Part shown: in pieces, positions 1 through 64,000 of the stretch
Position numbering within the stretch: position 1 is the stretch's first letter
Layout of the letters: each line of letters begins with the position of its first letter
Source of the DNA: Phycisphaeraceae bacterium
Lineage (GTDB): Bacteria > Planctomycetota > Phycisphaerae > Phycisphaerales > SM1A02
Assembly (NCBI GenBank): GCA_015709595.1
Contig: CP054178.1
Span: 868,001 to 932,000 of the forward strand
DNA: 64,000 nucleotides
Reading direction: 5' to 3'
Translations under genes and position numbers: made by a program
Notes under the pieces: generated by a model
The model's database searches: none
What the model was told of the DNA's origin: nothing
Seen by the model: the letters and a program-made list of their open reading frames with translations, nothing else

Positions 1-2
1 CC

Positions 3-89
3 GATCTGACGCTGGACAACCAGATCCTGCAGGAGGCCAACGACTACCTGGGAAAGCATCGAGCCCCTCGGGCAGGAAGTGCGTCGTGA
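3..89 (+). CDS. IS3-family transposase OrfA, C-terminal fragment at window edge
   Basis: Frame 3 is open from the first base to a TGA at 87-89 and reads [17 protein letters not shown] near its start. That matches the C-terminal end of IS407-group OrfA, the HTH and leucine-zipper protein that recognises the IS ends. The stop overlaps the OrfB GTG start in the string GTGA, which suggests translational coupling. Only about 28 residues are visible, because the rest lies before the window. Confidence 0.75.
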
Positions 90-988
90 CGCACGTGCGG
101 GCGACACTGCAGCCGACCGATCCTCGCGTGAGCGAGCGTCGGGTCTGCCGCGTGCTGAACCAGCCGCGTTCGACGCAGCGGTACGCGGCGATCCCGCGGG
201 ACGGCGATGAGTCCCTGGTCCGCCGCATGCACGAGCTGGTGCGGCGTCATCCGCGTCGGGGCTGCCGGATGATCTGGGGGATGCTTCGGCTGGAGGGATG
301 GCGTGTGAACCGCAAGCGGGTGCACCGTCTGTGGAGACAGGAGGGCCTCAAAGTGCCTGGAAAGCAGCACAAGCGGCGTCGGCTGGGCCACAGCGACCAC
401 GGGATCCTGCGGCGTCGCCCGGAACGCAAGGATCACGTGTGGGCCATCGACTTCATCCACGACACCGATGAGCGCGGGCGGGCCTTGAAGTGGCTGAGCG
501 TGGTGGATGAGTTCACGCGTGAGTGCCTGGCGCTGGAGGTGAACCGCTCGATGACGGCGGGCGGCGTGGCGGATGTTCTGATTGGCCTGTTCACCACGCG
601 CGGCATTCCGGATCACATCCGCAGCGACAACGGCCCGGAGTTCATCGCGCGGACGATCCGCCGCCTGGCGGACGTGACGGGCGTGGAGAACGTATACATC
701 GCCCCCGGCAGCCCGTGGGAGAACGGCTACGCCGAGAGCTTCCACGGCCGCCTGCGGGATGAGCTGCTCAACGCAGAAGTGTTCACTGATGTGCGTGACG
801 CCAGGGCGCTGGCGTCATCGTGGAAGAACGAGTACAACCATCACCGGCCGCACTCCTCGCTGGGGTACGTTCCCCCGGCGACGTTCGCGGCGACGCTGGC
901 CGGTCCGCCGGTCGGGGCTGCGCCCCGCCCTCCGGCCCGGCCAGCGTCGATCCCCTCAACCCCTATCCTCACCCTCAGACTCTCATAG
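86..988 (+). CDS. IS3-family transposase OrfB (DDE integrase catalytic subunit)
   Basis: This is a 300-residue transposase. The N-terminal part (about residues 15-100) is the HTH_21-type region, with an [11 protein letters not shown] motif. The rve catalytic core follows: the first Asp is in WAIDFIH, the second in SDNGPEF, and the Glu in [13 protein letters not shown], giving an intact DDE triad. The C-terminal [10 protein letters not shown] motif is typical of IS3 OrfB. It starts at GTG 86, overlapping the OrfA stop. A Pro/Arg-rich tail of about 40 residues extends past the usual end. No frameshift is visible in this part, so the enzyme could be active if OrfA is complete. Confidence 0.92.
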
Positions 989-993
989 GGCCT

Positions 994-1017
994 GGTACAG
1001 GAAATGGGGGCAGGTCA
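994..1017. repeat. Right inverted repeat of the IS3-family element
   Basis: The sequence GGTACAGGAAATGGGGGCAG followed by GTCA lies just after the OrfB stop. Its outward complement begins TGACCTGCCCCCATTTCC, a typical IS407-group terminal repeat. The partner left repeat is outside the window, so pairing cannot be checked. Confidence 0.7.
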
Positions 1018-1071
1018 TCGCCTTGAGGTGGGTCGCATCGTTCGTTGTGCCTTGATGCAGGAGGATGACAC

Positions 1072-3123
1072 ATGACACCGCGTCCGTCGACATGGAGTTG
1101 CGTACTTGGGGGAGTGTTCTGGATCGTGGTGATTTCGAGTCCTGCGCTAGGGCAGACAGTCACCCGGTACGATGGCGGCGACAATCAGGCGGCGCGTCTG
1201 CTGAAACGTGCGTCTGAGCTGTACCGAGAGGCAAGTCGCGCGTGGACTGAGGAACAGTATCTGGACAGCACTCCAGAGCGTGTTGATCCTGCCGCGGCTC
1301 AACGGGCGATCTCGGCTCTCGAGCCGGTTATGTCGCTTTTTCGGCAGGTGATGCGAGGCGACGCACCCGAGTTTGACACCACGGCGGGAATCGCGGACTC
1401 GCGGTTGTCGGCCCATGCTCTGGTCATGCGCGACGTATTTGTTGCGGTTCGGATGGACCTGACATGGCGGTTGCACACGGGCGCGACGGAGGGTGTGGCC
1501 AAGGATCTTCAGGCCCTGCTTCGATTCACGACACACCCCGGGAGCGACGGGTCACTCCAAGGGACGCTTGTCGGGCTGTCTCATCTCGGCTCGGCCCTGG
1601 AACTGACACGAAGTGGAGCCCTGGGAACCGGGGCACTTGAGCAGGTCGAGTACGATGCACTTCTTGCCACGCTTGATCAGGTGGCGAAATCATCGCTGAC
1701 GGATCTTGGCGGCGCCCTCGAAATGGAGCGAGATCGCAGCATCGAGTGGATGACCGAAATGAACCTGGATGACGGGAGTCACTCGGAGATGCTGCGCACG
1801 ATTGCGGAAAAACGCCTTGGACAGGGGGATCCAGAAATTGCCGTCCATCTGGCGGCGATGACTCCCGCGGAGATCGACATCGGCATTCAGCGATATGCAG
1901 CCGCCATGTCCAGTCTGGCTGAAGCCAGTCGATTGAGCGACCCCGGTCTGGCGAGTGCTGCGTTTCAGCGTGTCATTGACGACATCGCTGCGGGGGCCTA
2001 TGGCCCCCTGGCGACTGCGGCCTGCGTGCGCATGAACCTCATGGATGTTGTAGCACGGGTGATGTCGGATATCGACGTCACGCGTGCCGAACTTCAACTC
2101 GCCGCGGCAGGCGCGCCCGGTCGTAACTCGCTTCGCAACGCCGCAATCTGGTACCGTAAGGCCATTGCATTGCGCCGGCGAATCCCGACGGAAGTCTGGG
2201 AGGTGATCGCAGAATCAGATCAATCGCAGGCGGCGGGAACTGTGAGGGAACGTCAATCCGTCGTGGCTCAGGCAATCAGACCCGTGATCGATCTGCTGCT
2301 TGAGGCGGCGGACATCGAGCGTTGTGAGTTCGTCCCGCCGCGTGATCGAGCACGGGACGGTCCGTGGCCGTACGTCGATTGGGCTGACGGGATGCGGGAC
2401 TGTGCGATGATCCTGCGCGTGGGCGCCGCGGAACAGGCGGCGAGGGGCGATTTCGACCTGCAGTGTCGTTTTCTCGGCGCCGCACTGACCATGATCGCGC
2501 ATCTGAAGCAGGAGTACCTGCTTGAGGCCAGTCGAGTCGGGGACTCGATTCTCCAGTCCACCGCGCCGCTAGTTGAGGCCGCGTTGAAGGCGGATGATAT
2601 TGCCGCTGGATCGCGGGCACATCTGCTGCGCGCCATCGAACGCCTGAATGATGTTGATCCGTGTGGATACGAAGGGGCACTTCGAGCATATCGAGGTATG
2701 ACGACCGGCGCACTGTTGAGGCAGTCGCGTGCGATAGCGCTCATCCCGCGACTCAAGTTCCTGGCGGAAAGCATGGGCCGCCTGCCGTACACGGCCTTCG
2801 CCGGCGATCCAGCGCGTCTCGTCGCGGAAGTTGATCGGCTCAGTGAGCGAGAGGTCCGGTCGACACTGGACGATCTCGATCAGCACCTCGAGGCAATGGT
2901 GAGTGACGCCCTGAACTTGATGACGACTGAAGGGTACGATGAGTGGGCAAGTCATTTTTGGACGTCGCTTGACGCCATCGTGACTCCGTCGGAGATGCAT
3001 GAGTGGGCCAGGTTGCTCGGAGAGCCCATCGTCAACGGCAATCGAGCCCGCATCGAAGCCCTGTCGCGGATGCAGACCCTACGCGCGAAAGCGGGCCTGG
3101 TTGCGGACACTGGGTCACGATGA
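1072..3123 (+). CDS. Secreted protein of unknown function, 683 aa
   Basis: A Sec signal peptide is clear: positively charged start, hydrophobic GGVFWIVVISSPALG, likely cleavage before Gln28. The start ATG is preceded by GCAGGAGG at 1058-1065, a good ribosome binding site. The rest is predicted soluble and mostly alpha-helical, with many Asp/Glu/Arg/Leu and no motif I recognise. By eye it is less GC-rich than the genes that follow, and it sits 54 bp after an IS end, so acquisition by transfer is possible. It converges with the SpoIID-type gene, leaving a 14-bp gap. Confidence 0.7.
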   Translation: MTPRPSTWSCVLGGVFWIVVISSPALGQTVTRYDGGDNQAARLLKRASELYREASRAWTEEQYLDSTPERVDPAAAQRAISALEPVMSLFRQVMRGDAPEFDTTAGIADSRLSAHALVMRDVFVAVRMDLTWRLHTGATEGVAKDLQALLRFTTHPGSDGSLQGTLVGLSHLGSALELTRSGALGTGALEQVEYDALLATLDQVAKSSLTDLGGALEMERDRSIEWMTEMNLDDGSHSEMLRTIAEKRLGQGDPEIAVHLAAMTPAEIDIGIQRYAAAMSSLAEASRLSDPGLASAAFQRVIDDIAAGAYGPLATAACVRMNLMDVVARVMSDIDVTRAELQLAAAGAPGRNSLRNAAIWYRKAIALRRRIPTEVWEVIAESDQSQAAGTVRERQSVVAQAIRPVIDLLLEAADIERCEFVPPRDRARDGPWPYVDWADGMRDCAMILRVGAAEQAARGDFDLQCRFLGAALTMIAHLKQEYLLEASRVGDSILQSTAPLVEAALKADDIAAGSRAHLLRAIERLNDVDPCGYEGALRAYRGMTTGALLRQSRAIALIPRLKFLAESMGRLPYTAFAGDPARLVAEVDRLSEREVRSTLDDLDQHLEAMVSDALNLMTTEGYDEWASHFWTSLDAIVTPSEMHEWARLLGEPIVNGNRARIEALSRMQTLRAKAGLVADTGSR

Positions 3124-3137
3124 ACGCGGTGCGGCAT

Positions 3138-4574
3138 TCATGCATACCCCTGCGTGATCTGCGCCCCCGGATAGAACTCGCCCAGCATCGCCGTATGGCT
3201 CACGCCGCGCGTCGCCAGTTGCTGGGCGCAGTGCTGGCACATGCCCACGCCGTGCCCGAAGCCCCGGCCGTGGAAGAGGAGCAGTCGGCCGATGGTCTCG
3301 ACGCTGACAAACGCCGAGCGCATGGCCAGGGGCACGGCGGGCGCGCCGGGGGCGGCGAAGTCCACCGCCTCGCGCAGCCGCCGGGCGGGCAGGTCGATCA
3401 CCCCCCCACTGCCGCGGTCGCGCACGTGGAAGAGCGTGGGCCGACCGTGCGCGTTGGTCTGCGCGATGGTGATGGCGGCGACTTCGCCGAGTTGACGCAT
3501 GGCGGCGTCGTTGGCCGCCGCGCCCCAGGCGCGCAGGCGGCGGGAGACATCGTCCGCGGGCCGCTCGATGGTCCAGCGGTACACCGGCGCGCTGATGCAG
3601 GCGTTGGGCTGATCGCGGGAGCGCAGGGGCGCGATGTCGTTGATCGGGTTGGGGCCGATCATGTCGATGGCGTTGCCAGCCACCCCGCCGCAGCAACTGC
3701 TGTAGTAGCCGGGCACCAGGTCGCCATGCCACGCCAGCACCTGCCCGCGCGTGCGGGCCGCGGCGTCGTTGGCCACGGCCAGCGAGGTCATGCCCACGTA
3801 CGCCTGTGATTGCTGCGTGTTGGTGACATCGAAGTGCCGCCGCTGGGCGTTCATCTGCGCTTCCATGCAGGCGAAACTGCGGGCGGCGATGGCCTGGCAC
3901 GCGAACGCCTCGGCATGCCAGTGGCTGTAGAGCTCCTTGGCCAGCACGCCAGGCAGGTACATCTCCAGCGGCAAGTGGTTGACCAGATCAATCCCCGGCG
4001 CCCCCGGCGCCTCACCCGTCGCGGGCGAGCCCGTCGCCACCGCCACCAGCGACCCTGTATAACGCGAGGCGCCGATGGAAAGAAACGCACCGTCCGCATC
4101 CGGCAGGAACTCGACCGGGGCCAGCCCCCCCGCCACCGGCCCGATGCCGCCCGTATCCGCGATGGCCCACGAGTCAGCATGACGGGCCACGATGATCGGC
4201 CCGCGCATGAAGAGCGGCGGGTGCTTCGACCCCAGCTCGCGCACCCGCAACCAGCCGGTGGATGAGTGGACGCTGGTCGTCTCCCCGCCGCGCAGCGACG
4301 CCACGCGCACGCGGATGGTCGGCTCGGCGGTGGGGATGGTCAGCCGGGGCGGCGCGGGGGGCGGGTCGTCCCGCCGGATGACGGTCGGCCCGGTCGAGCG
4401 CCGTGTATCCGTGGAAGGTGATCGCGCGGGCGAGCAGCCGGTCAGGGCCGCGAAGGAGGCGCACGCCACGGTCGCCGCACTGGCGAGAAAGCGGCGGCGC
4501 GTCGCATGGCCGACCGGCGCAAAGGGCGATGCCGATTCGTCAGGGAGCGACTGGGTGGCTGGGCGGTCCCTCAT
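3138..4574 (-). CDS. SpoIID/LytB domain protein, TAT-exported lipoprotein
   Basis: This probably acts on cell-wall glycan: SpoIID-family proteins are lytic transglycosylases, or their LytB-type amidase enhancers. The SpoIID core is seen in LPLEMYLPGVLAKELYSHWH, then AIAARSFA, a SSCCGG motif, and the C-terminal signature GRGFGHGVGMCQ. The N terminus carries a twin-arginine motif (RRRFL), a hydrophobic stretch and a lipobox ending LTGC, which predicts a TAT-exported lipoprotein. I chose ATG 4574, which gives a normal TAT n-region. The frame stays open to 4649, but a good promoter (TTGACA at 4644-4649) lies in that extension. Planctomycetes do not make Bacillus-type spores, so a growth or division role is more likely than sporulation. 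Confidence 0.85.
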   Translation of the reverse strand: MRDRPATQSLPDESASPFAPVGHATRRRFLASAATVACASFAALTGCSPARSPSTDTRRSTGPTVIRRDDPPPAPPRLTIPTAEPTIRVRVASLRGGETTSVHSSTGWLRVRELGSKHPPLFMRGPIIVARHADSWAIADTGGIGPVAGGLAPVEFLPDADGAFLSIGASRYTGSLVAVATGSPATGEAPGAPGIDLVNHLPLEMYLPGVLAKELYSHWHAEAFACQAIAARSFACMEAQMNAQRRHFDVTNTQQSQAYVGMTSLAVANDAAARTRGQVLAWHGDLVPGYYSSCCGGVAGNAIDMIGPNPINDIAPLRSRDQPNACISAPVYRWTIERPADDVSRRLRAWGAAANDAAMRQLGEVAAITIAQTNAHGRPTLFHVRDRGSGGVIDLPARRLREAVDFAAPGAPAVPLAMRSAFVSVETIGRLLLFHGRGFGHGVGMCQHCAQQLATRGVSHTAMLGEFYPGAQITQGYA

Positions 4575-4620
4575 GGCGATCCATGCCTGCGGGGAGGGAG
4601 AGGCAACGACGCGGGAAGCC

Positions 4621-4649
4621 ATCATCGTCCACGAGGTCGTGCGTGTCAA
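4621..4649 (-). promoter_or_regulatory. Candidate sigma70 promoter for the SpoIID-type gene
   Basis: On the minus strand a perfect TTGACA (4649-4644) is followed after 17 nt by GATGAT (4626-4621). The predicted start near 4614 leaves a leader of about 40 nt to ATG 4574. Confidence 0.45.
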
Positions 4650-4714
4650 TCAGGAAATCCGGATTCGGCGGCCCCGCCCCCCGCCACCGGCCCTGGCACC
4701 CGGCGGCTTGCGGC

Positions 4715-5152
4715 TCACCCCTTCAGCCGCACCAGTTTCCCCTTGCGCTTCACGATGTTCTTGTAGTCCCACTGGATGGCGACCGACTTCTCCAGCCAGC
4801 GTTTCAGGTCACGCTCCGCGGCGGCGACCTGATCCGCGCTCGTGTACCGCGCCTCGGCGGCCTTGAAGCTGCCTTCCGGCGACAGCCCCGGCTCATCGAA
4901 CGACTGGCCGCTCCAGAACAGCAACCGAATGCACCCCCTCGGCGGCGGGCTCTTGAGCTTGCTGTAGCCGACGATCGGGTTGCCGTCGATGAACCACACC
5001 GGGTGGGCGTGCCAGATCTTGCTTTCCACGCCCGGCACCGGGGCGAGGGCGGCGTCGATGATCCTCGCCAGCGCATCGCAGATGCGCCGGTCGCCGGATG
5101 CCCCGCCGGTCTGGGACTTGTTGTAGGCGAGGATGTCGGGGTGAATGGGCAT
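4715..5152 (-). CDS. DUF1801 domain protein
   Basis: A 145-residue protein with the DUF1801 fold (YdhG-like). It has the central SKIWHAHPVWFIDG segment and the later CIRLLFWSG strand typical of the family, and ends in a Lys-rich stretch. The family has no firm biochemical role; members are small cytoplasmic proteins often found near AHSA1/SRPBCC and DinB genes, as here. The start ATG is 5 nt downstream of a strong promoter, so the mRNA is probably leaderless. It is transcribed away from the arsR-type operon. Confidence 0.8.
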   Translation of the reverse strand: MPIHPDILAYNKSQTGGASGDRRICDALARIIDAALAPVPGVESKIWHAHPVWFIDGNPIVGYSKLKSPPPRGCIRLLFWSGQSFDEPGLSPEGSFKAAEARYTSADQVAAAERDLKRWLEKSVAIQWDYKNIVKRKGKLVRLKG

Positions 5153-5157
5153 GGGTG

Positions 5158-5187
5158 ATTATGCCCACGTTCTGGCCCTCATGCCAA
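5158..5187 (-). promoter_or_regulatory. Promoter of the DUF1801 gene, predicted leaderless
   Basis: On the minus strand TTGGCA (5187-5182), an 18-nt spacer and CATAAT (5163-5158) match sigma70 elements at 5 of 6 positions each. Only 5 nt separate the -10 element from the ATG at 5152, so transcription should begin at or next to the start codon. Confidence 0.65.
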
Positions 5188-5334
5188 CTCGGCGTCCCCG
5201 TCGCTTCCCGGCGACCCGCCTGAACTGAGTCGGCGAGTTGATGCTCCGCACGTGATCGCACGCCCCCGGTGTTCGGACCAGCCATGCCGCTGGCGGAAGA
5301 GGTCGATGCGACCAGCCGCCGGCCGATTCTGAAT

Positions 5335-5372
5335 AGTTAGGTATTGACCTAACTGTTTGGGACGGCTATGGT
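5335..5372 (+). promoter_or_regulatory. Promoter and ArsR-type operator of the arsR-SRPBCC operon
   Basis: A perfect inverted repeat, AGTTAGGT-ATTG-ACCTAACT, spans 5335-5354. It overlaps a -35 element TTGACC (5344-5349), which is 17 nt from TATGGT (5367-5372). Six nt later comes the ATG at 5379, so the transcript is predicted leaderless. The repeat covers the -35 box and has the TTAGGT/ACCTAA form expected for dimeric ArsR/SdpR-type repressors, so autorepression by the gene at 5379 is likely. Confidence 0.7.
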
Positions 5373-5378
5373 CCGCCC

Positions 5379-5726
5379 ATGGCCGCGATGACCCGCCAGC
5401 TCGATCGCACGTTTCACGCCCTGTCCAACGCCACGCGACGCGCCGTCGTGGAGCGATTGCGGCAGAGCCCCGCGACCGTGAGCGAACTCGCGGCTCCGTT
5501 CGGCATGTCGCTGCCGTCGTTCATGGACCACCTGCAGGTGCTCGAACAGAGCGGCCTCGTTCGATCCCGGAAACGCGGTCGCGTGCGCACGGTGCGCATC
5601 GTTCCGCGCCGCCTGCGGCAGGCGGCTGCGTGGCTCGATCAGCAGCGCGCCATCTGGGAGCAGCGCCTCGACCAGCTGGACGCCTACGTGAAGACCATGG
5701 AGAAGCATGATGAATCATCGCCCTGA
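5379..5726 (+). CDS. ArsR/SdpR-family winged-helix repressor
   Basis: A 115-residue regulator with a winged-helix domain over residues 10-85. The recognition-helix region is in [18 protein letters not shown], followed by the [11 protein letters not shown] wing and a C-terminal [16 protein letters not shown] helix. No ArsR-type metal-binding Cys cluster is visible, which fits the metal-independent SdpR-like branch that is routinely paired with an AHSA1/SRPBCC gene. It overlaps that gene by 20 bp. A palindrome covering its own promoter suggests autoregulation. Confidence 0.88.
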
Positions 5727-6189
5727 AATCAACCCCGCGCTCGATCTGGTGCTGGAGCGCTTCGTCGATGTCCGGCCCGAACTGGTCTGGAAGGCCTGGA
5801 CCGAACCGGAGCACCTGAAGCGCTGGTTCACCCCCAAGCCGTGGACCACGGTCGATTGCCGGATCGACCTGCGCCCGGGCGGCGTGTTCAGCACCACCAT
5901 GCGCTCTCCTGATGGAAAGGTGATGCCGCCGGGCGTCGGGTGTTTTCTGGAAGTCGTCCGGGAGCGGCGTCTCGTGTGGACGGACGCCCTCGGGCCGGGC
6001 TATCGACCGTCGAACACCCCGTTCATGACCGCCATGATCCTCCTCGAACCGGAAGGCGCGGGCACGCGTTACACCGCGATCGCCATGCACTCCGACGAAG
6101 CAGCCCGGAAGAGGCACGAGGACATGGGTTTTCACCACGGCTGGAGCGCGGCCCTCGACCAGCTCGTCGCCCTCGCCGGGGAGATGTGA
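5707..6189 (+). CDS. AHSA1/SRPBCC-family protein
   Basis: A 160-residue START-like protein. Family features are [19 protein letters not shown] near the start, the RPGGVF turn, and the C-terminal [13 protein letters not shown] helix. SRPBCC proteins bind small hydrophobic ligands in a helix-grip cavity; the ligand of this subgroup is not known. It overlaps the arsR-type gene by 20 bp and is probably co-transcribed with and repressed by it. It also overlaps the next gene's likely GTG start by 4 bp. Confidence 0.88.
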
Positions 6190-6884
6190 TCACCGTGCCG
6201 GACACCACGCCAATGCCAGACGCCCTTCCGCCGCGCCGCAATCGTTCGCTCCTGCTCTCGCTCGGTGCTCTTGCCGGCCCGTTCTACCTCGTCGTCGGGC
6301 TGGCGCAGGCGCTCACGCGCGAGGGCTTTGACCTGCGCCGTCACGCTCTGAGCGTGCTGAGCAACGGTGAGTTCGGCTGGATTCAGACGCTGAACTTTCT
6401 GGTGAGCGGTGGTTTGGTGGTGGCCGGCGCCATCGGATGCCGCGCCGCCATTCGATCCCAGCCCGGCGGAACATGGGGACCGATTCTCCTGTTCTGTTAC
6501 GGCGTGGGCCTGCTCGGGGCCGGCCTCTTTCCAGCCGATCCTGCGCCAGGATTCCCGCCTGGAACCGAACCCGCCGATCGACTCAGCGCGTGCGGCACGC
6601 TCCATTTTGTCTTCGGCGCACTCGGCTTCTACGCACTCATCGCCGCCTGCTTCGTGTTCGCCCGTCGATTCCATCGTCGGAACGACGACGGGCTGTTCTG
6701 GGCTTCGATGGTGACAGGCGTCGGGTTCTTTGCGTCCTTCGCCGCCATCGCGTCCGGTTCAACGTCACCGTTGGTGATGATCGGGTTCTACGTCGCGGTG
6801 GCGTGGATCTGGATGTGGCACACGGTGACGCTGCTGCATATCGCCAGGAACCCATCCATGCCATCACCGGCATCGTCAGATTGA
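6186..6884 (+). CDS. DUF998 family integral membrane protein
   Basis: A membrane protein of about 232 residues with around six hydrophobic segments, starting at [20 protein letters not shown]. The DUF998 signature is seen in [20 protein letters not shown], where a polar turn precedes the second helix. The start I prefer is GTG 6186, which forms a GTGA overlap with the preceding stop; ATG 6213 is a good alternative. It is third in the arsR-SRPBCC operon. Such membrane partners are common beside SRPBCC genes, but the function is unknown. Confidence 0.75.
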
Positions 6885-6928
6885 AGGGGCTACCCTCGAT
6901 CATCCCCTGCTCATCGCGAGAAGCCATC

Positions 6929-7456
6929 ATGCCCCATCTCATCAATCAGGTGCTCCTCGGCCAGTACGAAGCGGCTCTCTCCATGCTCAGGGACGCCATC
7001 GCTTCGTGCCCGCCGGAGCACTGGGACAAGAAGGTGGCCAACGACACGGCTCGCTTCGTCGCCTTTCACACGTTGTACTGCACCGACATCTACCTGAGCC
7101 GGAACCAGGCCGCCTTCACGTCGCACGAGTTCGTGCTCGAAGGTCGCGGCCTGCCATACGGGCAGCCGCTGCCCAAGGGCACGCTTCCAAGGGGTCTGCC
7201 CCAGCCGCGCGCCGTCGAGTACGTTGACTTCTGCATCGCCAAGGCCCGCGCCGTGCTGGCGCGCGAGAGCGAGCACGATCTGGCCGGTGAGAGCGGCTTC
7301 GGCGCGCCCATCTGCCGCGCCGAGATGCACATCTACAACATCCGCCACGTCCAGCACCACACCGGCGCGCTGGCCGCCCACATCCGCCGCCTCGTACCCG
7401 AGTTCCCGGAGGACGGCATGGGCTGGATCGACAGCGGAACCGTGCGAGTGGACTGA
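6929..7456 (+). CDS. DinB-superfamily protein
   Basis: This 175-residue protein looks like a DinB/DUF664-type four-helix bundle. Possible metal-ligand histidines are in AFHTLYCTD and in the RHVQHHTG motif; the family usually binds one metal ion through three His. DinB-like proteins act as thiol-dependent metalloenzymes or have unknown roles. The start is ATG 6929; the frame is open further upstream but runs through the DUF998 gene. It lies 44 bp after DUF998 and may belong to the same operon. Confidence 0.75.
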   Translation: MPHLINQVLLGQYEAALSMLRDAIASCPPEHWDKKVANDTARFVAFHTLYCTDIYLSRNQAAFTSHEFVLEGRGLPYGQPLPKGTLPRGLPQPRAVEYVDFCIAKARAVLARESEHDLAGESGFGAPICRAEMHIYNIRHVQHHTGALAAHIRRLVPEFPEDGMGWIDSGTVRVD

Positions 7457-7485
7457 GATGGGAGTGAGGCGCGGGTGTGCTCCGC

Positions 7486-8268
7486 TCACCCCTGCCGCTT
7501 CACCATCTCCGCCACCCACACCGGCACGTACGGGATCGTGCAGCCCTTGGACATCGGCCAGTCCTTGTACAGCCCGATCTTTTCGCCGATCGCAATGGCC
7601 CGCTTGCGGAGTTTGGCATGATGGATGCCGATCGCGCCGAGTGTGTTGTTCATCGCCCACTTGGTCTCGGGCGGGGCGGCGGGCATTTCCTTCTCGATGC
7701 GGTCGAGCAGGGCTTCCAGGTCGAGCCCGTTGTCACCGGCATCCGCTCCCTCACGGTCGCGGCTCACTTTGCCTTGATCGCGGCTCGCTTTGCTCTTCGC
7801 GCCGGGGTTCGCTGCACCCGCCTTGTTGATCCTCGACGCGGTGAGGTTCCACCCCGCGCGGGCCGCCCAGCCATCCTTCCGGGGGGCCTTCATCCATTTC
7901 TGGCGGAGCGCCTCCTTCACGTCGTCGGGCTGCTCCTTGAGGATGTAGGCGCTGAACCAGTCGGCCACCCAGTTGAACCGCGCCTCGCGGACCATCCGGT
8001 CCAGGTCCGCGGCCGCAAGTTCCTTCGGCTTCATCAGCAGAATGGCGAGCAACTGGGCATCGAGGTTGCCGGTCTTCCAGAGTTCCAGCGCGAGGGCGTG
8101 GTTGGATTTGATCTTCTTGGCCAGGGCGCGGATGTCGCCCGTGGCGCAGCCGAACTGCTTGTCCGGCGGAGCGCCGGGCACGCCGTCCGGCCCGGTCCTG
8201 GCGTTGTGGGCGCGGCGTTTCTCATCGCCGAGCGATTCGAGTTTGGCGAGGGTTTGTTGGAGGTTCAT
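7486..8268 (-). CDS. DNA alkylation repair protein (AlkD-like HEAT repeat) with repeat-derived insert
   Basis: The protein resembles AlkD-type glycosylases (PF08713): an N-terminal KQFGCATGDIRALAKKIK segment, the NLDAQLLAILL and RFNWVADWFSAYI helices, and a C-terminal IGIHHAKLRKRAIAIGEKIG helix. AlkD removes N3/N7-alkylated purines by base flipping. Residues around 155-180 (KASRDQGKVSRDREGAD) are not family-like and come from a dispersed DNA repeat at 7740-7767 that has been read in frame. The ATG is 6 nt below a TAGAAT element (8280-8275), so the mRNA is probably leaderless. It converges with the DinB gene. Confidence 0.8.
   Translation of the reverse strand: MNLQQTLAKLESLGDEKRRAHNARTGPDGVPGAPPDKQFGCATGDIRALAKKIKSNHALALELWKTGNLDAQLLAILLMKPKELAAADLDRMVREARFNWVADWFSAYILKEQPDDVKEALRQKWMKAPRKDGWAARAGWNLTASRINKAGAANPGAKSKASRDQGKVSRDREGADAGDNGLDLEALLDRIEKEMPAAPPETKWAMNNTLGAIGIHHAKLRKRAIAIGEKIGLYKDWPMSKGCTIPYVPVWVAEMVKRQG
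7740..7767 (-). repeat. 28-bp dispersed repeat inside the alkD-like gene
   Basis: Read on the minus strand, this 28-bp block begins GTGAGCCGCGACCGTGAGGG and continues AGCGGATG. It recurs exactly at 36274-36301 on the plus strand. A related unit with GAGCCGCGATCAAGG lies just beside it (about 7770-7790). Within the gene it encodes the SRDREGAD stretch. Confidence 0.8.
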
Positions 8269-8332
8269 GGTGAGATTCTAACGAGATGTCGGCGATCCAA
8301 TGTCAGCCGATTCTTGCGCCGCACCGTCGCGA

Positions 8333-9088
8333 TTACAACGGCTCCGCCACCGGACAGCTGATCCCCTTCCCATACATCCCCGACCGATCAAAGCAGCACG
8401 GTCGCCGCTTGCCCTTGGCGAGCATGTCGCACGCGGCGGTGATGCGGCGGGCGCGGGTCGCCTCCTGCTTGGCGGAGACAATCCACGCGATCCAGTCCCG
8501 CCGGGCCACGGGCGTGATGTCCGACCACGTCTCACGCGACTTCTTCGGCGCGGCGGCGAGCGCCCGGCGCAGGTCGGGCGGCGCCTTCGGCTCCGGCTCC
8601 CGATCCGGCGGCACCGGCGCGATCTCCAGCGTGACCACGTCGCCGGGCTGAAGAACGGGCGGACCCTCACCCCCGCCCTCTGCCGGTGGGAGAGGGTGTG
8701 CGGATGGTAGCCAGATTGTCCCATCCACCTTGAGCCAGTGGCCGCCTTGGCCGTCCGGTTCGAGCGTGGCCTGGAACGGCATGGCGTTGAGGATGCCGCG
8801 AACCGTCACCTGACCGCGCGAGGGGAGCTTGACGCTGGCTTCTTTCGGCAGGAGCAGAAACAACCACGCGGGCGGCTTCCGTCGGCGCGAGTCGGGCGCT
8901 GGTTGAATCTGTTCGTCAGTGTCTCGCTCGGACCTTGGAAGCAGAAGTGTCGCGGTGAAACAGATCGCCGGCCCCGCGACAGAACCGGCTCGGCCGAGTC
9001 CACCGCCGCCGTTGCGGCGCGGCGCGCTCCGTTGTCTGCCGCTCTGGGCGGCTTTCTTTTCACCCTGCTTGCTTCGCGCTCGGGCCAT
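8333..9088 (-). CDS. YdeI/OmpD-associated family protein with DUF1905 domain
   Basis: A basic low-complexity N terminus (about 75 residues) precedes a DUF1905 beta-barrel (about 80-160), then the YdeI helical region with DLRRALAAAPKKSRETW, PVARRDWIAWIVSAKQEATR and a final Arg-rich helix. In the family this is a small cytoplasmic protein linked to bacteriocin or antimicrobial-peptide tolerance, which is weak evidence. The DUF1905 part contains a Pro/Gly-rich insert encoded by a hairpin-like repeat at 8663-8704. A GGAGGAG ribosome site precedes ATG 9088, unlike the leaderless genes nearby. Confidence 0.78.
   Translation of the reverse strand: MARARSKQGEKKAAQSGRQRSAPRRNGGGGLGRAGSVAGPAICFTATLLLPRSERDTDEQIQPAPDSRRRKPPAWLFLLLPKEASVKLPSRGQVTVRGILNAMPFQATLEPDGQGGHWLKVDGTIWLPSAHPLPPAEGGGEGPPVLQPGDVVTLEIAPVPPDREPEPKAPPDLRRALAAAPKKSRETWSDITPVARRDWIAWIVSAKQEATRARRITAACDMLAKGKRRPCCFDRSGMYGKGISCPVAEPL
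8663..8704. repeat. GC-rich repeat-like block inside the DUF1905 domain
   Basis: The block CCCTCACCCCCGCCCTCTGC then CGGTGGGAGAGGG contains inverted arms CCCTCT/AGAGGG. It looks like a dispersed intergenic repeat that has entered the coding frame, encoding a segment rich in Pro, Ala and Gly. No second copy is present in this window, so the repeat status is inferred from its form. Confidence 0.4.
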
Positions 9089-9118
9089 CGGGCGTCTCCT
9101 CCAACACCGCTCGTGAGA

Positions 9119-10384
9119 TCATCTTCTCGCTGAAGGCCGCTCCAGCGTCATCTCAGGCCACGCCGCGAACCAGCCGAACCAGAACGCATGGGCGATCAGG
9201 CGCGGCCGGCCCTGATCGTCGGTCACCCAGACGGTGGGCGGTTCCTCGTGCTCACCGGGATGGACGCGAAGGGTCAGCATCACGCCATCCAGCATGATGG
9301 TCACCGCGCCACCGCCGCCGGTGACGCGATCGCCTGTGAACGAGGGCGTCGCCTCGGCCAGCAGGTCGTCGAGCGCCAGCACGCGGCGTGATGCGGGGTC
9401 ATCCGTCGGCTGGATTACGATCACGCGGGTCTTGAGCGGCCGTCCGTCCATCGGAAGCGGCGACACGGGAAACTCCGGCTTGAGGGCGTCGGAGCTGAAG
9501 TAGTCGCCGTACGTGCGCTGCTTGTACCGCTTCTGCAGCGCGGGATCGGGCAGGTTCGTGAGGACGAGCGTGTCCGGGTACGCCGCGCTCCAGTCGGCCC
9601 AGCGGGCGAGTGTGAAGGGAACAGGTCGCAGGGTGAGCGCATCGCGTGCCGCGGGTCCGGTGACGGCCTTCATGCGAAGTTGCGACCAGAGGGATTCGCC
9701 GCCGCGGACGCCCCCGTGAGCCGGTTCAGTTCCGGAAGCCGCGGACTCGCCCGGACCGGCGGCAGATGCTGCCAGGGCGGCGTAAAGCAGGGTGTTGGCG
9801 TTGTGAAGCAGGCCGCTGGCGCGAAGGAGAAGGATGGGATCTTCAGAGGAAGGGATCACAGGCGGGACGCCTGCGCCGCTGACGTGCGCGTCGGCCGCCA
9901 GTCCGCGCCGGTCGAAGACCACGATGCTGTCGCACAGCCCGTTGTACGTGACGGCGATGGGAACGCCGCCCACGGTGTCGTTGACCACCTCGTGCCACGC
10001 CAGCATGCGCACGGGGTAGCAGCGGGCCTCGCCGTGAAGAACGATGCCGATGACGCGGTCACCCGGCACAAGGTACTTGGTCCGACGCCCGGCGTTGAGA
10101 CGGTTGACCTCGGCCACGTCAATCATGGCCGGGTGATCGAGCGGTCGGATGGCCTCGCGGTGCTCGGCGGCGGCGACGATGTCGCGCACCGGGATGATGG
10201 CGTCGGTCAGGTCGAAGCCATACGTGGCGGGGTTGACGCCGTCGCCGAGGGGTTTCTCACGGCCGAGCAGCGCTCCGGCGAGACCCCAGATCAGCAGCAC
10301 GACCACCAGCCCGCCCGCGACCAGCAGCACCCAGCCGCCATCGCGGAGGGACATGGTGCGCGGGGCGTCGAGGGCGGACGTCAT
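9119..10384 (-). CDS. DUF3179 domain protein, single N-terminal membrane anchor
   Basis: A 421-residue protein. Residues 16-40 form one transmembrane helix, and the rest should be periplasmic. DUF3179 features are clear: PLDHPAMIDV, YLVPGDRVIGIVLHGEARCY, RMLAWHEVVND, PIAVTYNGLCDSIVVFDR with its conserved Cys, and ESLWSQL. The biochemical role is unknown. The loop after FDR carries SGAGVPPV, which is the translation of a dispersed repeat at 9857-9882. TATCAT lies 5 nt upstream of the ATG, which predicts a leaderless mRNA. Confidence 0.85.
   Translation of the reverse strand: MTSALDAPRTMSLRDGGWVLLVAGGLVVVLLIWGLAGALLGREKPLGDGVNPATYGFDLTDAIIPVRDIVAAAEHREAIRPLDHPAMIDVAEVNRLNAGRRTKYLVPGDRVIGIVLHGEARCYPVRMLAWHEVVNDTVGGVPIAVTYNGLCDSIVVFDRRGLAADAHVSGAGVPPVIPSSEDPILLLRASGLLHNANTLLYAALAASAAGPGESAASGTEPAHGGVRGGESLWSQLRMKAVTGPAARDALTLRPVPFTLARWADWSAAYPDTLVLTNLPDPALQKRYKQRTYGDYFSSDALKPEFPVSPLPMDGRPLKTRVIVIQPTDDPASRRVLALDDLLAEATPSFTGDRVTGGGGAVTIMLDGVMLTLRVHPGEHEEPPTVWVTDDQGRPRLIAHAFWFGWFAAWPEMTLERPSARR
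9857..9882. repeat. REP-like repeat (CACAGGCG-GGA-CGCCTGCG type) within the DUF3179 gene
   Basis: CACAGGCGGGACGCCTGCGC followed by CGCTGA. The first 24 bases are identical to 51361-51384, and shorter versions occur at 30222 and 30256. The arms CACAGGCG and CGCCTGCG form an 8-3-8 hairpin with one mismatch. Confidence 0.8.
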
Positions 10385-10424
10385 GCGACATGATAGGAAG
10401 CCGCTCGACGACGCCCGCGCCGAC

Positions 10425-12515
10425 TCACACCGCCGCGGTCGACAGGGCGGGAGCGGCGACGGACGCGGCCGCCGCCTGACGCTTCGACATGGCGATTCGT
10501 TCCTGCGCCGCCTCCAGGATCAGTTTCAACAGGTCGGCGTAGCGCAGGCCGGCCAGTTCGGCCATCAGGTTGAGCTTGCCGTCCCAGCACCAGCCGGGGT
10601 TGGGGTTCACCTCCAGCAGCTTGGGGACGCCATTGGCGTCGGCGCGGAAGTCGAACCGCGCGTAATCGCGGCACTGCAGCCGCTCGAAGAGCAGCAGCGA
10701 GTGATCCACCATCTGCCGCATCGTGTCCTCGTCAAGACGGGCCGGGATGTACTTGATCTGGCTCCAGTAGGGCGAATCCGGGTGCCACTTGCTCTCGTAG
10801 CCGAGAATCTTCGGCAGATCGGGGTCAAGCCCGGAGTAGTCCACTTCCATCACCGGGAGAATCCGCATGGACAGCCCCGGATTGCCCACCACGCCCACGG
10901 TGTACTCGGTGCCTGAGAGGAACTCCTGCACCAGCACCGCGCGATCGGGCAACTGCTCGCGCAGCGTTCGCAGGTACTGCACCAGTTCGCGAGGCGAGGA
11001 GACCACCGAGTTCTTGGTGATGCCGATCGAACTGTCGCCCGTGTTGGGCTTCACCAGCGCGGGGAAGACCGAAGGCAGCGTGGCGCCCTGGTCGTCCGGG
11101 TCCACGTAGGTCTCCAGCGGCACGGGAATGTCCAGCGACTCCGCGATGGCCCGCACCAGCGACTTGTTGTAGCACAGCCCCAGGCACATCGGCCCCGCCC
11201 CCGAGTACGGAATGTTGAACATCTCCAGCCACGCGGTGATGTGAAGCTCGAGCGAGGGGTTGTTGCGATACCCCTCGTCGCAGAGGTTCAGGACGAACGG
11301 CGGCGGATCGGCTCGCAGGTCCGCCAGCAGCGTGGTGTGATTGTTCAGGTAACGGAACTGGTACTCGCCCAGGTCGGCCAGCGCCCGCTTCAGCCGCTCG
11401 ATGGTGTCGAAGTCCTCGGCGTTGAACTTGCCGCCCACTTTCACCGCGTCGGGCATGGTGGGGTCGCCCATCAGCACCGTGACCCTGGGGAAGAGCGGCC
11501 CGCCCTTGGCGGCCGGCACCGGCTTGGCCGGGGCCTCGGCGGTGATGAGCATCCGGTGGGCCATCATGCCCAGATCCTGATTGCGCTCCGACTCCGTCAG
11601 CATCGGTCCGTGGTCGCGCACCTGCGTAAAGCCCACGCTCTCCAGCAGCGCGATGATGCGCGCGTGCGAATACAGCCGCTCGGCGTAGAACTGGTCCGCG
11701 ATCACCCCGCGCTCCGCGTGCACCACCACCTCGCGCGAGATCAGCCGCTCCCCGTCGCTGCTCAGCGACCGCTCGCGGCAGACGAAGTGGTTCTGGTCGA
11801 TCCATTCCCACGAGCGCTTCTCGAAGTGATCGCGCATCCAGTCGCCGTCGGTCAGGTCCAGCACCAGCATGCCGCCCGACTGGAGGACGCGCTTGATGGA
11901 GCGCAGTACGGCGATGTCATCCTCGGCCCGCTCGAAGTAGCCGAACGAGTTGCCCATCACCAGCACGCTGTGAAAGCTGCTTTCGGGCAGGCGGAACTTG
12001 CGGGCGTCGCCTTCCTGGAACGTCACGGACAGGTTGAGGTGCTTGGCCCGCTTGCGCGCCAGCCGCACCAGGTATCGCGAGCGGTCCACGCCGACGACGT
12101 TACGGAACCCGCGGCGGGCAAGCTCGAGCGAGTGCCGGCCCTGCCCGCAGCAGAGGTCGAGAACGCGGTCATTGGGTTCAATGCCCGCCGCCTTGATGAC
12201 ACGGTCGATCTCGCGCACGGTGTTGGCGTCGTTCTCCACCACGTCGCCGTCCGTCTTGAGATAGAGCGAGGTGAAGAGCGACTTCCACCACTCGGTGGGC
12301 AGGTGACGTTCGAGGTCCGAGACGGGGCCGATGGTGCGGGCTACGCCGCGCCCGCCCCGGGCGACCAGCCCTCCCGCGCCGCCGCCGAGCCCGCCCCCCG
12401 AATCCGTCGAACCATTCCCGCCTGCGCCGGGCTCGCTCTTGCCGCGGCGGCCCGCGGCGCCGGGCGCGGAGGCGGAGGAAGAGGCGGACTTCACCGTCTG
12501 ATGCTCAGTGGCCAT
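10425..12515 (-). CDS. Fusion of a SAM-dependent methyltransferase and a D-Ala-D-Ala ligase-like ATP-grasp enzyme
   Basis: A 696-residue two-enzyme fusion. After a disordered Ser/Gly/Ala-rich N terminus (1-65), residues 75-335 form a class I methyltransferase with motif I VLDLCCGQGRHSLELA (118-133) and VGVDRS. Residues 343-680 are an ATP-grasp module of the Ddl type: FVLNLCDEG, FNIPYSGAGP, KPNTGDSSIG and LVQEFLSGTEYTVGV, ending with the metal site DFRADANGVPKLLEVNPNPG, where Asp, Glu and Asn are retained. Ddl-like enzymes form amide bonds through an acyl phosphate. Both halves look catalytically intact, so the product probably methylates and ligates one small molecule or envelope precursor; the substrate is unknown. 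It lies next to, but may be separate from, the hldE/lpxK operon. Confidence 0.82.
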   Translation of the reverse strand: MATEHQTVKSASSSASAPGAAGRRGKSEPGAGGNGSTDSGGGLGGGAGGLVARGGRGVARTIGPVSDLERHLPTEWWKSLFTSLYLKTDGDVVENDANTVREIDRVIKAAGIEPNDRVLDLCCGQGRHSLELARRGFRNVVGVDRSRYLVRLARKRAKHLNLSVTFQEGDARKFRLPESSFHSVLVMGNSFGYFERAEDDIAVLRSIKRVLQSGGMLVLDLTDGDWMRDHFEKRSWEWIDQNHFVCRERSLSSDGERLISREVVVHAERGVIADQFYAERLYSHARIIALLESVGFTQVRDHGPMLTESERNQDLGMMAHRMLITAEAPAKPVPAAKGGPLFPRVTVLMGDPTMPDAVKVGGKFNAEDFDTIERLKRALADLGEYQFRYLNNHTTLLADLRADPPPFVLNLCDEGYRNNPSLELHITAWLEMFNIPYSGAGPMCLGLCYNKSLVRAIAESLDIPVPLETYVDPDDQGATLPSVFPALVKPNTGDSSIGITKNSVVSSPRELVQYLRTLREQLPDRAVLVQEFLSGTEYTVGVVGNPGLSMRILPVMEVDYSGLDPDLPKILGYESKWHPDSPYWSQIKYIPARLDEDTMRQMVDHSLLLFERLQCRDYARFDFRADANGVPKLLEVNPNPGWCWDGKLNLMAELAGLRYADLLKLILEAAQERIAMSKRQAAAASVAAPALSTAAV

Positions 12516-12698
12516 GATGTCCCTTGTGCCGCCTGCGAGGCGGTCGTGTGGTTTCGTGCCCCGCGCATGACATCAATCCGCCCGTGCCGGGCGGAGACGC
12601 GTCGGAGCATGTGGCTGGAATGGGCGCGCTCGTCGTCGGAGACCTTGGCGCGGGCGTGTCGTGGCCGATCGACCCGTGTGTCGACCGACGTGCCGTCG

Positions 12699-12726
12699 AT
12701 TCTACATGCTGTCGGCGAAAGTCCAA
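12699..12726 (-). promoter_or_regulatory. Candidate promoter for the methyltransferase/ATP-grasp gene
   Basis: On the minus strand TTGGAC (12726-12721), a 16-nt spacer and TAGAAT (12704-12699) lie in the 296-bp non-coding gap 12516-12811. The leader would be about 175 nt, long for this region. I see no other gene or clear terminator in the gap. Confidence 0.45.
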
Positions 12727-12811
12727 CCCCAATCGACAGAAAGTGAACAGCGTGGCTGTCAGCCGACGGCCGAAGCGTGGCGCGGCCTCCACCTCCGCGC
12801 CCTCCCGCGTT

Positions 12812-14332
12812 TCAATGGTGTCCGGTCTCTCCGGGGCCATACGCCCGCACGAACCGTGCGATCACCTCGGTCGAACTCAACCCGGGTCGGTGGGCGAGCG
12901 TGCGGAACTCGATCTCGCCCCGGTCCATCATGGGCTTGAGCAGGTCGTACTCGGCGACATCCTGCGGGCGGTAGTCGCCTCCCTTCACGTAGATGTCAGG
13001 ACGGATCGTCTCGATCATGCGATGGGCGGTGCGATCATCGAACGTCACGAGGTAGTCGATGCAGTTCAACTCGCCGAGGATGGCCAGTCGCTCCGGCTCG
13101 GTGTAGACCGGGCGTCCGTGGCCCTTGAGGGCCTGCACCTGGGCGTCGCTGTTGACGGCCACGACGAGGACGTCGCCCTGCCGCCGGGCTTCTCGAAGGT
13201 AGTCGACGTGACCGGCGTGAATCACGTCGAAGCAGCCGTTGGTGAGGACGATCCGCTCCCCCGCCTCGCGGTGGACGGCCAGCTCGACGAGCAGGTCTTC
13301 CATCGTCCGCACCTTGCCGTTGTGTCCGCGCAACTGCTGCATCACCGAGCGGTGAACCCGGGAGAATGGGATCGCCTGTGAGCCGAAGGCCTCCACCTCC
13401 AGCCCCGCCGCGGCGTTGGCGAAGCGCACCGCGTCAGGCCAGTCGAACCCGTTGGCCAGGCCGCCGGCCAGCGCGGCGAGCACCATGTCGCCCGCGCCGG
13501 TCACGTCGTAGACGTTGCGGGCCACGGTGGGAATCGCCAGCGGGGGCCTGCCGGGCAGGGCCAGCATGGCGCCGTGACGATCCAGCGTCAGCACCACCGC
13601 GTCCAGCGCCAGCGAGTCGAGCAGCAGTCGCGCCATCAGTTCGTTGTGGGCGTCGGTCGCTTCGAGCGGCGTGTCGAGATGGGTGGCCAGCTCCGCCTCG
13701 GACCGGTTGGGCGTGATGACGGTGGCGCCGCGATACTTGGCGTAGTCGTCGATGGCGGCGGGGTCCACCAGCACCGGCTTGCCGCGCTGACGCGCCAGCG
13801 TGATGAGCGACTGGCAGAGTTCCAGCGTGCAGACGCCCTTGTTGTAGTCCTCCAGGCAGATGACATCGACCGAGTTGAGCCGCTGACGGACGAAATCGAA
13901 CAGGCGGGACTCGATGTCGGACGCGAGCGGGTCGCGCGACTCGATATCCACGCGGAACATCTTCTGCGGGTGGCGGTGCTGCGCCAGGCCGATGAGCGAC
14001 CGCTTGATGGTGGTGGGCCGGGCGGGGTCGGCGAGCAGCCCGGACACGTCGCAGCCGGTGTCGGTCAGGGCCTTGCGCAGCGTGACGGATTCGGCGTCGC
14101 CCCCGGTCACCCCCACGCACAGGACTTCACCCTTGAGGGCGCACAGAAAGCGCGCCACGTTGCCCGCGCCGCCCGCGGAGTTCTCGAATCGCGTGGCGTG
14201 CAGCACGGGCACGGGCGCATCCGGGCTGAGCCGTTCCGCCGCCCCGTGGATGTGTTGATCGAGCATGAAATCGCCGACCACCATGGCCCGGAAAGGGCGG
14301 TAACGGGCGAGATGCGTGAGAAGCGAGGACAT
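12812..14332 (-). CDS. hldE: Bifunctional heptose 7-phosphate kinase / heptose 1-phosphate adenylyltransferase
   Basis: It makes ADP-heptose precursor in two steps: phosphorylation of D-glycero-beta-D-manno-heptose 7-phosphate, then adenylyl transfer. The N-terminal ribokinase-type domain (about 1-335) shows MVVGDFMLDQ, NSAGGAGNVA and the anion-hole motif DVTGAGD. The C-terminal nucleotidyltransferase shows VLTNGCFDVIHAGHVDYL with its HxGH signature. The 506-residue length from ATG 14332 fits HldE (about 475). The frame is open upstream, but that part overlaps lpxK. Its presence with GT9 and LpxK points to a heptose-containing LPS. Confidence 0.93.
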   Translation of the reverse strand: MSSLLTHLARYRPFRAMVVGDFMLDQHIHGAAERLSPDAPVPVLHATRFENSAGGAGNVARFLCALKGEVLCVGVTGGDAESVTLRKALTDTGCDVSGLLADPARPTTIKRSLIGLAQHRHPQKMFRVDIESRDPLASDIESRLFDFVRQRLNSVDVICLEDYNKGVCTLELCQSLITLARQRGKPVLVDPAAIDDYAKYRGATVITPNRSEAELATHLDTPLEATDAHNELMARLLLDSLALDAVVLTLDRHGAMLALPGRPPLAIPTVARNVYDVTGAGDMVLAALAGGLANGFDWPDAVRFANAAAGLEVEAFGSQAIPFSRVHRSVMQQLRGHNGKVRTMEDLLVELAVHREAGERIVLTNGCFDVIHAGHVDYLREARRQGDVLVVAVNSDAQVQALKGHGRPVYTEPERLAILGELNCIDYLVTFDDRTAHRMIETIRPDIYVKGGDYRPQDVAEYDLLKPMMDRGEIEFRTLAHRPGLSSTEVIARFVRAYGPGETGHH

Positions 14333-14379
14333 GGGTGAGAAGGACGGGAGAACAGGAGCACGGAAGGACCGAAACCGTG

Positions 14380-15438
14380 CTATGTATCCGCACTGGTTGG
14401 CGTGACTGTATGGCGGCGGGCGGCCGCTTGCAGGATGCTCCGCTTGAGATCCGCCTCCCCCGCCACCACGGCGAGCCGCACGACGGGCACGATGATCGGC
14501 ATGGGCCACGCCCAGGATGTGACCACTTCGCGGAGTTTCACCCAGTCCTTGGGGGAAATCAGCAGCCCCTCCGCCCCCGTCAGCATCGGGCGGATGCGAT
14601 CGAGCATCGGCCGGTCATAGGACTGATGGTCCGCCACGGGAACATCGCGCAGGATGACCGCGCCGGCCTGCCGTGCCGCCTGGCGCAGCGGGTTGGGGTT
14701 GCCTACGCCGAACATGGTGACGAGGCGTCTGCCCCGCAGCCAGTCGAGCGGAACGTCATCGGCCCCTGCGGCGGCATGGACGGTCAGTCCACTCCAACCG
14801 TGATTCGTCCACGCCAGGGGCGGGCGGCCATGATGCCTTTCGATCCGTCCGGCGATCACGGGGTCGATGTCCGCAGCCCGCGTGACGATGACCGCATCCG
14901 CGCGTCGCAGCGAAGCGAGCGGCTCGCGCAGACGCCCCGCGGGGAGCAGTCGATCGGTGAACGTCGGCTGCGTGGCGTCGATCAGCACGAGGTCGAGGTC
15001 GCGGGCGACCTGCCGATGCTGGAAGCCGTCATCGAGGATGACGCAGTCAAAGGTCGTGTTCTCATGGCGAGCGAAGAACTCCCGCAGCGCCCGGGCGCGC
15101 CGGGGCTGCGCGAGCACGGGAACGGAGTCGTCGAAGCGGTCGCGGTACTCCTGCTCCTCGTCGCCGGGCCGGCCGGACGGGGCCTTGTAGCCGCGCATGG
15201 CGATGACGGGCTTGTGGCCCGATTCGAGCAGTTGCTCGACGATCCACATGACGTGGGGCGTCTTGCCCGTGCCGCCCGCGGTGAGGTTGCCGACGGAGAT
15301 GACGGGTCGGTCGATCCGGGCGATGCCCACGCTTGTCGGCGCGGCGCGGGCGGCGTCATAACGTCGGTTCCGCCAGGCGATGGCGGCGCGGTACGCCCAC
15401 GACGCGGGAATCGTGAGCGGCAGCAGCCAGCGGCTCAC
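14380..15438 (-). CDS. lpxK: Tetraacyldisaccharide 4'-kinase (lipid A kinase)
   Basis: It phosphorylates the 4' position of the lipid A disaccharide at the inner membrane. The diagnostic P-loop region is SVGNLTAGGTGKTPHV, with a hydrophobic N-terminal segment (LLPLTIPASWAYRA) that anchors the enzyme. Later motifs are VIAMRGYK, ILDDGFQHRQVARDLDLVLID and the C-terminal LISPKDWVKLR. I prefer GTG 15438 because a longer start would overlap the preceding gene. At 352 residues it is close to the family length. It is fourth in the GT9-maf-membrane protein-lpxK-hldE cluster. Confidence 0.92.
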   Translation of the reverse strand: MSRWLLPLTIPASWAYRAAIAWRNRRYDAARAAPTSVGIARIDRPVISVGNLTAGGTGKTPHVMWIVEQLLESGHKPVIAMRGYKAPSGRPGDEEQEYRDRFDDSVPVLAQPRRARALREFFARHENTTFDCVILDDGFQHRQVARDLDLVLIDATQPTFTDRLLPAGRLREPLASLRRADAVIVTRAADIDPVIAGRIERHHGRPPLAWTNHGWSGLTVHAAAGADDVPLDWLRGRRLVTMFGVGNPNPLRQAARQAGAVILRDVPVADHQSYDRPMLDRIRPMLTGAEGLLISPKDWVKLREVVTSWAWPMPIIVPVVRLAVVAGEADLKRSILQAAARRHTVTPTSADT

Positions 15439-15451
15439 CGGGCGAACCCCG

Positions 15452-15937
15452 TCATGACCGCGGCTCCCGGGGTGGTGAGGGCGGAGTCGACTCCGCCGGA
15501 CCATCCGCCGGCGCGTCCACCGAACCGCCGCCGGACGCCGCAGCCGCGCGGGCGGCGGCGATCTGCCTGGCCGCGTCGATCAGCGCCGCCCGCGTCATGG
15601 CTCCGGCGCGGGCCGCGTCGGCCCGGTGGATGCGCAGATTGTTGAGCATGTCGATGAACGCCGCGAAGATCACCAGCAGCAGCAGCGAGATGGCGCCCGC
15701 CCAGATGACGGCGTAACGCTGCGGGTCGGCGCGGTGGTCGGCGAAGCCCGCTCCGTACACGAAGAGCGGCGTCGCGATGAGCATCACGATCATCGACGCA
15801 CGCCGGATGCGCCGCCTTGTCTCGGGCACGTCCGGCGCATCCAGCCGACGCCAGTACCACGCCACCGAGAGCATGACGATCACGCCGCCGAACACGGCGA
15901 TCGCGGGTGGAACGTGGCTTGCCAGGAAAGGTGTCAT
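15452..15937 (-). CDS. Small membrane protein of unknown function
   Basis: A 161-residue protein with three hydrophobic helices, around residues 10-28, 47-65 and 78-98, and a Pro/Ala/Ser-rich cytoplasmic tail. I recognise no family. Its ATG overlaps the maf stop (ATGA, 15934-15937), and lpxK starts 13 bp downstream, so it is probably translated as part of this envelope operon. Confidence 0.65.
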   Translation of the reverse strand: MTPFLASHVPPAIAVFGGVIVMLSVAWYWRRLDAPDVPETRRRIRRASMIVMLIATPLFVYGAGFADHRADPQRYAVIWAGAISLLLLVIFAAFIDMLNNLRIHRADAARAGAMTRAALIDAARQIAAARAAAASGGGSVDAPADGPAESTPPSPPREPRS

Positions 15938-16656
15938 GGCGATGCGGCGGCGGGCGAGGCATGCCGCCGATCAAGGATAGGGGCCAGCAGAGGCAGCAGT
16001 CGCCGCATGGGCAGCCCCATGACCGTGGCCGGGTCGCCTCGGCACTCGATGGGCCACCCGGCCTCCAGGCGCTCGCTGAGGTTGTAGCCGCCCGCCTTGC
16101 CGCGCCAGTCGCCTGATTGCACGTAGCGCTCGATGGCTGCATCGGGCACGTCGCCCACATGCACTTCGGCGACATCCACGAAAAGCAATCGCCAGTGGGG
16201 TGGATGCCTGTGGGGCAGGCGTCCCGCCTGCCGACTCTCGGGTGTCGGCGACCCGGGCGGCTCCGCCACCGGCAGCAGACAGACGCCCGTCATGGTGCGG
16301 TGCGTGCGGCCTCGCATCAACCTGAGCATCTCGCGGGCGTGGGCTTCGTCGCGCGGCTGGCCGAGGATGCGGCCATCGACCACGCAGACGGTGTCGGCGG
16401 CGAGGATCGTGCCGGCAGCGGCCCCGCCGCGCAGCAATCCGTCGCGCGCCGCGCGGGCCTTGAGCGAGGCCAGCGCCATCACCCAGTGCTCGGGCTTGAG
16501 CGTCGCGGAAGCGGGCGGCGAAAGTTCAGCATCATCCACACCGGGGTGGATCACGATGGGGCTGAAGCCGGCATCCTCGAGCATCTTCCGCCGCCGGGGC
16601 GAGGCGCTGGCGAGGTACAGCGGCGGGGTCATTGAAGGGGCGCCGGGCGTCGTCAC
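15934..16656 (-). CDS. maf: Maf-family nucleotide pyrophosphatase
   Basis: Maf/YhdE proteins hydrolyse non-canonical or canonical NTPs to NMP and PPi. The N-terminal LASASPRRRKMLEDAG and the catalytic-site segment ILAADTVCVVDGRILGQP are present, as are the later YVQSGDWRGKAGGY and ECRGDPATVMGLP. Start GTG 16656 forms a GTGA overlap with the GT9 stop; ATG 16632 also fits the family N terminus. A stretch of about 20 residues after the HRTMTGV strand is not family-like and comes from a hairpin repeat at 16214-16232. Maf in an LPS operon is unusual and may be a coincidence of operon packing. Confidence 0.88.
   Translation of the reverse strand: MTTPGAPSMTPPLYLASASPRRRKMLEDAGFSPIVIHPGVDDAELSPPASATLKPEHWVMALASLKARAARDGLLRGGAAAGTILAADTVCVVDGRILGQPRDEAHAREMLRLMRGRTHRTMTGVCLLPVAEPPGSPTPESRQAGRLPHRHPPHWRLLFVDVAEVHVGDVPDAAIERYVQSGDWRGKAGGYNLSERLEAGWPIECRGDPATVMGLPMRRLLPLLAPILDRRHASPAAASP
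16214..16232. repeat. Perfect 8-3-8 hairpin repeat inside maf
   Basis: GGCAGGCG-TCC-CGCCTGCC: arms of 8 bp match perfectly around a 3-nt loop. It belongs to the same hairpin type as those at 9857, 39124 and 51361, and is translated as part of a non-conserved loop of Maf. Confidence 0.75.
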
Positions 16657-17753
16657 GATTCCACTCGTTCCACTGCGACCAGTGTGCGGGGCCTCCGCAC
16701 CGCCTCCACCCGATCGAGCACCTGCCCGACCGCGATCCGCCGCATGACGCCATCACCCAGCCCCTTGTCGCGGAAGTTGATGGACTGGCGCTCGGCGGGG
16801 CTCAGCGCGTTCACCACCCCATGCTCCCAGCCGTACGGACCGACGAACTCGGGGTCGGTCGGCCCGAACAGTCCGACGCTGGGCCGGTCGAAGCCGACCG
16901 CCATGTGCAGCGGCGCTGAGTCGTGGGCGATGACCAGCGACGAATCGCGGATCACGGCCAGCGTCTGCGCCAGGGACGTGCGCCCGACGAGGTCGATCAC
17001 GCCCTCCCCCGCCGCCTCCGACAGCGCGGCGACGGCGTCGAAGAACGGCGCCGCCTGTTCACGCTCGTCCGGCGCGCCGATGATCGCGAATCGCTCGAAA
17101 CCCCGCTGGCGCAGCGCGGGAACGAGCGCGGCCCAGCGGTCGGCGGGCCAGCGCTTGGTCACCCAGCGGCTGGTCGGCGCGAGAACCACGTACGGTTTCT
17201 CATCCAGTCCGAGCACAGCGCGATCGTCCGGCCACGTTGCCTCCACATCGCGCGGCACATACAGCCGCAGATCATGCAGGATGGGCTTCACCTGCTCGCG
17301 CTCCAGCAGTTCGAGCATCTGATCCACGATGTGCCGCTTTGTCGGCCCCTCGTGGCGTCGGTTGTAGAAGAGCCACGCCCCCTCGCGGGCGCTGCGCCAG
17401 CCGACGCGGCGCGGGGCGCGCGTGGCCCCGGTGATCAGCCCGCTGCGAGTCAGCCCCTGCAGGTCGAAGACCAGGTCATAGCGTCGGGCCCGCACCGCGC
17501 TGAACCACCGCCGTGCTTCCAATGCCACGTTGGGCGACTTCCACCACCGGGCGAAGCGCTTGCGCGGGAAGGGGATGATCTCGTTCACCGCCGGGTGGCC
17601 TCGCACGGCGTCCACGAAGGCGTCGCGCACCACCCAGTCGATCACCGCCTGCGGGTACGCCGCCCGCAGAGACGCCAGCGCCGGCACGGTGCGGCAGACA
17701 TCTCCCAGCGCACTCGGGCGGACAATCAGGATGCGCTGGGAAGGCGGGGACAT
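16653..17753 (-). CDS. Lipopolysaccharide heptosyltransferase-type glycosyltransferase (GT9)
   Basis: A 366-residue ADP-heptose:LPS heptosyltransferase-like enzyme. The N-terminal domain begins ILIVRPSALGDVCRTVPAL, the classic GT9 start with the GD motif. The nucleotide-sugar-binding C-terminal domain carries VIAHDSAPLHMAVGF and GLFGPTDPEFVGPYG. It should add heptose to the Kdo-lipid A core on the cytoplasmic face of the inner membrane, using the ADP-heptose whose synthesis needs HldE in the same cluster. It is first in the minus-strand operon and overlaps maf by 4 bp. Confidence 0.9.
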   Translation of the reverse strand: MSPPSQRILIVRPSALGDVCRTVPALASLRAAYPQAVIDWVVRDAFVDAVRGHPAVNEIIPFPRKRFARWWKSPNVALEARRWFSAVRARRYDLVFDLQGLTRSGLITGATRAPRRVGWRSAREGAWLFYNRRHEGPTKRHIVDQMLELLEREQVKPILHDLRLYVPRDVEATWPDDRAVLGLDEKPYVVLAPTSRWVTKRWPADRWAALVPALRQRGFERFAIIGAPDEREQAAPFFDAVAALSEAAGEGVIDLVGRTSLAQTLAVIRDSSLVIAHDSAPLHMAVGFDRPSVGLFGPTDPEFVGPYGWEHGVVNALSPAERQSINFRDKGLGDGVMRRIAVGQVLDRVEAVRRPRTLVAVERVES

Positions 17754-17891
17754 GGAGGGAGTGCGTCGCCGGGTGCTGAATGCTGAATGGGACCGAGCGT
17801 CTCGATGCCTCGTTCCTTCGTGATGCCTTGGTCCCTCCGCCTTCTATCATAGAGAAGCCACATCACATTCGTGTCCCGAGGAGAACTGGAC

Positions 17892-20054
17892 ATGCGCACC
17901 CTGACATTGTCGGCTTCCACGCTGCTTGCTTCCGCGTCACTGGCCACCATGGCGATCACCGACGTCGCCCGCGGCGCGGCGGATGACGCCCTCGTCATTC
18001 AGAGCGGCGGGCTGGATCGCCTGCTGGTCGATGAGCGGGACGCCGCTCTCAAGCAGGCGCTGCGCATGCTGGGCGACCGGCTGGCGCATCTACCCATCGA
18101 GGCCGATCAGCCGGACATGCCCGGCCACCTGTTCAAGCTGGCGTGCGACCTGCTGATGGGTCCGATGTCAGCCCGCATCGGGCTGGACCCCAACGCCGAC
18201 CCGGAGATGGGTCCCCCCTTCACCGCGCGGCTGACCTTCCACGCCCCCAACCCGGACGTGGCCCGCGAACGCGCCAAGACGCTCGCCGAGACAGTGGCCG
18301 GCGGCATGGGCGCGGAACTCCAGCCCCACCCCGATCAGCCCGACACGCAGCTGCTGGACCTGGGTGGACCGGCCTTGACGTTCGGGATGAAGCGGACCCC
18401 TGGCGGGGCGGCGACGGTCATCGCTTTCAACGATGCCGGCGGGCCGGAGCAGCCCATCGGCGATCTCGGGCTCCCCGCCGGCGTCGAGCCCGCCTGGGCC
18501 ATGAAACTCGACATGGGCGCCGCCATGCCCTTCATCGAGATGATGCTGGAGCAGGCCGGACCGGAAGGTGAGATGATCCGGGGTCAGCTGGCCATGATGG
18601 GCATGACGCCCGAGGCGCCGATGCGCCTCACCCTCGCCGCCGGACACGGGCCCGAGGTCACGCACATGGTCATGCGCTATGCCAACTTCGCGGCGTCGCC
18701 CGTGAACAAGGCCATGATCTCGCGCACGCCGTTGAGCGCCAGACACCTGGGCATGATCCCCCCCGACGCCACTTACGCCCAGATCAGCCAGATGCGCATC
18801 GCCGGGCTGGTCGAGTACCTGGACTCCATGATCCGCACCGCGCAGGAAGAGGCCGGCGCGGACGTGCAGGACCCGCTTGACATGCTGCGACAGGAAACCG
18901 GCATCGACCTTCGCGGCGGGTTCATCAACCACCTCGGGGAAACGATCGGGCTGTACATGTCCGACACCACCGGCGGGGGCGGGTTCATCTCCGGCGTGGC
19001 GTTCATCGAGGTGAAGGACGAGGCGGCGGTGCGCGGCACGCTGGACCAGATCGCCGCCTTCGCCAACGAGATGGCCGCCGAGCACGCCAAGGGGTACGTG
19101 CGGCTGCGTCGGCGCATGGTGAATGGTCATGAGATGATGACGCTGAACTTCCCCGGCCTTCCCGTCCCGATGGAAGTGTCGATGTCGGTGTCGAACGGCT
19201 TCCTGTGGGTCGGCGCCAGTCCACAGGCCATGCTGGCGGGTCTGGACTACGCGCGCTCCAACGGACGCGGCCTGCTGGCGCATCCGCGCTTCCGCGTGAA
19301 TGAGGCGATGCTGGCGAAGGCGACAACCATCACGTTCCTCGACACGCCGCGCATGCTGACGGGCGGATACACCTTCGCGTCCATGGCGGCGTCCGCCCTG
19401 TCCAATGCGGTACAGGTGCCGGGCGACGTGGAGCGGGATCCGGGCATCATCCTGCCCCCGCTTCCAGTGCTGGCGAAGAACGCGCAGCCGATGATCTCAT
19501 TGGGGTGGATGGAAGGCGACGACATGGTCAGTCACGCTACGTCTGATCGGTCGATGTTGGTCAACCTGTGCGGGGTGGCCGGCACGATCGGGCCGATGTA
19601 CGGCGGCCTGCTCCTGCCCGCGTTCGGCGCCGGTCTGCTGATGCCGGCGATGGAGAAGGCGCGCCAATCCGCCAAGGCCACGCAGACGATGGCCAACCTG
19701 CGACAGATCGGCATCGCGATTCACACCCACGCCGCCGAGCACAACGACCGCGTGCCGGCCTCGCTCGACGCCATCGTCGATCGCGGCTACCTGGAAGCGA
19801 AGCCGTCCTCGCCCTTCGGCCCCGTGTTCGACGAGGTCGGCGACTACTGGTTGAACAGCAAACCCCGTCGGCTGAGTCAGGTCGCGAACCCCGCTCGCAC
19901 CATTGCGGCATATGACCGGGCCATGTACATGGCCACCTTCCGAGCAGCGGTGCTGTTCTTCGACGGTCACGTGGAGGTGCTGGAAAACTACCAACTCTCC
20001 GAACTGATGGAGGAGGAGCAGCACGAAGGGGTGGATTTCCAGCTCCCCTGGTAG
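17892..20054 (+). CDS. Large secreted protein with DUF1559/pilin-like C-terminal tail
   Basis: ATG 17892 follows GAGGAGAA (17879-17886), a good ribosome site. A signal peptide of about 30 residues ends near VARGAA. The long middle is Met/Ala/Gly-rich and of unknown family. From about residue 575 it reads LLMPAMEKARQSAKATQTMA then NLRQIGIAI, which matches the N-terminal region of planctomycete DUF1559 or type II pseudopilins, and the end has the FFDGHVEVL motif (the DGH element of that family). Here the pilin-like part is C-terminal and lacks a prepilin peptidase site, an unusual arrangement. It is divergent from the GT9 gene. Confidence 0.65.
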   Translation: MRTLTLSASTLLASASLATMAITDVARGAADDALVIQSGGLDRLLVDERDAALKQALRMLGDRLAHLPIEADQPDMPGHLFKLACDLLMGPMSARIGLDPNADPEMGPPFTARLTFHAPNPDVARERAKTLAETVAGGMGAELQPHPDQPDTQLLDLGGPALTFGMKRTPGGAATVIAFNDAGGPEQPIGDLGLPAGVEPAWAMKLDMGAAMPFIEMMLEQAGPEGEMIRGQLAMMGMTPEAPMRLTLAAGHGPEVTHMVMRYANFAASPVNKAMISRTPLSARHLGMIPPDATYAQISQMRIAGLVEYLDSMIRTAQEEAGADVQDPLDMLRQETGIDLRGGFINHLGETIGLYMSDTTGGGGFISGVAFIEVKDEAAVRGTLDQIAAFANEMAAEHAKGYVRLRRRMVNGHEMMTLNFPGLPVPMEVSMSVSNGFLWVGASPQAMLAGLDYARSNGRGLLAHPRFRVNEAMLAKATTITFLDTPRMLTGGYTFASMAASALSNAVQVPGDVERDPGIILPPLPVLAKNAQPMISLGWMEGDDMVSHATSDRSMLVNLCGVAGTIGPMYGGLLLPAFGAGLLMPAMEKARQSAKATQTMANLRQIGIAIHTHAAEHNDRVPASLDAIVDRGYLEAKPSSPFGPVFDEVGDYWLNSKPRRLSQVANPARTIAAYDRAMYMATFRAAVLFFDGHVEVLENYQLSELMEEEQHEGVDFQLPW

Positions 20055-20251
20055 ACCGGCCGGACTTCCGATAAGCACGGCAGGCAACCTTGGCGCGGGT
20101 TGCTGCGAAGAAGTCTCAAGGTGTCTTCCGTTCCGGGCGGGGCTTGGTGTACATTGGGGGAGAGGGGGCTTCGGGGCACGATGGGTTGACAGCGGGCGGC
20201 TTCGCCCGGATGCTCTTCCCACACGCGCCGGCGGGTTGTGCATGAGCGGCC

Positions 20252-21997
20252 ATGAGTGACGTTCGAACAACATCCTCAACGGGCGGCGTCGGGGCCTCGG
20301 CCGCGCTCACCGACTCGGGCAGCGGATCTTCCGGCCCGACCGGCGACGTCGCGGGTTCCCGGGCTGGCTCGGGCGCCGGGGCCGATGCGCGAGGCAAGTC
20401 CACCAGTTTCGAGACGGTGATGGGCCGGTTCTTCGTGGACCGGGGCTTCCTGACCGTGGAGGAGCTTGACGCCTGCCGCGCCATGCAGGCCCAGTCGACC
20501 GAGTCCGGCGCGCCGCGCGCCCTGGCGGACATTCTCGTCGAGAACGAGTACGTCACGCGCAAGCAGTTGGAGCGGGTGCGGAACGACCTGGAGGCCGAGA
20601 AGAGCACGCAGCAGATCCCCGGCTACAAGATCATGCGCAAGCTGGGCTCGGGCGCCATGGCGACGGTGTTTCTCGGCAAGCAGCTGTCGCTGGACCGACT
20701 GGTGGCCATCAAGGTGCTGCCATCGAAGTTCTCAAGCAACGAGAAGTTCATCCAGCGCTTCTACAAGGAAGGCAAGGCGGCGGCGCAGCTGAATCACCGC
20801 AACATCGTGGGCGCGTTCGACGTGGGACAGGCGGGCGAACACCACTATTTCGTCATGGAGTACGTGGACGGCGACACGGTGTACGACCGCATCCTCAAGC
20901 ACAAGCGCATCCCCGAGAAGACCGCCATTGAGATCGTGCGGCAGGTGGCCGAGGCGCTCGACCACGCGCACGGCAAGGGCTTCATCCACCGGGACATCAA
21001 GCCCAAGAACATCATGCTGTCCAAGGACGGCACGGCCAAGCTGGCCGACCTGGGTCTGGCCCGCGCGGTGAGCGACAAGGAAGCCGCCGAGGCCGAGGCG
21101 GGACGGGCCTACGGCACGCCCTACTACATCTCCCCCGAGCAGATCCGGGGCGAGGTGAACATCGGCCCCCAGGCCGACATCTACGGCCTTGGCGCGACGT
21201 TCTATCACATGGTCACGGGCAAGGTGCCCTTTGAGGGCAAGAACCCCTCGGCGGTGATGCACAAGCACCTCAAGTCGCCGCTGGTGCCCCCTGACCACGT
21301 GTACACGAAGCTCTCGGCCCCCACGGCGCAGGTCATCGAGATGATGATGGCCAAGAGCCGCAAGGACCGGTACCAGTCGGTCAAGGATCTGATCGTCGAT
21401 CTGGACCATCTGGCCCGCGGCGAGCCGCTGCATTTCGCAAGGGATTACACCGAGCTCAAGTCGATCGCGGAGTCAATCGAAGAAGTCGTCCCCTCCGAGC
21501 CGGTGCAGCCGATGCGCCCCGCCAGCGGGACTGAGTCACCCATGGGGAGCCCGGCGTTTCTGGCGGCGGCGGGCGTGGCGGCGATCAGCATCATCGTCAA
21601 TCTCATCCTGATCATGACGCTGATGAGCCGCCCCGCCACGGGCTCATCGGTCGGCGCGGGCACGCCCCTCGTCTCACCCGGAGCCCCGGTCGCCACCTCG
21701 TCGTCCATCTTCGGGTCATGGGAGTCCACCCAGCTCTCCGGGGCGCGCATGGCCAGTGTGAGCCGCGTCATCTTCGTGTTCGGGAAGGACTCGCGTGGAC
21801 ATTACATCGTGGTGGACCGAAACGGCGACGCCAAGCCGGTGCCGATCGACTACAGCGCGTCGGGCAACCGACTGACCATCCATGTGGACGGCTACCCGCC
21901 GTTCAACTACACCTACTCGATGCGAGGCGACACCGTCATCATGGAGCGTGATGACGACATGGGGCGCATCAGCATGGTTCTTCAGCGGGTCAACTGA
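20252..21997 (+). CDS. Membrane-bound serine/threonine protein kinase
   Basis: A 581-residue kinase in four parts. Residues about 55-115 resemble the N-terminal domain of GspE/PilB ATPases (FFVDRGFLTVEELDA, ILVENEYVTRKQLE). The kinase domain runs from about 124 to 395: Gly loop GSGAMATVF (132), Lys152 in VAIKVL, catalytic HRDIKPKNIM (about 246), DLG in place of DFG, and APE-like SPEQI. One transmembrane helix spans about 437-459. The last 100 residues are periplasmic beta-rich sequence with FGSWESTQL and no known fold. All catalytic residues are present. The C-terminal domain could sense an envelope signal. Confidence 0.9.
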   Translation: MSDVRTTSSTGGVGASAALTDSGSGSSGPTGDVAGSRAGSGAGADARGKSTSFETVMGRFFVDRGFLTVEELDACRAMQAQSTESGAPRALADILVENEYVTRKQLERVRNDLEAEKSTQQIPGYKIMRKLGSGAMATVFLGKQLSLDRLVAIKVLPSKFSSNEKFIQRFYKEGKAAAQLNHRNIVGAFDVGQAGEHHYFVMEYVDGDTVYDRILKHKRIPEKTAIEIVRQVAEALDHAHGKGFIHRDIKPKNIMLSKDGTAKLADLGLARAVSDKEAAEAEAGRAYGTPYYISPEQIRGEVNIGPQADIYGLGATFYHMVTGKVPFEGKNPSAVMHKHLKSPLVPPDHVYTKLSAPTAQVIEMMMAKSRKDRYQSVKDLIVDLDHLARGEPLHFARDYTELKSIAESIEEVVPSEPVQPMRPASGTESPMGSPAFLAAAGVAAISIIVNLILIMTLMSRPATGSSVGAGTPLVSPGAPVATSSSIFGSWESTQLSGARMASVSRVIFVFGKDSRGHYIVVDRNGDAKPVPIDYSASGNRLTIHVDGYPPFNYTYSMRGDTVIMERDDDMGRISMVLQRVN

Positions 21998-22032
21998 TCC
22001 GCATCCCATGGCGCAGCACCGGCGCGGGCGGG

Positions 22033-22038
22033 TACAAT
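22033..22038 (+). promoter_or_regulatory. -10 element of the transaldolase-family gene, predicted leaderless
   Basis: TACAAT lies exactly 6 nt before ATG 22045, the same spacing as in the arsR-type gene. No clear -35 element is visible in the GC-rich upstream sequence. Confidence 0.5.
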
Positions 22039-22044
22039 CCCGTC

Positions 22045-22731
22045 ATGGAACTCTACATCGACACCGCCAACCTCGACGAAATCCGTCAGGCCGCCGACAT
22101 GGGCGTGCTCGACGGCGTCACCACCAACCCCTCGCTGATCGCCAAGGAAGGAGCCGACTTCCACCAGCGCATGGAGGCGATCTGCCGCATCGTCAAGGGG
22201 CCGGTGAGCGCGGAGGTGGTGTCGGTGGAGCACGACGGCATGATCCGCGAGGCCGAGCCGCTCCTGAAGATCGCTCCCAACATCGTCATCAAGCTGCCCT
22301 GCATCGCCGAGGGGCTCAAGGCGTGCAAGACGCTGTCGGAGCGCGGCGTGCGCACCAACATGACGCTCTGCTTCCAGCCGCTCCAGGCGATGCTGGTCGC
22401 CAAGGCGGGGGCGTTTCTGGTGTCGCCCTTCATCGGGCGCGTGGATGACATCTCCGGCGACGGCATGCAGCTCATCCAGCAGATCCGCCAGATTTACGAC
22501 AACTACGGCTACCAGACCAAGATTCTCGCCGCCTCGATCCGCCACCCGCTGCACCTGGTGCAGTGCGCCCTGATGGGCGCGGACGTGGCGACCGTACCCT
22601 TCAAGGTGATCCAGCAGATGATGAGCCATCCGCTCACCGACCTGGGACTGGAGAAGTTCCTGGCGGACTGGAAGAAGGGGCAGGAGGCGGCGAAGAAGAC
22701 GTCCGGGTCGAAGATGCCGGTCAGCGCGTGA
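22045..22731 (+). CDS. Fructose-6-phosphate aldolase / transaldolase (small TalC type)
   Basis: A 228-residue class I aldolase of the short transaldolase family. The N terminus MELYIDTANLDEIR, the TTNPSLIAKEG loop and the Schiff-base Lys83 in VIKLPC are all present, with the later NMTLCFQ, VSPFIGRVDDI and ILAASIRHP strands. It either transfers dihydroxyacetone units in the pentose phosphate pathway or cleaves fructose 6-phosphate; the sequence alone does not settle which. It stands alone between the kinase and the ATP synthase operon. Confidence 0.92.
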   Translation: MELYIDTANLDEIRQAADMGVLDGVTTNPSLIAKEGADFHQRMEAICRIVKGPVSAEVVSVEHDGMIREAEPLLKIAPNIVIKLPCIAEGLKACKTLSERGVRTNMTLCFQPLQAMLVAKAGAFLVSPFIGRVDDISGDGMQLIQQIRQIYDNYGYQTKILAASIRHPLHLVQCALMGADVATVPFKVIQQMMSHPLTDLGLEKFLADWKKGQEAAKKTSGSKMPVSA

Positions 22732-22744
22732 CTGCACTGATTGA

Positions 22745-22773
22745 TTGCCACCCCCCGACACCACGCCTACACT
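22745..22773 (+). promoter_or_regulatory. Promoter of the ATP synthase operon
   Basis: TTGCCA (22745-22750), a 17-nt spacer and TACACT (22768-22773) form a good sigma70-type promoter just after the aldolase gene. Transcription should begin near 22780, about 78 nt before atpZ. Confidence 0.65.
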
Positions 22774-22782
22774 CACGATCCA

Positions 22783-22812
22783 CCGACTTTGCGATTTTTT
22801 TCACAAAGTCGG
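22783..22812 (+). promoter_or_regulatory. Stem-loop in the atp operon leader
   Basis: A perfect 9-bp stem, CCGACTTTG (22783-22791) and CAAAGTCGG (22804-22812), encloses a T-rich 12-nt loop. It lies at the very 5' end of the predicted atp mRNA. The T-run is in the loop rather than after the stem, so it is not a terminator; mRNA stabilisation or a protein-binding role is possible. Confidence 0.5.
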
Positions 22813-22857
22813 CGGCGTCAGCAGCGGGCGGCGACCCGTGAATGCGGAGGGCGTCGG

Positions 22858-23256
22858 ATGGCCTCAGACGGATCATCCCGACCCTCTTCCGCACGGTCAC
22901 GGGCGGCCGCAGAGGCGGAGGAAACCCGTCTCGGCTGGCGGATGGCGGGGCTTGGCTTCACCGTCGCTTCGGAGGTCGCGGCGGGCACCCTGCTGGGGTA
23001 CCTGATCGACCACCTCGCGGGCACCGCCCCGGTGTGGACAACGGTCGGAGCCGTGCTGGGCATTCTGGTGGCGATGTGGGGGCTGATACGAGGCGCTCTG
23101 AAACTCAATCAGCAGTTGGATCGGCAGTTGAAGGGAAAACCGGCGCCGCCGCCCATCTCGGACGAGGCGTGGCGTCAAGGGAACGCGAACGAAGCGGACC
23201 CCGACGACCGCGACGAAACAACCCACGACCAATGCAAGGAATCACGCGACGTCTGA
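22858..23256 (+). CDS. atpZ: AtpZ/AtpI-family ATP synthase assembly protein
   Basis: About 132 residues with two transmembrane helices: AGLGFTVASEVAAGTLLGYL and the helix around VGAVLGILVAMWGLIRGA, joined by a short loop containing the DHLAG motif typical of AtpZ. The C-terminal tail is charged and hydrophilic. AtpZ, usually with AtpI, helps c-ring assembly or Mg/Ca supply at the start of atp operons. ATG 22858 is the first start after the leader hairpin. It is followed 7 bp later by an AtpI-like gene. Confidence 0.8.
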   Translation: MASDGSSRPSSARSRAAAEAEETRLGWRMAGLGFTVASEVAAGTLLGYLIDHLAGTAPVWTTVGAVLGILVAMWGLIRGALKLNQQLDRQLKGKPAPPPISDEAWRQGNANEADPDDRDETTHDQCKESRDV

Positions 23257-23263
23257 CAAACCC

Positions 23264-23716
23264 ATGAACACCCCGTCCACCACCAACCAGGCGACGCTTC
23301 GCGCCGAGCCCCAGGTATCCCTGCCTGGCGGGCGGCTGGTCAGCGTAATCGTGGTGATCTCGGCGGGGATCATCGCCGGGTTCGCCCTGGCGGGGCTGTT
23401 GGGGCCTTGGGGCCTCGCGGTGCTGTGGTCGGGCGTCGCGGGGGTTGGCGTGGTGGCGCTCTTCGCGCTGGTTGGCGTGTGGATGATTCAGCCGCGCACC
23501 CGGCGTGACGTGAGCACGTGGATGGCTTGGTGGATGGGTCTGACGGTGTTCCGCATTCTGCTCACGCCGGTGGCGGCGTGGGTGCTATACTCGGCGGCTT
23601 CATCCGCCCTCGAAACCCGGGCCTTCGCCCTGGCCGTGGGGTTGGCGTACCTGGCGACCGTGGTCGCCGAGGCGCTGGTGGTGTCGCAGCACCTTCGTAC
23701 GTCGTCCGCCGCCTGA
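23264..23716 (+). CDS. AtpI-like membrane protein of the atp operon
   Basis: A 150-residue protein with four hydrophobic helices, beginning about residue 26 (LVSVIVVISAGIIAGFALAG). The arrangement and position between atpZ and atpB match ATP synthase protein I, an assembly factor of the membrane rotor. Sequence motifs in this family are weak, so the call rests mainly on topology and place. atpB starts 17 bp downstream. Confidence 0.6.
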   Translation: MNTPSTTNQATLRAEPQVSLPGGRLVSVIVVISAGIIAGFALAGLLGPWGLAVLWSGVAGVGVVALFALVGVWMIQPRTRRDVSTWMAWWMGLTVFRILLTPVAAWVLYSAASSALETRAFALAVGLAYLATVVAEALVVSQHLRTSSAA

Positions 23717-23733
23717 CTGTCGAGACCTGACGC

Positions 23734-24648
23734 ATGCCGTTCCTCGCCGCAGCCGATCCCGCCAGCCACGTCGTCGATCAGTACCTGATTCCGGGACTGC
23801 CGCTCACCATGCACACGGTGACGGTGCTGGCCGTGTCAGGGTTGTTTCTGTTCGCCATGATGCGGGCGGCCAGGGGCATCGCCACCGGGCCCGAGTCGGA
23901 GGGCAACGAGCGATACATCACCAAGGGCCGTTTCGCCCAGCTGATCGAGGCGATCACGGTCTATCTGCGTGATCAGATGCTCGTGCCGGTCATGGGTGAG
24001 CGGGTGGCCAAGCGCTACCTGCCCTACCTGATGACGCTCTTCTTCTTCGTGCTGTTCATGAACCTCTTCGGCCTGGTTCCCATCGTGGACCTGCTGCACC
24101 TGCTGGGGATTCACACCACCTTCATCGGCGGCACGGCGACGGCGAGCATCTCGGTCACCGGGGCGCTGGCCATCGTCTCCGCGGTGATGATCCAGGTCCA
24201 CGCCTTCCGCGAGAACGGCCTCAAGGGCTGGGTGATCCATCACTTCGGCGGACTGGTGCCGGGACCGATCTACCTGTTCCCGGTGGCGCTGCTGGTGTTC
24301 ATCGTGGAGTTCGCGGGCGACTTCATCAAGCCCGCGGCGCTGGCCATCCGTCTCTTCGCCAACATGGTGGCGGGACACATTCTGATGGCGGTGCTGATCG
24401 GGTTCGGCGCCACCATCGCCCGCGAGGGTGCCGGGCTGCCTGGCGTGATCGGCGTGTCGGTGGTCACCGGCGGTGCGGCCGTCGCCATCACCTTCCTCGA
24501 ACTGTTCGTCGCCTTCCTGCAGGCGTTCATCTTCATGTTCCTGACGGCCGTGTTCATTTCGCTGATGTCGCATCACGACGATCATGGGCATGAGCACGGG
24601 CACGATCATGGACACGAGCACGCTCACGGGCACGCGGCGCATGCGTGA
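23734..24648 (+). CDS. atpB: ATP synthase F0 subunit a
   Basis: The proton-channel stator subunit of the inner-membrane ATP synthase. The essential Arg is in LAIRLFANMVAGH, and the family helices surround it, including MTLFFFVLFMNLFGLVP. At 304 residues it is longer than E. coli subunit a (271), partly because of a His/Asp-rich tail with repeated HGH and HEH units after the last helix, which may bind metal or simply be flexible. It is third in the operon. Confidence 0.95.
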   Translation: MPFLAAADPASHVVDQYLIPGLPLTMHTVTVLAVSGLFLFAMMRAARGIATGPESEGNERYITKGRFAQLIEAITVYLRDQMLVPVMGERVAKRYLPYLMTLFFFVLFMNLFGLVPIVDLLHLLGIHTTFIGGTATASISVTGALAIVSAVMIQVHAFRENGLKGWVIHHFGGLVPGPIYLFPVALLVFIVEFAGDFIKPAALAIRLFANMVAGHILMAVLIGFGATIAREGAGLPGVIGVSVVTGGAAVAITFLELFVAFLQAFIFMFLTAVFISLMSHHDDHGHEHGHDHGHEHAHGHAAHA

Positions 24649-24763
24649 CTGATTGAACAAGCACCGGCCCGCGTGGGACGCGCCGGATTCCTGACCTTCG
24701 CCTCAACCCCCGCGATCGCGGCCCACCGCGTCGCACCAACGACCGAACGGAGAGTTCTCGATC

Positions 24764-25066
24764 ATGAACCGGATGATGATGACGACGTTTGTGGTGGCCC
24801 TCATCGGCTCGCTGCTGGCGGCCTTCGGCGCCGGCGCGCAGGACGGGCTGCTGGTGGCCCAGGAGAAGCTCGGCTCCGGCCTCGCCGCTGGCCTGGCCGT
24901 GATCGGCGCTGGCATCGGCATCGGCTGGATCGGCTCGCGCTCCAACGAGGCGGTGGCCCGTCAGCCGGAGATGGCCGGCAAGATCTTCATCAACATGATT
25001 CTCACCGCGGCGCTCATCGAAGGCGTGGCGCTCTTCGCGGTGGTCGTGGGCGGCTTCATCCTCTGA
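24764..25066 (+). CDS. atpE: ATP synthase F0 subunit c
   Basis: A 100-residue rotor-ring subunit with the normal two-helix hairpin. The polar loop has the ARQPE motif, and the ion-binding carboxylate is Glu86 in LIEGVALF. The Na+-type ligands are absent: the Gln position in the first helix is Trp55 and the residue after Glu86 is Gly. This predicts proton coupling. An extra N-terminal hydrophobic stretch ending near GAGAQ looks like a cleavable signal or an extra helix, as seen in some long bacterial c subunits. Confidence 0.93.
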   Translation: MNRMMMTTFVVALIGSLLAAFGAGAQDGLLVAQEKLGSGLAAGLAVIGAGIGIGWIGSRSNEAVARQPEMAGKIFINMILTAALIEGVALFAVVVGGFIL

Positions 25067-25149
25067 CCCAGGGGTGACGCCGACGGACGTTTCCGCCCGC
25101 TCCCGCGCTCCGGCGCGGGGCGGGCGCGTGTTGACGCCCCGAAAGGTGC

Positions 25150-25716
25150 ATGCGCATGATGCTCGATCTGCTGCTCGCATTGGAAGGTCCGGGCGACGGC
25201 CACGGCGCCGGCTCCGCCCAAGTGCTGGACATCGCCAACTGGCTGCCCGGCGTGACCGCGCTGGTGGTCTTTCTCATCGCCTTCGCCGTCCTCGCCACCA
25301 AGGTGTGGCCCACCATCACCAAGGCGCTCGATGAGCGCGAGGCCAAGATCCGCAACGAGATCAAGTCGGCGGAAGAGGCGCGCGAGCAGGCCAAGGCCGC
25401 CCTGGCTCAGTACGAGCGCGAACTGGCCAACGCCCGCAACGAGGCCAACGCCATGATCCAGAAGGCCAGGGCCGAAGCCAAGGCCACGGCGGACGAACTT
25501 CGGGCACGCAACGAGGCGGAGCTGGCCGACCTGCGAGGCCGCGCCCAGCGCGACATCCAGGCCGCCAAGGCCCGCGCCATCGCGGAAATCCACGCCGAGG
25601 CCGCCAATCTGGCCGTGGCGGTGGCCTCCCGGATTCTCAAGAAGGAGATCACCGTCGAAGATCAGCGCGGGCTGGTTGACGACACGATCCGCGGGCTGTC
25701 GGGCATGAAGAACTGA
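25150..25716 (+). CDS. atpF: ATP synthase F0 subunit b
   Basis: Peripheral-stalk subunit of 188 residues: one transmembrane helix at about residues 35-55 (TALVVFLIAFAVLATKVWP), then a long charged coiled coil with the KALDEREAKIRNEIKSAEEA region typical of subunit b. It binds the delta subunit at the top of F1. Two nearby ATGs (25150, 25156) could start it. It is followed by atpH after 56 bp. Confidence 0.93.
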   Translation: MRMMLDLLLALEGPGDGHGAGSAQVLDIANWLPGVTALVVFLIAFAVLATKVWPTITKALDEREAKIRNEIKSAEEAREQAKAALAQYERELANARNEANAMIQKARAEAKATADELRARNEAELADLRGRAQRDIQAAKARAIAEIHAEAANLAVAVASRILKKEITVEDQRGLVDDTIRGLSGMKN

Positions 25717-25772
25717 GAGGCATCGGGCTTCAGGCACACCAGGCACCAGGCATTCGGCACTCTCCACCTCCC

Positions 25773-26372
25773 ATGCACCAGAACGCACTCGCCCAGGTCT
25801 ACGCCCGATCGCTCTTCGAGCTTGCCCACGCGCAGGGCGGACGCAGCGCCATCGAGGAGCTCAACGACGAGTTCGAGCAGGTCGTCGAACTGACGCGCAC
25901 CATGCCGGCATTCGGGCGGTTCCTGTCGTCGCCGATCATTGACCGGGGGAAGCGACAGGCGTCGCTGGAGCGGATTCTGACGGGCCGCGTGACTCCCTTG
26001 ATGCTTCGCTTCCTGCTCGTGCTGAACACCAAGGGCCGCCTGGGCGAGTTGCCGGGCATCGCCGAGGCGTTCGACCACCTGGTGCAGGAGGCGTTCGGTC
26101 GCGTAGAGGTGGACGTGTTCACCGCCGCCCCCATCGGCCCCGAGGCGCAGTCGATAATCCGCACCGGCGTGCAGCACGCCCTTGGCCGCGAGCCCGTACT
26201 GCACACCTACGTCGAGCCGGGGATGATCGGCGGCATCAAGTTCCGCGTGGGTGACCGCCTCGTGGACGGAAGCGTGCAGACCCGGCTTCGCAAAGTCAAG
26301 GCCGCGATGATGCGCTCCGGCGGCTGGAAGCTCCGCGAGCAGCTGGATCGGTTGATGGAAGATTCGAACTAA
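25773..26372 (+). CDS. atpH: ATP synthase F1 subunit delta
   Basis: 199 residues with the OSCP/delta features: N-terminal helical bundle starting LAQVYARSLFELA, the FLSSPIIDRGKRQ segment and the C-terminal GGIKFRVGDRLVDGSVQTRL motif. It joins subunit b to the alpha/beta head. The 176-bp gap to atpA holds a purine-rich stretch and a repeated CCCAGCACTCAGT sequence but no promoter that I can see. Confidence 0.93.
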   Translation: MHQNALAQVYARSLFELAHAQGGRSAIEELNDEFEQVVELTRTMPAFGRFLSSPIIDRGKRQASLERILTGRVTPLMLRFLLVLNTKGRLGELPGIAEAFDHLVQEAFGRVEVDVFTAAPIGPEAQSIIRTGVQHALGREPVLHTYVEPGMIGGIKFRVGDRLVDGSVQTRLRKVKAAMMRSGGWKLREQLDRLMEDSN

Positions 26373-26548
26373 CCGCAAAGGCGCGGAGGATGCAGACAGA
26401 GGGAAGATAGAGATCAGAGGAAGAGAGCTTCGGAACCCGAAACTCGAATCCCCATTCCCACTCGATCACCCAGCACTCAGTCCCACCCAGCACTCAGTCC
26501 TCAGCCCCCACTCGTGACCGGACTTTCGTTTCCCCAAGGACCGCGACC

Positions 26549-28102
26549 GTGAAGATCAAGACTGACGAAATCTCGACACTCATCAAGCAGGAAATCGAGC
26601 AGTTCTCCGCCGACCTGGAGATTTCCGAGGTCGGTCGCGTGGTGGAAGTGGGTGACGGCATCGCCCGCATCTACGGGCTGTCCAACGCCATGGCCGGCGA
26701 GCTGCTGGAGTTTGAAACCCACGAAGGCACCGTGCTCGGGCAGGTGATGAACCTGGAGCTCGACACCGTTGGCGCGGTCATCTACGGCGACTACCTCTCC
26801 GTCCGCGAAGGCGACACGGTGAAGTCTACCGGGCGACTGCTCGAGGTGCCCGCCGGGCCTGAACTGCTCGGCCGCGTGGTCGATCCGCTCGGTCGCCCGC
26901 TCGATGGCGGCCCGGCCATCAACGCCAGCGCTTCGATGAAGCTGGACATCGTGGCTCCCGGCATCGCCGACCGGCAGCCGGTGAAGGAGCCGCTGCAGTT
27001 CGGCATCAAGGCCGTGGACTCGATGATCCCCGTGGGGCGCGGCCAGCGCGAACTCATCATCGGCGACCGCAAGACCGGCAAGACCGCCGTGGCCATCGAC
27101 TGCATCATCAACCAGCGGGCCTTCTGGGGCACGCCGGACGCGGTGGTGTGCATCTACGTGGCGGTGGGCCAGAAGGATTCCACTGTGGCCGCGGTGGTGG
27201 AGACGCTCAAGCAGCATGGCGCGATGGAATACACCATCGTCGTGAACGCCGGCTCCTCCGCCGCCGCCCCGCTGCAGTACATCGCCCCCTACGCGGGCGT
27301 GGCCATGGGCGAGTACTTCATGTGGCAGGGCAAGCAGGGCAAGACGCCCAAGCACGTGCTGTGCGTGTACGACGACCTGTCCAAGCAGGCCACGGCGTAC
27401 CGGCAGCTGTCGCTGCTGCTCCGCCGCCCGCCCGGCCGCGAGGCGTACCCCGGCGACGTGTTCTACCTGCACAGCCGTCTGCTGGAGCGCGCCACGAAGC
27501 TGTCCGACGCCAACGGCGGCGGGTCGCTCACCGCGCTGCCCATCATCGAAACCCAGGAAGGCGACGTGTCGGCGTACATTCCGACCAACGTCATCTCCAT
27601 CACCGACGGGCAGATCTACCTGCAGCCGGAGCTCTTCGCCGCCGGCGTGCGGCCCGCCATCAACGTCGGCATCTCGGTGTCGCGCGTGGGCGGCAACGCC
27701 CAGATCAAGGCCATGAAGGAAGTGGCCGGCTCGCTGCGGCTGGACCTGGCCGCCTACCGCGAACTCGAGGCCTTCGCCCAGTTGGGCACCGAACTCGACG
27801 CCGCCAGCCAGAAGCAACTTGACCGCGGAAGCCGCATGGTCGAACTGCTCAAGCAGGGTCAGTACACGCCCTTCGACGTGATCGACCAGTGCATCTCGAT
27901 CTTCGCGGGCTCGCGCGGCATGCTGGACACCGTCAAGCCCTCCAAGGTCCACGCCTTCGAGCACGACCTGCTCGAGTTCATGCGCGGCCCCAAGAAGGAG
28001 CTGCGAGACAAACTGGTCGCCAAGAAATCGTTCAAGGGGCTGGAGGATGAGTTCCTCGCGGCCATGCGCGAGTTCAAGGCCAACTGGACCGAGCCGAAGT
28101 GA
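26549..28102 (+). CDS. atpA: ATP synthase F1 subunit alpha
   Basis: 517 residues, full length for AtpA. The P-loop GDRKTGKT is at residues 172-179, and the [10 protein letters not shown] and [15 protein letters not shown] signatures are present. It forms the non-catalytic nucleotide sites of F1. The operon ends here: a strong terminator follows, and gamma, beta and epsilon genes (atpG, atpD, atpC), which normally come next, are absent from the window. They must be encoded elsewhere for a working enzyme. Confidence 0.97.
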
Positions 28103-28134
28103 CCGCCTGACCGCACCATCGCCGACCGATGACC

Positions 28135-28170
28135 ATGACCCGCGACGAATCGCGGGTCATGTTTCTTTCG
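28135..28170 (+). terminator. Rho-independent terminator of the atp operon
   Basis: ATGACCCGCGA-CGAA-TCGCGGGTCAT is a perfect 11-bp stem (28135-28145 with 28150-28160) followed by GTTTCTTTCG. It lies 33 bp after the atpA stop and confirms that the operon ends at atpA. Confidence 0.85.
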
Positions 28171-28227
28171 CGGGGTCCGGGCCCACGACACCGTGGTCCC
28201 GTGAATGGAAACCCCGCGCCCGGCCGA

Positions 28228-28233
28228 TACAGT
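28228..28233 (+). promoter_or_regulatory. -10 element of the epimerase gene, predicted leaderless
   Basis: TACAGT is 6 nt before ATG 28240. A weak -35 (TGGAAA, 28206-28211) lies 16 nt upstream. Confidence 0.45.
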
Positions 28234-28239
28234 CTGCCG

Positions 28240-29250
28240 ATGCCCAGCGCTTCCGCCACTGCCGCCGCCATCGCGGCGTACTACCGCGATCTGCCCGTGC
28301 TCGTCACCGGGGGGGCGGGTTTCATCGGCTCGCACCTCGTTGATGCCCTCGTGAAACTCGGAGCACGGGTGCGCGTGATCGATGACCTCTCCAACGGCCG
28401 CGAGGCGAACCTGGCGGATCATCTCGAGCCGGGCGCCGTGATGAGTAGGAGAGTCGGGTTCATCCGGGCGTCGATTCTCGATGAAGCCGCGCTGAGTCTG
28501 GCGATCGACGGCTGCGCCGTGGTGTTTCATCAGGCCGCCCTCGGGTCGGTGCCGGCCAGCGTGGAGCAGCCGCTGCTCTACCACGAGGTCAACGGAACGG
28601 GAACCCTGCGCGTGCTGGACGCGGCGCGGCGGGCGGGCGTCAGGCGGGTGATCTACGCCAGCTCCAGCAGCGTGTACGGCGAATCGGCCACGCTGCCCAA
28701 GGTGGAGACGATGCTCCCCGCGCCGGTCTCGCCCTACGCCGTGTCGAAACTGATGGGCGAATACTGGCTGCAGGTCTACGCCCGCTGCTACGGGCTGCCG
28801 GGCGCATCGCTGCGATACTTCAACGTCTTCGGGTCGAGGCAGCGGCCCGACTCGCCCTACGCCGCGGTGGTGCCCGCCTTCGCCTCGGCGCTGCGGGCGG
28901 GAAGGCGGCCCGTCATCTACGGCGACGGACTGCAGAGCCGCGACTTCACGCACGTGGACAACGTGGTTCACGCCAACCTGCTGGCGGGCATGCTTCGGGG
29001 TGAACAAGTCGGTGACGCCCCGGCCGCGCCCGCCGTCAACGTCGCCTGCGGCGAACGGTATACGCTGCTGGAACTGCTCGACGCCATGCAGCGGATTCTC
29101 GGCACGGCCATCGCCCCCGAACACCGTCCAGAACGCGCCGGCGACGTGAAGCACAGCCAGGCGGACATCACACGGGCGCGGGCCACGCTCGGATACAAGA
29201 CGATTGTCGGGTTTCATGAGGGACTGAAGTCGATGCTGGCGGCGATGTGA
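28240..29250 (+). CDS. NAD-dependent epimerase/dehydratase (UDP-hexose 4-epimerase type)
   Basis: An extended SDR sugar-nucleotide enzyme of about 336 residues. It has the NAD-binding LVTGGAGFIGSHLVDAL, the catalytic Ser region ASSSSVYG and the active-site YAVSK, followed by NVFGSRQ and DGLQSRDFTHVDNV. The closest group by motif is UDP-GlcNAc/GalNAc 4-epimerases of the WbpP type, though the exact sugar is not certain. It likely feeds polysaccharide synthesis. ATG 28240 is chosen because a longer start would overlap the atp terminator. Confidence 0.88.
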   Translation: MPSASATAAAIAAYYRDLPVLVTGGAGFIGSHLVDALVKLGARVRVIDDLSNGREANLADHLEPGAVMSRRVGFIRASILDEAALSLAIDGCAVVFHQAALGSVPASVEQPLLYHEVNGTGTLRVLDAARRAGVRRVIYASSSSVYGESATLPKVETMLPAPVSPYAVSKLMGEYWLQVYARCYGLPGASLRYFNVFGSRQRPDSPYAAVVPAFASALRAGRRPVIYGDGLQSRDFTHVDNVVHANLLAGMLRGEQVGDAPAAPAVNVACGERYTLLELLDAMQRILGTAIAPEHRPERAGDVKHSQADITRARATLGYKTIVGFHEGLKSMLAAM

Positions 29251-29437
29251 CGTAGTCAAGTCAAAGGGAACGGGAGACCCGGTTTCCGAGTGTCGAGTCA
29301 AGCAGTCTGGAATCTGCGGTCGGAGATGAACGTTCCGTCGTTGTGCTGGGCTTCGAGCCCTCAGCCCACACTGCCGGTCCACCCGCCTTCCGGCGCCTTA
29401 TGTCCGGCGCCTGACGGCTCAACTCCCTGATCACGCC

Positions 29438-30151
29438 ATGACCGAAGACGAACGCATCGAACGTTTCGAGGCCGCGTACAACCGCATCGACCGCGCGCTG
29501 AGCGAAATGACCGACTCGCGCGATCCGGATCGGCGCAAGACATTCGCGGCCAGGGTGCGTCACGCCGCCAACCGCTACCGGCGGCTACGGCGGCATGTGG
29601 ATTTCCTGCTCGAGATCGGCGACCTGCGCAACGCCATCATCCACAACCGACTGGGTGACGGTCACTACATCGCGGTGCCGCACGAATCGACGGTGACGGA
29701 GCTGGAGGAAATCGAGCGCGTGATGTTCTCGCCGGAGAAGGTGATCCCCCGCTTTCAGCGACACGTGCGAACGCTCGAAGCCGACGCCACCATCGCCGAC
29801 GCCTGGGAGCTGGTGCGGCACGACGGTTATTCGCGCTACCCGGTATACGAGCGGGGCACGTTCATCGGCATGCTCACGGCCAACGGCTTCGCCCGCTGGT
29901 GCGCTGCGCAGGCCAAGGACGGGCGCATCAACGTGGATGGCCGCACCGTGCTGATCCGCGACGTGCTGCCCATTGATCACCGGCGCGATTTCGTGGCCTT
30001 CGCCTCCGCCGAATCGGCCATCGAGGACGTCGCCGAGATGTTCCGCGACAACCCGCGGCTGGAAGCAGTCATCGTCACGCCGCACGGGCGGCTCAATGAG
30101 AGGCCCGTCGGCCTGATCTGTCCGGCGGACGTGCTGACGGCCACACGGTAG
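29438..30151 (+). CDS. HEPN-like N-terminal helical domain fused to CBS pair
   Basis: A 237-residue protein. Residues 1-80 are helical and contain R64-N-A-I-I-H69, which fits the RN-x3-H motif of HEPN domains. Residues about 100-235 form a CBS (Bateman) pair, with the SRYPVYERGTFIGMLTANGF strand-turn of the first repeat and AEMFRDNPRLEAVIV with RPVGLICPADVL of the second. CBS pairs bind adenine nucleotides, so the N-terminal domain could be controlled by energy state. No nuclease activity is shown by the sequence alone. It converges with the agmatinase-type gene. Confidence 0.75.
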   Translation: MTEDERIERFEAAYNRIDRALSEMTDSRDPDRRKTFAARVRHAANRYRRLRRHVDFLLEIGDLRNAIIHNRLGDGHYIAVPHESTVTELEEIERVMFSPEKVIPRFQRHVRTLEADATIADAWELVRHDGYSRYPVYERGTFIGMLTANGFARWCAAQAKDGRINVDGRTVLIRDVLPIDHRRDFVAFASAESAIEDVAEMFRDNPRLEAVIVTPHGRLNERPVGLICPADVLTATR

Positions 30152-30168
30152 ACCCGCCGCCACGCCGA

Positions 30169-30180
30169 CGGAACGTTCCG
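30169..30180. other. 12-bp perfect palindrome in the convergent gap
   Basis: CGGAACGTTCCG is self-complementary and is flanked by further GC-rich complementary bases. It lies 18 bp after the CBS-gene stop, between two convergent genes, and could be part of a bidirectional terminator, although no T-run follows. Confidence 0.3.
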
Positions 30181-30221
30181 CGCGGCGTCACTCGCCTGAC
30201 TGCTGAAGGCGGTCGAGCGAT

Positions 30222-30270
30222 CACAGGCGGGACGCCCGTACCACTGCTCCGCAATCACAGGCGGGACGCC
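30222..30270. repeat. Two tandem copies of the CACAGGCGGGACGCC repeat
   Basis: CACAGGCGGGACGCC occurs at 30222-30236 and 30256-30270, in the gap between the convergent CBS and agmatinase genes. It is the core of the REP-like repeat seen at 9857 and 51361. Confidence 0.8.
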
Positions 30271-30294
30271 AGCGCTGCTGCTCCGTTTGGCGCG

Positions 30295-31308
30295 TCACCG
30301 CGCGACGGCGTCCAGCGCCAGAATCTCAATCATCACGTGCGACGCCAGCAGGGCGGTGATCTGCGATACGTCGCGGTCGGGCAGCACCTCGACCACGTCG
30401 GCCCCGACGATGTTCGCTCCCACGAAACCGCGAATGAGCGAAAGCGCCTCCGCCGACGTGAACCCGCCGCAGCAGGGCGTGCCCGTGCCGGGGGCGAAGG
30501 CGGGGTCCACGCAGTCGATGTCGAAGGTGAGATACGCCTCCGCGCCGGCCAGCCGCCCGGCGAAGGCGCCGATCCTGGTCTTCCCGGCGGGCGCGCGGGC
30601 CTCATCGCACGTGATGATCTCGACGCCGTTCGCGCGGGCGTAGTCCAGGTCGGCGCCGCTGTTGAGCGGGCCGCGGATGCCGATGGAGATCATGCGGCGG
30701 GGGTCGATCAGTCCATCCTCGATGGCGCGGATGAATGGCGATGCGTGGCTCCACCGCTCGCCGTGCGTCACCTCCACGGTGTCGAGGTGGGCGTCGAAGT
30801 GGATGAGGGCCAGCCCGGCGGCGGGTTGGCCGCGCCGCTCCCATGTGGCGCGGATGTTGGCGTAGGCGATGGAATGGTCGCCGCCGATCGCCAGCAGCTT
30901 GGTGCGGGCGGGGTCGCCGATTGAGCGGGCGAACTCGGCGACGGTTCGCGCGTTCTCTTCGCAGGAGAAGGGCTTGACCGGCGAGTCGCCCGCATCGGCC
31001 ATCGACAGGCGCTGGGCGATATCCACGCCGTGATGCAGGTTGTACGGCTTCATGTACTGCGACGCGTCGCGAACGGCCCGAGGGCCGAAGCGAGCGCCAG
31101 GGCGGAAGGTGACGCCCGAGTCGAACGGCACGCCGTAGATGGCCCAGTCCACCGGCGCGTGTTCAGGCGGGACATCCTCGATGCGGGGAACGCGGCAGAA
31201 GGTGGCGATGCCGCCGTAGCGCGGTGACCGCCGCGCATTGGGGAGCAAGGTGCGGGGTGGATGCGGTTCCCCCGAACGCAATGAACCAGTGGCGTCACGC
31301 ATGTCCAT
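30295..31308 (-). CDS. Agmatinase/arginase (ureohydrolase) family enzyme
   Basis: About 337 residues with the full binuclear manganese site: GGDHS, DAHLDT and DIDCVDPAFAPGTGTP. The N-terminal YGVPFDSGVTFRPGARFGPRAVR region is typical of SpeB-type agmatinases, which release urea from agmatine to give putrescine. Arginase, guanidinobutyrase or formiminoglutamase activity cannot be excluded by motif alone. ATG 31308 is preferred over a longer upstream start; the first 25 residues are not conserved. Confidence 0.87.
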   Translation of the reverse strand: MDMRDATGSLRSGEPHPPRTLLPNARRSPRYGGIATFCRVPRIEDVPPEHAPVDWAIYGVPFDSGVTFRPGARFGPRAVRDASQYMKPYNLHHGVDIAQRLSMADAGDSPVKPFSCEENARTVAEFARSIGDPARTKLLAIGGDHSIAYANIRATWERRGQPAAGLALIHFDAHLDTVEVTHGERWSHASPFIRAIEDGLIDPRRMISIGIRGPLNSGADLDYARANGVEIITCDEARAPAGKTRIGAFAGRLAGAEAYLTFDIDCVDPAFAPGTGTPCCGGFTSAEALSLIRGFVGANIVGADVVEVLPDRDVSQITALLASHVMIEILALDAVAR

Positions 31309-31354
31309 ATCGTCCGCGCTGCACGCTGAAACGCAAGTCAGGGTCGGACCTTCG

Positions 31355-31386
31355 CGCAAAGAAAGCCCCGGGCGATCCCGGGGCTT
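31355..31386 (-). terminator. Rho-independent terminator of the HU-type gene
   Basis: On the minus strand AAGCCCCGGG-ATCG-CCCGGGGCTT forms a perfect 10-bp stem (31386-31377 with 31372-31363), followed by TCTTTGCG. It lies 36 nt after the HU-type stop. Confidence 0.8.
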
Positions 31387-31422
31387 GCGTCGTTGGTCGC
31401 CAAAGCGGTCCGACGGGCCTGC

Positions 31423-31770
31423 TCAGACCATTTCCTTCAGGGCCTTGAGCGGACGCACCTTCACCACGCTCTTGGCGGGCTTGGCGGGCACATCCATCAG
31501 CTCGCCCGGCTTGAAGGGATTGGGCACGCCCTTGCGCGCCGGCTGGGCGGGCTTGTGGACGCGACGGATCTTGACCAGACCCGGCACGGTGAACTGACCG
31601 GGGCCCTTCTTGCCGAGATCCTTCTTGATCAGCCCGGACATCTGCTCGAACACCTTGGCGACATCCTTGCGGGCCAGGCCCGTGGCGGTGGCGATCTCGC
31701 CCACGATCTGCGACTTGGTGCGGGCTTTCACTTCGACGGTGCTGCTGGCTTTGGTGGTCTTCTTGGCCAT
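31423..31770 (-). CDS. HU/IHF-family DNA-binding protein
   Basis: A 115-residue nucleoid protein. After a Lys/Thr-rich N-terminal extension (about 15 residues), the HU helices are seen in KSQIVGEIATATGLARKDVAKV, then the beta region GQFTVPGLVKIRR, and the arm region around RKGVPNPFKPGEL, close to the RNP-containing arm of classic HU. The C-terminal VKVRPLKALKEMV matches the final helix. It binds and bends DNA as a dimer. It has its own terminator and a leader of about 95 nt. Confidence 0.88.
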   Translation of the reverse strand: MAKKTTKASSTVEVKARTKSQIVGEIATATGLARKDVAKVFEQMSGLIKKDLGKKGPGQFTVPGLVKIRRVHKPAQPARKGVPNPFKPGELMDVPAKPAKSVVKVRPLKALKEMV

Positions 31771-32066
31771 CGTTTCACCCTTGCGTTGACAGAATGCGGT
31801 GACCCTCCGTGATACCGTGAGACGCCACGCTGGCGCTCAGGTCAGCGGCGTAGTGATCGGACAACCGCACAGTATAACCGCAGAAATGGCCGGAAAATCA
31901 AGGAGCGGAGGTCGAAACGATCAAAAAACCCGACATTTTTGGCGGTTTCGACAAGGTCCGAATCCACGTGAACGAACCGTCAGCCACCCGCCGCCTGTCG
32001 ATGAAGCGCCTCTGACGGCTGACCGCTGCCCACCGACCGCCGGCTGAAGGCCAGCACCCACCGCCC
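31771..32066 (-). promoter_or_regulatory. Non-coding region with the HU-type promoter
   Basis: On the minus strand TATACT (31876-31871) is a strong -10 match; the best -35 (TTGATT) is 19 nt upstream, slightly long. The predicted start near 31864 gives a leader of about 95 nt. The sequence around 31880-31960 is noticeably AT-richer than its surroundings. I see no gene in this 296-bp gap. Confidence 0.5.
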
Positions 32067-33320
32067 TTACCCTCCGAACTCCTGCCTCAGTTTCGCCAGG
32101 GCGTTGATGAGGGCGTCCAGGTGGTGCTTCTCGTGCGCCGCCGACACCTGCACGCGCAGCCGGGCCTCTCCCTCCGGCACCACGGGGTAGCCGAACCCGA
32201 TGACGTACACGCCCAGCTCCAGCAGCCGCTTGCTCATGGCGATGGCCTTGGCGGTGTCGTGGACGATGATGGGGCAGATGGCCGTGGGCGATTCCAGCAC
32301 ATCAAAGCCGACGGTCTTGATCCCCTGCCGCACGTACGCCACGTTGTCGCGCAATTTCGCCACGCGCTGGGGCTCGCGCATCAGCACTTCGAGCGCCTTT
32401 TCCGCGCTGCACGCTACCGTCACGGGCAAGGCGTTGGAGAAGAGCGTGGGCCGGCCGCGCTGCACCAGCAGGTCGATCACGTGCTTCGGCCCGGCCACAT
32501 ACCCCCCCGCCGCCCCGCCCAGCGCCTTGCCCAGCGTGCCGGTGAAGATGTCGATATCCGCACCCTTCATGCCGAAATGCTCGTGCGTGCCCCGGCCGGT
32601 CTTGCCCATCACGCCCGTGCCGTGCGAATCATCCACCACCAGCAGCGCGCCAAACTCATCGCACAGCGCCCGCAGTTGCGGCAGCTTCCCCAGGTCGCCT
32701 TCCATGCTGAAGACGCCGTCGGTGATGACGAAAATCGCCCCGGTGATCTCCGGGTTGGCCCGCGCCTTGGTGAGCTGCTCGCGCAGGGAGTCCATGTTCG
32801 AGTGCCTGAACACCGCCCGGTGGATGCCCTTCTTGATCCCCGCCGCCAGCCGCATCGCGTCGATGATGCAGGCATGGTTGAGTTCATCGGAGATGATCAG
32901 ATCGCCCGGCTCGCACAGCGTGGGGAGAAGGGCCTCCGTGGCCGTCCAGCACGAGACGAAGGTGTAGGACGCCTCGACGCCGAGAAACCGCGCGATGCGC
33001 TCCTCCAGCGTGTGGTGCGGCGAGAACGTGCCGCAGATGAACCGCACGCTCGCCGTGCCCGCGCCGTACTTCCTCAGCCCCTCCAGCCCGTGCTGCACGA
33101 CTTCCGGGTGATTGGCCAGACCCAGGTAGTTGTTGGAGCAGAAGCACGCGACTTCGCCGTAGCCCCTGAGCGTGACCGACGCATCCATCGGCCCCTCGAT
33201 GGTCTGCAAGACCTTGAGCTGGCCGGTGGAGCGGAGCTGGTCGAGGATGGACTGGGCGCGCTGGGCGAGGAGGTGGCGGGAGGACATTTGGGTGGAAGTG
33301 GCGGCGGTTGAGATCGTCAT
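32067..33320 (-). CDS. kbl: Glycine C-acetyltransferase (2-amino-3-ketobutyrate CoA ligase)
   Basis: A fold-type I PLP enzyme of the alpha-oxoamine synthase family, 417 residues. It has NYLGLANHPEV, FICGTFSPHHTLEERIARFL, DDSHGTGVMG and the PLP Lys in TLGKALGGAAGG, all of which agree closely with Kbl rather than AONS or ALA synthase. It cleaves 2-amino-3-ketobutyrate to glycine and acetyl-CoA in threonine breakdown. No threonine dehydrogenase gene lies next to it. The start could also be ATG 33287. Confidence 0.9.
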   Translation of the reverse strand: MTISTAATSTQMSSRHLLAQRAQSILDQLRSTGQLKVLQTIEGPMDASVTLRGYGEVACFCSNNYLGLANHPEVVQHGLEGLRKYGAGTASVRFICGTFSPHHTLEERIARFLGVEASYTFVSCWTATEALLPTLCEPGDLIISDELNHACIIDAMRLAAGIKKGIHRAVFRHSNMDSLREQLTKARANPEITGAIFVITDGVFSMEGDLGKLPQLRALCDEFGALLVVDDSHGTGVMGKTGRGTHEHFGMKGADIDIFTGTLGKALGGAAGGYVAGPKHVIDLLVQRGRPTLFSNALPVTVACSAEKALEVLMREPQRVAKLRDNVAYVRQGIKTVGFDVLESPTAICPIIVHDTAKAIAMSKRLLELGVYVIGFGYPVVPEGEARLRVQVSAAHEKHHLDALINALAKLRQEFGG

Positions 33321-33611
33321 GATCCTCGATCATAGATGGGCGAAGTATGGTGCGTCACACAGATTGGCGACAGTCGCCGGAGCCAGATCAGCCACTCAAC
33401 GCGCCGTGCTGCATCACCCAAACAACCCCATCGCTTCCTCCCGCCGCACACTCGCGCCCAACTCCGGCCACCGTTCAACAAAGGTCACCGCCGACACACG
33501 GGCCAGTTCGCTCGGCTCGATCGTGTGCAGCCCGCCGCCGACTCAGGACGACCTCTGCATCACGCCTCACCCCCGCCTCGCTCACCCTTCATGCCACCAT
33601 CCTGATCTCTG

Positions 33612-36218
33612 TCACTCATCACCGCCGATCCGGTCGAAGTACCGCCGGATCAGCCGGTGATATCGCCTGGGCACGGCGTTTTCGCTGATGGCCTGCTCGG
33701 CGGCGCGGCGGGCGTCACGCGCGGCGGGCAACCCCCCCGCTCCGCCCGCCCCGGCGCGGTCCGTGCGGCCGGGCTGACCTTCGAGCTTCTCGTCGGTCAG
33801 CCACTCGGCGAGCGTGCGCTCATCGCCCTGCTGGCGCAGGTCGAGCGAGTCCCACCCCGCGCCGGGCTCGGTCGGCGGCGGGTCGCGCCGCGCCGCGGCG
33901 TGCTCGCCTGCGCCCGCCGTGGAGCCCCCGGAATCACCACCGGCGCCATCATGACTCCCGCGCGATGAATCATCGCGCCGGCTCTGCTCGCGGGCGTACT
34001 CGCGGGCCCACTGCTCCAGTTGCTTCCGCTCCTCGGGCGTCAACCGCTCGGCGAGTTCGCGGGCGCGCTGGCGAAGCTCCTCGCTGTCGCGAGCGGTCTG
34101 CTCGCCTCGACGGGCCCGTTCCTCGGCCCGTCGAAGAATGTCCTCCAGGCGCTCGCCGGGGGCACGATCATCGGATGCTTCGCCACCCTCCTCGCCGCCG
34201 GGTTGCTCTCCCGGTCGAGCACCCGGTTGACGACCATCCTGCGTACCCGCGGGGTCGGGCGCGGGGCGATCGCCTGGTTGCGCCTGGCCGGGCTGGGATC
34301 GGGTTCCCGGCTGCGCAGGGTCGTTCGCCTGACCCTGTCGCCCGACGGGCTGTTCGCCCCGCCGCGGATCACGCTGATCGGGCGGCGACTGCTCGCCCGC
34401 CCGATCCTGTTGCGGCTTCGGCGGTTGATTAGGATCGGTTGACTTGGGATCACCGGACTTCGGTTCGCCTGACTGCTGTTGCTGTTGCTGTTGCTGCTGT
34501 GATTGCTGCGACGATGGGTCACCCGATTTGGGATCGCCTGACTTCGGGTCGCCTGAGTGCTGTTGCGACTGCTGCTGACCCGGCTGCTCGGTCTGCTGCT
34601 GGTGCTGCTGCCCGGGTTGCTGCGACTGGTCCTGCTGCGGCGGCGGCTTCGACGGATCAGCCGGATTGCCCGTATCGCCAGGCCTGGAATTGGGCTGCCG
34701 CTCGCCCTGTCGCGGTTGATTTGGCTGAACCGGTTGATTGGGCTGTGATGGATCGCGCTGGGCGGGCGGCTGATCCTGACGCGGCTGGTTCGATGACCCG
34801 GGATCACGCTGGCTCGGCTCGTGCTGGTCCCGCGTGCGATCACTCGCATCCCCTTGCGGTGGCGACGAATCACGCTGCTCCGTCTCGTCCGCCAGTTGAT
34901 CCAGCGCCTCGGCGGCCTCCCGGGCCTCGTGGTTCGCCTGCTCGCGAGCGGCGGCCCGTTCCCGCTCCGCGGCGATCTCGCGGGCCAGGCGGCTGGCGAC
35001 TTCATCATCCACGCCCTGTTCGCGCAACCGGCGGGCGAGCTCGTGCTCGTCCGGGAGCGTTGTCGGTGAAGGTTGTGCAGGATCAGCCCGTTCGCCGACC
35101 TCGTCGCGCGGTTCATCGCCCGACGCTTCGGGATTCGTCAACCGGCGCGCCGTCTCCGCATCCACGCCCTGCTCCTGCAGGGCGCGCTGAAGCGCCTCAC
35201 GCCGCGCCGCGTCGGACTCGGCGGCACGGGCCGAGGCGTCGCGCAGGTTCTCCGCGAGCCGGCGCAGGTCATGGGCGGCCTGCTCGCGGATTGCGGGGTC
35301 GGTCTCGCCGCCGAGCGATTCCATCGCCTCGCGTGCCCGGGCGGCATCGCGCTCACGAAGGGCCTCGCGCAGGACGCTGGTCAGTTCGCTGGACCGCTCG
35401 CGATCCCGCGCCGCCGCCTCGGCGAAGCGGCGCGAGAGTTCCTCCGACGCCAGCCGCTCACGCGCCGCCTCGCGCTCCATGCGGCGGGCGATTTCATCCA
35501 TGCGGCGCGCGGCGTCGTCGCGGGCGCGGGCGAAGTCGTCCGGCTTCTGCCCATCCCGCTTCATCTGCTCGGCGAGCTGACGCAGCACATCCGCCTGCTC
35601 CCCGGGCACGGGAGACGCTTCGCCCGGCTGATCGAGCGAGGCGAGCGCTTCCTCCACCTGCCGAGACGCCGCGAGGCGTTCCTGCTCGAACGCCGCGGCC
35701 TCTTCGGGCGTGAGCGCCGCCTCGGCGCTGCGCGACCAATCCACGGGCGGCAGCAGCAGCACGCCCGCCGCCACCGCCAGCGCGCCCGCCCCCGCCCAGC
35801 GGGCGGCGACGGGAAGCCGCAGCGGCTCGGCCCGGCGCGGGTCGGCCTGATGCGCCGCTCGCTCGGCGTCCTGCATGGCCAGCAGGGCGAAGTCGCTCTC
35901 GCGCACGTGCCCCGCTTCGATGGCCTTCGCCGTACCCACGCGGTCGGCCAAACCCAGCCGCTCATCCACCAGCACGGCGACGCGGGCCTTGGACGGCGCG
36001 GTGAACGCGCCCCAGATCGCCCCGGCGACCGCGCCAACTCCGATCACCCCCGCGTGAACCGCCCACGGCCAGACCGCCCCGGAGAGCCGCTCGACGAGCA
36101 GGGCGATGATCGATGCGCCCGCGCCGATCGCCGCCCCGCGCGCGGCGAAGTCCGCCGCGCGGTTCAGGACCACGCGACGACGGGTGGCGGCGATGAGGTG
36201 ATTGAGGGGGGAGGGCAT
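33612..36218 (-). CDS. DUF4175-like membrane protein with Gln-rich linker
   Basis: An 868-residue protein with three hydrophobic segments near the N terminus, a long charged coiled coil of Arg/Glu/Ala heptads (about 150-430), a low-complexity Gln/Pro/Ser/Asp region with short SGDPK repeats and a nine-Gln run (about 470-650), and a conserved-looking C terminus, YHRLIRRYFDRIG. The end resembles planctomycete DUF4175-type proteins usually found beside MoxR ATPase and BatA genes, which are absent here. ATG 36218 is preferred because a dispersed repeat (36274-36301) lies in the upstream extension. The function is unknown. Confidence 0.6.
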   Translation of the reverse strand: MPSPLNHLIAATRRRVVLNRAADFAARGAAIGAGASIIALLVERLSGAVWPWAVHAGVIGVGAVAGAIWGAFTAPSKARVAVLVDERLGLADRVGTAKAIEAGHVRESDFALLAMQDAERAAHQADPRRAEPLRLPVAARWAGAGALAVAAGVLLLPPVDWSRSAEAALTPEEAAAFEQERLAASRQVEEALASLDQPGEASPVPGEQADVLRQLAEQMKRDGQKPDDFARARDDAARRMDEIARRMEREAARERLASEELSRRFAEAAARDRERSSELTSVLREALRERDAARAREAMESLGGETDPAIREQAAHDLRRLAENLRDASARAAESDAARREALQRALQEQGVDAETARRLTNPEASGDEPRDEVGERADPAQPSPTTLPDEHELARRLREQGVDDEVASRLAREIAAERERAAAREQANHEAREAAEALDQLADETEQRDSSPPQGDASDRTRDQHEPSQRDPGSSNQPRQDQPPAQRDPSQPNQPVQPNQPRQGERQPNSRPGDTGNPADPSKPPPQQDQSQQPGQQHQQQTEQPGQQQSQQHSGDPKSGDPKSGDPSSQQSQQQQQQQQQSGEPKSGDPKSTDPNQPPKPQQDRAGEQSPPDQRDPRRGEQPVGRQGQANDPAQPGTRSQPGQAQPGDRPAPDPAGTQDGRQPGARPGEQPGGEEGGEASDDRAPGERLEDILRRAEERARRGEQTARDSEELRQRARELAERLTPEERKQLEQWAREYAREQSRRDDSSRGSHDGAGGDSGGSTAGAGEHAAARRDPPPTEPGAGWDSLDLRQQGDERTLAEWLTDEKLEGQPGRTDRAGAGGAGGLPAARDARRAAEQAISENAVPRRYHRLIRRYFDRIGGDE

Positions 36219-36273
36219 GGGCTGTCGGCTTGTGAGTGGTTGGGATCGGTTCTCGGTTGTCAGTTCTTGCGTT

Positions 36274-36301
36274 GTGAGCCGCGACCGTGAGGGAGCGGAT
36301 G
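36274..36301 (+). repeat. 28-bp dispersed repeat, second copy
   Basis: This begins GTGAGCCGCGACCGTGAGGG and continues AGCGGATG; it is identical to the copy at 7740-7767 read on the other strand. It lies in the divergent intergenic region between the DUF4175-like gene and the nuclease gene. Confidence 0.85.
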
Positions 36302-36476
36302 GGCCGGGAAACGACACCCATCCCGGCGCACCCGATACGCCCTCACCATCTCATACGACAATCGTACGGTCGGGACAGCCCGATCCGACGATTTTTCTGC
36401 CCGCGACGAGGCCAGCCCCTCAGTTCCATCCTGGCAAGTCGGATGCATCGGACTGTTTTTGACCCGCACTTAGGGA

Positions 36477-37088
36477 ATGGTCGATGACGGCCACATGGGC
36501 CTCGAACTCATTCCGAACGACATTCGGGACAAGTACACGATCGAGGAACGCGACCACGCATGTGCGATTCTCAAGGAGGACTTCCCAAGTGAGTTCGACG
36601 ACCTGTTGGAGTGCCTTCGGCGGTTTACCCTGAAGAAGAGCCAGATTCTGGAGCCGGGCGGCAGAAAGTCGCGCATCGCCTCGACGATCGATGCCTTTCT
36701 GCACGAACGGGGATGGAGAGAAAAGTCGTTCGACACCAAATACGTGGTGGATGATCGCGAGATTCCATCACCAACGCACAGCATCGACAACTTCAAGAAT
36801 CGCGTCGGCGTCGAGGTCGAGTGGAACAACAAAACTGAATTCTACGATCGGGATCTCAATAACTTCCGGCTGCTGCGCCAACTGCGGGTGTTGTCCGTCG
36901 GCGTGATCATCACGCGACTGAGTGAGCTGCAGCAGGCGGTCTTTGACCCGCTGGGCAAGGGGAGCTCCTACGGAGCATCCACCACGCACTGGGACAAACT
37001 CATTCCGAAAGTGGATGGCGGAGGAGCGGGAGGGTGTCCCTTGCTGCTCGTCGGGATGGGGCTCGCCTGCTACGACCCGAATGCGTGA
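36477..37088 (+). CDS. Type II restriction endonuclease, BglII/BstYI family
   Basis: A 203-residue predicted nuclease. The candidate active site is D104 and then, eight residues later, E113-V-E115 in NRVGVEVEWNNKTEFYDRDL. This is the spacing of the D84/E93/Q95 catalytic set known for BglII. Other BglII-family features are the SPTHSIDNFKNRVGVEVEWN core and the C-terminal GSSYGASTTHW and DGGGAGGCP motifs. It should cleave DNA at a short palindrome, probably GATC-containing if it follows BglII (A^GATCT) and BstYI (R^GATCY). It converges on and overlaps the methylase gene by 89 bp. The codon and base pattern is less GC-rich than that of its neighbours, suggesting transfer. Confidence 0.82.
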   Translation: MVDDGHMGLELIPNDIRDKYTIEERDHACAILKEDFPSEFDDLLECLRRFTLKKSQILEPGGRKSRIASTIDAFLHERGWREKSFDTKYVVDDREIPSPTHSIDNFKNRVGVEVEWNNKTEFYDRDLNNFRLLRQLRVLSVGVIITRLSELQQAVFDPLGKGSSYGASTTHWDKLIPKVDGGGAGGCPLLLVGMGLACYDPNA

Positions 37089-37683
37089 AGCCGTTGTACG
37101 TCGGAATCAGGGGGCGACGCTGCGCGTAGGTCTCGATCTCGTTGCCCCACTGCGTCCAACCCTCCCGTGGCAGGCGAGCGAACAACTCCAGATACGGTCC
37201 CGGGCTGCATCCCTCAACGATGTCGTAGATCTCGTCCGGCTTCTTGGAGTGCTCCTCCTTGCGCGTCCGGATCAGGTTGACCTGCGTTCGACCCGGCTTC
37301 AAGGTGCGCAGGCGACCCTTGACGCCGAACAGAAGGAGTTCGGTGACGTTGCGGAAGTAGAAGCCCACCCCACGACCGTCCGGACCGCCATCCTTGCGCA
37401 CCTTGTACCAGACGATGTTCGTCTTGTACGTGAATCCCCACGCTTCCATGATCGTGAGTCCCTCCTTGAGCAAGGCGTTGGGACACCACAAGTAGAGATG
37501 GCTCTGGTCCCGGCCCAGTTCGCCAATGGGCAGCGCGGCGATCTCGTCAAACGACATGGTCGGATATCGCCGCAGGCGGCGGTGCTCCGGTGCCATCTTC
37601 CCAGTGCGGTTTGTGAATCGCCACGGCGGATCGATCAGGATTGCACCGAATCGTTCCTTGATATCGAGAGCAGACTGACTCAT
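37000..37683 (-). CDS. MT-A70 family adenine-N6 DNA methyltransferase
   Basis: A 227-residue methylase. The catalytic motif DPPW is at residues 18-21, followed by YLWCPNALLKEGLTIMEAWG, FTYKTNIVWYK and RNVTELLLFGVKG. The family includes M.MunI, and members methylate adenine at N6. Its position convergent to a BglII-like nuclease strongly suggests that it protects host DNA from it. The two coding regions share 89 bp at their 3' ends, so the last 29-30 codons of each are constrained by the other. The C-terminal 40 residues (Arg-rich) are unlike the family. Confidence 0.88.
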   Translation of the reverse strand: MSQSALDIKERFGAILIDPPWRFTNRTGKMAPEHRRLRRYPTMSFDEIAALPIGELGRDQSHLYLWCPNALLKEGLTIMEAWGFTYKTNIVWYKVRKDGGPDGRGVGFYFRNVTELLLFGVKGRLRTLKPGRTQVNLIRTRKEEHSKKPDEIYDIVEGCSPGPYLELFARLPREGWTQWGNEIETYAQRRPLIPTYNGFTHSGRSRRAPSRRAARDTLPLLRHPLSE

Positions 37684-37714
37684 GGCGGCTCCATGCTCGA
37701 CGGCCCAACAACAG

Positions 37715-37743
37715 ATCCTAACAGACTGCGAATGCCGAGTCTA
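37715..37743 (-). promoter_or_regulatory. Candidate promoter of the MT-A70 methylase gene
   Basis: On the minus strand TAGACT (37743-37738), 17 nt and TAGGAT (37720-37715). The leader would be about 25 nt. Both boxes match at 4 of 6 positions. The rest of the 231-bp gap 37684-37914 shows no gene. Confidence 0.35.
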
Positions 37744-37914
37744 TCCGTTTCGGCCTGATTCGGGTCAGGAATCACAGCCAATCCACACGAGAATCGCTAA
37801 GGGGTGCCTGGTTCGTGCGTCTCGTATCACAGGGGGAAACCCGTGCGCGCGTTTCCCATCGGGAACCCGCCGCACTCGATCCCCTGCCCGCACCATCCGA
37901 CGGGAGGACATTCC

Positions 37915-40332
37915 ATGCGGCCGACCCCTCGCTTCGTCGCCCTGTTCCTGGCGGTTCTGTCCGTTCTCGCCCTCGCCGCGCCAGCCCGCGGCTCCGGCCT
38001 GCTGGTGCCCAGCGACCGCAACCTGCCGCCCCTGCGGATCACGGACCACCTGGTGGACGTCAAGATCCACGATCAGGTGGCCCTGACCACCCTCACCCAG
38101 ACCTTCCGCAACGACACGAATCAGCGGCTGGAAGCCACCTACATCTTCCCCCTGCCGGAAGAGGCCGATCTCACCAACTTCCAGATGACCTTCAACGGCA
38201 AGATGGTCGAGGGCGAGGTGCTGCCCGCGGACGAAGCCCGGCGGATCTACGAGGCCATCGTGCGCCAGGCCAAGGATCCCGGGCTGATCGAGTTCATCGG
38301 CCGCCGCCTGCTGCGGATGCGGGTCTTCCCCGTCGAGCCCAAGAGCGATACCACGATCAAGGTGTCGTACCAGCAGGTGTGCCGCCCGCTCTCGGGCATG
38401 ACCGGCTACCACTATCCGCTGCGCACCACAGGCACGGGAGGCCGGGCGTACGGCACGGTGCGGTTCGCCATCGACCTCGATACCGCCAAGCCGCTCAAGA
38501 ACATCTGGTCGCCCACCCACTCGGTGGAGATCGTGCGCGACGGCGAGTTCAAGGCCAAGATCGCCTACGAAGCGGCGGGCGGCTCGCTGGAAGACGACTT
38601 CATCCTGCTCTACTCCAACGACTCCGCCGACCTGGGGCTGTCGGTCATCGCCCACAAGCCCAGCGAGGGCGATGCGGGGCACTTCCTGCTCATGCTCACG
38701 CCCAAGCAACTGTGGCCGGACGAGGAGTACGTGCCGCAGGACGTGGTCTTCGTCATCGACACCAGCGGCTCGATGGCGGGCGAGAAGATCAAGCAGGCCC
38801 GCGAGGCGCTCAAGTACTGCGTCGAGCAGCTCAAGGAGAACGACCGCTTCAGCATTGTGCGCTTCTCCACGGGGTTCGATGTGCTCTTCGAGCAGGTCGC
38901 GCCCGCCAGCAAGGAGAACAAGGACCGCGCCCGCGCCTTCATCGACAAATTCCAGGCCGCAGGGGGCACCAATATCACCGACACCCTCGTCCACGTGGCC
39001 GGGATGAAGGCCAATCGGCCCGAGGGAGATGACCGACCCTATGTCGTGGTGTTCATCACCGACGGTCAGGGCAATCACACGCCCGACCAGACGATGGAGG
39101 CGCTGAAGAAAGTGATTGACGATCGCGGGCGAGACGCCCGCGCCGACGACTGGAGAGTCTTCCCCTTCGGCGTCGGGCACGATGTCAACACGCTGCTGCT
39201 CGATCGCCTGGCCACCACCTACCAGGGCCGCCCCGTGTACGTGCAGCCGGGTGAGAACCTGGAACTCGTGCTGGGCGACTTCTTCGGCACCATCTCACAG
39301 CCGGTGCTGACGGGGCTGACGCTCACACTGCCCGACATCGGCGTGACGGAGCGCTTTCCTGTCACGCTGGGCGACCTGTATCACGGCCAGCAGCTCACCA
39401 TCGCGGGCAAGTTCGAGCGGGCTCAGACAGGGCCCGTGAAACTCTCGGCGATGCGGGCGGGCAAGCGCGTGGAGTTCTCATGGCCCAACGTGGCGTTCAC
39501 CAGCACCGAGTCGGCCGCCTACGTACCGTCCATCTGGGCGGGGCGGAAGATCGGCTGGATTCTCGATGAAATCCGCCAGCGCGGCGAGAACGAGGAACTT
39601 GTCAAGGAAGTCATCGCGCTCAGCCAGGAGTACGGCATCCAGACGCCCTACACCAGTTGGCTCGTCGCGCCGGAAGGCCGTCCGGGTCAGCCCATCCCCA
39701 TGCCGCGCCCCATGGACCCGAGGCGACGGGCCGAGCAGTTCGAGCGCCTGCGCGACCTGCCGGTGGACGCCCGTCCGGGCGTGCCGGGCGGCGGCGGCGC
39801 CCCTGCCAGCGACAGTATCGGGCGGGGCGGCTCAGGCGGCGGAGGCGGGTTCGGCGGCGCGGCAAGAGAAGGCGGCGACCGGGGCATCACGCTCGACGAA
39901 GCCGAGGACGCCATGAAGCAGTCCGCCGGGCGGGCCGCGACCATCCTTTCCGAGTACCAGCAGCGCCTGCGCGAAAGCACCAGCGCGGATGGAGCTCGGC
40001 TGAACCAGAACGAACTGGCCACGCGCAAGATCGCCGGCAGGTGGTACAACCGCGTCGGTCCCTTCCTCGTGGATGCCGATTTCGACGCCAGGATGCGGAC
40101 CGTACTGGTGCTCTTCGCCTCGGAGGCGTACTTCGAGTTCGTCGCGTCCCGCCCGGCCCTGAAACCCGTGTTCGCCGCCAGCCGCAACGTTGTGATTCCC
40201 GTCACAAAGTCGCTGGCGGTGGTGGTGGTCGATTCCCGGCCTGCCGAGGGGGAAAAGGGCGTGGAAGTGATCGAATCGTTTTCCGAGGAAATGAGGGAAC
40301 AACTGGGGCTCGGGAACAGTATTGTTCCATGA
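37915..40332 (+). CDS. VIT and von Willebrand A domain protein, secreted
   Basis: An 805-residue protein like the bacterial inter-alpha-trypsin-inhibitor heavy-chain group. A Sec signal peptide ends near APARGS, and ATG 37915 has a GGGAGG ribosome site. The VIT domain (about 30-160) shows EATYIFPLPEEADLTNF. The VWA domain carries an intact MIDAS, D282-T-S284-G-S286. The C-terminal half has a beta region, a Gly-rich linker (GGGGAPAS and later Gly runs) and a final helical and beta domain. It is probably a periplasmic or surface adhesion/scaffold protein. The loop with DDRGRDARADDW is encoded by a hairpin repeat at 39124-39142. Confidence 0.85.
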   Translation: MRPTPRFVALFLAVLSVLALAAPARGSGLLVPSDRNLPPLRITDHLVDVKIHDQVALTTLTQTFRNDTNQRLEATYIFPLPEEADLTNFQMTFNGKMVEGEVLPADEARRIYEAIVRQAKDPGLIEFIGRRLLRMRVFPVEPKSDTTIKVSYQQVCRPLSGMTGYHYPLRTTGTGGRAYGTVRFAIDLDTAKPLKNIWSPTHSVEIVRDGEFKAKIAYEAAGGSLEDDFILLYSNDSADLGLSVIAHKPSEGDAGHFLLMLTPKQLWPDEEYVPQDVVFVIDTSGSMAGEKIKQAREALKYCVEQLKENDRFSIVRFSTGFDVLFEQVAPASKENKDRARAFIDKFQAAGGTNITDTLVHVAGMKANRPEGDDRPYVVVFITDGQGNHTPDQTMEALKKVIDDRGRDARADDWRVFPFGVGHDVNTLLLDRLATTYQGRPVYVQPGENLELVLGDFFGTISQPVLTGLTLTLPDIGVTERFPVTLGDLYHGQQLTIAGKFERAQTGPVKLSAMRAGKRVEFSWPNVAFTSTESAAYVPSIWAGRKIGWILDEIRQRGENEELVKEVIALSQEYGIQTPYTSWLVAPEGRPGQPIPMPRPMDPRRRAEQFERLRDLPVDARPGVPGGGGAPASDSIGRGGSGGGGGFGGAAREGGDRGITLDEAEDAMKQSAGRAATILSEYQQRLRESTSADGARLNQNELATRKIAGRWYNRVGPFLVDADFDARMRTVLVLFASEAYFEFVASRPALKPVFAASRNVVIPVTKSLAVVVVDSRPAEGEKGVEVIESFSEEMREQLGLGNSIVP
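39124..39142. repeat. 8-3-8 hairpin repeat inside the VIT-VWA gene
   Basis: CGCGGGCG-AGA-CGCCCGCG has perfect 8-bp arms and is followed by CCGACGAC, resembling the GCCGCTGAC that follows the other copies. It is translated in a loop of the VWA domain. Confidence 0.65.
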
Positions 40333-40386
40333 AGCCACACCTGCCGCACGGCAGGCACAACGTGCTCTCTCCTCCTCTCCTCGGAT

Positions 40387-40421
40387 GGCCCCGCCGCACT
40401 CGTTGCGGCGGGGCCGTTTTT
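40387..40421 (+). terminator. Rho-independent terminator after the VIT-VWA gene
   Basis: GGCCCCGCCGCA (40387-40398), a 5-nt loop, and TGCGGCGGGGCC (40404-40415) form a perfect 12-bp stem followed by GTTTTTG. It lies 54 bp after the stop. Confidence 0.9.
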
Positions 40422-40466
40422 GAGTATCCGTCAGGGGTGCGTCACGGCTCCGCGAGCCGCGGTCCG

Positions 40467-41768
40467 TCACCGCTTCGGCTGCGGGTCGGTCTCGAACCAG
40501 TTGAGCGCGAGCCGGATGTCCAGCGGCAGCCGCGCCACCGCCTCCGCCCCGCCCAGCGCTGCGGCGAGGTCCATCGCCCCCTGTTTCGCCAGGTCCATCG
40601 AACGCTGCATCAGCGGGATGGCCGGGTGGTCAGCGGCGTCCGGCTCGGGCGGCAGCGCCTCTTCGGTGATGGTCTGCTCGATCCGCCGCGCTTCACGCCG
40701 TGCCATTCGCTCGGGCGACTCCCATCGGTCAAACGCGAGCACGATGCGCCGCCGCAGGGCGTCGCGCCGGGCGGCGTAGTCGTTCCACGCCTGCTCCGCC
40801 GCGGCGAGTTGCTCGGGTGTGATGCCGCGAAGTTCGCGCAGCCGTGTGATGGCGATTTCCACGGGGCAGTGGCGGAAGACCTCCGGGTGCCGCGCCCGAT
40901 CGACGGCGTCCTGAAACGCGATGGCCTCGCTGTCGGGCAGCCGGGCGCGCAGGATGGCGATGTGTTGCTCGTTCACCGTGGCGATGCGGCGGATGCGCGT
41001 GCCCTGCTCGTGAAACAGGTCCACCAGCGCGGCCCGCTTGCGCTCGGCGACGGGCGTGCCGCGCTCGCGCCGGGGAATGTAGTTCGTCCGCCACGTCCTG
41101 CCCTGCTCCACTTCCCAGCAGTAGAACCCGTCGATCGCCGCGTGCATGGCCTGGGCGTAGGCCTCCTCGGCATCCGACAGTTCGCGCCTGGCTTCCTCGC
41201 TCAGACCGATCGAGTCGAGAATCTCCGAGAGGTTCATCAGCGATCGGCTGCCCGACAAGTAGGCCCACCCATCGCGGACGTGTGCCAACGTGTGCTTGCG
41301 GTTGAGGTCGTGCTTCCACCGTGTGAAGACGGTCGCCGCGTCGCCCTCGAGCGCGGACCCGACTTCGGTCAGGAACTGTGCTTCACGCTGTTCGAATCCT
41401 TCGACCCACGTCCAGTAGATTTCGGCGTTGCCAAAGTCCTCGCCAAACTCCTGCATGGGGTCGGGCCCGTTGGGGTTGTCCCGATGCCACTGCATCCGCC
41501 GCTCGCCCATGAGGCGGTATGCCTCGACCATCTCCGCCCTGGCGCGCGTGTGCCCGGCGGCGAGGGCGGCGTGCGCGGCGCGAACTTGGTCGGCGGTCGG
41601 CGTGTCGGCCAGACCCGCGGCGGTGATGAACTGCTCCAACTCTTCACTCGTCCAGCGCGGCACGCCGGTGTCGGTGGGGCGCATGTCCTGGGCGACTGCG
41701 TTCACCGCGCTGGCGACCATGGCCGTGAACAAGAGCCAGGAGATGAGCAATCGCACACGTCGGCTCAT
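40467..41768 (-). CDS. Secreted protein of unknown function (second gene of a pair)
   Basis: 433 residues with a Sec signal peptide (LLISWLLFTAMVASAVNAVAQ, likely cleavage after VAQ). The mature part is mostly helical, charged and rich in Arg, Glu and Ala, with no recognised domain. Its ATG overlaps the stop of the upstream gene in ATGA (41765-41768), so the two are translationally coupled. Both products are exported helical proteins of similar length and may work together. Confidence 0.65.
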   Translation of the reverse strand: MSRRVRLLISWLLFTAMVASAVNAVAQDMRPTDTGVPRWTSEELEQFITAAGLADTPTADQVRAAHAALAAGHTRARAEMVEAYRLMGERRMQWHRDNPNGPDPMQEFGEDFGNAEIYWTWVEGFEQREAQFLTEVGSALEGDAATVFTRWKHDLNRKHTLAHVRDGWAYLSGSRSLMNLSEILDSIGLSEEARRELSDAEEAYAQAMHAAIDGFYCWEVEQGRTWRTNYIPRRERGTPVAERKRAALVDLFHEQGTRIRRIATVNEQHIAILRARLPDSEAIAFQDAVDRARHPEVFRHCPVEIAITRLRELRGITPEQLAAAEQAWNDYAARRDALRRRIVLAFDRWESPERMARREARRIEQTITEEALPPEPDAADHPAIPLMQRSMDLAKQGAMDLAAALGGAEAVARLPLDIRLALNWFETDPQPKR

Positions 41769-43000
41769 GGCAAGCCCCCGGGGTGCTGTTGGAGCCGTTG
41801 CGTCAGTTCTTCATCGAGTGCCTTGATGGCTTCGCGGTAGCCGCGCACGACGTCGAGATACTCCGCGTATCCCGCCGGCTCGAAGCGGTGGGCTTCGGCG
41901 CGGTCGGCCGGCGCCGGGTCGATCGTCCGTGGAAAGACCGTCAACGCCCACTCCTCGTGGACCTGCGGGCGTTGCAGGACGTGAAGCCGCTGCAGCAGGA
42001 CCGGCTTGCGACCGGCCCGCGCGGCGGCGAGGCGCTGCTCGATGGAGTTGAGCGATTCGACCATCACATCGGATTCGGCGTGCTCCTTGCGAAGCGTCCC
42101 GAGACGCTCTATCAGCCGGGTGTATTCCGGCGCAAGGCAGTCCACCTCGTGTTCATCCACCGCGGCGAGGATCATCGGGGCGTGCTGCGGCAACAGTGCG
42201 GCCAGTTCATCCATCGTCGAGCGGGTGAGGCGTCGGGCCTCATCGAGCAGCGTGCCGATCCGGATGCGCCGCGCCAGGATGCGCCGCATGGCCGCCTCGT
42301 CGAGGCGGCCGGCGGCGTGGAGCGGAAGGGCCTCGACCAACTGCCGCATCGAGTCGGCAGCCCAGGACACGGTGATTTCATAGAAGTCGACGAGCAGAGT
42401 GTGAAGTGTGCGTTCGTACTGTTCGAGGAGATGCGATGCCACTTCGTCCGACATCGCGTGCGGCACGTTGGACTTCACCCATGTCACGACATCGAGAAGC
42501 GGCACGGAGTCCGGCAGGACGACCGACCAGTCGGTGCGGCGCAGCATCCGTCGCCTGAAATTGGCGCGCTCCAGGGCATCCAACTGTTCGCTTGCGACCC
42601 CCACGAGAGATCGCACGTGGGAGAAGAAGTCACGTTCGAGAGCGCTCGACTCGAATGCGCCCCGTTCAACGCCTGCATAGATTGTGATCGACCGCTTGAG
42701 CATGGCAGGGTCGCGCCACGGCATGCCTTCGACGTAGTGTCCGCTCAGCCAGAGCCGCACATCATCCCTCACCTTCTCCGCGGCGCGCATCTCCGCCATC
42801 ATCGCGTCGTGAAACGTCCGTGCCACGGCGATCTGCTCGGCGGATGCCCCGGCCTCGCGCAGCGTTTCCTCCACGCGCTCGAAGGCGACCTCGTCGAAGG
42901 GGCCGAAATACTGGGCGGACGCGTCGCAGGGCCACTGCATGGTTGCCACGAGTACGAGCACCAACAAGGTGAACCGCAGAAGCGCGCCTGTTTCAGGCAC
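41765..43000 (-). CDS. Secreted protein of unknown function (first gene of a pair)
   Basis: About 411 residues starting at GTG 43000, which gives a clear signal peptide (LLRFTLLVLVLVATMQWPC then DASAQ). The open frame continues to 43222, but that extension reads through dispersed repeats (43045-43104) and a CA-rich tract, so it is unlikely to be coding. The mature protein is helical, with motifs such as AHAMSDEVASHLLEQYERTL-like heptads, and has no known family. It is coupled to the downstream gene by a 4-bp overlap. Confidence 0.6.
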   Translation of the reverse strand: MPETGALLRFTLLVLVLVATMQWPCDASAQYFGPFDEVAFERVEETLREAGASAEQIAVARTFHDAMMAEMRAAEKVRDDVRLWLSGHYVEGMPWRDPAMLKRSITIYAGVERGAFESSALERDFFSHVRSLVGVASEQLDALERANFRRRMLRRTDWSVVLPDSVPLLDVVTWVKSNVPHAMSDEVASHLLEQYERTLHTLLVDFYEITVSWAADSMRQLVEALPLHAAGRLDEAAMRRILARRIRIGTLLDEARRLTRSTMDELAALLPQHAPMILAAVDEHEVDCLAPEYTRLIERLGTLRKEHAESDVMVESLNSIEQRLAAARAGRKPVLLQRLHVLQRPQVHEEWALTVFPRTIDPAPADRAEAHRFEPAGYAEYLDVVRGYREAIKALDEELTQRLQQHPGGLP

Positions 43001-43044
43001 ATGGCTGACATCGCCCGACCGGCCATCGAAGCCGGTTGAACGAT

Positions 43045-43104
43045 CGCAGGCGGTACACCCGCGCCACCGTGGAGACTTACAGACAAGACGCCTGCGCCGC
43101 TGAC
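43045..43104. repeat. Degenerate REP-like repeats upstream of the secreted-protein pair
   Basis: CGCAGGCGGTACACCCGCGCCAC begins at 43045, and ACAGACAAGACGCCTGCGCC with GCTGACG following at about 43080-43104. Both are variants of the CACAGGCGGGACGCCTGCGC family. Further on (43171-43230) lies a CA/CCCA-rich low-complexity tract. Confidence 0.6.
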
Positions 43105-43218
43105 GCCCGCGCTGCCACCCGCGATCCCTCATGCCGCGTTCGGTGAACATGCCGCCACCACTCTCTATCACGACAAGGCACACACACACCCCTACACACG
43201 CCGCACCCACGCACACAC

Positions 43219-43683
43219 TCACCTCCCATCCACCACCCTTACCACCCCCGCCTCGTACACGCCGCCCGGCAGGTCGGCCAGCGTCGGGGCTTCGCTTCGG
43301 GTGAACAGGGCGCGGCCGGTGGCGGTGTCAATCGTCAGAGCCAGCAGGCGGCGGCTGGAGCAGGGGTCCGCCGCGTCGATGTGCAGCAGCCCGCCCAGCT
43401 GAGCGCGGGCCACCAGCACGCGGGGAAACGCGGCGATTCGGCGCTCGGCGCCATCGAATGAAAGCGCCACGTCCAGCCGCCCCTTGCCGTCCGCCTCGCC
43501 GACCAGTCGCAGCGTGAGCCGCCCCGGGGCATCGCCCGCGCGGTGGGGCCGCGGAATCCCCAGCTGCGCGGCGGCGGCAGTCGCCTCCACGGCGTAGGTG
43601 ATCAACACCTCGAGCATGTCCCGCCGCGCGGGCTCAGCGACAACGCCGGGCGGCTCGGTCAGGATGGTCGTGGCGGGAGACAT
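43219..43683 (-). CDS. Hypothetical cytoplasmic protein
   Basis: 154 residues, no signal peptide and no transmembrane segment. The sequence is Ala/Arg/Leu-rich with beta-strand patterns (GRLTLRLVGEADGKGRLDVA) and no known motif. It may be co-transcribed with the gbsR-type gene, which ends 39 bp upstream. The long coding frame and codon use look real, but there is no homology support. Confidence 0.5.
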   Translation of the reverse strand: MSPATTILTEPPGVVAEPARRDMLEVLITYAVEATAAAAQLGIPRPHRAGDAPGRLTLRLVGEADGKGRLDVALSFDGAERRIAAFPRVLVARAQLGGLLHIDAADPCSSRRLLALTIDTATGRALFTRSEAPTLADLPGGVYEAGVVRVVDGR

Positions 43684-43721
43684 GGGAGCCAGTCTGCGAT
43701 CGGGCGCGGGTGAGAAGGAGA

Positions 43722-44339
43722 TCAGGATGCCTTGGAGAGGATTCTGGCCGCGACATCCAGCCCCTCGCCGGTGGGGCTGATGAACCGCTGGCTCAGGGCG
43801 TCGAAGAGATGCATGAAGTTGAGCAGTTCATCGAGCCGGCGGTTGTGCTGCTCCGCCGAGGCGGCTTCGATGTCGCGCGGACGGGCCGGGACGGTGGATT
43901 CGGCGCGGCAGTCGCGCAGCGCCTCCAGCAGCGGGTCGATCTCGCGCTTCTTGCGCTCGCGCACGATGGTGCGGAACATCTTCCACACATCCTGCTCGGC
44001 GACGTAATACTCCTTGCGGTCGCCCGGCAGATGGGTGCGGCGGACGAGCGACCAGTCGGCCAGGGCCCGCAGGGTCATCGAAGCGTTGCCCCGGCTGATG
44101 CGAAGCCGCTGCATCACCTCGTCGGTGTTGAGCGGGCGGCCCTCGATGAAGAGCAGGGCGTGAACCTCGGCCATGGTGCGCGGAATGCCCCACTTGGAGC
44201 CCATCTGGCCCCAGATGTCGATGAAACGCTCCCGCGACCTGGCGAGTTCGCCCGAGGCGCGGCCGCCAGCCCCCCGCGAGGCGCTGCGACGCCGCGAGCG
44301 GGACGGACCATCTGGCTGCTGAGGCGCGGGAGCGGGCAT
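43722..44339 (-). CDS. GbsR/MarR-family transcriptional regulator
   Basis: About 205 residues. A basic low-complexity N terminus precedes a winged-helix domain of GbsR type: WGQMGSKWGIPRTMAEVHALLF, LRISRGNASMTLRALADWSLV and the HLPGDRKEYYVAEQDVWKMF wing. GbsR-like proteins control osmoprotectant or envelope genes; the ligand here is unknown. ATG 44339 is preferred to GTG 44342 because TATCAT lies exactly 6 nt upstream, which predicts a leaderless mRNA. It is divergent from the SRPBCC gene, with an AT-rich palindrome between. Confidence 0.85.
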   Translation of the reverse strand: MPAPAPQQPDGPSRSRRRSASRGAGGRASGELARSRERFIDIWGQMGSKWGIPRTMAEVHALLFIEGRPLNTDEVMQRLRISRGNASMTLRALADWSLVRRTHLPGDRKEYYVAEQDVWKMFRTIVRERKKREIDPLLEALRDCRAESTVPARPRDIEAASAEQHNRRLDELLNFMHLFDALSQRFISPTGEGLDVAARILSKAS

Positions 44340-44379
44340 CACGTCATGATACGTCGAGACGGCCCGCCTTGCATGCTGT

Positions 44380-44397
44380 TTTCAGAATATTTTGAAA
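44380..44397. promoter_or_regulatory. Near-perfect 18-bp palindrome between gbsR-type and SRPBCC genes
   Basis: TTTCAGAATATTTTGAAA pairs at 8 of 9 positions with its own complement. It is the only AT-rich patch in this stretch and lies in the divergent intergenic region, 41 bp above gbsR and 21 bp above the SRPBCC start. It is a plausible operator for the GbsR-type protein. Confidence 0.5.
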
Positions 44398-44418
44398 GAT
44401 CGCACCAGCCGAATCGGC

Positions 44419-44946
44419 ATGCCCGCCGCCATCGAATACGATCGCGTGGAGCCAACCCTCGAACCCATCCCCGGCGGCTATCGGCTCACCAGCCGGCAAT
44501 GGCTGCCGGAGCCGCCGGAGCAGGTGTTTCCGTTCTTCGCGGACGCGGGCAACCTGGAGGCGATCACGCCCGCGTTCCTGCGATTTCGCATTCTCACGCC
44601 CCGGCCCATCGAGATGAGACAGGGGGCGCTCATCGACTACGCCCTGCGGGTGCGCGGCGTGCCGATCCGCTGGCGCACGGAGATCGCCGCGTGGGAGCCG
44701 CCCCGGCGCTTCGTGGATGTGCAGGTGCGCGGCCCGTATCGCCGGTGGGTGCATGAGCACACCTTCGAGCCGGTGGACGGCGGAACGCAGATGATCGATC
44801 GCGTGGACTATCGCGTGTGGGGCGGCGGGCTGATTCACGCCCTGTTCGTGCGGCGGGATGTGCTGGGCATCTTCCGATACCGGGCGCGAGTGCTGGCGCA
44901 GCGCTTCGGCGCGACGGCGCTGCGCGGCGATATCATCTCCGCGTGA
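44419..44946 (+). CDS. SRPBCC-family protein (polyketide cyclase/ligand-binding type)
   Basis: About 175 residues with the helix-grip pattern: [31 protein letters not shown] and [20 protein letters not shown]. It is the CoxG/YndB-like branch, distinct from the AHSA1 gene at 5707. The ligand is unknown. It overlaps the next small membrane gene by 4 bp (GTGA) and is divergent from a GbsR-type regulator that may control it. Confidence 0.85.
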
Positions 44947-45182
44947 CCGAGCCGGATGATCTTGCCGAGCACGACTACGACCCCGAGGCCATGTGGGCCC
45001 ACAATCAATGGCCCGCAGTGGGTCTGTTCACGGGGCTGGGCATCGGGCTGGCGCTGAGCGTGCTGTTCGCCGTGGGTTGGTGGGCCGGCGCGGGGTACAC
45101 GCTTGGGCTCGGCGTGGGCGGCCTGCTGGTGGGATACCTCGGAGCCGTACTCGTGGCGCGGGTGGGCAGTCGTCGGCGATGA
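44943..45182 (+). CDS. Small two-helix membrane protein
   Basis: 79 residues starting at GTG 44943, which overlaps the SRPBCC stop. An acidic N terminus ([16 protein letters not shown]) is followed by two transmembrane helices, [20 protein letters not shown] and the helix around [19 protein letters not shown]. No family is recognised; the coupling suggests that it works with the SRPBCC protein. Confidence 0.6.
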
Positions 45183-45225
45183 TGCGACGCTTCGCACGCC
45201 GCAGCCGTGCGGGTTGGCGGTGTGC

Positions 45226-45353
45226 CACGGCCGTCTCGGCCGTGCGGCGGTTGCACCAAGCGCGGAACTGTCCAACCGTGGCGAGGGCGTGCCGCGATGG
45301 GTCATCGGCGGTGTCGAGTCCCAGGCCCCGCTCGCACGGCTGAAACAGCCGTG
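45226..45353. repeat. Pair of 8-3-8 hairpin repeats, CACGGCYG type
   Basis: CACGGCCG-TCT-CGGCCGTG at 45226-45244 and CACGGCTG-AAA-CAGCCGTG at 45335-45353. Both have perfect 8-bp arms and 3-nt loops and lie in the gap between convergent genes (45182 and 45378). The architecture equals that of the GGCAGGCG-type hairpins elsewhere in the window. Confidence 0.8.
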
Positions 45354-45377
45354 GCGCAGTTCATCACGTCGCGCGCG

Positions 45378-46769
45378 TCATCCCACCGAAGTCTGATCGC
45401 GGCGCTCGCCCTTGCGGAAGGGCGACTGCTCGATGAGGGGTTCGAGCTCCGTGCCTTTGGCGGCCCGCACCAGGATGGGCGTGGTCATGACGGTGGTGAG
45501 CACCGCCATGAAGACGAGCATGCAGAAGACGCTGGATGGGATGACGCCCAGGTCGTGCCCCACGTTGATGACGATGAGTTCCATCAGGGCGCGGGCGTTC
45601 ATCATCACGCCCACGCAGCAGGATTGACGCCACGACAGCCCCCCGAACCTGGCCGCCAGCGTGCAGCCGCCGAACTTGCCCGCAATGGCCACGGCGGACA
45701 CGGCGATGGCGAAGCCCCAGAGCATCCACCCTTCGAGCGTGCCCACGTCGGTGCGCAGCCCCGTGTACGTGAAGAAGATGGGCAGAAAGAACGCGGTGAC
45801 GAAGCGGCTGAGCTGGCCGCGCACCGCCTCGCGGAACCCGTGCTCGCCCGACAGCGTCGCCCCCAGGATGAACGCGCCGAAGATCGAGAAGATGCCGATC
45901 AGGTTGGTGGCGATGGCGCAGAGGAACATGATGATGAGCAGCGCGGCGAGGTCCACCAGCCCCAGGTTCCCGCCGCCGCGCTTCACCGCCGCCTTGGCCC
46001 ATCGCTTGAGCATCGGGCGGGCGATGAAGATCATGCCCAGCGCGAAGCCGATGGACTCGGCCAGCATGAGCAGCGTGTCGCCGGGGTGGAAGGCGGATCG
46101 CACCATCGCCGAGACCGCGGCGAGCAGAATCCATCCGCAGGCGTCGTCAATCGCCGCGCTGGTGATGGTGATGGCGCCCAGCCGGGAGCGCGCGATGTCC
46201 AGCTCCATCATGATCCGCCCCAGCACGGGGATGGCGGTGATGGACATGGCGGTACCCATGAACAGGGCGAAGCCGCGCAGGTCGATGGTCGGCGCCACGT
46301 GAGGGTGCATCGCCATCGCGAGTCCATAGCCCATGCCGAAGGGCAGGATGATGCCGGTGATGGAGATAAGCAGCGACGCCTTGCCGCTGCGCTTGACGTG
46401 GGAAAAGTCGAACTCCAGTCCCACCAGGAAGAGCAGGAAGATCAGCCCCAGCTGGCTCATCACGCCGAAGACGGGGCCGACCTCGGGGTTGAAGACGCTG
46501 GTCCAGGCATCACGGACGGACTCCATCGCCGGCTCAGGCAGCACCAGCCCCAGCATGCGCAGCATGGATGGGCCGAGCAGCAGCCCCGCGAGAATCTCGC
46601 CGACCACGATCGGCTGCCCCAGCCGCTGGAAGATGGCCGCGAACACGCGGGCCGCCGCGATGATCACGACGAGTTGAATGAGAACGATGAGGAGTGTGTC
46701 CTCGACCTCGCTCAGCGCCAGGATCGCGCCGGGCAGCCACGGGTTGGCGGGGGAAAGTGCCATGCCCAT
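45378..46769 (-). CDS. CPA2-family cation:proton antiporter
   Basis: A 463-residue inner-membrane transporter with around 12 hydrophobic segments. Family motifs: GQPIVVGEILAGLLLGPSML in an early helix, FLLFLVGLEFD, SITAIPVLGRIMMEL, and the ion-binding AAIDDACGWILLA with its Asp pair. It exchanges Na+ or K+ for protons (KefB/Nha-like). No C-terminal TrkA domain is present. The start ATG 46769 or 46763 gives a normal N terminus. It is divergent from the S74 surface-protein gene. Confidence 0.92.
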   Translation of the reverse strand: MGMALSPANPWLPGAILALSEVEDTLLIVLIQLVVIIAAARVFAAIFQRLGQPIVVGEILAGLLLGPSMLRMLGLVLPEPAMESVRDAWTSVFNPEVGPVFGVMSQLGLIFLLFLVGLEFDFSHVKRSGKASLLISITGIILPFGMGYGLAMAMHPHVAPTIDLRGFALFMGTAMSITAIPVLGRIMMELDIARSRLGAITITSAAIDDACGWILLAAVSAMVRSAFHPGDTLLMLAESIGFALGMIFIARPMLKRWAKAAVKRGGGNLGLVDLAALLIIMFLCAIATNLIGIFSIFGAFILGATLSGEHGFREAVRGQLSRFVTAFFLPIFFTYTGLRTDVGTLEGWMLWGFAIAVSAVAIAGKFGGCTLAARFGGLSWRQSCCVGVMMNARALMELIVINVGHDLGVIPSSVFCMLVFMAVLTTVMTTPILVRAAKGTELEPLIEQSPFRKGERRDQTSVG

Positions 46770-46868
46770 CGGGTTCTCGACGGGGAAGGATGGCGAAGCA
46801 GGTGGGGAAGTCAAGCACTGCAGCACGGGAGACCACTCTGTGGCCCGATGCTCAACAGGGCGTCGCCC

Positions 46869-46896
46869 TTGCATGGAGCGCAATCCTTGGTACAAA
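46869..46896 (+). promoter_or_regulatory. Candidate promoter of the S74 surface-protein gene
   Basis: TTGCAT (46869-46874), a 16-nt spacer and TACAAA (46891-46896), predicted leader about 33 nt, with GGGAGG at 46924-46929 before ATG 46936. Confidence 0.45.
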
Positions 46897-46935
46897 TCGC
46901 AAGTCATCCCACATGCCGTGGGCGGGAGGTCCGAC

Positions 46936-49900
46936 ATGAAGCGTCGATGTGTTCGTGTGCGTCCGGTCGTTGGCTGCTCGATCGTGGCTCTGGCAATGGG
47001 TGCGGCGGCGCCCGGCTGGTCGGCCTGCTGGTCGCCAACCGTGTTGGCCGCGTTGCAGGATGGAGCGCGGCGGGGCGATCACCAATTCGCGCCCTCCTCG
47101 AGCTTCACCTACCAAGGCATGGTGTGGTGGGAAGGCCTGCCGGTCACGGAGGTGCTGGACTTCCGGTTCGTCCTGTTCGATGCGGAGAGCGGCGGGTTCT
47201 CAACGAGCGACGTGATCGAGGCATGCGATGTCGCCATGTTCGACGGCCGCTTCGCGGCGCGGCTGGACTTCGGCTGGGAGGCCTTCGCCGGCGGGCCGCG
47301 CTGGCTGGAGATTCAGGTTCGGCGCAGCGGAAGCGATGAGCCGTTCATCGCCCTCACGCCCCGGCAGGCCATGCGGCTGACGCCATTCGCCATGTTCGCG
47401 CTGGATGTGCGCGTCAATGTGACGGGCGAGGGGGCGACGGAGGGCCATGGTCTTCACGCGGGGGATTCGACCGACGCTTTCGCCCCTGGTGATGGCCACC
47501 GATCCGTTCAGCCAACCGGCAGCGACGCCAGCCGCGGGTTCGGATTCATCGGCGGCGTCGGACCCGGAGGACCAGGTTCGCCTGTCGGCCCCGGCGGGCG
47601 AGGAAGCGGCGACCTTGCACGTCCAGGTCACCCGGTGATCCCGGGCAGGGGCGATGGCCTCGGAGCCGTTCGGCCCACGTCACCCGGCGAGCCGGATGGC
47701 GGCGGCTCGTGGCTCCTCACCGGTAATGCGGGGACGAATCCCGGCACGAACTTTCTCGGGACGACGGACAATCAGGCCTTCGAGATCCGCGTGAACAACC
47801 GGAGGGCACTGCGCATCGAGCCGAAGAACGCCGGGCCGAACGTCATCGGCGGCATCGCCGCCAACAGCGTTCTCTCCAACGTGGTGGGCGCAACCATCGC
47901 GGGCGGCGGTTCCAATCAGCAGCCCAATTCCATCACGGGGAACTCCGGCACGATCTCCGGTGGTCGAGGTAACCGGGCGGATCTCCTCGCGGCCGTTGGA
48001 GGCGGACTGAACAATCAGGCCTTGTCGGATCGAACGACAATCGGTGGCGGCAACGGCAACATCGCCACCGGCAACTTCGCCACCATCGGTGGCGGCAACC
48101 TGAATCAAACCAACGACAACTTCGCCGTGGTGGCCGGCGGCTCGGAGAACAGCGCCGCGGGCAAGTACGCAGTCGTCAGCGGCGGCCGGCAAAACTTCAC
48201 CGGCGGCATCGACTCCACCATCGGCGGAGGAAGGCAGAATCGGATCATCTCGTCGTTCAGCACCATCGGCGGCGGGGGCGGTGAGTTCAACTCGGTCATT
48301 GGTTCCGGCCCGAACCTCGTGCACGACGACTTCGGAACCATCGGCGGCGGTTCACTCAACAACGTCGGGCTGGATGACGGGAATCCACAGAATCAGCGGT
48401 TCGCCACGATCGGTGGAGGCACCGGCAACCGAGCGATCGGTTCCACCTCAACGGTCGGAGGCGGCGGCGCCAACGAGGCAATTGGCAGTGGTTCCGTGGT
48501 GGCGGGCGGTGAAGTCAACGTGGCGCAGGGTGGGCGCGCCACCATCAGCGGTGGACGCTTCAACGAAGCCCGCGCGGACTTCGCCGTGATCGCGGGCGGC
48601 GGAGGCGACGAGAGTGAAGTCGCGCAGACCGGGCCGAACCGCGTCTTCGACCGCCACGGGGTGATCGGAGGCGGCGCTCGCAATGTTGCTGGCACCAACA
48701 ACGCTAACCCGGATGACGCCATTTTCGCCACAGTCGGCGGCGGACACGCCAACCAGGCCACCGGTCTCAAGTCCACGGTCGCCGGCGGAGACGGCAACGT
48801 CGCCTCAGGCAATCGCGCTTTCGTGGGCGGTGGCGAGGTCAACAAGGCGACGGTGTTCGGCGCCGTGGTCGTCGGCGGATTGCAGAACACCGCGAGCGGA
48901 GACGCATCCTTCGTTGGCGGGGGTTCCGCCAACCAGGCGACTGCGTCGAGTGCCTTTGTCGGCGGCGGTGTGACAAATCTCGCTTCGGGCGGCCTCGCGG
49001 CGGTCGTGGGCGGTGAACTGAATCGCTCAGAGAGTTCGAGTTCATTCATCGGCGCTGGGCGCTCCAACACCGTCAGCGGCGAGGAGGCCGTCATTACCGG
49101 TGGATTCCGCAACCAGACCAGCGGACGACGCGGATTCAGCGGAGCCGGCGACTCAAACACCGTGACAGGCGAGAACGCCGCGGTTGTCGCTGGGCGCAAT
49201 AACATCGCGTCGGGCGTCGGCGCCTTTGTGCCGGGCGGGGTGGCCAATGCCGCGCGCGGGGCTTCCAGTTTCGCCGGCGGCAACCGGGCCGTCACGCAGA
49301 ACGCCCACGAAGGGGCATTCGTGTGGTCAGGCCGGGTAGCCCCCGGTGTGGACTTTGCGTCCACAGACCCCGGCCAGTTCCTGATCGACGCGCCGGGTGG
49401 GGTGGGCATCGGGACCAGCGCACCCCAGGCCGACCTGCACATCCGTGGGGCCGGTGGTCTCGGCTCGATGCTCATCACGCCCAGCAACGCCAACACGAAC
49501 AGCGAGATTTTTCTCGCTGAACAGCAGTCCAAATCCTTCGGCATGATCCTGCGCTACGAGGGCAACCTGAATCAGTTTCAGATCATTGCCCAGTCCAACT
49601 TCACCGAGTCCACACCGCTGCTTTCGATCGCCCGGGCCACGGCGCCACGCGTGGGCATCGGCAGGACGGCGGCGACCAACGTCCTCGAAGTGCAGGGCAA
49701 CGCCAGCAAGACCACCGCAGGCGACTGGCTGGCCAACAGCGATCGGCGCATCAAGACCGACATCGAGAGCATCAGCGACGCGCTAAGCACGCTGGACCGG
49801 GTGCGCCTCACGTCGTTCCGTTACACCCCGGAGTACCGGCTGACGCGTCCCGAGATCGAGGATCGACGCTACCTCAACGTCATCGCACAGGAGTTCGCCA

Positions 49901-50220
49901 CGGTCTTCCCCGAGCACGTGAAGAGCAGCGGCGAATCGCTGCCGGACGGCAGTGAAATCCTGCAGGTGGATGCCTACCCCCTCACGATCTACTCCGCCGC
50001 CGCGATCCAGGAGCTGCACGCGATGGTGCGCGAACAGGCCCGTCGCCTGCTCGCGGGCGAGACCTCGCTGACCGAGGTCAGGCGTGAACAAGTCTTGGCC
50101 GCCGAGTCCATTCGCACCCTGCGGAGCGAGGTGGAGTCGCTCCGTGCCCGCAACGCCGAACTGGAATCGCGGCTGTCGCGCCTGGAGGCGATGATGTCCA
50201 CCCTGCCGCGGGAGGAATGA
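46936..50220 (+). CDS. Giant surface protein: YadA-head-like repeats with S74 autocleaving chaperone
   Basis: A 1094-residue secreted protein with a signal peptide (VGCSIVALAMGAAAPGWSA). Residues about 40-160 form a beta-rich N-terminal domain, then a Gly/Pro-rich linker. From about 319 to 790 there are many repeats of the form GGG-x-x-N-x-A-x-G-x-x-A-x-V-x-GG, the left-handed beta-roll pattern of YadA-type trimeric adhesin heads. Residues 935-1045 match the peptidase S74 intramolecular chaperone, with the cleavage-site SDRRIKTDI (Ser935) and YLNVIAQEFATVFPEHV. The last 45 residues are a coiled coil. This resembles phage tail-spike maturation applied to a bacterial trimeric fibre. No autotransporter beta-barrel anchor is visible. 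Confidence 0.85.
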   Translation: MKRRCVRVRPVVGCSIVALAMGAAAPGWSACWSPTVLAALQDGARRGDHQFAPSSSFTYQGMVWWEGLPVTEVLDFRFVLFDAESGGFSTSDVIEACDVAMFDGRFAARLDFGWEAFAGGPRWLEIQVRRSGSDEPFIALTPRQAMRLTPFAMFALDVRVNVTGEGATEGHGLHAGDSTDAFAPGDGHRSVQPTGSDASRGFGFIGGVGPGGPGSPVGPGGRGSGDLARPGHPVIPGRGDGLGAVRPTSPGEPDGGGSWLLTGNAGTNPGTNFLGTTDNQAFEIRVNNRRALRIEPKNAGPNVIGGIAANSVLSNVVGATIAGGGSNQQPNSITGNSGTISGGRGNRADLLAAVGGGLNNQALSDRTTIGGGNGNIATGNFATIGGGNLNQTNDNFAVVAGGSENSAAGKYAVVSGGRQNFTGGIDSTIGGGRQNRIISSFSTIGGGGGEFNSVIGSGPNLVHDDFGTIGGGSLNNVGLDDGNPQNQRFATIGGGTGNRAIGSTSTVGGGGANEAIGSGSVVAGGEVNVAQGGRATISGGRFNEARADFAVIAGGGGDESEVAQTGPNRVFDRHGVIGGGARNVAGTNNANPDDAIFATVGGGHANQATGLKSTVAGGDGNVASGNRAFVGGGEVNKATVFGAVVVGGLQNTASGDASFVGGGSANQATASSAFVGGGVTNLASGGLAAVVGGELNRSESSSSFIGAGRSNTVSGEEAVITGGFRNQTSGRRGFSGAGDSNTVTGENAAVVAGRNNIASGVGAFVPGGVANAARGASSFAGGNRAVTQNAHEGAFVWSGRVAPGVDFASTDPGQFLIDAPGGVGIGTSAPQADLHIRGAGGLGSMLITPSNANTNSEIFLAEQQSKSFGMILRYEGNLNQFQIIAQSNFTESTPLLSIARATAPRVGIGRTAATNVLEVQGNASKTTAGDWLANSDRRIKTDIESISDALSTLDRVRLTSFRYTPEYRLTRPEIEDRRYLNVIAQEFATVFPEHVKSSGESLPDGSEILQVDAYPLTIYSAAAIQELHAMVREQARRLLAGETSLTEVRREQVLAAESIRTLRSEVESLRARNAELESRLSRLEAMMSTLPREE

Positions 50221-50636
50221 TGCCCAAACCAGCCGCCGCGCCGGCACACTGCGACCTCGACCTCCGCGTTCGGTACGCGGAGTGCGACCCCATGGGCTAC
50301 GCCCACCACGCGGCGTACCCGGTGTGGTTCGAGATGGGCCGCACCGAACTGCTGCGACAGACCGGCGTCAGGTACCGCGACATTGAGGAGCAGGGCGCGT
50401 TCATCGTGGTCATCGAACTGAACGTGCGCTACCGCCGCCCGGCGCGGTATGACGATGTGCTGCGTCTGCGCACCACGCTGTTGAAGGCCGGGCACGTGAA
50501 ACTCGAGCACGGGTACGAACTCTTCCGTGGCGAGGAGTTGCTCGCCACCGCCGCGACCACGCTGGCGTGCGTGGGGCGCGACGGGCGGCCGCGCGGGCTG
50601 CCGGAGGCATTGATGCGAGCCGTCGAGGCGATCTGA
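50217..50636 (+). CDS. YbgC/4HBT-family acyl-CoA thioesterase
   Basis: 139 residues with the hot-dog fold motif RYAECDPMGYAHHAAYPVWFE, where the Asp and the following His region form the usual active site. It hydrolyses acyl-CoA or acyl-ACP thioesters; the YbgC group is often linked to the Tol-Pal envelope system, whose genes are not seen here. It overlaps the S74 gene's stop (AATGATG, 50216-50222), so the two are probably co-translated. Confidence 0.85.
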   Translation: MMPKPAAAPAHCDLDLRVRYAECDPMGYAHHAAYPVWFEMGRTELLRQTGVRYRDIEEQGAFIVVIELNVRYRRPARYDDVLRLRTTLLKAGHVKLEHGYELFRGEELLATAATTLACVGRDGRPRGLPEALMRAVEAI

Positions 50637-50708
50637 AGCCGCCGCGTGACGCCATCGCCGGCGGTGCGCCGCCTACGATGATTTGTCGCCTCATCGAAAG
50701 GAGCTCTC

Positions 50709-51356
50709 ATGGCCCCCACCGCTCCCACCACCGCTCCCACCGCGTCGAGGCCGACGCTCTCCAAGTCGTGGGACGCCACGCTCTGCCGAACGGATGTGCT
50801 GGAACCCGTCAACCTGATGAAGTGGGTGGAGACGCACAAGCAGGACTTCCGCCCGCCGGTGAGCAACAAGTACCTGTACGACGGCGCCGGTTTCTTCGTG
50901 ATGCTCATCGCCGGGCCCAACGCCCGCAACGACTTCCACCAGACCGACTCGGAGGAGTTCTTCCTGCAGCTCAAGGGCGACATCGTCGTCCGCATCATCG
51001 AGAACGGGCGCATCCGCGACGTGCCGGTGCGTGAGGGTGAGACGTTCTGGATTCCCGGCGGCGTGCCGCACTCGCCCACGCGCCCCCCCAACACGCTGGG
51101 CATGGTGATCGAGATGCGCCGCCCGCCGGGCGAGCTGGAGCATCTGCAGTTCTACTGCGAGAAGTGCCATGCCCTGGTGTACGACAAGTGCTTCGACTGC
51201 GCCGACATCGTGGAGCACTTCCGCCAGGCGATGGAGGACTTCTGGGCCGATCCCCAACTCTCCACCTGCAGGCAGTGCGGCACGCGCGTGACCAAGGCGA
51301 AACCCATCAGGCGGATTGTGTTTGAGCCGGAGATCAGGATCGAGCGCGAAGGGTGA
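50709..51356 (+). CDS. nbaC: 3-Hydroxyanthranilate 3,4-dioxygenase
   Basis: A 215-residue cupin dioxygenase that opens the ring of 3-hydroxyanthranilate in the kynurenine route to quinolinate/NAD or in nitrobenzoate breakdown. The Fe(II) ligands fall in NDFHQTDSEEFF and GGVPHSP. The bacterial-type second metal site is present as two Cys pairs, CEKCH and CRQCG. ATG 50709 follows GAAAGGAGC. No other kynurenine gene is in the window. Confidence 0.92.
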   Translation: MAPTAPTTAPTASRPTLSKSWDATLCRTDVLEPVNLMKWVETHKQDFRPPVSNKYLYDGAGFFVMLIAGPNARNDFHQTDSEEFFLQLKGDIVVRIIENGRIRDVPVREGETFWIPGGVPHSPTRPPNTLGMVIEMRRPPGELEHLQFYCEKCHALVYDKCFDCADIVEHFRQAMEDFWADPQLSTCRQCGTRVTKAKPIRRIVFEPEIRIEREG

Positions 51357-51360
51357 GGAA

Positions 51361-51407
51361 CACAGGCGGGACGCCTGCGCCGCTCCACTGAACGCCTGTG
51401 CCGCTGA
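51361..51407. repeat. REP-like repeat between convergent genes
   Basis: CACAGGCGGGACGCCTGCGC then CGCT (51361-51384), identical over 24 bp to 9857-9880, then a partial second copy, GAACGCCTGTGCCGCTGAC. It lies between the nbaC stop and the stop of the minus-strand gene. Confidence 0.85.
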
Positions 51408-51408
51408 C

Positions 51409-51831
51409 CTACATCATTCCTTCGAGGTGATTCACCCGGTGAATCCCCTCATACTTGGGTTTGGGTTCGACGCCATAGAGAATCTTGCCCTTCTCGGGCT
51501 TGGCGCGTTTCTTGTCGCTGTCGGTGTCGCCGCCGCGCGACCAGTAGGTGTAGACCTTCTCTGAGCGAAAGGTGCGCCGGGGGTTGGCCTTGTAGTCCTC
51601 CTGACGGGAGAAGACCTCGCCGGCGAACTGCGCGAATTCCTTCCTGTTGAACACGATGACGGTGCTCACATCCTTGCCGCGGCGCAGAAAGACCTTCTCG
51701 GCCTGTTTCTTGTCCGAATCGGAGCCGATGAAGACGTGGTTCTTGAGGAAATTGCCGGTGAAGAGCACCTTGGGCTTGCCAGGATCGAACCTGGGCGGCT
51801 TGGCGGGCGATGATGATCCGGGCTTGTCCAT
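51409..51831 (-). CDS. Hypothetical basic protein
   Basis: 140 residues, Lys/Arg-rich, with FLKNHVFIGSDSDKKQAEKV and the repeated SDKK pattern. It has no signal peptide or membrane helix and no family I recognise. A leader of about 24 nt after a TACACT element and a GGGAGAA ribosome site precede ATG 51831. It converges with nbaC. Confidence 0.55.
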   Translation of the reverse strand: MDKPGSSSPAKPPRFDPGKPKVLFTGNFLKNHVFIGSDSDKKQAEKVFLRRGKDVSTVIVFNRKEFAQFAGEVFSRQEDYKANPRRTFRSEKVYTYWSRGGDTDSDKKRAKPEKGKILYGVEPKPKYEGIHRVNHLEGMM

Positions 51832-51885
51832 GAGTGTTCTCCCGCGGGTGACGGGCAGTGTACCGCGCGGCGAGGGGGCGGACGG

Positions 51886-53292
51886 TCAATCTCGCGAGGA
51901 TTCCTGTGATCCGGGGCTGAGCTCCGCCGCGGTGATGGTCCGCGGCTCCACGTCGATCTGCGGCGGTGGTTCAAGGTCCTCCCGATCCGTGGCGCGCAGC
52001 GCCTTGATCTTCCGCGCCGCAGGCAGCAGGTTGCGCTCCAGCGACCCCACGGCGTCGTTGTAACTGGCGTTGGCGCGGGCCAGACTCGTGCCGACTTTCG
52101 TGAAGTGCTCGGCGAACTTGGCGAGCCGGTCGTAGAGTTCCTTGCCCGCCTCGGCGATTTCGCGGGCGTTGCGGGCCACCGCCTCCTGCTGCCAGCCGTA
52201 CGCCACGGCCCGCAGCAGGGCCACCAGCAGCGTGGGCGTGGCGATGAGCACGTGGCGGCTCATCGCCTGGGCGTGCAGGTCGGGGTTCACCTCCAGCGCG
52301 GCGTGCAGGGCGGATTCCAGCGGCATGAACAGCACCACCACGCCGGGCGTGCGATCGAACTGATCCCAGTAGCGCTTCTCGGCGAGTCGATTCACGTGCT
52401 CCTGCACCTGGCGGACGTGGCGCTTCATCTCCGCGGCCTTGTCAGCGTCGGGCTGCAGGGCGTTCAGGTAGGCATCCAGCGCGACCTTGGAATCGACGGG
52501 AATCACGCCTTCTCCCGGCAGTTTGACAACCATGTCGGGGCGCAGCCGTCCCTCGTCGCCGCCCACCCCCCCCACGCTCACCTGTTCGCTGAAGTCGCAG
52601 TGTGCGCTCATTCCCGCCAGTTCGACCACGTTGCGCAGCTGAATCTCGCCCCACCGGCCGCGCTGCTCGGGACGGCGAAGAGCCGAGACCAGTCGTCCCG
52701 TCTCCTGTCGCAGCGTCTCGTGCGACTGGGCGATGACCTTGATCTGTTCATCCACGCGGGCGTACGCGGCTTCGCGCTTCTTCTCCAGCTCGGCCACCGC
52801 AACGTGATGCTTCTCCAGCGACTCGCGGATGGGCTTGAGCAGGGCGTCGATCGCCTGCTGCTTCTTCTCCACGTCCCCCTTGGCGTCGGTGAGAATCTTC
52901 TCGAACGTCTCCTTCGCCAATGTCAGGAACTGCTCGTTGTTGGACCGCAGCGCCCTGGCGCCGGCGGCTTCAAAGGCCTCGGCCAGTTTCTTCTCGGCCT
53001 CGATGAGCAGACGCCGCTGCTCCTCCAGTTGCTGCTCGCGATTTCGCAATCTCTCCTCGGCCAGCGCGGCCTGCTTCTCCGCCTGCTCGCGGGCGTGGTG
53101 GGCTTCCTCGGCGGCGGCGCGGTGCCGACCGGCTTCCGTCTCGCGCTGGCGGACCTGCTCCTCCAGCATCGCGGCGCGGGACCGGACGTGGATGATCTCC
53201 TCGCCCCCGGCACGCTGGCGCAGCAGGAAGACCACAGCGGCAACCGCCCCGCCCAATGCCGCACCGATGAGCACCCACAGGATCGGTTCCAT
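51886..53292 (-). CDS. rmuC: RmuC-family DNA recombination protein
   Basis: 468 residues: one N-terminal transmembrane helix (WVLIGAALGGAVAAVVFLL), a long coiled coil (about 30-180), then the RmuC domain with RGRWGEIQLRNVVELAGM, PVDSKVALDAYLNAL and VVLFMPLESALHAAL. RmuC is linked to DNA inversions and short-repeat recombination, with a predicted endonuclease-like fold. Its ATG is 6 nt below TATCAT (53304-53299), a predicted leaderless gene. Confidence 0.9.
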   Translation of the reverse strand: MEPILWVLIGAALGGAVAAVVFLLRQRAGGEEIIHVRSRAAMLEEQVRQRETEAGRHRAAAEEAHHAREQAEKQAALAEERLRNREQQLEEQRRLLIEAEKKLAEAFEAAGARALRSNNEQFLTLAKETFEKILTDAKGDVEKKQQAIDALLKPIRESLEKHHVAVAELEKKREAAYARVDEQIKVIAQSHETLRQETGRLVSALRRPEQRGRWGEIQLRNVVELAGMSAHCDFSEQVSVGGVGGDEGRLRPDMVVKLPGEGVIPVDSKVALDAYLNALQPDADKAAEMKRHVRQVQEHVNRLAEKRYWDQFDRTPGVVVLFMPLESALHAALEVNPDLHAQAMSRHVLIATPTLLVALLRAVAYGWQQEAVARNAREIAEAGKELYDRLAKFAEHFTKVGTSLARANASYNDAVGSLERNLLPAARKIKALRATDREDLEPPPQIDVEPRTITAAELSPGSQESSRD

Positions 53293-53448
53293 GACGCCAT
53301 GATACCGGACGCTGGTGAGCGCGTCGGCGTGCCGCGAGGCCGAGGGGCACGCCCCGTGCGCCAGCCCCTGACCAGGATCCGGTCATGCAGACGAACCGCG
53401 CGAACGCCGGCGGCGCTCAACGACGGGGAACCGTAGAATCCTTCACGC

Positions 53449-54918
53449 ATGACTTCGACGCCCCATGCCGCCATGCCCGTCCGGATGCGGCCGCACCAGA
53501 AGGTGCTGCTCGTGGTCTTTCTGCTCGCGGCGGTCGGCATCTGGGTTCCGGGCGGCGACGTGGCCCGTCTCGTCGCCGATCAGGAACACGTGCTGCTGGG
53601 GCGATACTCGGTCGATCACTTCTCCCTGCTGTTCTTCATGACGCCCATCCTGCTCTTCGCGGCGTGGCTGCAGGTGCGGCGGCCATCGACCGACCGCACC
53701 CGCGCGTTCAAGGTCGCGGCGCTGATCTTCGCCGTGCTGCTGGGGCTGGCCTTCGTTGAAGTGGCCGGACGGCTCGCCGCCGACCCGCGCTACCAGCAGA
53801 AGTACGTGGTGGCCAGCGACGCCCTCGAGGGCGAAGATCGAACCGCCGCGCTCCCCGTGCGGCATCGTCCGCCCAACGTGCGCTACCGCGTTCACTACCA
53901 CGATGTGCCGCCCACGAAGCGGTCGTACCCCGTCACGCCGCCCGGTTTCGCCACCGAGGAGATCGTGCTGACCAGCGACGCCAACGGCTTTCGGAATCAG
54001 CGCGTACCGGATACGTGCGAGATTCTCGCGGTGGGCGACTCGTTCGCCGAGGGCTCGCGCGTGGGCGACGATGAGTGCTGGCCCGCGCTGGTCGCCGCGG
54101 CGACGGGTCGGTCGGTCTACAACCTGGGCATGTCCGGCTCTTCGCCCGCGCAGTACCGGGCCAACTTCGAGCACGTCGGCCGGGCGCTGAAGCCGAAGGT
54201 GGTGCTGCTGATGCTCTACGAGGGCAACGACCTGCGGGGCGGCGACGAGGAAGGCGAGGAAGCCCCCGCCCGCGACCTGGGAAGGCAGGTCGGACGCGAG
54301 ATCAAGAACTCGCCCATCGTCCGCGCCGTCAAGGCCACGTTCATCGGCGTGTTCGGCGGGCTGAACGCGGGCGGGTCGTTCGCCGGGCAGGAGACCGTGG
54401 ACTGGATGCCGCTCGCCATTCCCGCGATGGACGGCTCGACGCATCACGTGGCCTTCAAGCCCAAGCGAATGCTCTACCTCGACAAAACCGAGGACGAAGT
54501 CCGCGCCATGGAGGACTGGATCACGGCTCAGGAGGCGATCCGCGCCGTCCACGCGGCGTGCCGGCAGGATGGAGCGCGGTTGATCGTGGTCTACGCCCCC
54601 AGCACGCCTCACGTGGTGCTGCCGATCGTGCGCGACCATCTCGACGTCGCAAGACTGCACGCCTTCGCCTCGCTGGAGGAGGATGACCTGCCCCCGCCCG
54701 AAGCGTTCTTCAAGCGATTCTTCGAGCGACTGGGCAACACCGAGCGCGTGGTGCAGTCGTTCTGTGCCGATGAGGGCATCGAGTTTCTCTCCACGACCGA
54801 GGCGCTTCGCGAAGCCACACGCCGGGGCCGACAGGTCTACTACACCTACGACCAGCACTGGACGCGACTGGGGCACGAAGTGGTGGGGAATCTGGTGTCG
54901 CGGCATCTCGCGGAGTGA
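53449..54918 (+). CDS. Membrane-anchored SGNH/AlgX-like hydrolase
   Basis: 489 residues with three N-terminal hydrophobic segments, then a periplasmic SGNH-type domain. The nucleophile region is AVGDSFAEGSRVG, the oxyanion region LLMLYEGNDL, and the C-terminal DQHWTRLGHE supplies the Asp-x-x-His pair; the order fits SGNH/AlgX-like acetyltransferases or esterases that modify polysaccharides. TAGAAT lies 9 nt upstream of ATG, so the leader is probably 2-3 nt. The cargo glycan is unknown. Confidence 0.78.
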   Translation: MTSTPHAAMPVRMRPHQKVLLVVFLLAAVGIWVPGGDVARLVADQEHVLLGRYSVDHFSLLFFMTPILLFAAWLQVRRPSTDRTRAFKVAALIFAVLLGLAFVEVAGRLAADPRYQQKYVVASDALEGEDRTAALPVRHRPPNVRYRVHYHDVPPTKRSYPVTPPGFATEEIVLTSDANGFRNQRVPDTCEILAVGDSFAEGSRVGDDECWPALVAAATGRSVYNLGMSGSSPAQYRANFEHVGRALKPKVVLLMLYEGNDLRGGDEEGEEAPARDLGRQVGREIKNSPIVRAVKATFIGVFGGLNAGGSFAGQETVDWMPLAIPAMDGSTHHVAFKPKRMLYLDKTEDEVRAMEDWITAQEAIRAVHAACRQDGARLIVVYAPSTPHVVLPIVRDHLDVARLHAFASLEEDDLPPPEAFFKRFFERLGNTERVVQSFCADEGIEFLSTTEALREATRRGRQVYYTYDQHWTRLGHEVVGNLVSRHLAE

Positions 54919-55009
54919 ACCGGATTCCGTTGAAAGTCAGCGACTGGTGAGCGACGAAGTGCGCCGCGTTGTGCGTCTCCGTTGCGACTCCTGGTGCGGA
55001 TCACCCATC

Positions 55010-55042
55010 AACGAAAAGCCCGCGTCCGGGTGGACGCGGGCT
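55010..55042 (-). terminator. Rho-independent terminator of rpsA
   Basis: On the minus strand AGCCCGCGTCC-ACCC-GGACGCGGGCT forms a perfect 11-bp stem (55042-55032 with 55027-55017), followed by TTTCGTT. It begins 33 nt after the rpsA stop. Confidence 0.88.
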
Positions 55043-55075
55043 CGTGATGGCGCGACGCAGATCAGCCGAGCGTGA

Positions 55076-56854
55076 TCAGCCGAGGGAGATCTTGTCGGTG
55101 CCGAGGGCGCCGTGGTCGTCCATGCCGCCGCGCTTGGGCTTGAGCGGCTTGACGCGCGGCTTGGCGGGTGCGGCGCCGGGCTCCTCGCCCCGTTCTTCGC
55201 CGGTGTCGGTCCACTGGGCGCGCTTGAGCGAAAGACCAATCTTGCGCTCGTCGGTATCGACGCGGAGAATCTTGACGTCCACCACGTCGCCCGGCTTGAC
55301 GATGTCCTGCGGGTTCTCGACCTTGTGGTCGGCCAGCTCGGAGATGTGCAGCAGACCCTCGAGATCGTTCTCCAACTCGACGAACACCCCGAAGTTGGTG
55401 ATCTTGGTGATCTTGCCGCGCACGATCATGCCGGGGCGGTAGGCCTCGGGGATCGCGTGATGCCACGGATCCTCGGTAAGCTGCTTCAGCCCCAGGCCGA
55501 TGCGCTGCTTCTCCTGGTCCACCTCGATGATGACGCAGCGGACCACGTCGCCCTTCTTGAAGACTTCGTTGGGATGGGCGATCTTCTTGGTCCACGACAC
55601 GTCGGAGACGTGGAGCAGGCCGTCGATGCCCGGCTCGATCTCGATGAAGGCGCCGTAGTTGGCCAGGTTGCGCACCTTGCCCTCGATGATGGTGCCCACC
55701 GGGTACTTCTCGCTGACCAGATCCCAGGGGTTGACCTCGGTCTGCTTCATGCCCAGCGAGATCTCCTGCTTGTCCTTGTCGATGGCGAGCACCACCACGT
55801 CCACCTCGTCGCCGGCGTTGACCAGCTCGGAGGGGTGGTTGATGCGCCGCGTCCACGACATCTCGGAGATGTGGACCAGGCCCTCGACGCCGTCCTCGAG
55901 CTTCACGAAGGCGCCGTAGGACACCAGATTCACCACCGTGCCGCGCACGCGGCTGCCCACCGGGTAGCGCTGCTCGATCGCCTCCCACGGGCTGGTTTCG
56001 AGCTGCTTGAGGCCCAGGGCGATCTTCTCCTTCTCGAAGTCGATGTTGAGAATCTTGACCTGGATCGAATCGCCGATCTTGACCAGTTCGGAGGGATGAT
56101 TGATGCGGCTCCACGACATGTCGGTGATGTGCAGAAGCCCGTCCAGACCGCCCAGATCGACGAAGGCGCCGAAGTCGGCGATGTTCGTCACTGTGCCGCG
56201 CACCGTGTCGCCTTCCTTCACCGTCTCCAGCAGCTTCTTCTTGGCGGCCTCGCGCTCCAGTTCCACCAGGCGGCGCCGGGAGATGACGATGTTGCGCCGC
56301 TCGATGTCGATCTTGAGCACGCTGGCCCGGATGGTCTTGCCGATGTACTCGCCGATGTCGGCCGGGCGGCGGATGTCCACCTGGCTGGCGGGCAGGAACA
56401 CCGGCACGCCGATATCCACCAGCAGCCCGCCCTTGATCTTGCGCATCACGGTGCCTTCGACCGTGTCGCCCTCGGCCTTGCTCTCCAGCAGCCGCTCCCA
56501 GCCGCGGATGCGGTCGGCCTTCTGCTTGGAGATGGAGATGGCCCCGGTCTCGTCCTCGATGCGCTCCAGCAGCACCTCCACGGTGTCGCCGATCTCGATG
56601 TCGCCGGGGTTTTCAAACTCGGTCTTGGCGACCAGCCCCTCGGACTTGAGCCCCACGTCGATGACCACGTCATCGCCCGCGATGCCAACGATCCTGCCCT
56701 TGAGGATGCTGCCGGGAGACAGATCGCTGATCTGCTCCTGCAGCAGCGAATCCATGTTGCCGGCGGCCACGTCCTTGCCCAGACCCTCGCGCACCAGCGT
56801 TTCGACCTCCGCGTCATCCAGCCGGAGGCCTCCGATCAGGTTGTAATCGACCAT
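55076..56854 (-). CDS. rpsA: 30S ribosomal protein S1
   Basis: 592 residues with six S1 (OB-fold) domains, at about residues 50, 130, 220, 310, 395 and 480; later repeats show the classic FGAFVDL/YGAFVKL followed by GLLHI or GLVHIS. S1 helps mRNA binding and unfolding on the 30S subunit. A basic, disordered C-terminal tail (about 35 residues) follows. I chose ATG 56854 because the upstream part of the frame is not S1-like and contains the promoter. Length and domain number match Gram-negative S1. Confidence 0.95.
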   Translation of the reverse strand: MVDYNLIGGLRLDDAEVETLVREGLGKDVAAGNMDSLLQEQISDLSPGSILKGRIVGIAGDDVVIDVGLKSEGLVAKTEFENPGDIEIGDTVEVLLERIEDETGAISISKQKADRIRGWERLLESKAEGDTVEGTVMRKIKGGLLVDIGVPVFLPASQVDIRRPADIGEYIGKTIRASVLKIDIERRNIVISRRRLVELEREAAKKKLLETVKEGDTVRGTVTNIADFGAFVDLGGLDGLLHITDMSWSRINHPSELVKIGDSIQVKILNIDFEKEKIALGLKQLETSPWEAIEQRYPVGSRVRGTVVNLVSYGAFVKLEDGVEGLVHISEMSWTRRINHPSELVNAGDEVDVVVLAIDKDKQEISLGMKQTEVNPWDLVSEKYPVGTIIEGKVRNLANYGAFIEIEPGIDGLLHVSDVSWTKKIAHPNEVFKKGDVVRCVIIEVDQEKQRIGLGLKQLTEDPWHHAIPEAYRPGMIVRGKITKITNFGVFVELENDLEGLLHISELADHKVENPQDIVKPGDVVDVKILRVDTDERKIGLSLKRAQWTDTGEERGEEPGAAPAKPRVKPLKPKRGGMDDHGALGTDKISLG

Positions 56855-57000
56855 GTTGTGATGAATCTCGTCCGACCCGAAGGTCGGGTGCCGTCGCGCT
56901 CGTGACGGCCGGGGGTTGGAGACACGACCGCCGCCGGATACGCACCGGCTGCTCGCGGCCTGATCGAGCGCACCCACACTCACGAAGGATGCGGGAGGGA

Positions 57001-57029
57001 AGTGTAGCCCGACAAGAGCCCAATGGAAA
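57001..57029 (-). promoter_or_regulatory. Candidate rpsA promoter
   Basis: On the minus strand TTTCCA (57029-57024), 17 nt and TACACT (57006-57001). The leader to ATG 56854 would be about 140 nt, longer than usual in this window, which would leave room for autoregulation by S1. The 375-bp region 56855-57229 otherwise holds the tRNA promoter and no gene. Confidence 0.5.
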
Positions 57030-57182
57030 CATCGGAGGCGCGTGCTCCATGATCGATGGGCGTGCTCCAACCTCGTGGCACTCAGGCGAAGTTGTCGCCT
57101 CGCTGTTCAACCTGCCCGTCCCCACCTTCTCTCCCACCACGTGACCACCCGAAGACACGCAGGCCGCTCCGACAACGCACCC

Positions 57183-57211
57183 TTGGACCGGCGAAGGAGC
57201 GCGGGTACAAT
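57183..57211 (+). promoter_or_regulatory. tRNA-Ala promoter
   Basis: TTGGAC (57183-57188), exactly 17 nt, then TACAAT (57206-57211). The predicted start near 57218 is 12 nt upstream of the mature tRNA. Confidence 0.75.
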
Positions 57212-57229
57212 GGCTCGACAACACCGCTT

Positions 57230-57302
<73 letters not shown>

Positions 57303-57321
57303 CTTCCGTAAACGACGCCGA

Positions 57322-57395
57322 GTCCGCCAGTTGCGGACACCCGCCGAAGGTCGGCGGTGCGGCCAGAACGCATTGACGCGCGGTGTACACCGCGC
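57322..57395. promoter_or_regulatory. Hairpin cluster and 18-bp perfect palindrome upstream of the integrase
   Basis: Three inverted repeats follow the tRNA: GTCCGC-CAGTT-GCGGAC (57322-57338), CCGCCGA-AGG-TCGGCGG (57341-57357) and the uninterrupted palindrome GCGCGGTGTACACCGCGC (57378-57395). The palindrome is 24 bp before the integrase ATG and is a plausible operator or Xis/integrase arm site; the first two could end the tRNA transcript. Confidence 0.5.
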
Positions 57396-57418
57396 AGCGC
57401 GTTCAGGAGCCCCGCACC

Positions 57419-58840
57419 ATGTCCGACCTCCCTCACCAAACACGACACTCGACACGATCCGATCAGGCGGTCTTGCCGCGCGGTCCCAAGGTGCCCGCGT
57501 ATCGCCAGCGCGCTGGATACGACCAGGCGATCGTGACGCTCACGGATGCACTGACGAAGAAGCGCCGCGACTTCTGGCTCGGCCCGTACGGCAGCCCCGA
57601 AAGCCGCGAGTGCTATCACCGCGTGATCGCGGAATGGGAAGGGCGCGGCCGACGACTGCCGCCAAGGTCCATGCCGGGCGCGAGTGCTTCCGCCAATCCC
57701 GCCGGACACCGCCTCACGATCAACGAGCTCATCCTGGAGTACTGGGCGTGGGCGACGCCGTACTACTCGGCATCGGAGCTCGCGATCATCCGCTCGGGCC
57801 TGCGCATCCTGCGCGAGCACTTCGGATCGACCCCCGCCGAGGCGTTCGGACCCAATCGTCTGCGCGTGGTGCGCGAGGCCATGATCCGCGGCAAGCCCGA
57901 GGGTCCGCATCCGAGGGAGCCGTGGGTGCGCACGACCATCAACGGGCAGATACACCGGGTCTGCCGCCTCTTCAAGTGGGCGGCCTCGCACGAGATGCTC
58001 CCCGCCACCGTGTACCAGCAACTCAAGACGGTGCCGGCCCTGCGTCGCGGCCGCAGTCCCGCCCCGGAGCCCAGACCGGTCGGCCCGGTCTCCACAGACT
58101 TCATCGAACGAACCCGGCCATTCCTCAGCCGCCAGGTCGATGCATTGGTGCAACTGCAGCTCCTCACCGGAGCGCGCGGCGGCGAGTTGTTTACACTGCG
58201 TGCCATCGACATCCTGATCGATGACCGCTCCGGCATCTGGACCATCGAGCCCTCCGACCACAAGACCTCGCATCATGGCCACGCACGAACGATCTTCCTC
58301 GGCCCCCGGTCCCAGGACATCATCCGGCCCTTCCTGACCGGCCGGCCGCTGGATGCCTGCCTCTTCAGCCCGGCCGAGGCGGAAGCGGAGCGCCTGCAAG
58401 CACGGGCGGCGGCGCGGCGCACCCCGCTCTCCTGCGGCAACGTTCCGGGCTCCAATCGGGTGGCCACGCCACGCAAAGCGCCGGGCGAGCACTACACCGC
58501 GAGCAGTTACCGCCGCGCCATCCAGCGGGCCACTGAGCAGGCCTTTCCACCGCCCGAGCACCTGCGGCCGCGCATCCTTCCGAATGGGAGGATGGAGTCG
58601 CTGCGCACCTTGCGTGCCCGGCTTACGGCTGCGGAGAAGCTGGAACTGGCAGCGTGGCATCGCCACCACAACTGGCACCCCCACCAGTTGCGCCACACCG
58701 CCGCCACCATCATCCGGCGCGAGTTCGGTCTGGAGGCCGCCCGCATCGCGCTGGGCCACTCCAGCGCCCTGGTGACCGACGCGGTATACGCCGAGCGGGA
58801 TCGCGAGCGCGTGGTCGAGGTCATGCGAAAGATCGGCTGA
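57419..58840 (+). CDS. Tyrosine recombinase (site-specific integrase)
   Basis: About 473 residues with a complete active site: Arg253 in TGARGGEL, Lys282 in DHKTSHHG, His422 and Arg425 in HQLRHTAAT, His447 in LGHSS and nucleophile Tyr457 in TDAVYAE. An N-terminal SAM-like core-binding region (about 90-190) precedes the catalytic domain. It should cut and rejoin attP with the tRNA-Ala gene 117 bp upstream. ATG 57419 has CAGGAGC upstream. The gene reads away from the tRNA, as is usual for tRNA-integrated elements. Confidence 0.93.
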   Translation: MSDLPHQTRHSTRSDQAVLPRGPKVPAYRQRAGYDQAIVTLTDALTKKRRDFWLGPYGSPESRECYHRVIAEWEGRGRRLPPRSMPGASASANPAGHRLTINELILEYWAWATPYYSASELAIIRSGLRILREHFGSTPAEAFGPNRLRVVREAMIRGKPEGPHPREPWVRTTINGQIHRVCRLFKWAASHEMLPATVYQQLKTVPALRRGRSPAPEPRPVGPVSTDFIERTRPFLSRQVDALVQLQLLTGARGGELFTLRAIDILIDDRSGIWTIEPSDHKTSHHGHARTIFLGPRSQDIIRPFLTGRPLDACLFSPAEAEAERLQARAAARRTPLSCGNVPGSNRVATPRKAPGEHYTASSYRRAIQRATEQAFPPPEHLRPRILPNGRMESLRTLRARLTAAEKLELAAWHRHHNWHPHQLRHTAATIIRREFGLEAARIALGHSSALVTDAVYAERDRERVVEVMRKIG

Positions 58841-58927
58841 CTCAGACTTGAAGCGGCGGCGCGTTGAAACAATCATGACGAACCGAGAGGGAGCCACATG
58901 GGTCTTTGGGGCCAAGGCAGGTGAAGC

Positions 58928-60358
58928 ATGGATCGGCACCGTCTCCGGAAGATCGGCTTCCAATTCAGCGGCCTCTGCGAGCGATTCGACTCAGCGGCCG
59001 ATCGTGCGACCAAGTCGAGTCAGTTGGCAAGGCACGTTGACGACTATCGCACCCAGGCAGGCCGATTGCTGATCGAGGCCATCGACCTCGGCGGGTTCCC
59101 GCGCGAACGTCGTGTGGAGAACCGCGGCTGGTGGGATCGCCGCCAGGCACGGTTTCCGGGATTGATCCCCGCTCTGTATGGCGAGTTCCCCCAGTGGGCG
59201 CTCAAGAATGTCACCGTCAACGGTGTCGAGTTCGTCAACCAACCTGATCCAGAGGCGAACGCTCGGATTCTCGCCGATGCAGTGAAGCCGCTTGAGGACT
59301 GGCAGTGTCTGAACAGTTGGTACTTCGCCGTGGGCTCTTGGTTGGCGGGGAAGTTCCCCGAGAGATTCCGACCCGGCGCGAACCAATGGGACTGGAACCA
59401 GGCCGTGGTCAACGCCAAGGGCCAACCGTTGGATCGTGATCTGAAGCCGCTCGTGGGTCGATGGTATCGAAACGGGAAGAGACTGCCCAAGAGCTTCGTC
59501 TGGTCGCCCAAGAAGACGGATGCCGCGTATCAATGGAAGCGCGATGGCATCATCGCCAACAAGACGGACTTCTACGACGAGAGCGACTGGCTCAACCTCA
59601 GGAGGATCCAGGCCGAGATCAGCTCCGACGCATGTCGCCTGCTCGCCGAGTTGATCGAAGCGACCGTTGTCGCCGCCGGCATTCCGCCGGGACTGATCGA
59701 AGCGGCTGCACAGCATTGGTCACTTGAAGGGGCGCTTTTGTGGTTGGCTGGACGCGACGACATGCGCCCCGCCAACAAAGCAGAGTTAGCAAACCATCCC
59801 TACGCGCACGCGACCGTGGACGGCGAAGTGTTCGCCGAAGCGATTCTGTGGGTTCACTCGCGGGCGACGTGGAACACGAGGCGCAACGGTGCGGAGCTGT
59901 ACGACTACTTCGGGCAACTGGCACGGGGAATCGTGGTCGATGCGGAGATTCGAGAGCTCGTCGTTCCGCAATTGCGGGCGCTGGACACGATTGAGAACCG
60001 GCGGGCGCTTTGGACCGAGCTCATCACGCGTTTTCCTCGCGTGGTGGATGATGTTCACGTCGCCTGTTACCGCGACGCTGCCCATGAGGGACATAGGCTC
60101 GCCCAAGTTGGCCCCGTGACGCCAACCGACCTCATGACTCTCACCAAGGCCGCCGAGTTGGTCGCGCACCTCACTGGCAACACCTGCAGCGACGACACCA
60201 TTCGTCGGCGAACCCGAGGGGCCGAGCCGTTGCTGATGGGATTTCAGACTGAGAACGGCATCAGAGTCAGCGAGGCCGAAGTGCGTGAGAAGGCCTGGCG
60301 GGTCAAGGTGGCCACGAATCGCAGGGGGATCCGGAAACGCAAACCCACCGCAGAGTAG
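58928..60358 (+). CDS. Unknown 476-residue protein of the integrative element
   Basis: I do not recognise a family. The protein is soluble and tryptophan-rich (GWWDRRQ, NQWDWNQ, WYFAVGSW), mixed alpha/beta. The C-terminal 90 residues look like a small HTH domain (LTKAAELVAHL, SDDTIRRRTRG), similar to excisionase-type HTH_17, which suggests DNA binding. No nuclease, ATPase or membrane motif is seen. It lies between the integrase and the replication genes, where such islands often carry accessory or defence cargo. Confidence 0.6.
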   Translation: MDRHRLRKIGFQFSGLCERFDSAADRATKSSQLARHVDDYRTQAGRLLIEAIDLGGFPRERRVENRGWWDRRQARFPGLIPALYGEFPQWALKNVTVNGVEFVNQPDPEANARILADAVKPLEDWQCLNSWYFAVGSWLAGKFPERFRPGANQWDWNQAVVNAKGQPLDRDLKPLVGRWYRNGKRLPKSFVWSPKKTDAAYQWKRDGIIANKTDFYDESDWLNLRRIQAEISSDACRLLAELIEATVVAAGIPPGLIEAAAQHWSLEGALLWLAGRDDMRPANKAELANHPYAHATVDGEVFAEAILWVHSRATWNTRRNGAELYDYFGQLARGIVVDAEIRELVVPQLRALDTIENRRALWTELITRFPRVVDDVHVACYRDAAHEGHRLAQVGPVTPTDLMTLTKAAELVAHLTGNTCSDDTIRRRTRGAEPLLMGFQTENGIRVSEAEVREKAWRVKVATNRRGIRKRKPTAE

Positions 60359-60433
60359 CCGCAGCAATTGCAATGGTGACGCAGGCGGTGCGCCGTTCGT
60401 TGCCATCGCCAAGGACCGCGGCACGATGCGGTC

Positions 60434-60820
60434 ATGAGCCAAGCAACTCAATCCAACGTGGCGCGAGCCGCCGCACCCGATGCACACCTGACGCTGGCCC
60501 AGGCCTCCCGAATCGCGCCGGGTCGACCCTCCACCAACTGCCTGTGGCGATGGTGCCGTCGAGGCGTCCTGGCCCGCAACGGCGAACGGGTGCGCCTTGA
60601 GCACATTCGAGCCGGCGGCAAGATCTTCACCACGGCGGCGTGGGTGGATGAGTTCGGCCGCCGGCTGGCGGATGCGGACGCCGAGTACTTCGCCGCCGAC
60701 GAGCCATCACTCGATTCACGCGACACAGTGGCTCCCTCCGCTGAGCGAACTTGTCGGCGCGCCCACGACGGAGACGCGCACGCTGCCGTCGTGCGCGCCC
60801 TCGACGCCGCTGGGCTGTGA
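60434..60820 (+). CDS. DUF1580-like small HTH protein
   Basis: 128 residues. The core RPSTNCLWRWCRRGVLARNG and RLEHIRAGGKIFTTAAWVDE fit the planctomycete DUF1580 family, a MerR/excisionase-like HTH fold. The C-terminal 40 residues are divergent and may be frame noise. It lies 22 bp before the primase gene and is probably co-transcribed; a role as an excisionase or replication regulator is an inference. Confidence 0.65.
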   Translation: MSQATQSNVARAAAPDAHLTLAQASRIAPGRPSTNCLWRWCRRGVLARNGERVRLEHIRAGGKIFTTAAWVDEFGRRLADADAEYFAADEPSLDSRDTVAPSAERTCRRAHDGDAHAAVVRALDAAGL

Positions 60821-60842
60821 CCTGGAAAGGAGTCGCGACGTG

Positions 60843-63236
60843 ATGCCCTCTGACGAGGACATTTCGGTAGTCCGTTCCACCGTGCCGGAGGCACTGCGCA
60901 ACCGCGCACAGTGGGTCTGCTGGCGATACATCACGCGCGGCGGCAAGCGGACGAAGTGTCCTGTGAACGCTCGGGACGGCGGCCGGGCCGACTCGACAGA
61001 CCCGACCACATGGGCGACGTTCGATGAGGCGGTGGCGGCGTGGAAGTCGGGCGGCTACGCCGGCATCGGATTCGTTTTCGCGGAGGACGACCCCTACTGC
61101 GGCATCGACCTGGACGAGTGCATCGATGAGGCTGGGGCCATTGTCCCGTCAGCGCGAGAGATCATCGAGTCTTTGAATTCGTACACCGAGATATCGCCGA
61201 GCGGGCGCGGCGTGAAGGTCTTCATAGCGGGACGCAAGCCCCAAGGCGTCGGCTGCAAGTCGAAGGCCATCGCCGGGTTCAAGGAGACGGAAGTCTACGA
61301 CCAGGAGCGGTTCTTTACCGCCACAGGGCAGCACCTGGCCGGTACGCCTGAGGGCGTCGAGGAGCGGCAGGACGCGCTCGATGTGCTGTGCGCTCGGCTG
61401 TGGCCCAAGAAGCGCAAACCGCACCTGAACGGTACCGTCGCAGCGGGCGGGTTCGACGGCGATGACGAAACCCTCATCGAGCGCGCCAGCGCCGCGAAGA
61501 ACGGCGGCCGCTTCGCCAAGCTCTGGGCGGGCGACATGTCGTTGCACGCTGACGATCACAGCGCGGCTGACCAGGCGCTCTGCAACCTGCTGGCATTCTG
61601 GACCGTCAAGGACGCTGTGCGCATGGATCGCCTGTTCCGGCGGTCTGGGTTGTTCCGCGAGAAGTGGGACCAGAAACGTGGTGCCCGCACGTACGGGCAG
61701 ATGACCATTGCGAAGGCCATCGAGAACTGCCCGGCGACGTACTCGCCGCGCCGCCGTACCGCACCGTCGTCATCGGCATCTGGCGATCCCTCGCAGTCGG
61801 AATGCGGCGAGGGCGATGGCCTGCTCGTCGCTCTCGGTCAGAAAGACCCAGTGACGGGCCGTCTCGTGCTTTCGCCTCGGCGCACGCTGCCGACTGCCGA
61901 GGCGTATGTGCGCGAGTTCAACCAGCACGCCGAGGGCCGGACGCTTCAAGGATACGGTGGCCTGCTCATGGAGTGGCGCGGGAATCGCTATTGCCAAGTC
62001 GAGGAGGAGTGGATCAAGCAGCGGCTCCTGCCGTGGCTGCACAAGGCACTGCGGTATGTGCTCAACAAGAGTACTGGCGAGATGGAGCTGTTGGACTTCG
62101 AATCCAACCCGACGACCGTCAAGCAGGCGCTCGACACCATTCGGTCGCTCGTTCACCTGCCTGCATCGACGGTAACGCCAACTTGGCTCGACGGCGGCAA
62201 GGATCGTCCGCCCGCGCTCGAACTGCTCCCGTGCAAGTCGATGAACTTGCACATTCCGACCGGGCGCATCCTCGCGCCGACACCGGCGTTGTTCACCACC
62301 AACTCGCTCGACTTCGACTACCACCCCGATCCCGAGTCGCCGGAGCGGTGGATCAAGTTCCTCGAGCAGTTGTTCGGGGATGACCTGGAATCCGTGGAGC
62401 TGCTCCAGGAATGGATCGGTTACTGCCTCACCGCCGACACGAGCCAGCAGAAGATGCTACTTCTCGTAGGGCCGAGGCGGTCGGGCAAGGGCACGATCGG
62501 GCGCGTCATCATTCGCCTCGTCGGCGCGGGCAACGTGGTGGGGCCGACCACGAGCAGCTTGGCCGGGCCTTTCGGCCTCCAGCCGCTGATTGACAAGTCG
62601 CTGGCGATCGTCAGCGACGCCCGATTCAAGGGCGACAACGTCGGTACCGTGGTCGAGCGTTTGCTGTGCGTTTCCGGCGAGGACACGCTGACCATCGACC
62701 GCAAGTTCTTGGGGGCAGTCAGCATGAAGCTGACAACCAGGTTCATGTTCCTCACGAACGAACTGCCCCGCCTCAACGACGCCAGCACGGCGCTGGCCGG
62801 GCGATTCCTCGTGCTCCGCCTGACGCAGAGCTTCTATGGGCAGGAAGATCCCACCCTCACCGACCAGCTACTGGTCGAGCTGCCCGGCATCCTCCAATGG
62901 GCCATCGAGGGGTGGAAGCGCCTGCGGGCGCGCGGCCGGTTCGTCCAGCCCAGGAGCGGGGAGGACGCCATCCGCGATATGGAAGACCTGGCCTCGCCGG
63001 TCGGCGCCTTCATTCGCGACCGCTGCGTCGTCGGCGTCGGGCATCGGGTTTGGGTGGACGACCTGTACAACGCCTGGAAAGCGTGGTGCGAGGCGGACGG
63101 GCGCAACGCCGTCAGTACGAAGCAGGCCTTCGGACGTGACCTCATGGCCGCCGCGCCGGGAGTGTCGCGCCGTCGCGGAACGGGGATGGTGGCGTTCTAC
63201 GAGGGGATCGGCCTCCGAACGGAGGTGCCCGTATGA
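60843..63236 (+). CDS. Phage/plasmid P4-type primase with SF3 (D5-like) helicase
   Basis: 797 residues. The N-terminal part (about 1-200) resembles a primase-polymerase fold, with YCGIDLDECID carrying acidic residues and SGRGVKVFIAG. A helical middle leads to the D5_N region and an SF3 ATPase with Walker A GPRRSGKGTIG and the later TRFMFLTNELPRL segment (sensor 1-like). Such proteins start and drive replication of P4-like satellites and islands. ATG 60843 follows AAAGGAG; GTG 60840 is an alternative. The frame is open further upstream, but that part overlaps the DUF1580-like gene. Confidence 0.88.
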   Translation: MPSDEDISVVRSTVPEALRNRAQWVCWRYITRGGKRTKCPVNARDGGRADSTDPTTWATFDEAVAAWKSGGYAGIGFVFAEDDPYCGIDLDECIDEAGAIVPSAREIIESLNSYTEISPSGRGVKVFIAGRKPQGVGCKSKAIAGFKETEVYDQERFFTATGQHLAGTPEGVEERQDALDVLCARLWPKKRKPHLNGTVAAGGFDGDDETLIERASAAKNGGRFAKLWAGDMSLHADDHSAADQALCNLLAFWTVKDAVRMDRLFRRSGLFREKWDQKRGARTYGQMTIAKAIENCPATYSPRRRTAPSSSASGDPSQSECGEGDGLLVALGQKDPVTGRLVLSPRRTLPTAEAYVREFNQHAEGRTLQGYGGLLMEWRGNRYCQVEEEWIKQRLLPWLHKALRYVLNKSTGEMELLDFESNPTTVKQALDTIRSLVHLPASTVTPTWLDGGKDRPPALELLPCKSMNLHIPTGRILAPTPALFTTNSLDFDYHPDPESPERWIKFLEQLFGDDLESVELLQEWIGYCLTADTSQQKMLLLVGPRRSGKGTIGRVIIRLVGAGNVVGPTTSSLAGPFGLQPLIDKSLAIVSDARFKGDNVGTVVERLLCVSGEDTLTIDRKFLGAVSMKLTTRFMFLTNELPRLNDASTALAGRFLVLRLTQSFYGQEDPTLTDQLLVELPGILQWAIEGWKRLRARGRFVQPRSGEDAIRDMEDLASPVGAFIRDRCVVGVGHRVWVDDLYNAWKAWCEADGRNAVSTKQAFGRDLMAAAPGVSRRRGTGMVAFYEGIGLRTEVPV

Positions 63237-63674
63237 GCGCCGCTGCCCCGCACTGTCACGCACTGTCGCGTCAGTCGCCATCGCGGCGGACCCCACGCCG
63301 CGCGCGTGCGCCGGCGCGCCCGCATGCATGGGTATCAATCGGAACTGTCGCGTCAGTGCGCGGCAGTGCGCTCCAGTCATCCCCGCTTGCGGGCTCCTGC
63401 CCGTGGGCCACGACGTTGCCCCGTGTTGCGGGCGGACCGACGGCTCGGGTCGGTCGTCCGCCGTGCGGTCTCGCGGCCCACTGGCCAACGTCGGCGAACA
63501 TGGGGGTGCCCCGTCTGGACTGCCGGTGTGCGTTCGATCGAGTGAGTACGCAGCCACCTCGTGGGCTCGGTCGGTATCTCGACAGCCACGGCACATCTGC
63601 CAACAAACGATTCACCACAGTGCCCACCGTGGGCCACGTCCCTCACCTGCCAAGACTGCACGGAGGCGAACGCC
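63237..63674. other. Non-coding stretch with iteron-like repeats
   Basis: This 438-bp stretch lies between the primase-helicase and ParB-domain genes. ACTGTCGCGTCAGT occurs at 63262-63275 and 63344-63357; it is itself near-palindromic (12 of 14), and further ACTG/CAGT cores cluster nearby (63250-63380). Open frames here are Arg/Pro-rich and look like GC-driven noise. A replication origin is possible but unproven. Confidence 0.4.
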
Positions 63675-64000
63675 ATGTCCAACGAACTCACAGTCCACCA
63701 ACGCTCTATCACAGAGATCAAGCCGTACGAGCGGAACCCGCGCAAGAACGATGCGGCGGTGGACGCCGTCGCCCGTTCCATCAAGGAATTCGGTTTTCGC
63801 CAGCCCGTCGTGGTGGACGAGCATGGCGTCATCGTCGTCGGTCACACGCGCTTCAAGGCCGCGCAGCAGTTGGGGCTGGCCGAGGTGCCCGTCCACGTGG
63901 CCGTCGGACTCACCGAAGAGCAGGCGAAGGCGTATCGAATCGCGGATAACCAGACCGCCGCGCTCTCCACATTCGATCCCGACCTCTTGCCGCTGGAACT
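63675..64000 (+). CDS. ParB N-terminal-domain protein, probably DNA methylase, 3' part outside window
   Basis: The frame is open from ATG 63675 to the window end (108 residues). It shows a ParB-like fold: ITEIKPYERNPRKNDAAVDA, IKEFGFRQPVVVDEHGVIV, and the GHTRFKAAQQLGLAEVPV motif with its conserved GHxR. In islands this domain is usually fused to an N6-adenine or N4-cytosine DNA methylase, but the second half is not visible, so the fusion is an inference. It may serve as an anti-restriction or self-marking methylase. Confidence 0.75.
   Translation, partial: MSNELTVHQRSITEIKPYERNPRKNDAAVDAVARSIKEFGFRQPVVVDEHGVIVVGHTRFKAAQQLGLAEVPVHVAVGLTEEQAKAYRIADNQTAALSTFDPDLLPLE

Follow-up and report, generated by a model that had tools for sequence, protein, structure and literature searches.

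The locus described here raises the question of why a nuclease gene and a methylase gene that face each other share 89 bp of coding sequence at their 3' ends, and whether this overlap is a device that balances their expression. The locus lies in the window, the whole 64,000-nucleotide stretch of DNA from a Phycisphaeraceae bacterium that was analyzed. The ORF check recovered both genes exactly where the first-pass annotation had placed a convergent restriction-modification (R-M) pair with an 89-bp coding overlap, and the nuclease residues it had singled out (D104, E113, and E115) are present. The features of the locus are as follows.

36477..37088, + strand: ORF of a predicted BglII/BstYI-family type IIP restriction endonuclease, 203 aa, ATG start, TGA stop; probable start at 36495 (197 aa); based on Pfam PF09195, the AF2 model, and identity to R.Nph3I
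37000..37683, - strand: ORF of a predicted MT-A70-family DNA adenine methyltransferase with a DPPW motif, the presumed cognate modification enzyme, 227 aa, ATG start; based on PF05063, PADLOC MTase_II, and identity to M.Nph3I
37000..37088, no strand: coding overlap of the 3' ends of the nuclease and methylase genes, 89 bp; based on stop-codon positions and locus comparison
37070..37072, - strand: antisense stop (CTA on the + strand) within the nuclease Cys-Tyr codons, in the frame of six relatives with a 19-bp overlap and not in the methylase frame of the window
37000..37002, - strand: methylase stop (TGA on the - strand, TCA on the + strand) from the nuclease Leu-Ile codons CTC ATT; based on the sequence and locus comparison
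37713..37718, no strand: RGATCY site with the sequence AGATCC, ~30 bp ahead of the start of the methylase gene; from the site scan
36851 (nuclease gene) and 37227 (methylase gene): further RGATCY sites in the pair; from the site scan

The nuclease probably starts at the ATG at 36495, which gives a protein of 197 aa with the putative catalytic residues D98, E107, and E109. An ATG is present at this position, residue 7 of the 203-aa ORF, in 12 of 12 other close convergent nucleases aligned, and R.Nph3I starts at the same position. Among the 11 intact close convergent relatives, 8 show similarity from residue 7 onward; the exceptions are L018 and L028 (residue 5) and L022 (residue 1). The 89-bp overlap is independent of the choice of start codon because it is set by the two stop codons.

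The first-pass annotation had called the nuclease BglII/BstYI-like and had named a profile search against the BglII family as the check. This search gave a match to Endonuc-BglII (PF09195) at an E-value of 4.8e-39 and 134.1 bits (cut-off 26), covering profile positions 1-162 of 163. The AF2 model, built from 21 sequences, has a mean pLDDT of 91. Structure comparison matched the model with BstYI (2p0j_B; Z 18.0, 165 residues, 2.8 Å) and BglII (1d2i_A; Z 17.5, 155 residues, 2.6 Å), then with BamHI (Z 14.5) and OkrAI (Z 13.3), and the following row had a Z of only 5.8. The identity in the structural alignments with BstYI and BglII is 18-20%, and 20% for BglII itself. When solved structures were searched by sequence, with the nuclease alone or as a profile, neither of the two appeared at E up to 10; the predicted fold found both. 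NCBIfam gave zero matches for the nuclease or the methylase at E up to 1. The Pfam match and the modeled fold together bear out the family assignment.

All 25 aligned nucleases carry D98 and E109 (D104 and E115 of the 203-aa ORF), and at E107 (E113) they have E or D. Residues of this PD-(D/E)xK-like arrangement are catalytic in the family, and the same role is predicted for D98, E107, and E109. From the motif spacing, we take a Q of BglII to align with E115 of the window nuclease. The third catalytic position is E in the window nuclease, whereas it is given as Q for BglII (PMC4081073).

The MT-A70 adenine methylase proposed for the opposite strand is confirmed by a match to Pfam MT-A70 (PF05063) above the curated cut-off (E 7.5e-30, 104.5 bits, cut-off 23.9). 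The methylase also matched PADLOC MTase_II (E 6.4e-88), and its D18-P-P-W motif is invariant in 15 of 15 aligned sequences. It is encoded by the single MT-A70 gene of the genome (3.84 Mb, one contig).

To our knowledge, the nearest tested relatives of the pair are R.Nph3I and M.Nph3I of phage NrS-3. The nuclease shares 59% identity with R.Nph3I (113/193 columns), and the methylase shares 64% with M.Nph3I (127/197 columns). R.Nph3I is reported to cleave all four forms of RGATCY, and M.Nph3I to produce RG(6mA)TCY, with GGATCC strongly preferred (PMC10734518). Because both genes are related to these enzymes, the pair is very probably an RGATCY type IIP system, and its most likely specificity is RGATCY with m6A protection as RG(6mA)TCY. 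The earlier claim of one R-M pair acting on a GATC-containing palindrome thus gains support through the relatives, in which the methylase site is not unlike the nuclease site. An MT-A70 or D12-type methylase lies within the locus in 44 of 46 nuclease rows. We consider it quite unlikely that the nuclease cleaves another site, such as AGATCT only, and that the tested relatives mislead. BglII, of the same Pfam family, cleaved only the AGATCT probe among those reported (PMC10734518), and the relatives of the nuclease go as low as ~30% identity, so specificities may vary; however, the high identity to R.Nph3I, for which all four probes were cleaved, stands against 20% to BglII, and the methylase is likewise close to M.Nph3I.

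The site counts in the genome add little to the RGATCY assignment. RGATCY is at 0.687 of expectation in 400 kb of the window genome (514 vs. 747.9), at 0.936 in 400 kb of G095, a genome without a nuclease match, and at 0.943 in G258, a genome with a tandem pair. GATC palindromes outside RGATCY are also low in the window genome (TGATCA 0.49 and CGATCG 0.76). The depletion of RGATCY is moderate and not specific, and it is weak support for the specificity, because TGATCA is low too and the pair-bearing G258 is not depleted overall. As a separate observation, several 6-bp palindromes are strongly short in a sample of the window genome (L051-L070), for example GTCGAC at 0.18 of expectation, and CTAG is at 0.14.

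The pair is compact. It also looks acquired, as had been suggested, because in four same-family genomes (L116-L119) homologues of both flanking genes adjoin without the nuclease or the methylase. These four are among 10 other-genome loci examined (L116-L125). The flanks, two divergently oriented genes, are a 901-aa gene (33612-36317), whose homologues in the four empty-site genomes show 28-34% identity, and a VIT/VWA gene (~37915-40332), with 54-57% identity. In the remaining six of the 10 loci, no homologue of the 901-aa neighbor was seen. The distribution of the genes is patchy. The methylase matched 2 of 41 genomes, the window genome and G415, a genome from the same order in which the nuclease is present as well, in tandem with the methylase; no methylase was found in 24 other same-family genomes searched. 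The nuclease matched 12 of 392 genomes of the phylum, counting the window genome, and two of these 12 matches are weak. The best twelve nuclease matches among genome contigs are from Planctomycetota and Acidobacteriota. The 2-kb bin of the pair has a G+C content of 0.622, the lowest in the window.

Some other features of the window are recorded here. The 901-aa ORF is rich in Q, P, D, and R and has no Pfam match at an E-value of 0.001 or below. A tRNA-Ala gene lies at 57230-57303, and 3.3 kb downstream is an 879-aa ORF (60597-63236) with NrS-1-polymerase-like, DUF5906, and D5_N domains. Such domains are of the primase/helicase type found in mobile elements, and an element is possibly integrated at this tRNA-Ala gene. 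A 1180-aa ORF (46678-50220) has a C-terminal Peptidase_S74 (endosialidase chaperone) domain, and a 696-aa ORF (10425-12515) has fused class I methyltransferase and D-Ala-D-Ala-ligase C-terminal (ATP-grasp-like) domains.

The arrangement of the two genes varies among relatives. The 46 nuclease rows comprise the window, six genome loci, 35 genome-contig loci, two phages, and two plasmids; L007, L008, and L011-L015, which are fragments or weak nuclease matches, are left out of this table. The partner is an MT-A70 methylase in 33 rows, 16 of them convergent and 17 tandem. An unrelated methylase with a DPPY motif, presumably D12-like, is the partner in 8 divergent rows, 2 tandem rows, and 1 convergent row, and 2 rows have no methylase in reach. 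The two plasmid copies of the DPPY methylase are annotated as "DNA adenine methylase." The 26 viral loci include 15 convergent with MT-A70, 8 tandem with the nuclease first, 1 tandem with the methylase first, 1 divergent with DPPY, and 1 without a methylase; L152 is the same phage as L112. In a 67-row tree, from which L032, L044, L046, and L048 were removed as too short, the convergent label has to change 8 times, and supported branches force at least 6 of these changes; shuffled labels average 22. Convergence has therefore been gained or lost several times. The window falls in a group of 15 convergent rows with moderate support only (84/52).

The nuclease family is accompanied by the D12-like DPPY methylase in other lineages (L029-L031, L034-L039, L113, L114, and L140). 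Of these 12 D12-type loci, 11 have a small HTH gene, and the methylase type tracks the regulator.

Every intact close convergent locus has an overlap (12 of 12, the window and 11 relatives), and three antisense frames are used. This count leaves out L023, L032, and L024. L023 and L032 are close relatives without overlap, and both look decayed: the methylase N-terminus of L023 was not found and the frame of L032 breaks. Alignment of the C-terminal ends, proposed earlier to see whether the overlap is conserved, indicated that it is not conserved as an element. It is 19 bp in six loci (L016, L020, L021, L026, L027, and L028), 89 bp in the window, L017, L018, and L025, 83 bp in L019, and 42 bp in L022.

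These lengths can be read from the nuclease sequence. Of 15 close loci, 14 encode a Cys-Tyr dipeptide close to the C-terminus of the nuclease; L024, whose nuclease ends differently, is the exception. Because TGY TAY always contains YTA, this dipeptide guarantees that one antisense frame has a stop no farther than 19 bp in. When synonymous codons were redrawn with the nuclease protein fixed, the antisense stop stayed at 19 bp or less in 14 of 14 loci and in all draws (to two decimals). In the methylase frame of the window, the stop comes from Leu-Ile, and 96% of 4000 redraws gave 89 bp or more in that frame; thus, 89 bp is not longer than the chance expectation. The methylases share a conserved end, W..WG...Y..Y. 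The distance from the W codon to the nuclease stop is 62-72 nt in seven of the 12 loci (68 nt in the window; also L017, L018, L019, L020, L022, and L025), so the conserved end fills the interval and leaves no space for the methylase to stop short of the nuclease gene. In the other five (L016, L021, and L026-L028), the distance is 81-108 nt, which leaves some room, and the overlap is still 19 bp.

Taken together, it is likely that the pair is a BglII/BstYI plus MT-A70 type IIP system, most likely RGATCY/RG(6mA)TCY, and that its overlap is passive read-through, not a dedicated element. The two R-M genes are packed tail-to-tail with little or no spacer, and in the window the conserved methylase end arrives right at the nuclease stop. 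The methylase then reads on along the antisense strand of the nuclease gene to the first antisense stop in its frame, as the comparison of frames shows, and the overlap of 19, 42, 83, or 89 bp thus depends on the frame.

Long convergent overlaps are often suspect. In public genomes, 124 of 178 convergent overlaps >60 bp were judged misannotations and 54 possibly true, and 3,035 convergent overlaps were counted among the well-characterized overlaps of 338 genomes (PMC2478687). A sequencing error or frameshift that deleted the methylase's own stop is nevertheless extremely unlikely here, because other assemblies have the same 89-bp overlap (L017, L018, and L025) or an 83-bp overlap (L019), and the methylase alignment stays in frame through the end of the conserved domain. 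We also regard it as very unlikely that the methylase tail within the overlap is a functional protein extension. It is a 28-residue open frame shared with the nuclease gene, and its identity shows a slight excess in the 83-89 bp class: 0.337 vs. 0.303 +/- 0.029 in redraws (P 0.14) when the final, class-defining residues are excluded, and 0.369 vs. 0.309 (P 0.032) when they are included, a value that may be inflated because shared codon ancestry, which the redraws ignore, pushes in the same way. The equivalent antisense frame in the six loci not using it has an identity of 0.294. However, relatives stop at different lengths with mostly unrelated residues, the Pfam domain is over at residue 182, and M.Nph3I ends shortly past the domain. 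As an observation on the 19-bp class, L026-L028 have a similar last-residue pattern in common.

The codons point the same way as these arguments against the tail. In the 83-89 bp class, the wobble positions of the overlapping nuclease codons all coincide with second positions of methylase codons, and constraint on the methylase tail would thus freeze the nuclease codons. Same-residue codon identity in the overlap was 54/170 (0.318), compared with 76/198 (0.384) just upstream and 82/212 (0.387) at the equivalent codons in the 19-bp class. On the other side, the final five codons of the nuclease, common to all these overlaps, have a higher codon identity (115/247, 0.466) than codons 31-60 from the nuclease end (714/1870, 0.382), though one similar to that of codons 61-100 (1176/2542, 0.463). 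The test covers the 83-89 bp class alone, five sequences, and weak constraint could escape it. At that resolution, the long methylase tail is not detectably under selection.

The remaining alternative is that the overlap, or the packing without a spacer, is a selected device in which pairing of the 3' transcripts or polymerase collision links the nuclease to the output of the methylase. Several observations are in its favor. The overlap is present in every intact close locus, and the five loci with some room for a methylase stop yet run 19 bp into the nuclease gene. The convergent label changes 8 times on the tree. The spacing looks tight: among 29 measurable convergent MT-A70 pairs, host and viral (31 less L024 and L157, whose methylases are broken or distant), 19 have overlaps of 4-113 bp, 4 abut without gap or overlap, and the other 6 have gaps of 1-39 nt, so that all 29 fall between -39 and +113 bp (plus for overlap). 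Junctions without a terminator-like site in either direction number 25 of 29. In 36200-38000 of the window, no sigma-70-like promoter or terminator was detected, and shuffles give 0.4 and 1.1. HTH genes were searched with three queries supplied by three of the 12 D12-type loci. They were found beside 0 of 25 tandem and 2 of 29 convergent MT-A70 pairs, and in window positions 34501-39700 there was no tblastn match to the three queries, which, being derived from D12-type loci, could miss a distant regulator. MT-A70 pairs thus appear to be mostly without such an HTH regulator, in either orientation. Antisense control is also described for EcoRI and Eco29kI (PMC12707154, PMC3874152).

Against this stand the variation of overlap length and frame among close relatives, the codons of the long overlaps, which are not extra-constrained, and the tail, which is not clearly conserved. 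On these grounds, the earlier proposal that the 89-bp overlap is a regulatory device is not supported. Tandem MT-A70 pairs also do without the HTH gene, so a convergent overlap is not needed for that, and the antisense mechanisms reported for EcoRI and Eco29kI rely on internal reverse promoters, not on a 3' coding overlap (PMC12707154, PMC3874152). We therefore think it improbable that overlap or packing is a selected device of this kind. Because the junction lacks a terminator-like site, transcription of each gene may continue into the other, so antisense complementarity of the two transcripts is possible there; this is true of any convergent pair without a spacer. The overlap length is no evidence for antisense control. 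The tight tail-to-tail packing could be selected. One version, in which the terminator-free junction makes the transcripts mutually antisense and balances nuclease and methylase without a regulator, with the packing selected and the overlap length merely tolerated, is speculative and rather unlikely.

The viral pairs L142, L143, and L150 show another form of the junction, in which a single CTAG is the stop codon of both genes.

A switch by promoter methylation through the AGATCC site about 30 bp before the methylase start was also considered, and no pattern is claimed across loci. In 13 other loci, an RGATCY site before the methylase is in a similar place only in L022; in L021 it is nearer the conserved domain, and in L019 it is far upstream. 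An RGATCY site is found 13-18 nt upstream of the nuclease start in 3 of 15 loci (L018, L019, and L028).

The preferred reading, passive read-through, makes the pair a real and ordinary member of a known defense type, with an overlap that is unusual but explained. The long antisense coding overlap is accounted for by the reading frame and by a stop that is hard-wired in a Cys-Tyr dipeptide, and overlap length should not be taken as regulation. If tight packing matters, it would offer a regulator-free route to balance a lethal nuclease and its antidote. This overlap was not described in the titles and abstract openings, from mostly open-access literature and without REBASE, on convergent or overlapping R-M genes.

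Several known systems resemble the pair in part. R.Nph3I and M.Nph3I (NrS3_08 and NrS3_07 of Nitratiruptor phage NrS-3) belong to the same nuclease and MT-A70 methylase families, but their genes are tandem, nuclease first, with a 12-nt gap, whereas the window genes are convergent with an 89-bp overlap. With the window pair, this family, whose tested representative comes from a phage and is tandem, gains a member that is convergent and chromosomal. BstYI and BglII have the same fold as the window nuclease model, and the window nuclease matches the BglII Pfam family. In AhdI, Esp1396I, and Kpn2I, the nuclease and methylase genes are convergent, as in the window, but in these systems a C protein is encoded along with the nuclease, whereas the three HTH queries detected none at 34501-39700 of the window, and the published account of their gene order does not mention a coding overlap in the parts describing them (PMC5333194). 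Long convergent overlaps in other prokaryotes also exceed 60 bp between convergent genes; in E. coli, the phases of convergent overlaps agree well with a stop-codon-mutation model, and stop-codon loss fits those cases (PMC2174442). The window pair differs from them in that its partners presumably form one functional unit and its relatives display several frames and lengths of the same overlap.
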